Below, in pieces: positions 1 to 39,964 of a DNA stretch of 39,964 nucleotides. The first letter of the stretch is position 1, and the number at the start of each line of letters is the position of its first letter. The stretch is taken from positions 1-39,964 of IMG/VR virus record IMGVR_UViG_3300033145_002833; one strand, written 5' to 3'. Below the pieces are notes generated by a model. That model was not told the origin of the DNA. It worked only from the letters and a program-made list of their open reading frames with translations, and did no database searches. This DNA comes from a virus. A program made the translations under genes and the position numbers.

Positions 1-56
1 AGGTCATAGGCCTGGTTCACGAGGGCAATGGCCTCGGCGTGGCGCTCCTCCTCTGT
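1..56. repeat. Terminal direct repeat, left copy (circular overlap)
   Basis: These 56 bases are identical to positions 39909-39964. The tape measure reading frame continues in phase from this end to the other, so the repeat is the overlap of a circular assembly, or of a circularly permuted or concatemeric genome. It is not a gene-level duplication. The unique circle is about 39,908 bp. A length close to a common assembly k-mer makes a real packaged terminal repeat unlikely. Confidence 0.93.
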
Positions 57-1394
57 CGTCAAGGAAGTAATGAGGGCGAGGACATCCTTCTCGATCTTCG
101 CCCTCGCCTTCTCGGCCTCTTCGGTGGCTTTGATCTTCTTGGCCAGATCGGCGTAGGCGTCGGCCTGCTTCTGGACGGCGGCGGCCCCTGCCTCGGCGCC
201 CGCTGTGTCCGTAGAACCGGGGACCGCACCCTCGCCCGCACCCTCGCCCGCTGCCGCCAGGGCGTGTTCCATCGCCGCGATCTCCGCGATGATTTCCGCC
301 TCACCTTTGAACAGGTCAATCTTCAGCTGGAGGTAATTCTCGTACGACTTCTTCCAAGCGTCGCCAGCCTCTTTCAGCGTGGCGACGGTTTTGTCGTGGC
401 TTATCCCCACCGACCGCAGCGCTTCATACCGTATCCTGAGAAAGACCTTCCGGACATCCACAGCCAGCTTGCTTGCACCTCGGATGATATCGTTCATCAC
501 CATAACGACTGCCAGTTCCATCTGGCGCCAAGCCAGAGGGGCGTGCATAATCGCCTTCGCGATGAGGCCTATTGACTTCACCACGCCACTGGCCATCCGG
601 CCGGCGGCATCCTGGGCCGCAGAACTACCGAGCGTCTCAACAAGGCCCTCGAGCCCCGCTCGAGCTTCCTGCAAACCGCCAGGTGCTTCCAGGAGGTCTC
701 CCAAGGTATTCTTGAGTGCCTTGAGTGCCCCCCCAAAGGTGTCCCGGGCTGCTCGCGCAGAGCCGCCGAATTGTCTTTCTATCTCTGTGAGAATGATTGC
801 GTGGGCTTCCGCCATTCGATTGGTCTCAGCGAAACTCTTGATTACGATTAGCTGGTCCTCGGAAAACTGAATGCCCGCTCTCGAAAGCATTGAGAGATTT
901 CTGACCGGATCGTTGAGCGCCTTGCCGAGCTGAATGGCCGCGGACTTCATGTCCATTTGCATCCGAGTCGCAAGATCGGCAATCGCTTCCGTTGTTCTCG
1001 GGAGGGCCTCCCCGCTGAGCTGCGTGAAGGTAAGCAAAATCCCCTGAACTTCCATAGTCATCTCGTCACCGAATGTCGTGACCGTCTGCATCTCCTTTGC
1101 CAACTCGCGAAGTTCCTCAGCGGTGAAGCCGGCCGCGCCGCCCGTCGACTTTATGCCCGCCTCCAGCTGCGCGAAAGCCATCTCTTGCTTCGCCGTGGCC
1201 TGCAAAATCCCCTTGACGGACATCCCCACCCCTATCGCAGCGAGAGCCCCGGCCACCAACCGCGCAGCCTTGCCAACGCCCCTTAAATGGCCCTGAATCT
1301 GGCCGGTCAGGCGCTTGGTTGCTCGCTCTCCCCGAGCAAGACCGGAGAAGTCAGATGTGATGGGGACGTAGAGTTCGCCGAGATTCAGAGCCAT
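1..1394 (-). CDS. Tail tape measure protein, N-terminal part (continues at right end)
   Basis: The tape measure sets tail length and is packed inside the tail tube. Translation starts at 1394 (MALNLGELYVP), two bases after the stop of the GT frameshift product, and runs off the left edge. It resumes at 39908 and stops at 39308, for 664 residues in all. Residues about 40-70 are hydrophobic (LVAGALAAIGVGMS). A conserved tape-measure-like block follows with alternating helical segments (QLGKALNDPVRNLSMLSRAG). There is then a second hydrophobic stretch and a charged coiled coil. A 12-bp direct repeat near 230-254 encodes GEGAGEGA. By the usual 0.15 nm per residue rule the tail would be about 100 nm. 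Position after G/GT and before M-like genes supports the call. Confidence 0.9.
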   Translation of the reverse strand, partial: MALNLGELYVPITSDFSGLARGERATKRLTGQIQGHLRGVGKAARLVAGALAAIGVGMSVKGILQATAKQEMAFAQLEAGIKSTGGAAGFTAEELRELAKEMQTVTTFGDEMTMEVQGILLTFTQLSGEALPRTTEAIADLATRMQMDMKSAAIQLGKALNDPVRNLSMLSRAGIQFSEDQLIVIKSFAETNRMAEAHAIILTEIERQFGGSARAARDTFGGALKALKNTLGDLLEAPGGLQEARAGLEGLVETLGSSAAQDAAGRMASGVVKSIGLIAKAIMHAPLAWRQMELAVVMVMNDIIRGASKLAVDVRKVFLRIRYEALRSVGISHDKTVATLKEAGDAWKKSYENYLQLKIDLFKGEAEIIAEIAAMEHALAAAGEGAGEGAVPGSTDTAGAEAGAAAVQKQADAYADLAKKIKATEEAEKARAKIEKDVLALITSLTTEEERHAEAIALVNQAYD

Positions 1395-1396
1395 GG

Positions 1397-1896
1397 CTAT
1401 TCTGCCGCCTTGGGTTCGATCTTGGCGAGGAATTCGACCCACTCATTGAACTCACTCACCGGCATCGTCTTGTCTATCTCCCAAACCATGCGACCCAGGG
1501 CCTTCGCTATTGCGAATTTCCACTGCCGTCCTGGGTCGCTTCGGAGTTTTTTGCCGCTTCTCCGTCGGGCGTGGTCATGTCGTTCATCTCGATCGCCACG
1601 TCCGACAAGGTCGTCACGAAGCCGCTGACCGGCTGGGCGAGCATCGCGTCAACGTCGGTGTCCTCGTAGATCTGATCCCCGGCGCCGTCGAAGCAGCAAT
1701 ACACGAGAGAGAGAATGCGAAACTTCCGCATGTCGACCTTCTGGTTGTCGTCCAGGCAGCTGTTGATCATCTCGTCGCGCCGGCCGATGGACAGTTCGCG
1801 GACCTCGATTTCAACCCCTTCGACCTCGACCGCCCTCGTCTTGAACTGGTGAGTTTTCCCGAGAGTGGCGTTGCGGACCTCCTCTTTCGTACTCAT
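1397..1896 (-). CDS. Tail assembly chaperone frameshift product, gpGT-like
   Basis: A -1 slip at 1546-1552 joins the first 117 codons of the gpG-like gene to 49 codons in the -1 frame, ending at TAG 1397-1399. The product is 166 residues. The added tail contains GRQWKFAIAKALGRMVWEID and SEFNEWVEFLAKIEP. The Met-x-x-x-Glu-Phe-x-Glu-Trp pattern resembles the T domain of other G/GT pairs. The shifted frame stays open exactly up to two bases before the tape measure start. Without the shift, the 110 bp between the genes would be unexplained. The T part would recruit tail tube subunits to the chaperone-tape complex. Confidence 0.78.
1507..1896 (-). CDS. Tail assembly chaperone, lambda gpG-like (unshifted product)
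   Basis: This 129-residue protein begins at MSTKEEVRNA. The start at 1896 is chosen because AGGAAAGG lies just upstream; the open frame extends further but overlaps the tail tube gene. Like lambda gpG it is small, lies directly between the tail tube and tape measure genes, and carries a frameshift site near its end. It should coat the tape measure protein during tail assembly and be absent from the virion. The assignment rests on position, size and the frameshift rather than on motif similarity. Confidence 0.8.
   Translation of the reverse strand: MSTKEEVRNATLGKTHQFKTRAVEVEGVEIEVRELSIGRRDEMINSCLDDNQKVDMRKFRILSLVYCCFDGAGDQIYEDTDVDAMLAQPVSGFVTTLSDVAIEMNDMTTPDGEAAKNSEATQDGSGNSQ
1546..1552 (-). 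other. Programmed -1 frameshift slippery heptamer A AAA AAC
   Basis: On the minus strand the sequence is GC A AAA AAC TCC in the gpG-like frame, the canonical X XXY YYZ arrangement. Phase was checked: the AAC codon is 1548-1546 and lies 13 codons before the zero-frame stop at 1507-1509. It sits in the last part of the chaperone gene, as expected for G/GT pairs. Confidence 0.85.
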
Positions 1897-1913
1897 TGCG
1901 AACCCTTTCCTGT

Positions 1914-2549
1914 TTATGTAGCGAACGAAACCGACTTTAGCGCGTCGTCGTCCGCGTCGAGTTGAAACGTCAACTCCTCCTGCTCGAGGGCCGACACGTC
2001 CCCCGACTGGTTTTCGCTTTCGAGCAGGAACCATCCGCGAAGGTACTTCCCCGAGCCGCCAGGCTGGATCTCAAGAACGATAGCGACCCCGGCCGCCAAG
2101 ATCGCGCCGAAAGTTCCGGCCACGTCTTCCCAACGGGTGAGCGAAACGCTGGCATCGCGCAGACCGGCCGCGCGGTTGACATAAGGGGCGGTCTGGGCTG
2201 AGGCAAAGTCCGTGTCGTTGAGAAGGTCGCCCCCGAGGCTGATGGCCGCCGCGTGCGCCTGGGCCACTACCGCCATCGGCATGTATTTCCCGGACACCGT
2301 GATAGGACCGGTCTTCGAGCCCGTGAAGGTGACCTTGCCGGTCAGGTAGTCAACCGTCAGGATGTCGCCCGCGTCGATCGCGACAGAGTTGTCCTCGAAC
2401 GTCGCGAGTGTGTCGCGGTCCCAGATCTTCTTCGCTGCGGCGTCGATCGTGTAGGGCCCCGCCCCGCTGCCCGACATCGCCTCGTCCGTCATGGCTGTGG
2501 ACGAGCCGCTCTTCTTCACGACGGTGTTGTATCCCGCCAAGGATGCCAT
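1914..2549 (-). CDS. Major tail tube protein, long paralogue
   Basis: This 211-residue protein has a strong ribosome site (GAGGAGGTG) before ATG 2549. Residues 1-90 form an extra N-terminal domain (GPYTIDAAAKKIWDRDTLA, then VDYLTGKVTFTGS), of the type often placed in front of tail tube subunits. Residues about 95-211 match the neighbouring 128-residue protein along its length: GGDLLNDTDFA versus GGTLLDDTNFA, AAGLRDASVSL versus ITGLRDYSVNL, and LLESENQSGDVSALE versus LVESCNISGDVAGLE. It lies just upstream of the chaperone gene, where the tail tube gene normally sits. It is likely the main tube subunit or a decorated version of it. Confidence 0.72.
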   Translation of the reverse strand: MASLAGYNTVVKKSGSSTAMTDEAMSGSGAGPYTIDAAAKKIWDRDTLATFEDNSVAIDAGDILTVDYLTGKVTFTGSKTGPITVSGKYMPMAVVAQAHAAAISLGGDLLNDTDFASAQTAPYVNRAAGLRDASVSLTRWEDVAGTFGAILAAGVAIVLEIQPGGSGKYLRGWFLLESENQSGDVSALEQEELTFQLDADDDALKSVSFAT

Positions 2550-2567
2550 GATGACACCTCCTCTGGC

Positions 2568-2954
2568 CTACGGCAGCGCCGACAGTGCGGTTCCGTCGCC
2601 CTGGAGAACAGCCTCGAACGTCTCCAGCCCGGCCACATCACCGCTGATGTTGCAACTCTCGACCAGGCAGGACCCAGCCCACCCGTTCGTGCCGTCGTGC
2701 AGATACTGAACCGCGACGGCAGCCCCGCTGGCCCATTTCGTGATGATGGCCGCGATGGCCGTGTCGCCCGAATCGTAGGGGCAGGAAAGGTTCACCGAGT
2801 AATCCCGCAGGCCCGTGATACGGCTGATGTAGTTCGCGTCTGCGAAGTTCGTGTCATCGAGCAGGGTGCCACCTCGCGCAAGGTTCGCTGAGTTCGCTGG
2901 CGCGGGGTTGCCGTCGATGTTTACGACCTTTGCATGCGCTGCTTGGGAAGCCAT
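2568..2954 (-). CDS. Tail tube protein, short paralogue
   Basis: This 128-residue protein starts at ATG 2954 behind AAAGGAGAG. It is clearly related to the C-terminal domain of the next gene but lacks that gene's N-terminal domain. It contains LLDDTNFADANYI, TGLRDYSVNL and LVESCNISGDVAGLE. The two genes are a tandem duplication with later divergence. Either could be the main tube protein. The second may form a different ring, the tube terminus or a minor component; the sequence does not decide this. Confidence 0.65.
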   Translation of the reverse strand: MASQAAHAKVVNIDGNPAPANSANLARGGTLLDDTNFADANYISRITGLRDYSVNLSCPYDSGDTAIAAIITKWASGAAVAVQYLHDGTNGWAGSCLVESCNISGDVAGLETFEAVLQGDGTALSALP

Positions 2955-2971
2955 TGATTCTCTCCTTTGTT

Positions 2972-3391
2972 CTACGTCCGGTAAGCCCCGGAGGCAGGTT
3001 CCCTCGTGATGCGGAAATTCAGAGTGAAGAGCGGGCGGTTGTTGTCATCGTAGTTGATGAAGTTGATGTCGCTCTGCATCCACACCCCGACATATTTCGT
3101 GGCGTTGATGGTCTGGCCGGGCAGCCCGAGAAGCGCATCCTTTACGGCTTGGGCTTTCGTCCATCCGGCTTTGTAGGCCTCCTTTGCGCCTCGTACGCGG
3201 ACCTGAACATTCGGGTTGTCCCGGAGAAATTTGGGACTTGGGTCTGCGCCGCTGTAGTCGTAGAGCGTTACGACGGTATCGGGACTTTTCGGCTCTTTGC
3301 TAACATAAATCGCCCATCCGCTCGTCGCGGCGTATGTGCCGATCCCGGCCGTCACCAGGATATCCTTGAGATCTTCGCTCGCAGGATTCAT
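2972..3391 (-). CDS. Tail terminator / minor capsid-like protein
   Basis: This 139-residue protein is translationally coupled (ATGA) to the preceding gene. Features such as YDYSGADPSPKFLRDNPNVQVRVRG, paired with a C-terminal strand-rich part (FINYDDNNRPLFTLNFRI), resemble the phage minor capsid/tail terminator group that caps the tail tube before head joining. Position between the gp10-like and tail tube genes fits a tail terminator. No catalytic motif is seen. Confidence 0.55.
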   Translation of the reverse strand: MNPASEDLKDILVTAGIGTYAATSGWAIYVSKEPKSPDTVVTLYDYSGADPSPKFLRDNPNVQVRVRGAKEAYKAGWTKAQAVKDALLGLPGQTINATKYVGVWMQSDINFINYDDNNRPLFTLNFRITREPASGAYRT

Positions 3392-3711
3392 TTCCTCTGC
3401 CCACGCAACAGGGCCTCGATCGTGTCGAGTTTCTTGAGCACGCGCACGGTCTGCCTCTCAAGGGCGGTGACCCGGGCCGTCTGCCCGGCGTCAATGCCGG
3501 CGCCTGCCTCGATGTGCCGAGTCATCACTTCTCCCTGTTGCTTGGCGCTCTTCTCTTGCTTCTCGACCCCGTCGAGCGCTTTGTTGCCTGCCACTTCGGC
3601 GCGAGCCCAGATGGCCAGGAGGAGCATCAAACTGACGGTAACCATCCACCGCCGCGTCTTGGCGCACGACTGCTGGATCGTCTCGCAGGAGGTGGTGGGT
3701 CTTCTCGTCAT
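3388..3711 (-). CDS. Small membrane-anchored coiled-coil protein
   Basis: This 107-residue protein has a basic N-terminus with two cysteines, one hydrophobic segment (about residues 23-38, WMVTVSLMLLLAIWARAEV) and a polar helical remainder with heptad-like spacing (VTALERQTVRVLKKLDTIEALL). It overlaps its upstream neighbour by ATGA and its downstream neighbour likewise, so it is part of the neck operon. A membrane anchor is unusual among neck proteins. The topology resembles an inner-membrane spanin subunit, but no outer-membrane lipoprotein partner is evident. Function unknown. Confidence 0.6.
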   Translation of the reverse strand: MTRRPTTSCETIQQSCAKTRRWMVTVSLMLLLAIWARAEVAGNKALDGVEKQEKSAKQQGEVMTRHIEAGAGIDAGQTARVTALERQTVRVLKKLDTIEALLRGQRK

Positions 3712-4067
3712 TTGACTTTTGCCGCCTCAGCGATGATGCGCCTGATATCCTGTTCGTGTTCGTTCGCCGGTCTTTCGAGGAACTTCGCCTCCCCCTTGTT
3801 GTGGTGGGCCTCCAGGTTCTCATGCACGAAAGGGGCGTAGGATTGCGTGTTTGCCACGGCCGTGACAGCCTTGTTCCCGACAACTGCGGACGTGACGTCG
3901 AAACTGGCGCGAAGGTCTCCTGTCTTGATCGGAGTCCGCGGCATCGCCTTCCGTTGCAGGAAGAGACCCGCCTTGTGGGTGCCCCGGAGCGCGCCCGCCT
4001 GGATCTCCCGGTTCACCTTTTCGAGGTTTGCGAGAACTCGTGCTGCACCGAAATCATTCGCCGGCAT
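3708..4067 (-). CDS. HK97 gp10-like tail completion / minor capsid protein
   Basis: This 119-residue protein resembles the HK97 gp10/minor capsid 2 group. An N-terminal helix (ARVLANLEKVNREIQ) is followed by RTPIKTGDLRASF, a typical arginine-threonine-proline-x-x-threonine-glycine-x-leucine-arginine motif. It then has NTQSYAPFVHENLEAHH and a C-terminal helix. Proteins of this group act at the head-tail joint or complete the tail. It sits between the head-closure-like gene and the membrane protein. Confidence 0.72.
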   Translation of the reverse strand: MPANDFGAARVLANLEKVNREIQAGALRGTHKAGLFLQRKAMPRTPIKTGDLRASFDVTSAVVGNKAVTAVANTQSYAPFVHENLEAHHNKGEAKFLERPANEHEQDIRRIIAEAAKVK

Positions 4068-4076
4068 CGTTTCACC

Positions 4077-4424
4077 TCACAGGAATGCTCGTCTCAGGTA
4101 TTGCGTGACGCGCAGATTCGGGATCTTCTCGAAACCTCTGATTTCGCGCGCGCCACTGACGGTCCGGGGGTCGCTCGCCGCAGAAGTGCCCTCGAATAGC
4201 CAGCCCTTCAGGACAACATCCTGGCCGAGATAGACCTGGGCCGTCGATTGTTCCTCCTCGCCGTTCTCGTTGACGAATAGGTCGAGTCTGTTTTCCCAGC
4301 GAATACCATCCGGAGGGGCGAGAACAACCGGTGCCCCGAAAGAAGACTGTCCGCCCATCCCATCGGGCGTACCTGGCGTCCAGTAGGTCGCCGTCTGCTT
4401 GCGCATCTTGACAAGAATCGCCAT
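4077..4424 (-). CDS. Head closure / head-tail connector-like protein
   Basis: This 115-residue protein starts at ATG 4424, sharing the A of the preceding TGA. It opens MAILVKMRKQTATYWTPGTPDGMGG, which matches the opening of head closure and minor-capsid-1 proteins (a beta strand, then an xPDxxGG-type turn). The strand-rich remainder includes AQVYLGQDVVLKGWLFEG. Position downstream of the adaptor-like gene fits a head-completion role. Confidence 0.65.
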   Translation of the reverse strand: MAILVKMRKQTATYWTPGTPDGMGGQSSFGAPVVLAPPDGIRWENRLDLFVNENGEEEQSTAQVYLGQDVVLKGWLFEGTSAASDPRTVSGAREIRGFEKIPNLRVTQYLRRAFL

Positions 4425-4795
4425 CAATCAGTCCTCAGCGTCGCCGCGGCAGTCTGCCCTTTCTGCTTGGCCCGAAGCGTTCCGGTGGAATCCAGAATCA
4501 AGGCTTGCTGTCCGTATCGGGTCATTTCAAAACCCATGCCGAACGATCCCTCTATGGTTTCTGTGATCCCTTTCACTCCCTCAGATTTTGCTCGCGGATC
4601 CAGGCTTGAAGCGATGAAGTGGGCGGCAACCCAGCGCTCTATTTCCTTCAGGCGTGCGGCAAGCACCGTACTGTCGGCCGCGGCAATCTCATCAACCAAC
4701 AGGGTCGCAATCGCGATTTGCGGCGCGATCGCCGAATCGCTCTCGCTCGTCTCGATGATCGCCTTGACCTCAGTCGCTGTGACTCGTGCGGCCAT
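4424..4795 (-). CDS. Head-tail adaptor-like protein
   Basis: This 123-residue, mostly helical protein starts at ATG 4795 behind TAGGAGAGG. It has VTATEVKAIIETSESD at the N-terminus, followed by LVDEIAAADSTVLAARLKEIERWVAAHF, and a C-terminal part SFGMGFEMTRYGQQALILDSTGTL. Length, helical content and the first-after-capsid position agree with the gp6-like adaptor that binds the portal. Similarity to any specific family is modest. Confidence 0.55.
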   Translation of the reverse strand: MAARVTATEVKAIIETSESDSAIAPQIAIATLLVDEIAAADSTVLAARLKEIERWVAAHFIASSLDPRAKSEGVKGITETIEGSFGMGFEMTRYGQQALILDSTGTLRAKQKGQTAAATLRTD

Positions 4796-4819
4796 GGGGC
4801 TTTGCCTCTCCTATAGAAA

Positions 4820-4852
4820 AGGGCCGTCGGCCAGTTGCGACCTGACGGCCCT
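4820..4852 (-). terminator. Intrinsic terminator-like hairpin below the capsid genes
   Basis: On the minus strand a 9-bp perfect stem (AGGGCCGTC with GACGGCCCT) is followed directly by TTTTC. It separates the capsid genes from the neck and tail genes within one long operon. That placement would lower downstream transcription, a common way to make capsid protein in excess. Confidence 0.65.
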
Positions 4853-4884
4853 GGGCCGAAATCTATTGATGCTGCTTCGCGAAC

Positions 4885-5115
4885 CTATTCGGCGGGCTTG
4901 TTGGCGCTACCTCTCGGGCGGCCCGGTCCACGTTTCTCGGGCTCGGACTCGGGCTCGGAAAGAATCTCCAGCCGATCCCCGAAAGCGGCAATCTCCGCGT
5001 CCGTGGCCTCGAATATGTCCCCCTTCTTGAATACCACGGGATCGGAAGCCACCGAAATGTCTTCCTGCTCCGGGTGTCGCGTAAGGGTCTTGTGCGTCAA
5101 TCTTACTTTTGTCAT
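4885..5115 (-). CDS. Small protein with AT-hook-like tail
   Basis: This 76-residue protein starts at ATG 5115 (MTKVRLTHKTLTRHP) with GGGAGAAG upstream; a longer open frame runs into the capsid gene. The first half may form a small beta-rich fold (VVFKKGDIFEATDAEIAAFGDRLEIL). The C-terminus is acidic, then KRGPGRPRGSANK, which contains the GRPRG core typical of AT hooks. It may touch packaged DNA or be a small head protein. No family recognised. Confidence 0.6.
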   Translation of the reverse strand: MTKVRLTHKTLTRHPEQEDISVASDPVVFKKGDIFEATDAEIAAFGDRLEILSEPESEPEKRGPGRPRGSANKPAE

Positions 5116-5143
5116 CGGTGTCTCGCTCTTCTCCCAGGCTTGC

Positions 5144-6085
5144 TTAGATGTTTGTGTAGTGAACAATGCCGCTGCGACTGTTCGCGTCCGACCTGAGGCG
5201 GGGCGCAAGGATCGCGAGGACGCGCCAGTGCTGGATCCCCGGCTCCGTCTGCCACGGAACAACCGTGATGTCCTGGCCTATGACGACGTCGATGGACGCC
5301 TTTGTCATTTCGACCAGGATCGCCTCGCCTGCCGTCGCCTTGGAGGACACCTTCACATCCTCAAGGCCGGGCAGAGCCTTGATGACCTCGAGAGAGATCC
5401 GGTCCATGCTCGTGCTCGGCCTCACCAGCGTTTCGATGAACTGGGCGCTGTTGAGATAGAGGATGTAGGGGCCGTAGTGGAGGTCGCTGTGGGCGTCGCC
5501 GATCATCTGCCGGACGTTCAGCTCGATGTTGCTGGCCGTCGCCCACGTCGCGCCGCTACCGGTTGTCCGGTCGGAGAAGTTCCCGAAACCCTGGAGTGTT
5601 GCCCCCTCGACCTTGACGGTCGCGCCGTCGAAGCAAATCTCCTCGATCTTCTCGAGGACTTTCCGCGTCGCTGTCTCCGCATGGGAGAGGTCGAGTCCGC
5701 CGTAGCCGGCGCGGGACGCAGCGAGTTCGCGCTCCTCGATGGAGAACTCCGCCGAAATGACCGGCACGGGCACGCTCGCCTTGGTGAATTCGAGGCGGTC
5801 CGCCTCCGCCCGGGACGCCATCGACATGCCGACCGAGGCGTCTTTCATGTCGGACTGTTTGTTGTAGGTGGAGATGACGGTCCCGATGCCGACGGGCACG
5901 GTCAGTCCGTGGGCGCGAAGATCGTTCACCACACCGATCGGGCCGCGCGCCACATCGAGTACGGCCCGGTCGATCATCTCCTGTTCGTCCCGACGCAGTA
6001 GCGAGTTGGTCCGCAACTGGGAGAAGTTCAGGCCCTCGGGGTGGACCGGCACGCCCGGTCTCAGGAAAGATACTTGGGGCTCCAT
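5144..6085 (-). CDS. Major capsid protein, encapsulin-like HK97 fold
   Basis: This 313-residue protein has a very strong ribosome site (GAGGAGGAAAAG). The order of motifs follows the encapsulin/linocin-like branch of HK97-fold shell proteins. An N-terminal helix (EEQ-like EQEMIDRAVLDVAR) comes first, then GPIGVVNDL, then FSIEERELAASRAGYGGLDLS-type and ATRKVLEKIEEICFDG helices, then LQGFGNF. The C-terminal strands (IDVVIGQDITVVPWQTEPG, RVLAILAPRLRSD) resemble the A-domain and tail of that group. It follows the decoration and protease genes. There is no long N-terminal scaffold segment, so scaffolding is probably supplied by the DUF2213 protein. Confidence 0.85.
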   Translation of the reverse strand: MEPQVSFLRPGVPVHPEGLNFSQLRTNSLLRRDEQEMIDRAVLDVARGPIGVVNDLRAHGLTVPVGIGTVISTYNKQSDMKDASVGMSMASRAEADRLEFTKASVPVPVISAEFSIEERELAASRAGYGGLDLSHAETATRKVLEKIEEICFDGATVKVEGATLQGFGNFSDRTTGSGATWATASNIELNVRQMIGDAHSDLHYGPYILYLNSAQFIETLVRPSTSMDRISLEVIKALPGLEDVKVSSKATAGEAILVEMTKASIDVVIGQDITVVPWQTEPGIQHWRVLAILAPRLRSDANSRSGIVHYTNI

Positions 6086-6140
6086 GATTCTTTTCCTCCT
6101 CGGAAAGATGGTGTTTCAAGAGGCGCCTTCGCGACCTGCC

Positions 6141-7040
6141 TTAAACCACCATTGTTTTGATTCGGGCTTCCGACCCGCCCGCCGAGTTGTCCACGGCCTC
6201 GAGAGCCTGGGCAACGATGGCGTTGCGATACTCGGCGGTCTGGACCGCGGTCAGGGCACCGTCCGCGAAGACCGCGGTCTCACAGTCGCTCGCGGGGGTC
6301 ATGTCGTCGGTATCGGCGGTCCACGAGGTGCTCGCTTTCGAGCCTATGATGATATGGCCCAGTTTCACCTGGTCGGCGTCCGGCGAGGGCATTGCGGCCA
6401 AGGCAAGCGCCGCTGAGGTATAGACCTGGTCGGCGCTGACAGCTTTCCCGGTTACGGTCCCGGCGGCATTCATCTGGATTAGGAAGGCGCCGAAAACCAG
6501 TGGTGCGGCCGCCGCGGTGTTGACGGTGTAGGCCGTGCCGAATGTCAGGTTGTCGGTCGCGGCCTTGCTGTACTGAATGCCGTTGACCAAGAAATAGGCC
6601 GTGGTCGTCGTCTTGTACTTCTCGGCAGCGGCGGTGATTGCAACCGTTCCGATGGTCTGCAAGCCCTCGGCGGTCAAGGCGGGATCGTGCTTGCGCACCG
6701 TTCCGTCGCCAGCCGATTCGAGGAAATCGCCGATGACAACGGCGGCGGCGGCGGCGGCGACCAAGCCGTAGACCTCGACCCCGGAGGGGCAGACGCCGAG
6801 AAAAACGCTGTCGTCGGAAGCGTATGCCGTGTCAATCGCCTTTGTCCCCGCAGCCGTGTCGGCATAGGGGTCCTCGAACGCGAACATCTTCGCCGCATTC
6901 CCGCCGGCGGTAGGATGCACGACAACATTGCCGCTGCTGTCGAGCGCGATGAGATGGCCGGGCTTGATCGTCCCCGCCGCGATCTTTTCCTTCTTGGCGA
7001 CCTTGTCGAGGTCTCTGAGAATGATGGTGTTGTCACTCAT
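6141..7040 (-). CDS. Head decoration / structural protein
   Basis: This 299-residue protein starts at ATG 7040 behind AAGGAG. The N-terminal part (KIAAGTIKPGHLIALDSSGNVVVHPTAG, then AFEDPYA) resembles capsid decoration and cement proteins. The middle is alanine- and threonine-rich, with a run of seven alanines at about residues 94-100 caused by a GCC/GCG repeat near 6750. The C-terminal half (ALAAMPSPDADQVKLGHIII, ASTSWTADTDDMT) looks like an independent beta-rich unit. Location next to the capsid gene supports a head role. Confidence 0.65.
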   Translation of the reverse strand: MSDNTIILRDLDKVAKKEKIAAGTIKPGHLIALDSSGNVVVHPTAGGNAAKMFAFEDPYADTAAGTKAIDTAYASDDSVFLGVCPSGVEVYGLVAAAAAAVVIGDFLESAGDGTVRKHDPALTAEGLQTIGTVAITAAAEKYKTTTTAYFLVNGIQYSKAATDNLTFGTAYTVNTAAAAPLVFGAFLIQMNAAGTVTGKAVSADQVYTSAALALAAMPSPDADQVKLGHIIIGSKASTSWTADTDDMTPASDCETAVFADGALTAVQTAEYRNAIVAQALEAVDNSAGGSEARIKTMVV

Positions 7041-7101
7041 GGTAGTTTACTCCTTCTCTGGTAGCGCAAAGTCTGCTCTCAGGGGCTCTGCCGCCAGGAG
7101 C

Positions 7102-8466
7102 CTACGTTTTCGGGTCCACCCGGAGAAGCACGGGCGGCATCTCGGGGAACGCGTTCTCCGAGGAGTGCGCATGGGGAGTACCGCGACCCGAGTAGTCCTC
7201 GGGCGCCAGCGTCTCGTCGAGTGCGCTGAGATCGGCGACCGACAGGGCCTCCAGGGTCTCTTTCGGCACGTTGTTCCTGTCGTTGGCGACCAGCTTCTCG
7301 ACGAGCCCGCCCTTGCGGCTCTTCTCTTCGGCAACCGCTTGGTCGAGGAAAGCCTTCTCTTCGGGCGAGACCATGATGCCGCCAGGCTCTTCGGCCGGAG
7401 TCGCGTCGAGCTCCGCGGCCGCATTGGCCGCATTGGCCGCAAGGACCGTGTCGAGAACCCCGTCGGGGACCCCCAGATGCCCGAGTTGATCCTCGTCGAG
7501 GGATTCAAGCCACCCCCGGTCGGATTCCGTGAAGTTCGTGCACTCGCAGGCGACGAGAGTCTTGATGCGTTTGGCCTTATCCATAACCGTTGCCTCCTCT
7601 GCTGCGTTCACAGCAACGTATTGGGTGACTCGCTGAACTTCGGTCTCGACGTCGCCGAGGGAGACAGAGCCATCCTCAGCGACCGTGAAATCGCGCTGGT
7701 AAAACTTCCCCTCCTTATCATAGACGAAGCGATTCTCGTAGATGTCCTCGATGTAGACGTAGCTGTCTGAGGCGGAGAGCGCATCTTGCAGCCTGGCCCG
7801 GAGCGCGTTCTTGAGGTCGTTGTCGCTCAAGTCGGCATGACTTCTCAGTAGCGAAGAGAGCGTCGACAGCGCCGCTTTCATCCGGCCTCTGAGCCCGCCC
7901 TTCTTCTCGACGTTGACCCGCGGCGCACCGCAGCCATCCGCCCACGAGCAGGCGCCAACCTCTTCGGGAAGAGCGGCCAAGTGGTTCGGCCGGATATTGC
8001 GATAGATGCCCGAGTAGTACTCTCCGTCCATAGATCCCGGTGTAGCGTCTACCTCGGAGAAGTACCCCGTCGACACCTCAAGGGCCTCGCCTTTCTCCAG
8101 GCGCTGCAGGATCTCAAGGGCTTGGCCCCCCAGCGCCTTCGCCTTCGCCACGTCGAGCCAGATCTCGGCCCTCAGTTTCCTGTCCTCGAAGGAGGCGTTG
8201 AAAACTCGGCCAATGGCCTGCTGCTCAAGGACCTCCGGTTGATTCGCTGAGACGACCACGCCGCGGATCGTCGGGTGATTGATCGTGAAGGGAACACCGT
8301 TCCAGGCGGGGAGAGAAGCGGCTATTTCGGCGGCTGGCGCGAGGATATCGTTGACGACACCCTCCACCAGGGCGACCACGGGGACAACAAGATGCTCGCG
8401 CCCCTCAAACTGCTCGCGTCGCATCTGGCCCGTGATGCTGGTGAGAGTGACGAAGCGTTTGTCCAT
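7102..8466 (-). CDS. Prohead protease with scaffold domain (DUF2213-like)
   Basis: This protein matures the prohead by cleaving scaffold and capsid. With the ATG at 8466 (MDKRFVTLTS) it is 454 residues; a TTG at 8529 would add 21 residues but has only a distant ribosome site. Family marks are TINHPT (His64), EVSTGYF (Ser132) and RPNHLAALPEEVGACSWADG (His162), the expected serine-protease triad elements. Residues about 210-454 are acidic and helical and probably act as scaffold, for example SSLLRSHADLSDNDLKNALR and EEKAFLDQAVAEEK. It is encoded upstream of the capsid genes as usual. Confidence 0.85.
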   Translation of the reverse strand: MDKRFVTLTSITGQMRREQFEGREHLVVPVVALVEGVVNDILAPAAEIAASLPAWNGVPFTINHPTIRGVVVSANQPEVLEQQAIGRVFNASFEDRKLRAEIWLDVAKAKALGGQALEILQRLEKGEALEVSTGYFSEVDATPGSMDGEYYSGIYRNIRPNHLAALPEEVGACSWADGCGAPRVNVEKKGGLRGRMKAALSTLSSLLRSHADLSDNDLKNALRARLQDALSASDSYVYIEDIYENRFVYDKEGKFYQRDFTVAEDGSVSLGDVETEVQRVTQYVAVNAAEEATVMDKAKRIKTLVACECTNFTESDRGWLESLDEDQLGHLGVPDGVLDTVLAANAANAAAELDATPAEEPGGIMVSPEEKAFLDQAVAEEKSRKGGLVEKLVANDRNNVPKETLEALSVADLSALDETLAPEDYSGRGTPHAHSSENAFPEMPPVLLRVDPKT

Positions 8467-8551
8467 ATCCTGCTTATGGGGAAGAACCTGCGCGAGCCGC
8501 AAGGGTTTTCTTGTGCCGTTGCCGCTCAATGCCGCAAGTAGGCACTCCTGT

Positions 8552-8743
8552 CTAAGCGAGCAGTGCAGCGTGCCGGCGCTTTTCGAGGAAGGTTTTCACG
8601 TCTCTGGGGTTGTATCTGACCTGCCGGCCAATCTGTATCCAGGGCGGGCCCGTGCCCTCAGCCCGCCACTTCCGGAGAGTGCGAGGGCTGACCTGCAACC
8701 GGTCCGCCACTTCGGCGTCGATAAGCAGTCCGTTCTTTACCAT
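8552..8743 (-). CDS. Small helix-turn-helix DNA-binding protein, excisionase-like fold
   Basis: This 63-residue protein carries a complete winged helix-turn-helix of the excisionase/MerR-like type: LLIDAEVADRLQVSPRTLRK, then WRAEGTGPPWIQIGRQVRYN, then PRDVKTFLEKRR. ATG 8743 lies one base after the stop of the head morphogenesis gene, so it is in the late operon. A DNA-binding regulator inside a head gene cluster is unusual. It may regulate late genes or help packaging. No integrase accompanies it, so excision is unlikely. Confidence 0.8.
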   Translation of the reverse strand: MVKNGLLIDAEVADRLQVSPRTLRKWRAEGTGPPWIQIGRQVRYNPRDVKTFLEKRRHAALLA

Positions 8744-8744
8744 T

Positions 8745-9683
8745 CTATGCCGCCTTTCTCATTTCGCCGACGTTCGCCGGCAGCCAGCTGCACCTGCAGT
8801 TCGGGTGTACCGGAACAATCCCGCGGGCCTCTGCGATGGAGATAGGCTTCGCCTGCGTCTCGGCTTCCAGTCCTACGCAAATAGGGCAGGCATCGCCGGC
8901 GGTCAGGATCTCGGCCATGACCGTCACCCCGAGGGCGCCGGCCGACTCGAAGGAATTGAGCGTCGCCTCAGAGTGCGCGCGGATGATTTCGGTTCGAGCG
9001 AGAACCCGAGCCCGAGTCCGGGTTATCCCGTCAACCTCATTGACGAGAGATCGGGCAATCGCAACAGGGCCCTTGCCTTCCGCCATCCCCTGGGCCAGGG
9101 TGCGGGAAATCTTCTGCGCCATCGCCTCAGTAACCCCGCGAAGTTCCTCGAAGTTGCGGATATACAGCATCCCGATAGACTCGGCATGGATGGGAGCGTT
9201 GAACCCGATGACTCCGCCAGCGATCCCCTGAGCCCCCTCGATCGCGTAGCCAGCGCGCGCCAGTTTCGGGTAGGACGATGCGAGGCCCTTCTGGTAGGAC
9301 GACGTCACGTAGACGTTTTGCCATTCTGAGTGCGCGACGATGGTAGGACCTGCGCGCTGGGTGACCTCAAGGATTCCGTCGTCCACTTTCCCCCCAAGCC
9401 ACGCCATGAAGTCTTTGACCTTGGCTGGGTTGGTGGGGAAGCCATAGGGCGTGATCGAATCCCCGAGGGCAAGGCCGACCAACGGCATCGCGAGGAGGGC
9501 CTTGCCGCTGAGGCCGAGAGCGTCACCGTCAACAATGGCCTTCCAGATTTCCCCTTTGAGCCAACGAAAGCGCTTTCCCATAGCCCCCTCGTAGGCCCTG
9601 CGGATCGTCACGGTGCGGGTGGGGTCGACGGGCCGCTTCTCGGCGTGGGCGTGGATCTGTCCGCAAGTGCAGGCTATGGCCAT
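8745..9683 (-). CDS. Mu gpF-like head morphogenesis protein
   Basis: This 312-residue protein starts at ATG 9683, one base after the portal stop. The C-terminal half carries the Mu F signature. It has TRTRARVLARTEIIRAHSEA (arginine-threonine-glutamate helix), then AEILTAGDACPICVGLEAET and VPVHPNCRCSWLP, a cysteine/histidine set likely to bind zinc. Such minor head proteins sit at the portal vertex and are needed for capsid assembly. A CTCGQIHAH segment near the start could be a second small metal site. Confidence 0.85.
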   Translation of the reverse strand: MAIACTCGQIHAHAEKRPVDPTRTVTIRRAYEGAMGKRFRWLKGEIWKAIVDGDALGLSGKALLAMPLVGLALGDSITPYGFPTNPAKVKDFMAWLGGKVDDGILEVTQRAGPTIVAHSEWQNVYVTSSYQKGLASSYPKLARAGYAIEGAQGIAGGVIGFNAPIHAESIGMLYIRNFEELRGVTEAMAQKISRTLAQGMAEGKGPVAIARSLVNEVDGITRTRARVLARTEIIRAHSEATLNSFESAGALGVTVMAEILTAGDACPICVGLEAETQAKPISIAEARGIVPVHPNCRCSWLPANVGEMRKAA

Positions 9684-9684
9684 C

Positions 9685-11028
9685 TCATCCCGCTTTCTGG
9701 AACTGGTCCACCACGTCGGGGTCGTCTTCGTCGACCAGGTCCTCGAGCTCGTCTTCCGGGAACCCGGCATCCGGTTCGGGGTCAAGCCCGGCCGTCTCGC
9801 GAAACTCCTGTTTCGTGATGACCAGTTCCGCCCCGCCCGGAATCAAAGCGTTGGCGCCAGTGGCCAGTTTCTGCGCATTCTCTATCTTCTCACTCTGGCT
9901 CGGGGCGGTCACGTCCGGCCACTGGACCTCGTACCCCACAACCTTTGGCAATGCCCCGACCTCCATGAGGCGGTCGATGAGTGGGCGAAGAATGGCCGGC
10001 TCCGCGTGGTTCTCTTGGCGCTCCGCGATGCGCTGATTCCAGTTGCTTTGATCCTGAGTGCTGGCGAGCTCGCCGCGTTCTGACCCGACCAGGATGCGCT
10101 TCGGGATCCCGACCGTCCCCGCGACAAGATCCAGAATGACCTCAACGTTGCCTCTGGGATCGGCGGTCTGCCCGAACAATTCCTTGACGTCGATGCCCTG
10201 GGTTCGGAGTACTTTGCGAAGATCGTGCTGGAATTCGTCCAGTTCGTCGCGGAGATCGTCGACCTCATCATCCGACATGTCGGCACCATCTCGAACGTCC
10301 AGGTGCATTCGGCGCGTCGCTGCCAGCCAGAACATCTCAGAGGACCCGCCTACAACCTTGATGAGATCCTGCATTTTGTTGAACACAGGTTCCAGCCGAG
10401 GGCACCCGAATACGTCGTCCTCGAGCGTGTCTTCGGCAATGTGGATAATGCGGCTGTGATGCACCTTCTGCGGCTTCGTCTTCCCGTCGAGTTGCCGGAT
10501 CGTCAGTTCGTACGTCTTCGGCAGCCCGAAGCGCTCGCTCGTGGGATTACTCTCGTAGCCCTTGATCGACGCACTCCCCTCGCCGTAGCGAGACAGATAA
10601 ATCAATTCGCCGGTCTGGGCGGGCGCTTCGAGGCCCGCCTCGCCCTTCAGGCCCAGCAAGAGCACAGAGTATTTCCCTATTCCCGCCAGCCGGTCCGCCT
10701 TCTGGAGGATATGGAAAATGCCGAGTTTCTCGTTGAGAGCCTTCCACGCCTTCTCAAACTCGGTTTCATTCTCATCGTTCTTGTCCTCGCGAATCTCGGG
10801 AGGCTTCCGCCAGGTGGCCGCCGGGAAGGCCGTCACGATCCGCTTCGCGATGTCGCCGTAGCGGTAGAGGCTCAGGAAGTCCAGGTACTTCGGCTCCTTC
10901 TTGTAGCCAAGGGCGGTGAAAAGATCCCGGTCGCCGCCAAAGGTCTGGCCGGCCCGGGTGGCCAACAACATGCGGTCTGCCAGGGCTGACAGGGTCGCTA
11001 TGAATTGCTTTGTTCTCTGCTCTTCCAT
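9685..11028 (-). CDS. Portal protein, DUF1073-type
   Basis: This 447-residue protein overlaps the terminase stop by one base. Recognisable elements are YRYGDIAKRIVTAFPAATWR near the N-terminus, ADRLAGIGKYSVLLLGL, HHSRIIHIAEDTLEDDVFG, and the hallmark GIPKRILVGSERGELASTQDQ with downstream NWNQRIAERQ. It would form the dodecameric ring through which DNA enters. Databases sometimes name this portal family after the anti-CBASS protein Acb1; here the full-length portal architecture and context argue for a portal, not a defence inhibitor. The C-terminus is very acidic. Confidence 0.9.
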   Translation of the reverse strand: MEEQRTKQFIATLSALADRMLLATRAGQTFGGDRDLFTALGYKKEPKYLDFLSLYRYGDIAKRIVTAFPAATWRKPPEIREDKNDENETEFEKAWKALNEKLGIFHILQKADRLAGIGKYSVLLLGLKGEAGLEAPAQTGELIYLSRYGEGSASIKGYESNPTSERFGLPKTYELTIRQLDGKTKPQKVHHSRIIHIAEDTLEDDVFGCPRLEPVFNKMQDLIKVVGGSSEMFWLAATRRMHLDVRDGADMSDDEVDDLRDELDEFQHDLRKVLRTQGIDVKELFGQTADPRGNVEVILDLVAGTVGIPKRILVGSERGELASTQDQSNWNQRIAERQENHAEPAILRPLIDRLMEVGALPKVVGYEVQWPDVTAPSQSEKIENAQKLATGANALIPGGAELVITKQEFRETAGLDPEPDAGFPEDELEDLVDEDDPDVVDQFQKAG

Positions 11029-12485
11029 TATCGTCGCCTTCCCCAGGCCCCCGCCCGGCTTGATGCCACAAGTTTCGAGTATCCGCCGCTCACGGCGTCG
11101 ATCTGGTCTTTCTTGGCGCCGGCCGGAAAGGTTTCGGCCTCTCGCAGGAACTCCTCATTCCATGGCCCCTTTACGAGTTTCACGTTGCCCGCTTCCGCCA
11201 TCGCTGCCACAGGCTCGGCGCGGACTTCCTTTGGCCCTGTCGGGCGGTCGCCGCGGACGGTGTAGCCGAGAAGAACGACTCTCACATAGCGGTCAATGAC
11301 AGCCTTGCCAGAGGAACCCGGTTCCTGCTCGATCCAAATATGGACTTGATGGCCGTCCAGTTCGGCCGTCTGGCCGAGTAGGTCCTCAACGCCCTTCGCC
11401 TCAGACTGGGTGCTTGCCATGTCGCAGATATAGAGTGTCCCGTCCTTGAGGCAGAGAGACGGCCCTCGAGTCCATGAGGGGTTGTAGTCTTTCCGCAAAG
11501 CCGTGCCCGCGAGATCCCAGTAACGGATCTTCTTTGCCTTGACCGGGGCAGCACTAACGATCTCGAACCACTCGCGTTTGAACATGCCGCCGCCCCGGGG
11601 CGCAGGCCGCTGCTGCAGTTGGCCAGCGGCGCCGTACGTCCCGAGTTCCTGCTTCATCGTGGCGATGTCGCCTCTGTCGAAGCGGCGCTCCCAGAGCGGC
11701 TCGCCCTCTTCCTTGCGGGGATCCTCGAAGGGAAGGGTCGTCACACACTTACGCTTTGGCTCGAATTCCATCGGGAGCATCAGATGCGTCCAGTTGTCGC
11801 CTTCCCTTTCGAGAATATGGCCTGTCATATCCCGTTCGTGAAGTCGCTGCATGACCCCGATCTTGTGGTCCTTCTTGCGGTCATTGATGCGGGTCGACAT
11901 CGTCTCATCCCACCAGAGAAGGGCGGATTCCCTCTGGGTGTCCGAGATGGCCTGCTTTACGTTGTGAGGGTCATCGAAGACCACGAAGTTGCCGCCCTCG
12001 CCCGTGGCGCTCCCGTCAATCGACGTTGCGAGGCGATAGCCCGTCTTGCTGTTCTCGAAACGAAGTTTCTCGTTCTGGTCAGTCGTGAGGCTGTAACGAT
12101 CCCCCCAGTTTCGCTGATACCAGGGAGACTCGATGATTCGCCGGCACTTGACGGAGTCGCGCTTGCTCAGGCTTTGCGCGTAGGAAGAGAATAGCCACCG
12201 GCTCTCCGGCCAGTCGATCCAGACCCACGTCGGGAAGAAGACGCCGACGATCAGACTCTTCATGCAGCGGGGCGGGATATTGATGAGGAGGTTTTGGATC
12301 TCGCCGCGGGTTACGGCTTCGAGATGGTCGCAGATGGCGTCTATATGCCAGTTGGGGACGAACTCTGTGCCGGGCTCGACGACGCGCCAGGCTTCCTCAA
12401 CGTAGTAGCGGAACGACCGACGCGCCAGTTCGGCCTTGACCTCTTCGAGGTCGACATAGAGGTCAGGAAGAATCGCCGTTGCCAT
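11028..12485 (-). CDS. terL: Terminase large subunit
   Basis: The packaging motor ATPase and nuclease, 485 residues. Walker A-like segment INIPPRCMKSLIV (about 68-80), Walker B NFVVFDDP (about 166-173), coupling-type motif near STRINDRKKDHKIGVMQRLHE, and the RNase H-like nuclease with RYWDLAGT (about 330), IWIEQEPGSSGK and KKDQIDAVSG. Walker A has the deviant PPRCMKS form common in this group. It overlaps the small subunit by 23 bases. Confidence 0.95.
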   Translation of the reverse strand: MATAILPDLYVDLEEVKAELARRSFRYYVEEAWRVVEPGTEFVPNWHIDAICDHLEAVTRGEIQNLLINIPPRCMKSLIVGVFFPTWVWIDWPESRWLFSSYAQSLSKRDSVKCRRIIESPWYQRNWGDRYSLTTDQNEKLRFENSKTGYRLATSIDGSATGEGGNFVVFDDPHNVKQAISDTQRESALLWWDETMSTRINDRKKDHKIGVMQRLHERDMTGHILEREGDNWTHLMLPMEFEPKRKCVTTLPFEDPRKEEGEPLWERRFDRGDIATMKQELGTYGAAGQLQQRPAPRGGGMFKREWFEIVSAAPVKAKKIRYWDLAGTALRKDYNPSWTRGPSLCLKDGTLYICDMASTQSEAKGVEDLLGQTAELDGHQVHIWIEQEPGSSGKAVIDRYVRVVLLGYTVRGDRPTGPKEVRAEPVAAMAEAGNVKLVKGPWNEEFLREAETFPAGAKKDQIDAVSGGYSKLVASSRAGAWGRRR

Positions 12486-12903
12486 CTGCTGCCTTCACGA
12501 GAGCATCAATTGTTTCCGTCGGGAGTTTGGACAAGTCTATCCGGTGCCTCTGTTCTACATCTCCCGAGAGTATCGTCCGGTCAAGGAAAAGTCCTTGAGA
12601 CCGGGCGAGGAGTTCTGAGGCCTTGAGGCAGTCGCTATCCTTGTCGGCCTTCTCCATCTTTGCGGTCCAAAACTTCTGCAGTTCTTGGCGGCCAGCGATG
12701 GCTTTTTCGTTGTCGCCCTCCCCGCGGGAACCGATCCGCTTCCGAATCTCATCATGTTTCAGCATCCGATGTCCGGCCATACCCGGGTTAGCGTAGCCCG
12801 CCTCTTTGGCCGCGGCCGTCGCGTTCCCAGCATACGCCAGGATGAATATCTGCTGCTGTGCGTTGGGTTTCCAGGAGTGCCCGTTGTTGCCGCTGTTGCC
12901 CAT
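12463..12903 (-). CDS. terS: Terminase small subunit
   Basis: Binds the packaging site and brings it to the large subunit. The start at 12903 (MGNSGNNGHSWK) follows AAGGGGGTGAC, giving 146 residues; the open frame upstream is a non-coding extension into the divergent region. The N-terminal DNA-binding region has QQIFILAYAGNATAAAKEAGY, then GHRMLKHDEIRKRI, the typical Terminase_2 helix-turn-helix. A helical middle and an LPTETIDALVKAA tail follow. It is the first gene of the leftward late operon. Confidence 0.88.
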   Translation of the reverse strand: MGNSGNNGHSWKPNAQQQIFILAYAGNATAAAKEAGYANPGMAGHRMLKHDEIRKRIGSRGEGDNEKAIAGRQELQKFWTAKMEKADKDSDCLKASELLARSQGLFLDRTILSGDVEQRHRIDLSKLPTETIDALVKAADGNGDSS

Positions 12904-12933
12904 GGCGTCACCCCCTTGGGGGACATAGTCTAC

Positions 12934-12962
12934 GGGTAGCAAGGCGGGGGCGGGGCTGTCAA
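12934..12962 (-). promoter_or_regulatory. Candidate late promoter upstream of terminase
   Basis: Minus strand TTGACA at 12962-12957 is a perfect sigma70 -35 box. The best -10 at 17-18 bp spacing (CTACCC/TACCCG) is poor, so activation by a phage or host factor may be needed. Location fits transcription of the whole late operon. Confidence 0.35.
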
Positions 12963-13026
12963 CAAGAAAAAGGGTTGCACGTGAAACGGTGTTCGTGGAG
13001 GGTGGGGGTTGAGGGGGAACCTCACA

Positions 13027-13887
13027 ATGCAAGCACAGCGCGCAACCTTCGTTCGGGAGATGAACTCTCTTCTCCGCCAGGAACTGGACAATCGGAATCT
13101 GTCCGCGCCTATGGAATTCAAGAACCCGCCCCAATTGCACGCAGCCCTTGCGTGGTTCGGGACAGCGATCTCGGTCATCGAATTGGGATGGGGAGAGGCG
13201 GAGCATCTGGCGCAGACGCGCAACTTCTTCGGGATCAAGCCATACGGCGAACAGGAGCATATCGGGCCGATTCGCGTCTTCGAGAGCCAGCTAGCGAGCG
13301 TGAAGTCTTTCGTCTACCTGTTGACGCGGTCGAGCAACTACGCCGAGCCGCGGGAGTGGTTTATGCTCGCTACCAATCCACGGGAACGCCTTCTCGACTA
13401 CGCAGGCGCCGCTTCTACAATTCGAGGTTTCGCCCGGCGCTTCCTCGCCATCTACTGCCCGGAGAACGAGAACTACCCGAGCCTGGCGCAGACGATCCTT
13501 CGGGAGATCGAACCGGTTTGCTTCGAGGAGACGACGGCGTTGCTAGACGATAGACCGGAGCCGCGTACGCGAGAGCAACTCAAGGCCGTCGTGGAGATGG
13601 TCGAGGAAGCGTGGACGCCGGACGCCGTGAGCGCCCACAACAACGCGGATCCACATTTCGACGGAAACGCGCCGGACCCTACGCCGGCGGGAGAGGAGAC
13701 GGAGACAATGACCAGACTCAGAATCAAGAAGTCGTGGTGGAGACGAAAGACGACCTGGGCCGGACTCGCCATGATCGGGACCGGCGTCGGCCGCGGGGTC
13801 GCCGGGGACATCGCCGGCGCCATCCAGACCGGTATCTTGGGCCTCGGTATGATCTTCGGCCGTGAGGCCATCGAGAGCCTGAAGTAG
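13027..13887 (+). CDS. Glucosaminidase-type endolysin fused to holin-like membrane tail
   Basis: This 286-residue protein starts at ATG 13027 behind GAGGGGGAAC. Residues about 33-190 look like the endo-beta-N-acetylglucosaminidase/FlgJ-like fold. The stretch ISVIELGWGEAEHLA gives the catalytic-type Glu52, RNFFGIKPYG is the typical asparagine-phenylalanine-glycine-isoleucine motif, and IRVFESQLASVKSF with RSSNYAEP follow. A proline-rich acidic linker leads to about 59 residues with a basic start (RLRIKKSWWRRK) and two short hydrophobic stretches. That tail resembles a small holin. The gene is divergent from the terminase and stands alone, so it is probably the main lysis gene. Confidence 0.7.
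   Translation: MQAQRATFVREMNSLLRQELDNRNLSAPMEFKNPPQLHAALAWFGTAISVIELGWGEAEHLAQTRNFFGIKPYGEQEHIGPIRVFESQLASVKSFVYLLTRSSNYAEPREWFMLATNPRERLLDYAGAASTIRGFARRFLAIYCPENENYPSLAQTILREIEPVCFEETTALLDDRPEPRTREQLKAVVEMVEEAWTPDAVSAHNNADPHFDGNAPDPTPAGEETETMTRLRIKKSWWRRKTTWAGLAMIGTGVGRGVAGDIAGAIQTGILGLGMIFGREAIESLK
13708..13887 (+). CDS. Possible separately translated holin (internal start of endolysin gene)
   Basis: An in-frame ATG at 13708 is preceded by AGGAG at 13694-13698, nine bases away, inside a purine-rich tract. Translation from it would give 59 residues: MTRLRIKKSWWRRK, then a hydrophobic segment (TWAGLAMIGTGVG), a small turn (RGVAGDIAG) and a second hydrophobic segment (AIQTGILGLGMIFG) with a short polar end. 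Size and layout fit a small two-segment holin. Whether the internal start is used cannot be told from sequence alone. Confidence 0.5.
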   Translation: MTRLRIKKSWWRRKTTWAGLAMIGTGVGRGVAGDIAGAIQTGILGLGMIFGREAIESLK

Positions 13888-13958
13888 AGGAAGAGGGACC
13901 ATCCCACAGGAAAGGGAAGAGCCTATCGCTTGATCGCGTCTCGTGTCTCTAAAACCAG

Positions 13959-13987
13959 GAGCGGCCCGTCCCCGTGTCGGGCCGCTC
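13959..13987. terminator. Strong hairpin after the lysis gene
   Basis: A perfect 10-bp stem, GAGCGGCCCG with CGGGCCGCTC, encloses a 9-base loop. The plus side lacks a T run, while the minus side is followed by CTGGTTTT. It may stop leftward transcripts leaving the control region, or weakly end the lysis transcript. Confidence 0.5.
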
Positions 13988-14061
13988 TGTATATGTGGGA
14001 CTTACGCCACACTTTCGCATTTCGTTCGTCGATTGTACGCACAGGCGATCTGCGCAGGGGC

Positions 14062-14191
14062 GTGACGCCTCGGTGACGCTCTGGTGACGGTGTCGGTGAC
14101 GGTCGGGCGGATGCGCGTTTCGCCCTGTGTTGACGGGCTCTGAGCGTGTGTGCGTCCGTCACGTCACGCCCGCGTCACATAGGCGGTGACG
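14062..14191. repeat. Phased array of eight GTGACG hexamers (candidate origin iterons or operators)
   Basis: Forward copies begin at 14062, 14073, 14084, 14096 and 14186. Reverse copies (CGTCAC) begin at 14157, 14162 and 14173. Spacings of 11, 11 and 12 bp in the first group and 11 bp in the reverse group put the sites on nearly the same face of the helix. A near match (TTGACGG) sits at 14130. The two groups face each other across about 55 bp. No gene covers this region convincingly. The pattern suits binding of a multimeric protein, as at a replication origin or a regulatory site. Confidence 0.7.
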
Positions 14192-14200
14192 CTTTTTCTC

Positions 14201-14224
14201 TTAGCATCTTAGCATCTTAGCATC
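14201..14224. repeat. Three tandem TTAGCATC octamers
   Basis: Three perfect copies occur in direct tandem, followed by the partial unit TTCATC. They are next to a T run (14193-14197) and are less GC-rich than the surroundings, as in DNA-unwinding elements. They lie between the GTGACG array and the promoter pair. Confidence 0.75.
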
Positions 14225-14241
14225 TTCATCAAGTGGGCTTG

Positions 14242-14267
14242 TCAAGCGGACTCCATAATCCGCTTGA
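14242..14267. promoter_or_regulatory. Inverted repeat, possible operator
   Basis: TCAAGCGGA and TCCGCTTGA form 9-bp arms separated by 8 bp. One arm overlaps a minus-strand TTGACA (14245-14240), and the repeat is about 20 bp upstream of the rightward promoter. A dimeric repressor, for instance one of the phage helix-turn-helix proteins, could bind here. Confidence 0.5.
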
Positions 14268-14283
14268 TGGCGCGTATTCGGTC

Positions 14284-14312
14284 TTGACAAGCGCGGTCTG
14301 GTCGGCTATGGT
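14284..14312 (+). promoter_or_regulatory. Sigma70-type early promoter
   Basis: TTGACA at 14284-14289 and TATGGT at 14307-14312 are separated by exactly 17 bp. Transcription would start near 14319 and read into the early gene block. This is the best promoter match seen in the window. Confidence 0.75.
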
Positions 14313-14362
14313 CTCGTCTAATGGTCGCGGCGCAGGTTGGCCGCCCAAAGAGGGAAGACCCG

Positions 14363-14836
14363 ATGAGCAACCGGACGTTTCTTTCACGGATCTGCGAAGA
14401 GACCGACATCCTTCTCGTGTCAACTCCCCCTGAGCGCCTCTGCGCCTTGCCCTACCCAGGCCACCCCAAGGGCTGCCCCAACCTTGGCGAGCGCGACATC
14501 TGCCCCCCGACCGCCTCGACGCTTACGTCGGGCCGCTACATCCTTGTTGGCGTCCAGTTCAACCTCTCGCGGTGGGCAGCGCGGATGAGAGTAAAGCACC
14601 CGGAGTGGTCGGACCGGCAGTGCCGATGTTGCCTATATTGGCAGGGCACGGTCCGGCGAGACCTCAGAGAGACCATCCAGGCCTTGAATCTCCCTGAGCC
14701 CGAAGCAGACTATTGCCCCGAGGCGGGGGGAGCCGATATCACGGAGATGATGAAGAATCTGGGACACCCGCTCGAATGGCCCCCAATCGACTCCGTGTGG
14801 AAGATAGCCCTCTTGCCGAGGGCACGGACGGAATAG
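14363..14836 (+). CDS. Cysteine-rich DUF2284-like putative metal-binding protein
   Basis: This 157-residue protein starts at ATG 14363 (MSNRTFLSRIC) behind AGAGGGAAG. Cysteine clusters are LCALPYPGHPKGCPNLGERDICPP in the first third, then RQCRCCLYW, then YCPEAGGADITEMMKNLG. The order (CP/CPP motifs, a paired cysteine motif, then PEAxGxDIT) recalls DUF2284 predicted metal-binding proteins, probably iron-sulfur. It is the first early gene. Its role in the phage is unknown; a redox or radical-enzyme partner is only a guess. Confidence 0.6.
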   Translation: MSNRTFLSRICEETDILLVSTPPERLCALPYPGHPKGCPNLGERDICPPTASTLTSGRYILVGVQFNLSRWAARMRVKHPEWSDRQCRCCLYWQGTVRRDLRETIQALNLPEPEADYCPEAGGADITEMMKNLGHPLEWPPIDSVWKIALLPRARTE

Positions 14837-15030
14837 ACGATCTCCCCCTCCCCCACAGGCCGAGCGCCTAAAGCCGGCACAGCCGAGGGAATAAGCGCGG
14901 GGAGGGGGCGAGGGTTGAGGGGGAACGCAGAGGCCGCAAGGGCCCCTTGGAGATCGCAGGGGCGGCTCTCGGTTCGATTCTGAGACGGTCCTCTGCTTCC
15001 CTCTCTGTCGCCGCCAAAGGAACCGACGCC

Positions 15031-15249
15031 ATGCCCCTACTGACCGAAACCGAGATCCTTAAGATGCTGCGCGAAGACCAAGAGGTCCGTGCGGCCATCG
15101 TCGAGAAGACGCAGGGGCGCCGCGGCGCGAACGGGGAGATTAGATGCCCGGTCTGCAAAACGGGGGCGGTCTACTTCACCGTCTCGCCGGTGAATGGGGA
15201 CATCCACGCGGCCTGCACGACGCAGGGCTGCGTCGACTTCAGCGAGTGA
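15031..15249 (+). CDS. Small zinc-ribbon protein
   Basis: This 72-residue protein starts at ATG 15031 (MPLLTETEILKML) with AAAGGA upstream. A helical N-terminus precedes IRCPVCKTGAVYFTVSP and IHAACTTQGCVDF, giving a CxxC...CxxxxC zinc-ribbon-like set. Four-cysteine ribbons of this size often bind nucleic acid. It lies at the head of a coupled gene run leading to the replication initiator. No specific function can be assigned. Confidence 0.65.
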   Translation: MPLLTETEILKMLREDQEVRAAIVEKTQGRRGANGEIRCPVCKTGAVYFTVSPVNGDIHAACTTQGCVDFSE

Positions 15250-15260
15250 AGGGGAGAGCG

Positions 15261-15494
15261 ATGGACGCGAAGACGATTGTACGCGGCCGGAAACGCCTAA
15301 GAGACCTCGACGCGACTAACGAGCCGCGAGAACAGCCTCACTTGAGGCGGCTCGTCGAGATGTGGTTGTGGGATAATCGCGACGGCCTATTGGCCGCCGC
15401 CGACCGCGTCTCCGTCCTCGAGCTGGAGAACAGCAACCTGACGGACTTGGACGGGTTCCTCGACAAGCACAATCCGGAGAGGGTGGGGCGATGA
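15261..15494 (+). CDS. Small hypothetical protein
   Basis: This 77-residue protein has ATG 15261 directly behind GGGGAGAGCG. It is charged and mostly helical: RGRKRLRDLDATNEPREQ, then HLRRLVEMWLWDNRDGLLAAADRVSVLELEN. The stop overlaps the next start (ATGA), so the two are translationally coupled. I do not recognise the family. No metal site, membrane segment or catalytic motif is seen. Confidence 0.6.
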   Translation: MDAKTIVRGRKRLRDLDATNEPREQPHLRRLVEMWLWDNRDGLLAAADRVSVLELENSNLTDLDGFLDKHNPERVGR

Positions 15495-15991
15495 CGCACA
15501 ACAACGCAGACTTCTTTGGCGATGACATTGTCGACCCGGCCCAGCCGCCCGAAGGTTTAGCCGAACGGCGAAGGCGGATCGCCGCTGCACTCGATCCGCA
15601 AGGACCGCCGATCAAGTTCCTCAAGGCCGACCGGGATATTCGGATGGAGGAGCTCGGCATTGGCTCAGAGGATCTGGTAAACGACATTTCGATACACGAC
15701 GAAAGGCAGGCAAGACGAATGGCAGAAAAATGCATGGTCCACACGGTCGCAGAAGTCGCGGCGAAGATCGGGAAGAGTCAAGACTACATCCGCCGGCTGA
15801 TGCAGAGTAGGGCTGGGAAGCCTGCGCAATGGCAGGGGCTCAGGATCGGCCGGGTCATCACGTTCACGGATGCGGACCTGGTGGCGAACCTCGGCCAAGA
15901 AGCCTTCGACTCGATCTTCCTGCAGAAGCAGCGGAACCCCGCGCAGAGCCCCGATAAAGCGGCCGCGGATGAAGTCGACCCGGCACAGTAA
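15491..15991 (+). CDS. Helix-turn-helix DNA-binding protein
   Basis: This 166-residue protein has a helix-turn-helix in its second half. HTVAEVAAKIGKSQDYIRRL is followed by WQGLRIGRVITFTDADL, the usual excisionase-like layout (two helices, a wing ending in a polar turn, then a closing helix). The N-terminal half is polar and proline-rich (PAQPPEGLAERRRRIAAALDP). Coupled by ATGA to the preceding gene and just upstream of the replication initiator, it is a candidate regulator or origin-binding protein. The target is unknown. Confidence 0.65.
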   Translation: MTHNNADFFGDDIVDPAQPPEGLAERRRRIAAALDPQGPPIKFLKADRDIRMEELGIGSEDLVNDISIHDERQARRMAEKCMVHTVAEVAAKIGKSQDYIRRLMQSRAGKPAQWQGLRIGRVITFTDADLVANLGQEAFDSIFLQKQRNPAQSPDKAAADEVDPAQ

Positions 15992-16011
15992 CCTGGCGAG
16001 GGACGTTCGCG

Positions 16012-16890
16012 ATGCACCGTTTCCCGTGGATGAAGTGGTTTGTCTCCGATTGGAAGAAGGACGACTGTGTCCGGAAGGCGGACATGCTCACGAAGGGGAC
16101 ATGGCGAGAGTTGCTGGACGACATGCACCTGGCAGAGGAGCGAGACCCATGCGGCGAGGCTTGCTACAGCGCGATAGGGACGGTCGAGCAGCTGGCCCGG
16201 TCCGTCGGCATCCTGCCGGCCGAGATGGCTCTGGTGGTCCTGGATCTGGGCCGCCTCGGCATCGCGGAAGTCTCGATCGCTGGCGCAGTGGTTCCGGATC
16301 CGGCAGGGTCCAGGGCGCAGGCCGCACGCGAGATCGAGACGTGCGACGCCGAGGTGACGATCATCAACCGGCGCCGCTTGCGAGAGTTCCGGGCCAGGGC
16401 GGCGAGCAGGGCGCGGAGCGAGAAGTCGCGAGCCCGGCACAAGGGCGGCGGGGATCCGCCCGAGAAGCCTGCCGCGCCACCGGCCCCCGTCTCTCACCAG
16501 ACAGAATTACTCCCGCCGCCCGGGCCGGCCGCCAAGCCCGAGGACTCCGAGGACGTCAAGGAAGTGCTCGAGCACTGGCGCAAGGTCTTCGGCCGCGACG
16601 CTTCCTTCTCTCGGGCGAAGCACTGGATCGCCGCGAGGCTCGGGCTCAAGAAACTGGCGACGACGGATCGAGACAAGCGATTCGCGCGGTACAGCAAGGC
16701 TGACCTGCTTCGCTCGATAGACCTCTGGGCGGCAGCGAAGAAGAAGAAGCGGTCGACCTACGACTACCATCTCGGCAACTTTTTCAATGAGACCAGCGCC
16801 TACTTCGAGCACTACCTGGAAGAGGCGAACGAAAGGGGCGACACCGATGACACAGAAACCGGACAAGGCGACGACTACTCAGAATTTTGA
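16012..16890 (+). CDS. Replication initiator, DUF1376-like N-terminal domain
   Basis: This 292-residue protein starts behind GAGGGACG. Residues 1-145 follow the DUF1376/phage replisome organiser pattern. Examples are KWFVSDWKKDDCVRKADML, GTWRELLDDMHLAEERDPCG, a winged-helix-like VEQLARSVGILP, and the final NRRRLREFRARAASRARSEK. A proline-rich linker (150-180) follows. The C-terminal part (EDVKEVLEHWRKVFGRDAS to STYDYHLGNFF) resembles the second domain of such initiators. It is encoded upstream of the DnaC-like loader, so it probably recruits the host helicase to the origin. Confidence 0.72.
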   Translation: MHRFPWMKWFVSDWKKDDCVRKADMLTKGTWRELLDDMHLAEERDPCGEACYSAIGTVEQLARSVGILPAEMALVVLDLGRLGIAEVSIAGAVVPDPAGSRAQAAREIETCDAEVTIINRRRLREFRARAASRARSEKSRARHKGGGDPPEKPAAPPAPVSHQTELLPPPGPAAKPEDSEDVKEVLEHWRKVFGRDASFSRAKHWIAARLGLKKLATTDRDKRFARYSKADLLRSIDLWAAAKKKKRSTYDYHLGNFFNETSAYFEHYLEEANERGDTDDTETGQGDDYSEF

Positions 16891-17722
16891 TGGGCCGCAG
16901 GTCCTCGACCTGACGGACACAGGCAAGAAACTGGCCCTCTTGCAGCAGCTCATCCAGAACGCGCTCGGGACGTTCGGGCAGATCGCGATTCACGGCGGGG
17001 TGTTGCAGAGTGCCGTCGTGGCGTTGCACAGCCTGCCGGCGGCGATGAAGAAGCAGAGCGAGGAGAACGCGGAGAAGGATGCGGAGATCGGGGAGCTGGA
17101 GAAAGAGAAGGCCACGCAGGCCGACTCGATCCACGACCAGGGCGTGGAGATCGCGACGCTGGGTACGCTGAACGCCACCCAGGCGGACACGATCAGAATC
17201 CTGCGGAAAGACTACGAGAAGTTGGAGCGGGGGATCGGGGACGCGTTCGCCGCCGTCGTCGACGACGAGTGGCCCACGCACGCGGACGTGGAGAAGCATT
17301 TCGAGTCGGAAGCATGTAGACTCTCGGCGGCTTCGCGAGCCCTCGATCTCGATCGGACGAACGCAAAGAACACGCTGACTTTCTGGGTGGCGACAGAAAT
17401 CCGCGGCATGGCGTCGGGTCTCTTGGCCTTCTACGCGAAGGGCCCCGAGGGTTGGGGAGTCCAGATAGCCGAGGAGATCGCGGTGGAAGCGCCCGCGCCC
17501 ATCCCCCTCTTCTCCGAGGAAGAGATCAAGATCCTCGGAGAAGGGGCCGTCTCCTACGAAAGCGCCCGGAAATTCGGTGGCAGTAGCAAACAACTGTGGG
17601 CGGAGGACAACTGGGATCTCGCCTGCAGGGTGGCCACGCATAGGGGCGTCTCGCCAGAGAGGGACGAGCGGGTCTGGGAGGCGGTTCTTGCATTCGTGGC
17701 CGACCAGGACCTCCCCTTCTGA
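16847..17722 (+). CDS. Coiled-coil protein of unknown function
   Basis: This 291-residue protein starts at ATG 16847 (MTQKPDKATTTQ) behind GAAAGGGGCG, overlapping the initiator gene by 44 bases. After TGKKLALLQQLIQNALGTFGQ comes a long polar coiled coil (about 65-135: KKQSEENAEKDAEIGELEKE, then AAATQAD-like repeats with three TQADxI units). A mixed C-terminal domain ends QLWAEDNWDLACRVATHRG. Location between initiator and loader suggests a replication role. Family not recognised. Confidence 0.65.
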   Translation: MTQKPDKATTTQNFDGPQVLDLTDTGKKLALLQQLIQNALGTFGQIAIHGGVLQSAVVALHSLPAAMKKQSEENAEKDAEIGELEKEKATQADSIHDQGVEIATLGTLNATQADTIRILRKDYEKLERGIGDAFAAVVDDEWPTHADVEKHFESEACRLSAASRALDLDRTNAKNTLTFWVATEIRGMASGLLAFYAKGPEGWGVQIAEEIAVEAPAPIPLFSEEEIKILGEGAVSYESARKFGGSSKQLWAEDNWDLACRVATHRGVSPERDERVWEAVLAFVADQDLPF

Positions 17723-17973
17723 TGAGCTGGATCGAAGGGAATCACTGGCGCGGCTACTGGATCGACCTCGACTGCCCGGACTGCCCCCACGGCCAGATCT
17801 TCCGGGTCGAGAACACCGACAAGAAGGCAGCCTGGCGCGAAGCGAAGGGGCGGGGCTGGATCGTTCGAGAGGATGGGATAGTGAGATGCCCGGAACACAA
17901 GGCGGCATACAGGGCGGCGGCGGCGCTCGCACGAAGCGAGAAGAAGCCGCGGCCCTGGTCGCAAAGTTTCTGA
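17722..17973 (+). CDS. Small zinc-binding protein
   Basis: This 83-residue protein starts in the stop codon of the previous gene (TGATG). DLDCPDCPHGQIFRV and GIVRCPEHKAAYR supply cysteines spaced CxxC and a distant CPEH, which suits a zinc ribbon with a histidine ligand. The central DKKAAWREAKGRGWIVRED resembles a common small phage ribbon fold. The C-terminus is basic. Nucleic acid binding is likely but unproven. Confidence 0.65.
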   Translation: MSWIEGNHWRGYWIDLDCPDCPHGQIFRVENTDKKAAWREAKGRGWIVREDGIVRCPEHKAAYRAAAALARSEKKPRPWSQSF

Positions 17974-17989
17974 CGGGAAAGGCCACACG

Positions 17990-18292
17990 ATGAGTCGAAA
18001 AGCACAACTCGCAAACTGGCGCCACAAGGCCGCAGAGTTTCGCCGCGAGGCCGAGCGGCTCCACGCTCTCCTTGAGACACTACAGAACAACGCGGGCGCG
18101 TCGAAGGCGGAACTGATCCGGCCGATCCGCGAGCAGGACCAAACCATCGGCGACCTGCGCGCGGGGATGGAGCGATCGCACCAGATCTTCGAGGGGCTTT
18201 GCGCCGCTCTCGACCGAGAGCAGGTAGAAAACACGGATTTTCGCGACACGCTCGAAAAGATCCGGCAACGACTCGACCTGGAGGTTGCCTGA
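17990..18292 (+). CDS. Small coiled-coil protein
   Basis: This 100-residue protein is almost entirely helical with heptad-like leucines. Examples are AQLANWRHKAAEFRREAERL, HALLETLQNNAGAS and DTLEKIRQRLDLEVA. The stop overlaps the start of the helicase loader (TGATGA). It could be a loader partner. I do not recognise the family. Confidence 0.6.
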   Translation: MSRKAQLANWRHKAAEFRREAERLHALLETLQNNAGASKAELIRPIREQDQTIGDLRAGMERSHQIFEGLCAALDREQVENTDFRDTLEKIRQRLDLEVA

Positions 18293-18909
18293 TGACAGAG
18301 ACTCCGGAAGACTGGGCCGAGATGGCACGCGCACAGACGGCAGAACGCGCCATCCGCCGCCACATCCCGCCACGCTTCCAGGGCGGTTTCCCGTCGCTCG
18401 GCAAGCCGACGCCAGAGCATGACGCCCTGATAGATGGCGGCAAGGATTTCGTCGCACAGTTCGAGCCCGGCGTCGAGGGGCTCCGCTTGCAGGGCGTCGT
18501 CGGCTGCGGGAAGACCGCCCTCTCGTGCGCCATCGCCATCGGCATCGCGTACAAGGGCTACAAGATCTGGCGCGGCAACTGCGCCGAGTTGGTCCACGAG
18601 ATCCGGTGCGCGTGGGACAACAAGGATCGGAGCGAGGACGAGATCTTCGACCCGGCCTACGCGGCTGACCTCATCCTTCTCGACGACCTCGGGGCGACGG
18701 CGCATCACGCCTGGATCATCGAGCGAATTTACTACCTGATCAACGGGCTCTACGAGCAGAACAAGACTATGATCGTCACGTCGAACGCGACTGCGGCGGA
18801 GCTCGCGGACCGCTACGGCGAGGACGCGGCGCGCATCACGTCGCGGATTAACGAGATGACCCGGCCGCTCGGGGAGTGGCCGAAGGTCGATCTTCGGAGG
18901 AAGAGGTAA
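18292..18909 (+). CDS. DnaC-like helicase loader, AAA+ ATPase
   Basis: Loads the replicative helicase at the origin. It is 205 residues, starting at ATG 18292 in the preceding stop. Walker A GVVGCGKTAL (68-77), Walker B LILLDDLGA (127-135), sensor TSNAT (163-167) and arginines in ARITSRINEM (180-189) are in the correct order. The N-terminal 60 residues (RAIRRHIPPRFQGGF) match the short loader lead-in. It belongs to the initiator cluster upstream. Length is close to the usual phage loader domain without a long N-terminal extension. Confidence 0.85.
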   Translation: MTETPEDWAEMARAQTAERAIRRHIPPRFQGGFPSLGKPTPEHDALIDGGKDFVAQFEPGVEGLRLQGVVGCGKTALSCAIAIGIAYKGYKIWRGNCAELVHEIRCAWDNKDRSEDEIFDPAYAADLILLDDLGATAHHAWIIERIYYLINGLYEQNKTMIVTSNATAAELADRYGEDAARITSRINEMTRPLGEWPKVDLRRKR

Positions 18910-18914
18910 AACGG

Positions 18915-18945
18915 TGTCGCGCCCGCGGGCCAGGCGGGCGCGACA
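18915..18945. other. Perfect hairpin between loader and recT
   Basis: TGTCGCGCCCG and CGGGCGCGACA form an 11-bp perfect stem with a 9-base loop just after the loader stop. No T run follows on the plus strand (GGGGGAAAGG), so simple termination is doubtful. RNA processing, mRNA stabilisation or a protein-binding site are alternatives. Confidence 0.6.
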
Positions 18946-19020
18946 GGGGGAAAGGAAACTGCAACACACGGGGGCAGGATACACAGAACGGCGACACGTG
19001 TCAAGAAAGGAATTGGAACC

Positions 19021-19932
19021 ATGGCAGCGGAATTAGCAAAGACGACAGGGACGGCGCTGGATCTCATGCGCAGCAACGCCAAGCAGTTCGAGCGAGCGAT
19101 CGCGGATTCGATCCCCTTCGAGTGGTTCATGCAGTGCGCCATGTCCGCGGTCCGGAGCAACCCGAAGCTCCGCCAATGCACCGCCGAGAGCGTGCTGAGT
19201 ACCCTGATGGGGTTCGCGCAAATGTCACTCGTTCCGAACACGCCGCTCGGGCAGGCGTACATGATCCCCTTTCGGAATCACGGCGTCCTCGAGGCGACTC
19301 CCATCATCGGCTACAAGGGCTACGTGGCCATGGCGTACCGCTCGGCGCGTGTCGGCTCCGTCCACGCCCACGTCGTATACGAGAACGACCAGTTCTCCGT
19401 TCAGTACGGGACGAGCGAGTCGATCCATCACGTGCCAGCGAGCGGCGACCGAGGAAAGATGATCGGGGCCTACGCCGGCTTCTTCATCGATGGGAGGCAT
19501 CCGGTCTTCCGGTACATGCCCGAGGACAAGATCCTTGCGGTCCGGCCTGCGAAATGGCAGGGAACTCCCTGGAACATCGAGACGGCGGTCAGCGAGATGT
19601 ATATGAAGACGCCGTTGCGTCGTGTCCTGAAACTGTCGCCGCACTCGCCGCAACTCTCTCTGGGGATAACCATCGACGAGGCAACCGATCGCGGGGCGCG
19701 CGTCAGATGGACGCCGGACGAGGGAACGTGGATTGACGATGGCGACGACGACCAGGGCGCATTTCCCGAGACAGCCACCGCCGCCGGGCTGTCGGGGAAC
19801 GGCGAGGACGCAAAGAAGGAACCGCCCGAAGGCAAGACCGAATGCTTCCTCTGCGGCGAGTTCTTCGCCCCCGACGAGCTCGAGGAAGTCCGGGGCAAGC
19901 CGGTCTGCAAGACCTGTCAGAAAGAAGGGTGA
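19021..19932 (+). CDS. recT: RecT-like single-strand annealing protein with zinc-ribbon tail
   Basis: Anneals complementary strands in phage recombination. It is 303 residues with a strong leader (AAGAAAGGAATTGGAACC). RecT family marks include FMQCAMSAVRSNPKLRQCT, MGFAQMSLVPNTPLGQAYMIPF, IIGYKGYVAMAYRS and WNIETAVSEMYMKTPLRRVL. The family core ends near residue 235. An acidic linker follows, then CFLCGEFFAPDELEEVRG and CKTC, giving Cys275, Cys278, Cys296 and Cys299 as a four-cysteine zinc site. This extra tail is not part of the usual RecT. A DUF2800 nuclease and an SbcC-like ATPase are encoded downstream. Confidence 0.88.
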   Translation: MAAELAKTTGTALDLMRSNAKQFERAIADSIPFEWFMQCAMSAVRSNPKLRQCTAESVLSTLMGFAQMSLVPNTPLGQAYMIPFRNHGVLEATPIIGYKGYVAMAYRSARVGSVHAHVVYENDQFSVQYGTSESIHHVPASGDRGKMIGAYAGFFIDGRHPVFRYMPEDKILAVRPAKWQGTPWNIETAVSEMYMKTPLRRVLKLSPHSPQLSLGITIDEATDRGARVRWTPDEGTWIDDGDDDQGAFPETATAAGLSGNGEDAKKEPPEGKTECFLCGEFFAPDELEEVRGKPVCKTCQKEG

Positions 19933-19934
19933 CC

Positions 19935-20441
19935 ATGGCGAAACCGAAGACGAAACACTTCTGGACGAGCTTTTACCTCAAGGCTCTGGGTTGTGCCGTG
20001 CATGGGGCGCGATGTGGGGCGCGTGTTGGCCGCACACAGTCAGTCGAATCCCTGCCCCTCGCGACCTGCAAGCGATGCCAGAACCTCGTCGAGAAGGACC
20101 TTGCGGCCGCGCGCGCTGACCCGACTGATAGCGATAGGGAGGCGATGACGATGCCCAAGAAATGCGACGTTGAAACTTGCTGGAACAATGCGGTGCCGGG
20201 CTCACGCTTCTGTCAGCGATGCGATGACGCGGCCCAGGCTACGTCCCACAGGTTTCCCTGTGTCATAGCGCCGCGACCGGTGGACCCAGAGCGTCGCCGC
20301 GAGATGGCCTTCGCGCTGTTCTCCGGGCTGATAGAGCAACGGCAACTGGGCTTCGACCGCGAGCGCATCTTCGACATGGCGCGGGGTTGCTTGCGGATCG
20401 TCGACGAGTTCATCGCGGTGGCGGAAGGGAAGGAAGGATGA
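19935..20441 (+). CDS. Cysteine-rich hypothetical protein
   Basis: This 168-residue protein starts at ATG 19935 two bases after the recT stop. It holds ATCKRCQNLV, then KKCDVETCWNNAVPGSRFCQRCDD, a possible pair of small zinc sites. The C-terminal helix MAFALFSGLIEQRQLGFDRERI is distinct. A second in-frame start near 20145-20151, behind AGGGAGG, could give a shorter version with only the second cluster, so two overlapping products or a fusion of two small genes are possible. Family not recognised. Confidence 0.55.
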   Translation: MAKPKTKHFWTSFYLKALGCAVHGARCGARVGRTQSVESLPLATCKRCQNLVEKDLAAARADPTDSDREAMTMPKKCDVETCWNNAVPGSRFCQRCDDAAQATSHRFPCVIAPRPVDPERRREMAFALFSGLIEQRQLGFDRERIFDMARGCLRIVDEFIAVAEGKEG

Positions 20442-20644
20442 AAACGTTTCTCCTCGTCGTCATCTCCGCATTTGCAGGCGCCATCATGCGGGACATCTCT
20501 CTGGGGGCAACGACAATAACCCACTTGCAAGGTGGGGTTGCGGCGCTGGCAATGGCGGGCTGCTGCTTTGTGGTCGGAGGATCCCTGGCCGTGCTTGACA
20601 CCGCCAGGAAACGAACCAAAAGACAAGAAAGGGAACCCCAATGA
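20438..20644 (+). CDS. Small two-segment membrane protein
   Basis: This 68-residue protein starts at ATG 20438 behind GGAAGGAAGG, overlapping the previous stop by ATGA. Hydrophobic segments are about residues 3-17 (TFLLVVISAFAGAIM) and 29-52 (GGVAALAMAGCCFVVGGSLAVL). The C-terminus is basic (ARKRTKRQERE). The layout suits a small inner-membrane protein, and a holin-type role is possible. Its place among recombination genes, away from the endolysin, is unusual. Function unknown. Confidence 0.6.
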   Translation: MKTFLLVVISAFAGAIMRDISLGATTITHLQGGVAALAMAGCCFVVGGSLAVLDTARKRTKRQEREPQ

Positions 20645-21018
20645 AACGGAACGAACTGGCGAAAATGATCTTCGCGGCACGTTGCGCAATGATCATATCA
20701 GACAACGGCGCATCGCGCGGAGATCTTCCCGTGACCTACTCGGATATCGACTTCGAGTATGAGGCAACCGAGGCGACATACTGCGCCGACGAAGCAATCG
20801 GACCGCTGAACAAGATCCTCGCCCAAGCGAACATGGACTCGGTCGGCGATGAGGACGAGGAAGAAGGGCCGCCCGAGCAGCAACCCGAAGCGCCGCCCAG
20901 CGGCGGCGACGTCAAGCCGGGCGGTCTCGTGAAGAGCATCGATCTCGGCTCGACCAGCGTCGGCGACGATGCAGGGAACGACCCCTCGGGAAGCAGGCAC
21001 ATCAAACTCGAAGAGTAG
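20641..21018 (+). CDS. Hypothetical protein with acidic low-complexity tail
   Basis: This 125-residue protein overlaps its neighbour by ATGA. The first half may be folded (AKMIFAARCAMIISDNGASR, then YSDIDFEYEATEATYCADEA). From about residue 70 it becomes acidic and proline/glycine-rich (GDEDEEEGPPEQQPEAPPSG). Acidic tails of this sort occur on single-strand-binding and DNA-mimic proteins, but nothing here confirms either. Family not recognised. Confidence 0.6.
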   Translation: MKRNELAKMIFAARCAMIISDNGASRGDLPVTYSDIDFEYEATEATYCADEAIGPLNKILAQANMDSVGDEDEEEGPPEQQPEAPPSGGDVKPGGLVKSIDLGSTSVGDDAGNDPSGSRHIKLEE

Positions 21019-21054
21019 GGGCGAATCGCAACCCACAAGGAAAGGGAAGGGACC

Positions 21055-22212
21055 ATGCATCCCATCAGGCCGAGCAACACCTATCGCGCCAAGCTCTGCC
21101 CGCCGTCCATCTGGCGGGAGCTCGAATCGCCGCAACCGGTAAACCCCGCGGCGTCGCAAGGCTCCGTTTCGCACGCGGCCATCGCCAACGTCTTCCGGGC
21201 CGAGCCAGAGGAAGGGCTCATCGACCCGGGCCTCGCCGCCATCGTCTATCGTTGCGAAGCCTACGTCGACGAGGTCCTCGCCGAGTATGGCGTCGACGAG
21301 TGGGAAGCGTTCGCCGAACTACCCGTCGAGATCTGCGACGAGGCCGGCGAACTCATCATCGAACGCGGCGGGACGCTGGATCTCCTCATCGTGCCCACCG
21401 CGCCCGAGGCGGTCTGCGATATGGCCATCTTCTTCGACTGGAAGACCGGCTACAAAGAGCCGGACGTCCCGGTCAAGGCTGACCCGCAGTTCTTCCACTA
21501 CAGCATCGGCGCGCACCGTCACACGAAACGCAAGACGATCATTGGTTGCCGGTTCCATCCGAACGTCTGGACCGAGAACCGGGAGTCGCGGGCGACGTTC
21601 GGGGGGACCCAAGAGATCTGGAACTCCTACGCCGCGGAACTCCGGTTGATCGTCTCGAAGTCAACGCCGACAGCGCAAGCGGTCCCCGGCGGCCGCCAGT
21701 GCCGCTTCTGCGCCGCCCGCTTCGGCCACTGCCCGGAGTATCACGCGCAGATGTCGCCGGACGGCTGGCCCGTCGAGAACATCATGTCGGCCACGCCCGA
21801 CCGGGTCGGCGAGATCCTGGCGCGGAAGGATGACCTGCGAGCGCTGCAAGGCATGATGGAAGAGGCCGAGCAGATCGCGCTCGCGCTATTCAGGCAGGCC
21901 GACGTGGACCCCGACTTCCGACGCACGCTGCAAGGGACGTCGCTCTGGGAGAACTTCGAGCGCGTCGAGAGCGAGGGGCGCCGGAAGATCGTCGACCCGC
22001 CCGAGGTCCTGGCGCGGCTCCAGTCCGGTGGCCGAGACTTCCCGATCGAGGCCTTCCTCGCGGGATGCACGGTAGGCATTACAAAACTGCAACGCGCCTT
22101 CCGTAGCGTAACCGGGCTGAAGGGCAAGGCGGCGACGGCGGAGTTCGACAGGCTGGTCGGCCCCTTGATCGAGAAGGGGCTCGGGTCGGTGAAGGTGAGG
22201 CCGAGGACGTGA
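21055..22212 (+). CDS. DUF2800-like RecB/Cas4-type nuclease
   Basis: This 385-residue protein starts behind AAGGAAAGGGAAGGGACC. It opens SNTYRAKLCPPSIWRELESP and has GSVSHAAIANVF, then GGTLDLLIV and AIFFDWKTGYKE. The glutamate/aspartate-x-lysine pattern (D...DWK) is that of the PD-(D/E)XK nuclease fold. CRFCAARFGHCPEY near residue 220 adds three cysteines, as in the iron-sulfur nucleases of the Cas4/AddB type; an upstream cysteine would complete the cluster. Close to recT, it is the likely exonuclease partner. Confidence 0.75.
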   Translation: MHPIRPSNTYRAKLCPPSIWRELESPQPVNPAASQGSVSHAAIANVFRAEPEEGLIDPGLAAIVYRCEAYVDEVLAEYGVDEWEAFAELPVEICDEAGELIIERGGTLDLLIVPTAPEAVCDMAIFFDWKTGYKEPDVPVKADPQFFHYSIGAHRHTKRKTIIGCRFHPNVWTENRESRATFGGTQEIWNSYAAELRLIVSKSTPTAQAVPGGRQCRFCAARFGHCPEYHAQMSPDGWPVENIMSATPDRVGEILARKDDLRALQGMMEEAEQIALALFRQADVDPDFRRTLQGTSLWENFERVESEGRRKIVDPPEVLARLQSGGRDFPIEAFLAGCTVGITKLQRAFRSVTGLKGKAATAEFDRLVGPLIEKGLGSVKVRPRT

Positions 22213-22901
22213 GAGAGTTGTCCCTCTTCTCCGGCGCGGGCGGCGGGCTGCTCGCAACCAAACACCTTCTCGGAATGGAAACGATAGGCTATGTCGAATT
22301 CGAGCCGTACTGCCAGCAAGTCTTGCGCCAGCGAATCAAAGACGGGTTCCTCGATCAAGCCCCAATCTTCGGGGACGTTCGCGAGTTCATCCAGTCCGGT
22401 GCCGCTGCGGAATATCGAGGATTTGCGGACGTGGTTAGCGGTGGGTTTCCCTGCACGCCGTTTTCCGTCGCCGGCAAGCAACTCGGAGCCAACGACCCCC
22501 GGAATATGTGGCCTCCCACTGTTGCCGTCATTCGTGCGGTACGACCTCGATTCGCATTCCTGGAAAACGTCCCAGGGCTCTCTGCTACCGAGCGTCTTAC
22601 TCTATACGGAGCCCTTGAGGAAGGCCGAATTTATACGCTCGAAGAGTGGGAAGCAATCCGTCCAATTATTGAGCGTCAAATTGCCCTACCATCCTACTTC
22701 GGACGAGTTCTTGGAGACCTGGCCGAAGCGGGGTACGATGCGGAGTGGTGCGTGCTGGGAGCAAGCGACGTGGGCGCCGCCCACCGGCGCAAGCGGCTCT
22801 GGATTGTGGCGCACGCCGTCGGCACAGATAATCGGCGCGAAAACGTCGGTCAAGAAGATCTCGGGCCGGACGCCGAGCGACCCGCAGGTGGGACTCGCTG
22901 A
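22209..22901 (+). CDS. Cytosine-C5 DNA methyltransferase, N-terminal catalytic part
   Basis: Starts with GTG in the stop of the nuclease gene. It holds motif I LFSGAGGGLLA (6-16), motif IV VSGGFPCTPFS with catalytic Cys82, motif VI FLENVPG (117-123), and a motif VIII-like HRRKRLWIVAHA (about 192-203). Beyond that the frame codes 24 residues with ordinary third-position bases and stops at 22901. The rest of the enzyme, with motif X, is in the +1 frame from about 22801. The gene is therefore split. Likely a methylase that protects the phage DNA, now possibly inactive. Confidence 0.75.
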   Translation: MRELSLFSGAGGGLLATKHLLGMETIGYVEFEPYCQQVLRQRIKDGFLDQAPIFGDVREFIQSGAAAEYRGFADVVSGGFPCTPFSVAGKQLGANDPRNMWPPTVAVIRAVRPRFAFLENVPGLSATERLTLYGALEEGRIYTLEEWEAIRPIIERQIALPSYFGRVLGDLAEAGYDAEWCVLGASDVGAAHRRKRLWIVAHAVGTDNRRENVGQEDLGPDAERPAGGTR

Positions 22902-23775
22902 CCAGGTGGCGGCGGGGTTTCGGGCAACCTGGCCCACGCCATCAACGATGGACGCAGCGGGCTTCTGCGGGAAACCGGACAAGGGGAGGACGGGGCCCAC
23001 CTCCGGCCGCACGTTGACGGGCAAGGCTCTTGAGAAGGAGGGCCGGGGCTCACACGCGATGATGTGGCCGACCCCCAATAGCGGCGACGGATACCGAGGG
23101 GCGCGCAGCGGGCCAGACGGAAAGAGAGGGCTCTTGTTGACGGATTGCGTCAAGGGCGGGAGACCGATGTGGCCGACCCCGACGCAACACGGGAACAACA
23201 ACCGGGCTGGCCTGTCTCCGAACTCTGGCGACGGGCTCGCGACAGCCGTGAAGCGCGGGAGAACGAAGTGGCCCACGCCCAATGCCGGGGACGGAACCCG
23301 AGGAGCAAACCAGCACGACGGACGCCGCGGATTGAAACTGACGGACTGCGTCGGGGAACAAGCCCCAATGTGGCCCACCCCCCGCGCGATCTACGGCGAG
23401 CACCCCGGCATGACCGACCCGGCGCACCTGACGGGGGCGGCAATTGCCCGGTCTGCGGCCACGGAAGAGAAGAGTGTGAATTCTGGGGAGACGAGTGCGC
23501 CGGCGGAGAACTCCGGGAAGGGCCAGTTGAATCCTGACTGGGTAGAATTTCTTATGAACTGGCCGATTCTCTGGACCAGCCTCGACCCCCTCACCGAACT
23601 GACTTGGCTCGACTGGAGCATTGACCCGGCCGATGATCCAGAGAACCCCATCCCCCGAGTCGCCACCGGCGTCAAGAACCGAGTCGCACGCCTCAAGGCG
23701 CTGGGCAACGGCCAGGTCCCGGCCTGCGCCGCAGCAGCATGGCGCATCCTGACGGAAGGAATATACGATGCCTGA
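22801..23775 (+). pseudogene. Cytosine-C5 methyltransferase, C-terminal part in the +1 frame
   Basis: This open frame continues the methyltransferase with strongly GC-rich third positions, showing it is the coding frame from about 22801 onward. It contains a series of tryptophan-x-threonine-proline motifs: WRTPSA, WPTPST, WPTPNS, WPTPTQ, WPTPNA and WPTPRA, with interleaved SGDG and LTDCV elements. Motif X-like RLKALGNGQVPACAAAAWRI closes it. There is no strong own start; an ATG near 22949 is a weak candidate. It is either a broken gene, an assembly error or a frameshift-expressed enzyme. The frame stays open upstream only by chance. Confidence 0.65.
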
Positions 23776-23950
23776 AAACGAGTGGAGCACGAAGGCCCAC
23801 GTCGAAGCGCACTGTCACGACTGCGGCTGGGAATGCTACGCGAAAAACGCACACGGGGCAGGCGCGCGCCACGCTCGGGCACACAAGCATACGGTTCGCG
23901 TTGAGAAGGAGAAAACCTATATGTACGAGCACGGAACGAAAGCAGGATGA
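23768..23950 (+). CDS. Small zinc-finger-like protein
   Basis: This 60-residue protein starts at ATG 23768, overlapping the methyltransferase stop. CHDCGWECYAKNAHG with HARAHKHTVR provides CxxC and several histidines, a typical small phage zinc-finger form. It has AHVEAHCHDCGW with a charged C-terminus. Its stop overlaps the next start. Function unknown; nucleic acid binding is likely for this size and motif. Confidence 0.65.
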   Translation: MPENEWSTKAHVEAHCHDCGWECYAKNAHGAGARHARAHKHTVRVEKEKTYMYEHGTKAG

Positions 23951-24288
23951 CAACCGAGATCGAAAAACTCTATCAGGCCGTCGACGACTTCGCCCAAGCG
24001 ATGAAGGCCCGGCTCGCCCAGAAGCATGAGCAGGGCTGGAGCGGATGGGATAACGAGGAGTTCGTTTCGTCGGCTTCGCTCCGGCAAAAACTGTTAAAGA
24101 ACATCACGCGGACGGTCCGCGACCGCACAGGCCGGACCCCGCAGGCTGTCGACATGGGAGCAATCAGCATGATCCTCTGGTATCGAGACCAAACACAGGA
24201 AAGGAAACAGAACCATGGCAAAGAAACTGACGGAAGAGACACAGAAGAACATGGGCGGCGAGGGCGCGGGAACAATCCTGCGTCTTGA
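23947..24288 (+). CDS. Small phage protein with conserved QAVD and MILW motifs
   Basis: This 113-residue protein has a helical first 80 residues (ARLAQKHEQGWSGWDNEEFV, then LRQKLLKNI and QAVDMGAISMILWYRDQ). The GWxxWD, QAVD and MILWYR elements recall a common group of small phage proteins often linked to nucleotide-metabolism genes; I cannot name a family safely. The charged tail overlaps the first 74 bases of the next gene, which may be translationally coupled. Confidence 0.6.
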   Translation: MTTEIEKLYQAVDDFAQAMKARLAQKHEQGWSGWDNEEFVSSASLRQKLLKNITRTVRDRTGRTPQAVDMGAISMILWYRDQTQERKQNHGKETDGRDTEEHGRRGRGNNPAS

Positions 24289-25591
24289 GGTCGAGAACCA
24301 CAAGCGCGTCTCGACGGCCGTCATCCAGGCCGGCGGCAAGTCGGTAGTCCTCGGCGGCAAGAACAGCAACGGCAAGAGCAGCGGCGGCTGCGACGCGATC
24401 CTCGCTCTCCTGGCCGGCGCCTCGGCGGTCTGCGACCGGCCCATCCGCGACGGCGCGACAAAGGCCCTCATCGGCGTCGAACTCACCAGCGGGATGAAGA
24501 TCCAGAAGGTCATCACGCAGGGCGGCGTCACGCTCGAAGCCCGTTGGCCCAGCGGCGCGACGGTGAAGAAGGCCCAGACCGTTCTCTCGGAACTGACCGG
24601 CGGGGCGAACTTCGATATCAGCGAGTTCGTCTTCACCGACGGGAAGAAGCGCGTCGAGATGGCGCGCGAGATAGCCGGGCTCGACACTGACGAGATCGAC
24701 GACGCAATCCTCATGGCCTGCGAGGAACGCAAGGACGCCAAGAAGGAGGCGAAGCGTCTGCGGACCGAGGCCCAGGGGATGCCGACGCACCCCGAAGCCC
24801 CCGACGACGAGGTCTCCTCTGCCGCGATCCTCGACCAGATCAAAGAGGCCAGCGCCGCGAACGAAGAGCGTGCTGCAAAGGGCGCGGCCCACGAGACGGC
24901 CGCCGCCGCGGTCAAGAGCCTCGAGGAAAAGATCCAGGAGCACGAAAAGGCGGTCGCCACCCTGAAAGTGAAGATCAAGGCCCGCAAGACGGAACTGACC
25001 GCCGCCAAGGAGAAGGCCGCCGCCAGGAAGGAACGGTACGAGAAGACCGAACAGATCAACGTCTCCAAGTTCCAGACCGAACTCGAGGGCGTGAACGCAA
25101 AGAACAACCAGGTCCGGGCGAACGCGGCGGCCAAGGCGAAGGGGCTCGAAGCGGACGCCGCCGAGGACGCCGTCAACGTGGCCGAGGCGAAAGTCGTCGA
25201 GGTCAGGGCGAAGCGCACGGCCATGGTCGAGGCGGCCAGTTTCCCCGTCGACGGGATGACTATCGAAGACGGAGACGTGGCCCTGGCCGGGATCCCCTTC
25301 GACCAGTTGGGCGAGGCCGAGCGCTATCTGGTCTCGGCGGCGGTCGGGCTACGGGCGATCCCCGAGGGCGGCATCCGAGTCTTACTGATGCGCGTCGGCG
25401 GCGCCCTGGACGAGGAGAACCTGGCCAAGATGCTGGCGTTCGTGGCCGAGCAGGACGCGCAACTCTGGATCGAGGTCCCCCGGACCGACGGGGTCGACAT
25501 CATTTTCGAGGACGGGAAGATCCTCGAGGGCGAGGAAGCCGAAGAGGCGGTGGAGAAGAGCGAGGCGGCGGCCGGCGTCGCCGAGGAATAA
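24215..25591 (+). CDS. SbcC/RecF-like coiled-coil ATPase
   Basis: This 458-residue protein starts behind AGGAAAGGAAACAGAACC. The N-terminal lobe has LRLEVENHKRV and Walker A GGKNSNGKSSG (47-57). Residues about 190-340 form a long coiled coil. The C-terminal lobe has IPFDQLGEAERYLVSAAVG, the place of the signature motif in SbcC-like proteins, and then RVLLMRVGGALDEENL where Walker B should be. The usual acidic Walker B residues are not in their normal place. Such ATPases pair with a nuclease, and the DUF2800 protein is the nearby candidate. Confidence 0.75.
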   Translation: MAKKLTEETQKNMGGEGAGTILRLEVENHKRVSTAVIQAGGKSVVLGGKNSNGKSSGGCDAILALLAGASAVCDRPIRDGATKALIGVELTSGMKIQKVITQGGVTLEARWPSGATVKKAQTVLSELTGGANFDISEFVFTDGKKRVEMAREIAGLDTDEIDDAILMACEERKDAKKEAKRLRTEAQGMPTHPEAPDDEVSSAAILDQIKEASAANEERAAKGAAHETAAAAVKSLEEKIQEHEKAVATLKVKIKARKTELTAAKEKAAARKERYEKTEQINVSKFQTELEGVNAKNNQVRANAAAKAKGLEADAAEDAVNVAEAKVVEVRAKRTAMVEAASFPVDGMTIEDGDVALAGIPFDQLGEAERYLVSAAVGLRAIPEGGIRVLLMRVGGALDEENLAKMLAFVAEQDAQLWIEVPRTDGVDIIFEDGKILEGEEAEEAVEKSEAAAGVAEE

Positions 25592-25640
25592 GCCCTGGCG
25601 CTTACTGGGGGGAGATGAGGCAAGAGAAAGGAGAGGCATT

Positions 25641-25889
25641 ATGCCTGCACCGAAACGGCTCTGGGTCACCGAAGACAAGAATGAACACTGGACCAGATGG
25701 GACCTCTGGTATGGATGGGCGAGCGCTCTCAGCAAGGACGCACACGGAACGTGGCGCCCACGGCCCTGTGCTGTAGAGACTGGCCGGATAGTTCTGGTGG
25801 AGGGGTGCCCAAGCATTCCTTCTGCATCCAGGGAATTCTGGGAGCAGGCCAGGAAGAGGCCGCAGCCCGTTCACGTAAAGGTGGACTGA
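25641..25889 (+). CDS. Small hypothetical protein
   Basis: This 82-residue protein starts at ATG 25641 behind AGAAAGGAGAGG. It is rich in tryptophan and basic residues (APKRLWVTEDKNEHWTRWD, then GWASALSKDAHGTWRPRP) and has a VETGRIVLVEG strand. No metal site or membrane segment is seen. Family not recognised. It may be translated together with the adenine methyltransferase that follows. Confidence 0.55.
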   Translation: MPAPKRLWVTEDKNEHWTRWDLWYGWASALSKDAHGTWRPRPCAVETGRIVLVEGCPSIPSASREFWEQARKRPQPVHVKVD

Positions 25890-25986
25890 CATGCGACCGG
25901 CCGGGCGGCGAGGGGCAAATCTACAAGCCTCCTCCGGGCGAGAGCCCCTTGCCGTCCGGCCCGACGTAATCAAGAAAGATTCTCGA

Positions 25987-26934
25987 ATGAAGAGCCCCAC
26001 CCATATGCCTCGTCTTCGTGCGCCCTTCCCTTGGTTCGGGGGCAAGTCCCGCGCCGCCCACCTCGTCTGGCCGCGCTTCGGCGACGTCGGCCACTACATA
26101 GAACCATTCGCCGGCAGCCTCGCCGTCCTCTTCGGCCGCCCCCACGCTCCCCGCATCGAGACCATCAACGACAAAGACTGCCACATTGCGAACTTCTGGC
26201 GCGCCGTCCAGGTGGATCCCGAAGCCGTCGCCCAACACGCAGACTGGCCCGTCAACGAAGCCGACCTGTACGCGCGCCATCAGTGGCTTATCGATTACGG
26301 TACCGCACTCGTCGAGAAGATCCAGGAGGACCCGTTGTACTTCGAGCCCAAGGTCGCCGGATGGTGGGTCTGGGGCCTCTGCCAGTGGATAGGCGACGGG
26401 TTCTGCTACAACCACCACCGAAAGCGACCGAACCTCCACAACTACGGTAAGGGGATCCACCAGAAAGACGCCGACCCCAGGGCCTGGTTTCAAGACATAC
26501 AGGAACGCCTCCGCAAGGTCCGCGTCTGCTGTGGCGACTGGACGCGCGTGGTGTCGACCGGCGTCATACTCTACGAGAAGTACTCCCACGGCATCTTCCT
26601 TGACCCTCCCTACTGCGCACCACGCAGTCTGGGCATCTACCGCCACGACAGCCAGAATATCAGCGGCGCGGTGCGCCAGTGGGCCGCCGAGCACGGCACC
26701 AACGCCAACATCCGTATCGCTCTCTGTGGTTTCGAGGGCGAGCACAACACCCTCGAAACGCTCGGATGGACCAAAGTCGTTTGGGATGGCAACACCGGCT
26801 ACGCCAACTCGAGGAAGGCGACTCGGGAGAAAGCCAACCGTAAGAACGAGCGCATCTGGTTCAGCCCCCACTGCCTGCAGACCAAGGTACCGCCGATCCA
26901 GAAGGCAGTGGCGCTGGAAGGACCCGGAGTATGA
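25987..26934 (+). CDS. Dam-type adenine-N6 DNA methyltransferase
   Basis: This 315-residue protein has FPWFGGKSRAA (14-24), HYIEPFAGSLAVLFGRP (about 36-52) as motif I, and IFLDPPYCA (about 203-211) as the catalytic DPPY motif. It ends in KNERIWFSPHC. The order motif X, I, IV is that of the Dam/D12 class. An earlier ATG at 25891, behind AAAGGTGG, would add 32 residues of low-complexity sequence; the start given is the more family-like. It probably modifies phage DNA against host restriction. Recognition sequence not inferable. Confidence 0.85.
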   Translation: MKSPTHMPRLRAPFPWFGGKSRAAHLVWPRFGDVGHYIEPFAGSLAVLFGRPHAPRIETINDKDCHIANFWRAVQVDPEAVAQHADWPVNEADLYARHQWLIDYGTALVEKIQEDPLYFEPKVAGWWVWGLCQWIGDGFCYNHHRKRPNLHNYGKGIHQKDADPRAWFQDIQERLRKVRVCCGDWTRVVSTGVILYEKYSHGIFLDPPYCAPRSLGIYRHDSQNISGAVRQWAAEHGTNANIRIALCGFEGEHNTLETLGWTKVVWDGNTGYANSRKATREKANRKNERIWFSPHCLQTKVPPIQKAVALEGPGV

Positions 26935-27191
26935 CCCGATCCTTCTACAAGAAAACCTGCGGCGAGGTCCTGATGGGCGTAGTCCGGCGCGCCCTGCAAG
27001 ACGGGGCGACGGAAGATGAACTCAAAGACCGGCTGCGCGTCGCATGGCTCCCGTGCTGCGAGGAGATGTTCAGCCCGGCCGTCCACGACTTCACCGTCCC
27101 GCGCGAGGGCTACGAGTACCGGTGCTATCTCGACGTCTGCCGCGAGGCGAGAGTCTATTTCAATACGCAAAGGGCAAGGAACACGCTGTGA
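26931..27191 (+). CDS. Small hypothetical protein
   Basis: This 86-residue protein overlaps the adenine methyltransferase stop (ATGA). It has helical TCGEVLMGVVRRALQDGATE, then LRVAWLPCCEEMFSPAVHDF and YEYRCYLDVCREARVYF. Four cysteines occur but without a clear metal-site spacing. The stop overlaps the GTG start of the DUF5131 gene, suggesting coupled translation. Family not recognised. Confidence 0.6.
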   Translation: MTRSFYKKTCGEVLMGVVRRALQDGATEDELKDRLRVAWLPCCEEMFSPAVHDFTVPREGYEYRCYLDVCREARVYFNTQRARNTL

Positions 27192-27931
27192 GCAAGATCG
27201 AATGGTGCGACAAAACGTGGAACCCCGTCGTCGGCTGCAGCCACGCCGGAAGCCCCGGCTGCGACAACTGCTACGCCCTCTCGTTCGCTCGCCGGCACGC
27301 GAAGAACCCCACCCTCCCGGCCGAGGCGCGGGAGGCCTACTCCGCCGCACTCACCGACGGCAAGTGGAACGGGACCTGCCACTTCATCCCCCACGTACTT
27401 GACAAGCCCTTGCACTGGAAGAAGCCGCGGCGGATCTTCGTTTGTTCCATGGGGGACATCTTCCATCCCGACGTATCAGTCACGCGGCTCGAAGAAGTCC
27501 TCGCCGTCATCGCACGTTGCCCCCAGCATACGTTTCTCATGCTCACAAAGCGCGCGGACCGGCTCGGCCTGATGACCTCCGACAGGCTCCGCTTATGCCC
27601 CGGCACCACCTGGCCCCTCCCCAACCTCCATCTCGGCGTCACCGTAGAGACCCCGGGGCAACTCGGACGGACAGACGAACTACTGCGGATCCCCGCCGCC
27701 GTGCACTGGGTTAGCCTGGAGCCCTTGCTCGCGGCCATGGACCTGCGCGCCTATCTCCCCCACCTCGACTGGGTAGTCCTCGGCCCCGAAACCGGCCCCG
27801 GCGCGCGGCCGATGGATCTGGACTGGGCGCGTTCAGTGCGGGACCAATGCGCCGAAACAGACACGCCCTTCTTCCTCAAGAAAATCAAACTGGACGGGCG
27901 GTCGCACCACGAGTTCCCAAGAGAGACATAG
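27188..27931 (+). CDS. DUF5131 (Gp37/Gp68-like) protein, possibly radical-SAM-like
   Basis: This 247-residue protein starts with GTG at 27188. It matches phage Gp37/Gp68 proteins: IEWCDKTWNPVVGC, then PGCDNCYA (Cys17, Cys25, Cys28), KPRRIFVCSMGDIFHPDV, HTFLMLTKRADR, LHLGVTVETPGQ, VSLEPLL and DWVVLGPETGPGARPMD. The three-cysteine motif followed by a barrel-like series of strands suggests iron-sulfur or radical-SAM chemistry, by analogy only. No neighbouring TcmP-type partner gene is recognised. Substrate unknown. Confidence 0.85.
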   Translation: MSKIEWCDKTWNPVVGCSHAGSPGCDNCYALSFARRHAKNPTLPAEAREAYSAALTDGKWNGTCHFIPHVLDKPLHWKKPRRIFVCSMGDIFHPDVSVTRLEEVLAVIARCPQHTFLMLTKRADRLGLMTSDRLRLCPGTTWPLPNLHLGVTVETPGQLGRTDELLRIPAAVHWVSLEPLLAAMDLRAYLPHLDWVVLGPETGPGARPMDLDWARSVRDQCAETDTPFFLKKIKLDGRSHHEFPRET

Positions 27932-27988
27932 GTCAAGCAGCAACCCGCGCCCTGAGCGCGGACAACTCACGGCAAAGGAAACGGAACC

Positions 27989-28411
27989 ATGGCAATGAGA
28001 CCAGAGCGACAGCTGGCCATCCTCGGGATGGGCGTACACGAGATCGATCGCCTACTCGCCGAGATGCGCGCGGAGATCTTCGAGGCTTACGACGAGGCCT
28101 TCATGGAGCACGACGAGGAAGCGAACAAGGCCTTCTGTTTCCGCCTGAACGCAGGGATCGCCATCTCCCCGGTCGGCGACAAGCACGAGGTCGAGGGCTA
28201 CGTCAGTTTCTCCGTCCGGAAGAGCCGCAAGGCGAAACGGGTCGTGGAGAACACGCCCGACTTGCCCGGCATGCCCGGCCAGCCCGCGGCCCTCGGGACC
28301 CGTGGCGAGGACGGGCGGGGAGAGGCGCCGAAAGAGCCGGACAAGACACCCGACCCGAAGCCCAAACCCCCGCCCAAGAAGAAGAGCGCAGGCACCCCGC
28401 CCAAGAAGTAG
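27989..28411 (+). CDS. Phage hypothetical protein with basic proline-rich tail
   Basis: This 140-residue protein starts behind AAAGGAAACGGAACC. A folded first half contains helices (ILGMGVHEIDRLLAEMRAEI) and strands (FCFRLNAGIAISPVGDKHEV, then GYVSFSVRKSRKAKRVVE). From about residue 85 it is low-complexity, ending KPKPPPKKKSAGTPPKK. Similar small proteins with lysine-rich ends are frequent in phage genomes. Function unknown. It is the last gene before a strong terminator. Confidence 0.6.
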   Translation: MAMRPERQLAILGMGVHEIDRLLAEMRAEIFEAYDEAFMEHDEEANKAFCFRLNAGIAISPVGDKHEVEGYVSFSVRKSRKAKRVVENTPDLPGMPGQPAALGTRGEDGRGEAPKEPDKTPDPKPKPPPKKKSAGTPPKK

Positions 28412-28451
28412 GCGACGGTAGCCAAGACAGACCTGTGCAGGGGGCGGCCCG

Positions 28452-28491
28452 AGCGCGCCGGACGATCCAGTTCCGGCGCGCTTTCTCTTTT
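28452..28491 (+). terminator. Intrinsic terminator of the early block
   Basis: AGCGCGCCGGA and TCCGGCGCGCT make a perfect 11-bp stem with a 9-base loop, followed by TTCTCTTTT. It ends the plus-strand early/middle block 40 bases after the last gene. It is the clearest rho-independent terminator in the window. Confidence 0.88.
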
Positions 28492-28671
28492 CTGGGGCGC
28501 CGGCGAATGCTGGCCCATAGCGCTGCGGCCTGTGGGCGCCCTGGCGAGATCTCCCTTTCGGACGCCCGCTACTACCCGAAACCCCAGAATCGCCCAGGAG
28601 GCCGTTTTAAGGCCCGTCACGGCGTCCGCCCTTTCCCGGCCAAAGAGTTTTCGAGAAAGCGATCTTTTCTC
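28492..28671. other. Noncoding stretch between terminator and promoter
   Basis: About 180 bp with no supported gene, repeat or tRNA. The open frames crossing it are not backed by a ribosome site or codon bias. It may contain binding sites for the promoter downstream. I see no further structure. Confidence 0.5.
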
Positions 28672-28701
28672 TTGACACGGGACGGGGGCGCATGCGATAC
28701 A
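28672..28701 (+). promoter_or_regulatory. Candidate sigma70 promoter
   Basis: TTGACA at 28672-28677 is followed 18 bp later by GATACA at 28696-28701. The -35 box is perfect and the -10 weak. It lies 60 bp before the next start and just after a strong terminator, so it would begin a second plus-strand transcription unit. Confidence 0.6.
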
Positions 28702-28759
28702 ACAAGAACAAAGGCGACGGGACAGCACCCGAACCGCCTCTCTCGAAAGGGACAAGACC

Positions 28760-29410
28760 ATGGGCAAGACGGACGCCGCCATATCTTCTGCGAAGAGAAT
28801 GTGCGAGGCAGGGCAGGACATCGAATTGCTGAAGATCTTCTTTCGGCGTCTTCGCTCAGCGATGCGCGATGTTGGGGAAGACGATATCGTGGCGATCTGC
28901 AACGCTCTCGGGGATCCCTGCGAAAAGCCCGTCGGCTGGGCGCTGAAGGCGTGGGGCGACGAACACTGCGCGGAGTCGATTGTCGTTGAATACGAGAAGG
29001 GCTCCATTCACGCCTCCGACGGCGGAGAAGCCGCAGCCTATCGGCGGACGAAAAAATCCTTCGGCGCGATCAAGGCGATTTACGAGGGGCCAGGACTGGG
29101 GTCTGAGACGGACTACATCTGCTACGTGATGTCGGACGACAACCCAATACGCGTCAAACAGAAGACACGAAACGAGCTGAAACTGGCGACGGCTCCGGAT
29201 CTCGTCAACGACGCTGTCCGCCAGACCAGGAAGGATTTTCTCTCCGGCCTGAAAGATGAAGATCGCAAGACCATCCAGCGAATAGGCCTCGACGCGATCC
29301 CGTTTTGGAGGGCGGCCAAGTATGGAAACGACGGGCTTGCGGACAGGCTCGGAAGAAGACCCAACAAGAAGCGCGAGCAATGGCGCAAGGCAGGACGGGC
29401 AGTCGCATAG
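28760..29410 (+). CDS. Hypothetical protein
   Basis: This 216-residue protein starts behind CGAAAGGGACAAGACC. It is charged and mixed helix/strand: LLKIFFRRLRSAMRDVGEDD, then CEKPVGWALKAWGDEHCAES, AIYEGPGLGSETDYICYVMS, and FLSGLKDEDRKTIQRIGLD. The C-terminus is basic (LGRRPNKKREQWRKAGRAV). It is first in its own transcription unit, so it could be expressed separately from the replication genes, as accessory and anti-host proteins often are. Family not recognised. Confidence 0.6.
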   Translation: MGKTDAAISSAKRMCEAGQDIELLKIFFRRLRSAMRDVGEDDIVAICNALGDPCEKPVGWALKAWGDEHCAESIVVEYEKGSIHASDGGEAAAYRRTKKSFGAIKAIYEGPGLGSETDYICYVMSDDNPIRVKQKTRNELKLATAPDLVNDAVRQTRKDFLSGLKDEDRKTIQRIGLDAIPFWRAAKYGNDGLADRLGRRPNKKREQWRKAGRAVA

Positions 29411-29448
29411 CGACCGACACACACAGCGACACGAAAGGAAACGACACC

Positions 29449-29709
29449 ATGATTCGCATCGGCACACTTGCAGGCGAGACAATCGAGACGGTCATCAGGA
29501 ACGTGGCCCACGTCCACGGGCGCGGGGCCTCCCAGATCGTGGCCGCAGACCTTGACCTCTGGATCGGCGAGGACGGCCGCGCGGCCAACACGGTCGACGA
29601 CTACGTTGCGGAGACGCTCGGGGAGCCCGAGCCCACCGTCGACGAGTTGCTGGCCGGGCTGGGGATCGACCTGCCCGAGGTCGAGATGCTCGAAGCGGTC
29701 GCGATCTGA
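29449..29709 (+). CDS. Small acidic hypothetical protein
   Basis: This 86-residue protein starts at ATG 29449 behind ACGAAAGGAAACGACACC. It is acidic: LAGETIETVIRNVAHVHGRG, then QIVAADLDLWIGEDGRA and EPEPTVDELLAGLGIDLPEV. Strong acidity in a small phage protein can mean DNA mimicry, but this is only a possibility. The stop TGA overlaps an ATG (29709) belonging to the regulator below. Family not recognised. Confidence 0.6.
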   Translation: MIRIGTLAGETIETVIRNVAHVHGRGASQIVAADLDLWIGEDGRAANTVDDYVAETLGEPEPTVDELLAGLGIDLPEVEMLEAVAI

Positions 29710-29750
29710 TGGACAGATGATCCGTAAAGGCTATCCGCATAGGCCTCCAA

Positions 29751-30326
29751 ATGCCCCAGGAAGAATTCGCCAATGCTCTCGGCGTCACTGTCGCCACTGT
29801 TTCGCGTTGGGAGAACGGGCATTATGAACCGCGCATGAAGCAGATTCGCGCGATGCACGAACTACGCAGAAAGGAAGTGAGCGACATGAGCCACCCGAAG
29901 ACCGACCCCGACAGGCCCGCCCATCCTGTCCCCAACGTGAGAACGTGGCACTTTGGCCTCACCAAGCGCGAGGAGTTCTCGAAGTGCTTCGCCGCGGCCT
30001 TGGTGACCGCGAGCGGTAACGAACCGAATCCCCGGCCATGTCGTGCATCTAAGACGATTACGGACGGGGCGGTCCAACTCGCCGACGCCCTGATCGACGC
30101 CCTGAACGCGGGCAACGAACTGGCCGAGCCGCTTAGCGCCCAGCGGATCCGGACAGCCAGGGCATGGCATGGACAGAGCCAGGTCGAGTTCGCAAAGCGT
30201 TTAGGCCTTGCGCGGCAAAGCATTGCGAACTGGGAATATGGCTCGCGTCAGGTCCCCCGCAAGCATCGCGAGGCGCTCAAGGAAATCATCCGCCAGGCGT
30301 TCGCAGAGATGGGGGCGCAGGCATGA
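29751..30326 (+). CDS. XRE-type regulator with two helix-turn-helix units (5' end irregular)
   Basis: This 191-residue open frame has an N-terminal helix-turn-helix (QEEFANALGVTVATVSRWEN) and a C-terminal one (SQVEFAKRLGLARQSIANWE, preceded by AQRIRTARAWHG). The usual first helix of the N-terminal domain is coded upstream in the same frame (VKAIRIGLQ), but that stretch is reached from ATG 29709 only through an in-frame TGA at 29718. Starting at 29751 leaves helix 1 incomplete. A further start at 29886, with AGAAAGGAAG upstream, would give only the second unit (146 residues). A lytic-control repressor is possible. Confidence 0.6.
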   Translation: MPQEEFANALGVTVATVSRWENGHYEPRMKQIRAMHELRRKEVSDMSHPKTDPDRPAHPVPNVRTWHFGLTKREEFSKCFAAALVTASGNEPNPRPCRASKTITDGAVQLADALIDALNAGNELAEPLSAQRIRTARAWHGQSQVEFAKRLGLARQSIANWEYGSRQVPRKHREALKEIIRQAFAEMGAQA

Positions 30327-30712
30327 AACGCAAGGTTCTCATGGAAGAGGTCAAACGCCTGCAGCAGGCCCTCGCGTTCTATGCCGACGCGACCAATTAC
30401 AGGCACCCCAGCCCCTTCTACATGCCCACTATTGAGTTGGATCAAGGCAAGCGAGCCCGCGACGCCCTGGCGCCAAGGCCCTCTACCCCCCGCCGGCCAT
30501 ACGTCCGGCCGCAATGCGTCGAGCACGGTAGAGTTGACGAATCGTTCCGAAACTTCTTCCGCTTCCTCCTGGCAAATGCACCCATAGTGACTCTGCGCCC
30601 ACTGGGCCGCACCCGCCGGCGCAAGCACCCCTTCCGCCTGAACCGCCTCTCGGCGCGCATCGGGCGCGTCGCGGATTGGCTGCTCTGTCGGCTGTTCGGC
30701 GTGCGCACCTAA
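30323..30712 (+). CDS. Basic hypothetical protein
   Basis: This 129-residue protein overlaps the regulator stop (ATGA). The start has MKRKVLMEEVKRLQQALAFY, then a short DATNYRHPSPFYMP segment. The C-terminal half is very basic (LRPLGRTRRRKHPFRLNRL, then GRVADWLLCRLFGVRT). Codon use in the second half is less convincing, so the protein might be shorter in life. No motif recognised; nucleic acid or membrane contact is possible from the charge. Confidence 0.45.
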   Translation: MKRKVLMEEVKRLQQALAFYADATNYRHPSPFYMPTIELDQGKRARDALAPRPSTPRRPYVRPQCVEHGRVDESFRNFFRFLLANAPIVTLRPLGRTRRRKHPFRLNRLSARIGRVADWLLCRLFGVRT

Positions 30713-30726
30713 GGAGAGCGGTCCCC

Positions 30727-30957
30727 ATGGCGAGACGCTTCAGCGGCAGCAAACTCCGAGAACTCCGGCAGGCCAGGGGATGGTCAACCGTCCTCATGGC
30801 CGGAGAGATCGAGCGAGCGCTCGGGACCCGGAGCGTCTCGCCCCAAGCGCTGAACATGCTCGAAACCGGAGTCACGGCCGACCCGAAGTCGTCGACGCTC
30901 TTCGACCTCCTCGCGGGGCTGGCCGTCCCGGTCGAGGCCCTCACTGAGGCAGAATGA
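30727..30957 (+). CDS. Small XRE-type helix-turn-helix protein
   Basis: This 76-residue protein starts at ATG 30727 behind AAGGAGAG. KLRELRQARGWSTVLMAGEI followed by SVSPQALNMLETGV and STLFDLLAGLAVPVEAL follows the five-helix XRE/Cro layout. Residues between the two DNA-contact helices are longer than usual (ERALGTRSVS). It is the last gene before a back-to-back terminator. It is a candidate Cro-like regulator for the inverted repeat at 14242-14267, which is only a guess. Confidence 0.7.
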   Translation: MARRFSGSKLRELRQARGWSTVLMAGEIERALGTRSVSPQALNMLETGVTADPKSSTLFDLLAGLAVPVEALTEAE

Positions 30958-30961
30958 AAAA

Positions 30962-30984
30962 GCCCCGGCCGTCCTGGCCGGGGC
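30962..30984. terminator. Bidirectional terminator between converging units
   Basis: GCCCCGGCC and GGCCGGGGC form a 9-bp stem with a 5-base loop. It is preceded by GAAAAA and followed by TCTCTTT, so U-rich RNA follows the stem in both directions. It ends the plus-strand unit and the leftward late operon. Confidence 0.85.
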
Positions 30985-30994
30985 CTCTCTTTCC

Positions 30995-31405
30995 TTATGG
31001 CTTGATGGCGTATTCGATTCGGATGGTGAGAGTGATGCCCGCGGGGATCGCGGGCGCGTGGATGTCTGGCACGAAGACGGAGATTGGGATCGAGAACTCG
31101 CTTTCGTTCCCGGCGTCGTCGATGGCACTGACGGCGAAGCGGATCTCTTGCGAAGAGAACCTCCGGATGATCGTTGTTCCTGTCGTGCCTACGGAGAACG
31201 CGCCATGGAGCCACGCGCTGGAGGTCTTCTCGTCGTAGTAGGTGACGTGGTAGCCGATCTGGCCCGGCGTGCTGATGTTGTCCGCTGACGGCTGCCAGGT
31301 GAGATCGACCCGGGCCGTCTTGATCATCGGTTTCGGGGGGTCGGGCTGGCCCCACGCGGCGCCGCAGATCGCGGCGAGGATGAGAAATAGCGCGGATGCT
31401 TTCAT
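30995..31405 (-). CDS. Secreted protein with fibronectin-III-like domain
   Basis: This 136-residue protein has a clear signal peptide (MKASALFLILAAICGAAWG, cleavage likely before QPDPP). The C in AAIC is not in a good lipobox. The mature part looks like a fibronectin-III-type sandwich (VDLTWQPSADN, GYHVTYYDE, FAVSAIDDAGNESEFS). It is the last gene of the late operon, after the fibre. A periplasmic or surface protein made late could exclude other phages or help adsorption; neither is shown. Confidence 0.6.
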   Translation of the reverse strand: MKASALFLILAAICGAAWGQPDPPKPMIKTARVDLTWQPSADNISTPGQIGYHVTYYDEKTSSAWLHGAFSVGTTGTTIIRRFSSQEIRFAVSAIDDAGNESEFSIPISVFVPDIHAPAIPAGITLTIRIEYAIKP

Positions 31406-31423
31406 GGTGGATTTCCCTTCGGC

Positions 31424-31636
31424 CTACTCGATCGCGGCCTCGGCGTCGAGCTTCGCCTGCAGTTCGGCATACGTCAGGTTGCGCGTTGCGTGGGTTTTCA
31501 GGTCGCGCTCTAAATGGCGCCCCCTGCGGCGCAGAGCCCTGTCAATGACCTCGTCTACCGAGATTCCGAGCCGACCTGCTTCGGCCTGAAAGATGGCCTC
31601 CCTGCGTGGCGAGAATGCAACGGTATGGTTCGGCAT
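31424..31636 (-). CDS. Small protein, ribbon-helix-helix-like
   Basis: This 70-residue protein has NHTVAFSPRREAIFQAEAG, then RLGISVDEVIDRALRRRGRH, and a helical end (NLTYAELQAKLDAEAAIE). A short strand followed by two helices with SVDEVIDRAL suits a ribbon-helix-helix DNA-binding fold, such as antitoxin-type proteins, but without a partner toxin. It sits between the fibre and the secreted protein in the late operon. Confidence in the fold is low. Confidence 0.5.
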   Translation of the reverse strand: MPNHTVAFSPRREAIFQAEAGRLGISVDEVIDRALRRRGRHLERDLKTHATRNLTYAELQAKLDAEAAIE

Positions 31637-31648
31637 GTCCGAATCCTC

Positions 31649-33484
31649 CTAGTATTGCCGGGTCGAAAGCGCGAGCCCGAGATTGAACAGAATGACCCCG
31701 CCCGCCGAGTTGTACTGGTTGTCGAGCGTGACCTTGAAAACGAACGCGTCGCCGTCTACCACTGTGTGCGGGGAGCCTGTCGTCGCAATCGTGGTAACCT
31801 TCGTTTTTGATCCCCCCCCGCCGACCTGGTTGTGGCTCGCACTGCCCAGGCTGGTGGCCGCCCCGTCGCTGTCCGTGGCGTCCAGGTGGCATAGCAACTC
31901 TACAGTTACGGTGCCATCCCCCGGCGCGTCGCCAATCTCATTGGAGGTGAACCAGAAACCCTCTATGACATCGCCTGCCTTGAGGGAACCCTGGACCGAT
32001 ACGTAGGCGACGGACGCGTCAGACAGGGTTGTGTTTTGGATCGCCGTGTAGGATGTGTTGAACGCTGCGTTGCCGGTCAACTGCGCGCTGGTGATGCCGC
32101 AGTTTCGCACCGACACGTCTTCGATCCCGGTGACGGCCGGTGGGATTATGATTAGCCCGCCGTTGGGCGAGGCAATGGTGACCAAGTCGTCAAACTGTGC
32201 CGCCCCACAGACACCTAACGTGCCGTCTATGTAGAGCCCTAGGTGCCCGAACTGATACAGGTCGGTGTCGGTGTCCGGCCCGAAGTTCAGCGTGGTGCCG
32301 TCCGGCTCAAAGACGTAATGGCTAACTACCGAGTCCTCGTCCGCACCATTATAGAGCAGCAACGTACCGCCACGAGTGCTGCCGTCACCATACAAGTACA
32401 GAAGACCCCGATGGGTATCGTCCTGGCCGATGTAGACGCTGGAATTTCCGCCCTGGTTTACTGTAAGGGTTCCGCCAACAATTCCGTTTCCAGCACTTTC
32501 CCAGTTTCCATTTGCACTATCTATAGAAAACCTGAGCGCAAAACCGCCATCCCGGTCTTGCACTTTTAGAAGTCCGCCTACGTCCAACCGTAAATCTCCG
32601 CCGCTACCAGCCCTGAAAGAAACGTCTCCAGCAGCCGAATAAAGAGGACCAAAAAAACTTGCGGCCTCTACGATACCAACTCCGGTCGCTTTGCCACTAG
32701 CGTCTATACTGAACGCCGGGTCAGGAGAGCCATCAGGGGCCACCAGTTTCGAATGCCCGTGCAAAGCATCAGCATTAGAACCGTCGGTCAAACCCGGAAG
32801 CGTCGGGGTGCCCGTTATTGTCAAATCCGCTCCAAAGAAATTCCGCGACGAGTCGATGACCTCGACCCCGCCGAGGGAGAGGGCTCCGGCCCCCGCTCCG
32901 GTCGCGCCGCTCACCAGGTCGATGTGGTCGTAAAAGAACTTGCAGGAGTAGCCGTGCACGGCGTTGTCTACGGCCCCAAGGATGAAGTGCGAAGTAAAGG
33001 TTGCAGGGGCCTGGTCCGTAAGGACGGCGGCCAGGAAGGACATCGTTCGCGTCGCACTGGCGGTATCGTTCGCCCGAAAGGCCATATAGTTCGTGGTGGT
33101 GGGCAGGGGTAGGCCGGGATCGAGCCGGTCGAAATAGAGAACCTTGAGCGCAGAGCTTCCCAAGGTAACGTCGCCGGTAAACGTGTCCCCGGCGATGTCT
33201 GCCGGCGTGAACCCCAGATCCTGTTGTGCGTCCAACGCCACCCGCGCCAAGGCCGCCGTCACCGCCCCCGTCCCGCCCTTGGTGATAGGCACCACCGGGA
33301 GTTGCGCGCTCGGGATTAGCGTCGAGCCGTCAAGAGAGGGAATACCGTTCACGGCAGCACGGCACCCAATGATATCCTTCACGGCCTGGAGGGTCTTGTT
33401 GATCTCGGCGCGCGCCTGTGACGGATCGTCCGTCCCCGCGTCCGTGTGGGTTGTAACTATTGTGTCTGTCGGCCAGGTTGCCAT
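31649..33484 (-). CDS. Tail fibre protein
   Basis: This 611-residue protein directly follows the tip protein gene. Near residues 45-90, NGIPSLDGSTLIPSAQLPVV and ITKGGTGAVTAALARVALDA match the trimeric fibre repeat with GGTG and alanine-rich helices. Strand-rich, glycine-rich repeats follow (SSVYIGQDDTHRGLLYLYG, GTLLLYNGADEDS). The end is a beta-rich domain (SAGGVILFNLGLALSTRQY). The part coded near 32440-32690 is visibly less GC-rich than its surroundings. It most likely contacts the receptor. Confidence 0.75.
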   Translation of the reverse strand: MATWPTDTIVTTHTDAGTDDPSQARAEINKTLQAVKDIIGCRAAVNGIPSLDGSTLIPSAQLPVVPITKGGTGAVTAALARVALDAQQDLGFTPADIAGDTFTGDVTLGSSALKVLYFDRLDPGLPLPTTTNYMAFRANDTASATRTMSFLAAVLTDQAPATFTSHFILGAVDNAVHGYSCKFFYDHIDLVSGATGAGAGALSLGGVEVIDSSRNFFGADLTITGTPTLPGLTDGSNADALHGHSKLVAPDGSPDPAFSIDASGKATGVGIVEAASFFGPLYSAAGDVSFRAGSGGDLRLDVGGLLKVQDRDGGFALRFSIDSANGNWESAGNGIVGGTLTVNQGGNSSVYIGQDDTHRGLLYLYGDGSTRGGTLLLYNGADEDSVVSHYVFEPDGTTLNFGPDTDTDLYQFGHLGLYIDGTLGVCGAAQFDDLVTIASPNGGLIIIPPAVTGIEDVSVRNCGITSAQLTGNAAFNTSYTAIQNTTLSDASVAYVSVQGSLKAGDVIEGFWFTSNEIGDAPGDGTVTVELLCHLDATDSDGAATSLGSASHNQVGGGGSKTKVTTIATTGSPHTVVDGDAFVFKVTLDNQYNSAGGVILFNLGLALSTRQY

Positions 33485-33496
33485 TTCGCGTTCTCC

Positions 33497-36400
33497 TTAC
33501 ATGTAGATAATGAACTCGCTGAGCACGGGCAGGTTAGCCGCTGGCGCCAGAGTTATCCGCACTTGGAAATATCTGTCGGTGTGCGGGGTGCCAACCGCCG
33601 CCCAGCCGCTCCAGGAAGAATCATTGATGCTGTGCCGTTCCTCGATCGTTGGCGTACCAACCCCAAACCATGCGGCGTTCGGGGTCACGAGGATCTGTGC
33701 CCCCAGATCAATTGACGTGTGCTGATAAACCATCGTGTTGACGTCGCGTGCCCAGGTGGTCCAGTTGTCCCAGTCGACGCCGTCGGTGTTGAGGTCGTCC
33801 CATGTCTTCTGGTCTGTTGCCTGCAGCTCGCCCACACCCGCATAGTCGAGTTGGTCGTTTTCGACGCAGAGGGTCTTCGTGCCCGGCCACCCAAGATAGC
33901 GCGCGTCCTCTACGGCGTTGAAACCCGGCGGCATGATCGTCGGCGAGATCTCGATCAAGATCGCGTTGTCGCTTTCGTTGCCGGCAACGTCGACAGCCTT
34001 GATGCCCAGGGTGTACGTCCGTCCCGGAAACGGTGCGTCCGACTCGTAGTACCTCTGCCTCACTGGGACGGTCACGAAGTCATCGAGCTGCGCCCAGGTC
34101 AAGCCCGAACCAACCGCACCCTTTATGTTCGCATCAAAGACATCTGCAGGCATGTCGACGTATTCCCATTTATAGGCCTTGCGGCCGCTCGGGAGCTCGG
34201 TGACCGTAAACTGTGAGAGGTCGGGCGGGGTCTGCGTCCACCCTTCAACAAGGACGCCCGTGCGTTCTGACCACGCTGAATAGATGGTGGGCTCGCGTGC
34301 ACTGAGAGCCCGGATCCGAACATCGTATGTCTCGCCGACCTCCACATTCCCAAACCGATAGACCATCGTCCGTCCCGTCATTTGCGGCCCTTGCGATTGC
34401 CAGCCGTCGGCTGTGCCGGAGTGGCGGATCTCACCGACTACCGAACCCGCCATCTCATCGGCACTTGATGGAAAGGTATAATGCACGACGATATATGGGA
34501 TTACGGTTGTTCCAGAACGCGTCATCACCGTTTCGTCTGTCACGACCCCGATAATGACGGGGGCGCGGACGTGGCGGAGGATATTCCGCGGGCTCGATAT
34601 GAATGGATCATAGTCGGGTATCGGCCCATCTCCGATTGTGTGGATAGCGTTCGCGGCAGGGACCAACGCCAAGCGAGCAACCAAGTCGACATCCGGCTCA
34701 ATCGCGCTCACGATACACTCTATGTCCTCGCTGCCCACCTCGCCGAAGTGGATCAGGTCACCGGCTTGGATGTTGTCGCTGGTCGAGGTGGTGAGCACGA
34801 CAGTCGACTGGTCGCCGACGTCAAGATCAATCGGGTGAATCGCAGAGGAGCTGTCATCCAACCGCACAACCACCGCGTAGATCTTGCCGCCTTCCATCGT
34901 GAAGAGATCGTCGATCGTGATCGTGTCGATAGTACCACCGCCACCGCCCGTCGTGACCGACTTCACCCGCGCGAAGCCAAGCCCTACGCTCAGGACGTCG
35001 TGGTTCAACTTCACCAAATCGCCGCGTGTAGCGACGAGATTCTCGAAGTCCATACTCACCTCGAATATCTCGGGCCGGAGACGCATGTTGGCAAGCAGGT
35101 AGCGCCCTTGCGACCACGCTTGCGCGGACGTCGCGAATCCCTTCAGGTCGACCGACTCGAACTTTGTGGCGGTGTCGACATCGAAGTTGTTGTCATAGAC
35201 GATAATCTCGGACGGCTGGTTCTCCTGGTCCTCGTCGTAGAACTTGACCCGAAGGCCATGGAGGGTGTCTGGGAACATCCGGCGCCCACGGAACCCCCAG
35301 GAGTTGCGGGGGTTGATGTGCTGGACGGGGGAGAGTTTTAACTTGTCCTGCACTACGCTGTACAACCCGTCCCTAACCGTCGCCGATGCGCGGGCTGAGT
35401 TGGCGCAGAGTTGCATCGCGCTTTGCACGCTGCTCTTGTTGTCAAAGATGAAATCAAATTTCCAGGCCTGCCCGGCGTCGGGGATCTGCTTTGCCTCAAA
35501 GGTCCAGTATTGGGCCGCGTCGCTGGAACTGTCCTCGGCCGAAGTGGGGGTGCCGCCCCCCGACATCCAGATTTCTTTGCGAATGGTCCCCTTCCCGTCC
35601 GTGATGGAGATGTCGCGCAGAAACGCCCGGACGGTACCGCCGCCGTTGTAGTCGCACGCAACAAGGAATTTTGAAACCGTCTCGCCGACATAGATTTGAA
35701 AGCCCAGCCCGGGCGGGGTCACCTTGATTTTTCGGTGATACCACTGGTCGAGACAGAGGTAGGATATGTCTGTTGCCGCCGCCGATGACTGGGCATTTTG
35801 GTCCGACGTGGTGCCCCAAGTGCTCTTCCCGCCCGACTCTTCCAGCCCGAAGGAAATCTGGTGGTTGTCGTTCACGCCCTCGCCGTCGGGCCAGTAGAGA
35901 TCAAACTCGAGGTAGTCGTCGGCCTGCACCACGTAGTCCCCGACCCCGTCAAGGTCGACGTACAACTCCGAGGCCCCCGCCACCATCTCGAAGGTGCAGG
36001 ATAGATCCTCGCCGCGGTCCTTGCAGTCGTTGTGCCACTCCTGCAGGGTCGTCAGGTCGAGCCGGGAGTCGGCCAAGGGCCGCTTGTTCGCCGGTCCCTG
36101 TAGGATGTCGCGGAAGGCAGAGGCGGGATTGCGGGTGGGCCGAGGCTCCCATCGGTAGTCGTCCGGCGTGCCGCGCGCCCAGCCAGGCCCGTCTGTTGGG
36201 ATGTCAAGGTGATCGCCGACCTTGCTCCCCACCGTACCGTAGTTGTAGACCTTCGTGCCCCAGCCCTCCGACATGCGAAAGTATGAGGTCAGGCCATCCA
36301 CGGCCGTGGTCAATATCGCGTCCTTGTTGGCGAGCAGGTCCGCGGCCAGGCCCGCGGCGGCCCAGATCCGGAACTCCCGGATCTTCCCGTCGAACATGTT

Positions 36401-38056
36401 ACCGGCCCATTCGCCAATCAGGAGGTCGGTAGCCGGGGTATTGAGCGCGACCGTATGGCTTCCTTGCGAGACCCCATCATAAAAGAGCTCGATGTCGGTC
36501 CCATCGTACACCAGCGCGTAGTGGTGCCAGGCGCCGACAGATCCAGCCAGCACGTAGTCATAACCGGCGCCGTTCCCTGTCGAGACGCGCCAAGTCTCGG
36601 AGCTCGCCGTTTTCAGGTAGAGCGAGCAGTCATCGAGGGCGCCTGAGGGGTCGCCGAACTCGAAGAGGCCGCTATCGTCCGTCGCCCGCGCGTACGCCAC
36701 ACACTCGAACGTACGGACTGAGGCCGCAGGTGCGGCGGCCGTCTCCTCTGTGGTAAGCGGCGACGCGGCCGCCCCGAAGTCCAGCGAATATGAGTCGTAG
36801 TCCATGACGATGGCGCGGGCCTTGCAGTTGTAGTTGTCGATGACCCCGCTCAGTTGCTCGCTTGCCCGGATGCGTATCGCCACCATGGCGAGCCCGCCCG
36901 CGTGCAAATCGGTATTGACTGGAAAGAGTTTCGACTCGTCGATCGGGTGAGACAGGCGTACGGTTTTAAGCGCCTGCCAGTTGACACTCGAGTATTCGGT
37001 CTTCGCATTCGGGTCTTGCCCAACGGTGCGCCAGACCCGAACATCGTACTGGCCCTGCGTGACCGACCATCGAACGGGGTGGACAAACGGCTGTATATAC
37101 TGCCCAGATAGGTGTTCGCTGATTATCGTCCCCGGCCATGAATCGTCCACCGGTTTGTATTCGATCCCCAGCGTGACGCCCATATCATACCTGTTGCCTA
37201 TCTCGTTAATGAAAACCAGGCCTTCGGCGAAAAGCAATTCCACAATGAGTTCGTCCGCATTGACCTCAGTCGTCCGGCTCTGGTAATCGGTCGATATGGG
37301 GATGGAGAGATTGGTTGTCAAGACAGTATTCGAGAAGAGCGTCAGGTCGGCATCGTTCGGAAACCCATGCAGGATCTCTATATCGAAGTCGTCGAAGTCG
37401 TCGATTGAGGTCTGACCTATCCGGTGGTCCTCCAGCGCCAAGGGGCCATACCCGATGACAAAGAGCAGACGCAAATACTGGTCGTCGCCAACCACTTCGG
37501 TATAGGGAATCGCACCATATGGGGGGGCTGTCCGATGCTCGCCATAGATGCGCGGGATAGATTTCCAATGCCGCGCCTGATTCCGCGAACCCTGCACCGA
37601 GTAGGTCGGTGAGGGTTCATCAAATTCAGGCGGTTCTTCTGGCAGCAACCCCAAGACGCTCGCGACGGAATAGATGGCTCCGGCGACTGCTACATAGTAG
37701 CCGGCCGCCATGATTGCCGCCCCAATCCCAATGAAAACACCTCCCCCGAAGACGAAGAGCAGCGCACCGAGCATACTTGTAAGAATCCCCAGCCCAATCT
37801 TCTCGCCACCCGCACCCGCAGGTGTAACGCAGACGGTGGTCAAGGTTCCCGGCTTCGGGCGTACCTGGTGCCACATACTCTGCAACACACTGTTACCGTC
37901 GATGGCCACGTTGATACACGAGCTCGGCCATTTCTGGTCTATCAACGCATGCACCATATCGCCGACGGTAGTCCCTGCGGGGAACTTGCGCCGCTCGTGC
38001 TGAGTCCTGAAAGGGCTCGTCTTCGCGACACACTGGACTGTCTGCTTCTCGGTCAT
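33497..38056 (-). CDS. Tail tip protein, fused I/J-like, with LamG domain
   Basis: This 1519-residue protein starts at ATG 38056 in the NlpC stop (ATGA). Residues about 1-80 look like a small beta-grasp domain and 82-135 are hydrophobic and glycine-rich (FGGGVFIGIGAAIMAAGYY), as in lambda gpI-like proteins. The J-like core follows (SVQGSRNQARHWKSIPRIYG, WSVTQGQYDVRVWR, HGLRVKFYDEDQEN). A LamG/concanavalin-like domain is inserted at about 445-595 (WHHYALVYDGTDIELFYDG). Fibronectin-III-like modules lie near 1160-1375. It is the central host-contact protein at the tail tip. Confidence 0.85.
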   Translation of the reverse strand: MTEKQTVQCVAKTSPFRTQHERRKFPAGTTVGDMVHALIDQKWPSSCINVAIDGNSVLQSMWHQVRPKPGTLTTVCVTPAGAGGEKIGLGILTSMLGALLFVFGGGVFIGIGAAIMAAGYYVAVAGAIYSVASVLGLLPEEPPEFDEPSPTYSVQGSRNQARHWKSIPRIYGEHRTAPPYGAIPYTEVVGDDQYLRLLFVIGYGPLALEDHRIGQTSIDDFDDFDIEILHGFPNDADLTLFSNTVLTTNLSIPISTDYQSRTTEVNADELIVELLFAEGLVFINEIGNRYDMGVTLGIEYKPVDDSWPGTIISEHLSGQYIQPFVHPVRWSVTQGQYDVRVWRTVGQDPNAKTEYSSVNWQALKTVRLSHPIDESKLFPVNTDLHAGGLAMVAIRIRASEQLSGVIDNYNCKARAIVMDYDSYSLDFGAAASPLTTEETAAAPAASVRTFECVAYARATDDSGLFEFGDPSGALDDCSLYLKTASSETWRVSTGNGAGYDYVLAGSVGAWHHYALVYDGTDIELFYDGVSQGSHTVALNTPATDLLIGEWAGNMFDGKIREFRIWAAAGLAADLLANKDAILTTAVDGLTSYFRMSEGWGTKVYNYGTVGSKVGDHLDIPTDGPGWARGTPDDYRWEPRPTRNPASAFRDILQGPANKRPLADSRLDLTTLQEWHNDCKDRGEDLSCTFEMVAGASELYVDLDGVGDYVVQADDYLEFDLYWPDGEGVNDNHQISFGLEESGGKSTWGTTSDQNAQSSAAATDISYLCLDQWYHRKIKVTPPGLGFQIYVGETVSKFLVACDYNGGGTVRAFLRDISITDGKGTIRKEIWMSGGGTPTSAEDSSSDAAQYWTFEAKQIPDAGQAWKFDFIFDNKSSVQSAMQLCANSARASATVRDGLYSVVQDKLKLSPVQHINPRNSWGFRGRRMFPDTLHGLRVKFYDEDQENQPSEIIVYDNNFDVDTATKFESVDLKGFATSAQAWSQGRYLLANMRLRPEIFEVSMDFENLVATRGDLVKLNHDVLSVGLGFARVKSVTTGGGGGTIDTITIDDLFTMEGGKIYAVVVRLDDSSSAIHPIDLDVGDQSTVVLTTSTSDNIQAGDLIHFGEVGSEDIECIVSAIEPDVDLVARLALVPAANAIHTIGDGPIPDYDPFISSPRNILRHVRAPVIIGVVTDETVMTRSGTTVIPYIVVHYTFPSSADEMAGSVVGEIRHSGTADGWQSQGPQMTGRTMVYRFGNVEVGETYDVRIRALSAREPTIYSAWSERTGVLVEGWTQTPPDLSQFTVTELPSGRKAYKWEYVDMPADVFDANIKGAVGSGLTWAQLDDFVTVPVRQRYYESDAPFPGRTYTLGIKAVDVAGNESDNAILIEISPTIMPPGFNAVEDARYLGWPGTKTLCVENDQLDYAGVGELQATDQKTWDDLNTDGVDWDNWTTWARDVNTMVYQHTSIDLGAQILVTPNAAWFGVGTPTIEERHSINDSSWSGWAAVGTPHTDRYFQVRITLAPAANLPVLSEFIIYM

Positions 38057-38460
38057 GCCATGCACCTGTGGCGGAAGATACCAGAAATGCGCCGCTCCCA
38101 CTTCCTTGCCTGGTAGGACTCGACGACCGAGTGGGTGCCCGTGGCGATATGCAGCATCAGGCCAGGCCTCACAACCAGCCCGACGTGTAGCGGCCATCCC
38201 GGCGTCCTGAGCGACAGCACATCCCCCGCGCGTTCTTGCCCCGATTCCACCGGCAACCAGTCCTGAATCTCTTCCTCGTAGTGTTCGCCCACTGCCTTGG
38301 GGTTCTGCGGGTGTACTTCGACGTACTCGGGCAGCTCGACCCCGTACCGCTCACGAAATACCAACCCCAACAAGGCCCAACAGTTGATGCCCTCCCGGTC
38401 GCGCCCTCGGGCGAGGAACGGTATCCCAATATATTCTGCTACCCAGGAAGGAACGTTCAC
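38053..38460 (-). CDS. NlpC/P60-like tail tip peptidase, lambda K-like
   Basis: This 135-residue protein holds REGINCWALLGLVFRERYG with Cys27 and WPLHVGLVV with His92, the cysteine-histidine pair of the NlpC/P60 fold. MLHIATGTHSVV follows. It overlaps its neighbours by ATGA on both sides. In lambda-type tails such proteins sit at the tip and help cut peptidoglycan or complete assembly. Length is close to the single-domain members of this group. Confidence 0.85.
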   Translation of the reverse strand: MNVPSWVAEYIGIPFLARGRDREGINCWALLGLVFRERYGVELPEYVEVHPQNPKAVGEHYEEEIQDWLPVESGQERAGDVLSLRTPGWPLHVGLVVRPGLMLHIATGTHSVVESYQARKWERRISGIFRHRCMA

Positions 38461-38948
38461 GAGGCCACCGTCCCGAAGAGCCCTGGGAAGGCGTGCGGGG
38501 CGAATGTGTCGCCAGGGAACGGTTCCTCAAGCACTTTCTCATAACTCAGGGCGCCTTCTATGATCCCGGCGTCATAGGTGATATCGGAAAAGGCCAGGTC
38601 TCCGAGGGATACTTCCACGGTATCCAGAGAGCTGGCCATAACGATTTCGATCGTGACAGTCGGGGCCTCTGGAATCGAACGAATCGCCTCGACAATCAGC
38701 CGGTCGACGTTGCAGATCTGCAGCCGTGCCTTGGGTGGTTGGTCGTCCCCAGATGACGGCAGGGACAGGCTGAAACGGCTGGCCAGAAACGTGTTTCCGT
38801 TGGAGACGACATCGGCCCCGTTATTCACGAAGCGCAGGGGCGACGTTCGATAGTCGTTGCTCTCCATTGTGACGAGCTCGAAGATCGCCTCGCCCGTCTG
38901 TTGGGCGAATGCGGCCTGCTTGAAAGACGCGGAGACGGTTCTGGTCAT
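38457..38948 (-). CDS. DUF1833-like minor tail protein, lambda L-like position
   Basis: This 163-residue protein fits the DUF1833 pattern: QTGEAIFELVTMESNDY, LRFVNNGADVVSNGNTFLA, ARLQICNVDRLIVEAIRSI, and TYDAGIIEGALSYEKVLEEPFPG. It lies between the M-like and NlpC genes, the place of lambda L. It should be a baseplate-hub or tip component. The N-terminus (TRTVSASFKQAAFAQQ) is helical. Confidence 0.8.
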   Translation of the reverse strand: MTRTVSASFKQAAFAQQTGEAIFELVTMESNDYRTSPLRFVNNGADVVSNGNTFLASRFSLSLPSSGDDQPPKARLQICNVDRLIVEAIRSIPEAPTVTIEIVMASSLDTVEVSLGDLAFSDITYDAGIIEGALSYEKVLEEPFPGDTFAPHAFPGLFGTVAS

Positions 38949-38957
38949 GGGCCTACC

Positions 38958-39311
38958 CTATGGGAGTTGTTCGATCTCCATTGACACGCGCCAGTTTTCA
39001 TCGCTGCCAGCGTTGGTATACTGTGGCGGGCTGACAAAGCGAAAGTCCTCTGTGGCCCCCGTGCGCACGTTGTCGAACTCGAACGGGTCGCTCCCGCCGT
39101 TGAGCGTCGTGACGTAGAAAGTATCAAGCGTGTCGACTTGGGCCTTGGTCAAGAGTAACGCGCCGTTGATGGGTCTTGCTGCCGCGGTGAATCGCTGCCG
39201 CACCTTCGCAACCCCACCGTCCATCGGTGTGCGGATTGCTGTGTTGGGCGGGGACTCCGTATACCCAGCCAAGAGAAGCGTAGGGAGTGTTCCGGGCCAG
39301 GAAGCAGTCAT
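38958..39311 (-). CDS. Minor tail protein, lambda M-like position
   Basis: This 117-residue protein overlaps the tape measure stop by ATGA. It is strand-rich: LAGYTESPPNTAIRTPMDGG, VRQRFTAAARPINGALLLTK, then DPFEFDNVRTGATEDFRFVS and NWRVSMEIEQLP. This layout is that of the small minor tail proteins directly after the tape measure. It probably forms part of the distal tail ring. No catalytic motif. Confidence 0.7.
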   Translation of the reverse strand: MTASWPGTLPTLLLAGYTESPPNTAIRTPMDGGVAKVRQRFTAAARPINGALLLTKAQVDTLDTFYVTTLNGGSDPFEFDNVRTGATEDFRFVSPPQYTNAGSDENWRVSMEIEQLP

Positions 39312-39964
39312 CGCGGAAGACTCCTTCTCGACAGCCCATACTGAGACCGCATCAGCCGGTCGAGAGGCCCGCCGCGAAGATCGCTCGACACCGTGTCGCG
39401 CACAAAGGCGCGGAGCATTCGCGTCCCGTCCGCGTTGGTAGTCTCTTGCGTTTCGATCTGCTCTCCGCTTTGCCGCTGGTCGATGATCTGGATTACAGCC
39501 GACTCTTTCGAGATTACAGCCGGCCCTTTCTTCCCCGGCACAAGACCAGGTTTCGCCGCCTCGATGCCGCCGCCCGCAGCTGCGCTTTCACGGAATAGCC
39601 CGCCGAGCAACCCGCCGAGCAACCCGCCGATGCCACCGGCGGCCGCCCCCATACCCGCCCCGATCATATTCGAAATAGGTCCGACTAAGGCTGCCTGAAT
39701 TACGATATCGATCAGGTTTTTGGCTATGTTGTCGAGCACGTCGCTCAGTTTCTCGCCCGACATGATAGCGTCCCCGAAGCCGGAAGTGATCGCCGTCCCC
39801 ATCTGATCGGCTACCTTCTGGGCCGCCGTTTGCGCCTTTTCTACCTGCTGTATCTGATTTTCGAGCCGCTTCAGCGCGTCGGTTCTCTGGTCCGCCGAGA
39901 TGACCCCGAGGTCATAGGCCTGGTTCACGAGGGCAATGGCCTCGGCGTGGCGCTCCTCCTCTGT
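39308..39964 (-). CDS. Tail tape measure protein, C-terminal part (begins at left end)
   Basis: This is the end of the 664-residue tape measure protein; bases 39909-39964 repeat the window start. It continues the coiled coil (RTDALKRLENQIQQVEKAQ), then has AITSGFGDAIMSGEKLSDVLDN and IAKNLIDIVIQAALVGPI, a conserved tape-measure C-terminal pattern. A glycine-rich hydrophobic stretch (MIGAGMGAAAGGIGGLLGG) and a tail with QETTNADGTRMLRAFVRDTV follow. The last part is typical of lambda-type tape measures and is sometimes removed on maturation. The stop overlaps the M-like start. Confidence 0.88.
   Translation of the reverse strand, partial: TEEERHAEAIALVNQAYDLGVISADQRTDALKRLENQIQQVEKAQTAAQKVADQMGTAITSGFGDAIMSGEKLSDVLDNIAKNLIDIVIQAALVGPISNMIGAGMGAAAGGIGGLLGGLLGGLFRESAAAGGGIEAAKPGLVPGKKGPAVISKESAVIQIIDQRQSGEQIETQETTNADGTRMLRAFVRDTVSSDLRGGPLDRLMRSQYGLSRRSLPR
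39909..39964. repeat. Terminal direct repeat, right copy (circular overlap)
   Basis: Exact copy of positions 1-56. See the left copy. When joined, the tape measure gene is intact. Confidence 0.93.

Follow-up and report, generated by a model that had tools for sequence, protein, structure and literature searches.

We propose that positions 14062–14232 of this viral genome constitute a theta-type replication origin of the iteron class, in which copies of the hexamer GTGACG would act as the iterons and the product of the gene starting at 16012 is most likely the initiator. We assign this reading a probability of about 0.74. The iteron-type phage origin is a known arrangement; what is unusual here is its location outside the initiator gene and the unusually dense array of sites running in both directions.

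The window (the whole stretch of DNA analysed, 39,964 nucleotides) corresponds to a record typed as a virus contig. Positions 1–56 and 39909–39964 are identical over 56 bp and a 680-residue ORF spans the junction of the ends, so the record represents a complete circle of 39,908 bp. The genome is siphovirus-like. Packaging genes (terminase large subunit, portal and head protease) run leftward from about 13 kb, with the terminase genes at 11028–13260 and the small terminase about 1 kb from the array on the opposite strand; tail gene J is likewise a minus-strand gene. Past the array begins the rightward early operon, which encodes an HTH_17/excisionase-like protein (15491), the 292-residue protein at 16012, RecT and an exonuclease. 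Elsewhere, a single ORF at 29751–30326 encodes a C-terminal Cro/C1-type HTH domain and a truncated N-terminal one. Other genes (22291–23775, 25891–26934 and 24215–25591) comprise two that resemble DNA methyltransferases and one for a conserved phage protein, phrog_1499, whose similarity to SMC proteins is weak. The gene at 13027–13887 on the plus strand matches glucosaminidases weakly, and an in-frame ATG at 13708 precedes its hydrophobic C-terminal part; it is possibly a lysis gene or the fusion of a lysin with a holin. Searches for RNA families and tRNAs returned no match.

The elements of the proposed origin and its surroundings are as follows.

13959–13987, plus strand: perfect 10-bp inverted repeat GAGCGGCCCG/CGGGCCGCTC, downstream of the gene at 13027–13887; possibly a terminator lacking a T-run.
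14062–14101, plus strand: forward group of four GTGACG copies (14062, 14073, 14084 and 14096), putative iterons, at steps of 11, 11 and 12 bp.
14102–14156, no strand assigned: 55-bp centre between the facing groups, 67% GC, with a GCGTGTGTGCG tract.
14157–14178, minus strand: reverse group of three GTGACG copies (14157, 14162 and 14173), at steps of 5 and 11 bp.
14172–14202, plus strand: terminator-like hairpin GCGTCAC-ATAGGCG-GTGACGC followed by TTTTTCTCTT; a pattern match only.
14186–14191, plus strand: eighth GTGACG copy, alone beyond the reverse group, in the 3' arm of the hairpin.
14193–14232, no strand assigned: stretch of 40 bp with the lowest nearest-neighbour stability in the whole genome; candidate DNA unwinding element.
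14199–14226, plus strand: 8-bp tandem repeat TTAGCATC, 3.5 copies.
14284–14312, plus strand: sigma-70-like promoter TTGACA-17-TATGGT directed towards the early operon, 10 of 12 matches, by consensus only.
15491–15991, plus strand: small HTH_17/excisionase-like protein, directly upstream of 16012; alternative candidate binder.
16012–16890, plus strand: replisome-organizer-like protein of 292 residues, candidate initiator (HMM E-value 4.3e-7).

An exact search of the 39,964-nucleotide window located eight copies of GTGACG within 130 bp (14062–14191), as the initial annotation had reported. That annotation described five forward and three reverse copies facing each other across about 55 bp, at steps of 11–13 bp within each group. 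The gap and the three reverse copies stand, but the forward group numbers four, the copy at 14186 being separate, and the regular spacing is restricted to this forward group; the reverse copies at 14157 and 14162 overlap by one base. An extended form, GGTGACGS, is seen in the forward group, and a degenerate copy, TTGACG, lies at 14130 within the centre. The outer spans of the facing copies are both 95 bp (GTGACG at 14084 to CGTCAC ending at 14178, and 14073 to 14167). When any hexamer on either strand was counted in 150 dinucleotide-preserving shuffles of the window, the maximum was 3–5 copies per 130 bp compared with the eight observed, and once the array is masked the next best cluster of any hexamer has four. 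The earlier judgement that the array is denser than chance is thus upheld, as is the statement that no gene explains it, since none of the ORFs in the window covers it.

The candidate unwinding element directly adjoins the array, and the local GC content there falls to a minimum of 35%. Intergenic DNA in any case tends towards lower stability, which reduces the weight that this stretch can carry. The TTAGCATC repeat within it is the only perfect tandem of a 5–9-mer with at least three copies in the genome; a search for the same tract elsewhere recovered one unrelated contig and nothing else. Short repeats beside a melting tract form the classical layout of phage origins such as those of lambda and the Stx phages (PMC7466680). 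In those systems, as in the window, the initiator repeats are short and lie beside an AT-rich tract, and the O-type initiator is encoded in the same early operon (PMC7466680). The lambdoid iterons, however, are longer and lie within the O gene, whereas the sites in the window are hexamers in both orientations placed 1.8 kb upstream of the initiator gene; moreover, the initiator is only distantly related.

Our model of initiation is as follows. The initiator, most likely 16012, would bind the GTGACG iterons cooperatively; the bound complex would then melt the unstable TTAGCATC tract at 14193–14232, and a helicase would be loaded at the melted tract. Since no helicase gene was recognised, the host DnaB is the natural guess for this helicase. 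The sequence itself shows the array and its significance, the unstable tract, the tandem repeat, the circularity, the domain family of 16012 and the link between such arrays and replication genes in other phages; origin activity and the steps of binding by 16012, strand opening and helicase loading are inferred from these. Among the points against this model, the 80 family loci described below lack a comparable GTGACG cluster, 16012 is very divergent, the centre of the array is GC-rich and part of the array resembles a terminator. Nevertheless, we consider the origin reading well supported because the least stable stretch of the genome is adjacent, because the tandem repeat is unique and because GTGACG arrays elsewhere keep the company of replication genes. 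The initial annotation had left the choice between the iterons of an origin and a cooperative operator, and the same three observations favour the former. GC skew, which it had put forward as a check, gives weak guidance: the cumulative GC-skew minimum lies at 11.9 kb and the purine-skew minimum at 12.9 kb, and the measure is too coarse and too confounded by gene direction to pinpoint the array.

Two proteins had been suggested as binders of the array, those encoded at 15491 and 16012. The first residues of 16012 resemble those of two proteins: one from a Sinorhizobium replicon (L342), and Pam1_56 of Pseudanabaena phage Pam1, whose gene adjoins the one for the DNA replicative helicase. An HMM built from these two sequences matches 16012 with an E-value of 4.3e-7 in the window, or 1.3e-5 when all ORFs of the loci then collected are searched. 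Both proteins match phrog_13246, a replisome organizer, while the direct PHROG match of 16012 is weak (E-value 0.088). As judged from these profile comparisons, 16012 carries the N-terminal domain of a replisome-organizer family and is a distant member of it. Using tblastn we found no direct homologue of 16012 in phages or viral contigs, and a sequence search of the PDB gave no match; a structure model predicted from the single sequence had a pLDDT of 51, which is insufficient for searching by fold. Close relatives of the replication module were found neither in phages, at the DNA or protein level, nor in viral or genome contigs.

The protein at 15491 matches phrog_1840 (E-value 1.5e-4), phrog_66 (1.5e-3) and HTH_17 (0.0035). 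In the Sinorhizobium replicon an HTH/excisionase-like gene likewise sits just upstream of the initiator gene, and phrog_66 is common to its product and 15491. Direct comparison of the 15491 and 16012 profiles with initiator proteins selected by motif was not significant. Of the two proposals, 16012 gains from its replisome-organizer-type domain and loses from the absence of the GTGACG word among its relatives, described below; we place it as the likeliest binder at about even odds. The excisionase-like 15491 is possible as a binder and less favoured.

To examine the family we collected 80 viral loci with an initiator domain of the 16012 type, fetched by protein and not by motif. A cluster of at least four GTGACG copies within 2.5 kb occurs in none of the 80, which counts against a link between 16012 and this hexamer. 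The assignment of 16012 as the binder is accordingly weaker than that of the origin, GTGACG not being conserved in its family. The initial annotation had looked to related genomes for the same array. One distant member, L019, does have a GTGACG array, consisting of four copies of GGTGACGGAGAA followed by (TTCATC)n within the initiator gene, a layout closely parallel to that of the window.

Many members of the Pam1_56/L342 family have a short-iteron array and a tandem microrepeat inside the initiator gene. Some hexamer array is found at +200 to +600 of the gene in 33% of cases, compared with about 10% elsewhere, and a tandem 5–9-mer at +250 to +650 in 35 of 73 family genes, compared with 0.025 per 400 bp elsewhere. 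One or the other feature is present in 42 of the 73 and both in 18. This enrichment suggests that the family often has a two-part origin, iterons plus microrepeat, within the gene. The iteron motifs in these genes are different hexamers (CCAGAA, GGATAA, GGTTAA and others). In the window, the two parts lie side by side in the control region, with a different hexamer, outside the candidate initiator gene. The 16012 gene itself has neither an iteron array, its best hexamer count being three, nor a tandem repeat.

We also considered GTGACG arrays in other phages. Scanning viral contigs for three close copies gave at least 120 loci, some of them chance or coding repeats; because some tens of chance matches are estimated for a collection of this size, the three-copy scan is poor evidence, and we placed weight on a mirrored four-copy pattern (two forward copies, 40–70 bp, two reverse copies) and on gene content. 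Many arrays lie inside initiator-looking genes, and PHROG searches agree among the matches listed. We also tallied the PHROG families of 59 ORFs, chosen mostly for their overlap with a GTGACG array; the commonest named families were DnaD-like helicase loader, replication initiation protein, replisome organizer, primosomal protein and DNA primase. A short tandem repeat lies within 150 bp of the array in 10 of 26 independent GTGACG arrays, most of which are in initiator-like genes, compared with 2.1% of control windows; in one of the ten (L056) the tandem overlaps the array itself. Origin words evidently differ from phage to phage: relatives by terminase carry dense arrays of GTCTCA, CGATAC, GGTAAC and ATTACG in short-ORF or intergenic DNA, and of AAGGCTT inside an O-like gene with a DnaA_N domain (L137 1231; L142 5914; L165–L171; L129 1972; L122 4339).

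The mirrored GTGACG pattern is present in at least 120 viral contigs, compared with 13 for TGGACG, the one control hexamer used, which has equal composition and was searched with the same geometry. Among the matches listed, 123 mirrored elements (L202–L316) reduce to 56 distinct ones, mostly 92–100 bp long with a mode of 95 bp, and the centre is less GC-rich than the locus in 51 of these 56. A D5_N/DUF5906 primase-helicase gene adjoins the element in 87 of the 120 loci listed, and the element lies 3' of the D5-cluster ORF in 91 of 96 (median distance 27 bp, again among the matches listed). Named phages that match the D5-type loci include Acinetobacter phage 4316 and Acidithiobacillus phage AcaML1. 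No D5 match was found beside the mirrored TGGACG elements in the 13 contigs (L317–L329), several of which have a GCGCGC centre. The mirrored GTGACG elements often overlap a small gene at its 5' end, the product of this gene appearing RuvC-like by eye, and their centres often contain an alternating CG/CA tract and TATAAG-like words. A partial search of the literature gave no description of a mirrored GTGACG element beside D5-type genes.

This arrangement matches that of the SaPIs, where the iterons of the origin follow immediately after the Rep helicase gene; the SCCmec Cch2 system is related (PMC7581432). Origins served by such self-loading D5-type helicases (Rep and Cch2) have multiple short iterons, as the window does, and the overall span of the phage elements is that of the window, the facing spans of 95 bp falling within their usual range of 92–100 bp. 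The window differs in that its centre is GC-rich and its array is not 3' of a helicase gene. A D5-cluster profile run against a six-frame translation of the complete genome gave no match at E < 10; a D5/SaPI-type mechanism does not therefore apply, and we have ruled it out for this complete circle, which has no recognisable D5 helicase.

The strongest rival to the origin is a cooperative operator, through which the HTH_17 protein at 15491 or the HTH_3 protein at 29751 would control the promoter at 14284 and perhaps leftward transcription. The good promoter-like site begins only 93 bp downstream of the array, HTH proteins are encoded in the genome and the steps of the forward group are close to helical phasing. 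We nevertheless regard an operator as unlikely, since GTGACG arrays elsewhere are found within initiator genes or immediately 3' of primase-helicase genes and not at promoters, and since an operator does not predict an adjacent tandem repeat and the least stable stretch of the genome.

The copies at 14173 and 14186 could instead belong to a rho-independent terminator that would stop rightward transcription coming from the 13027 gene, with the rest of the array being secondary. In a simple scan these copies pair to form an intrinsic-terminator-like hairpin with a 7-bp stem, a 7-nucleotide loop and the T-rich tail TTTTTCTCTT. Only two of the eight copies are accounted for in this way, and the array region as a whole folds no better than shuffled sequences (z = −1.22), which makes a terminator very improbable as the explanation of the array; a terminator at this one pair may coexist with an origin.

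We attach slightly less credence still to a packaging site (cos or pac) read by the small terminase. The terminase genes are close, and in the region homologous to L268, a locus with a GTGACG element, the small terminase gene of Acinetobacter phage 4316 comes after a primase gene. Relatives by large terminase, with up to 57% identity, nevertheless lack GTGACG arrays in the DNA examined, and the constant neighbour across loci is the primase-helicase and not the terminase. Arm-type sites of an attP for a tyrosine integrase are the least credible alternative: an excisionase-like HTH protein is encoded, and the GTGACG array of L249 (4627–4718), which perhaps represents arm-type sites rather than an origin, lies by eye about 125 bp from a tyrosine-integrase-like ORF, but none of those window ORFs that were scanned matched an integrase family.

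The proposed iteron-type origin provides a concrete and testable origin for an uncultured phage, and it suggests a rule for finding others, namely an array of a short word beside a tandem microrepeat in or near the initiator gene. Mirrored GTGACG elements located 3' of D5-type primase-helicases seem to be widespread (at least 120 viral contigs). More speculatively, GTGACG might be a recurrent origin word of unrelated initiator classes, the D5-type helicases and the O/DnaD-like replisome organizers, read through a common recognition domain or a host factor; in the window, the word and its unwinding tract would have left the initiator gene for the control region. We consider this rather doubtful, given that a single control hexamer was tested and that the GTGACG counts are lower bounds. 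If it is true that unrelated initiators read one word, the evolution of origin recognition would become directly testable.
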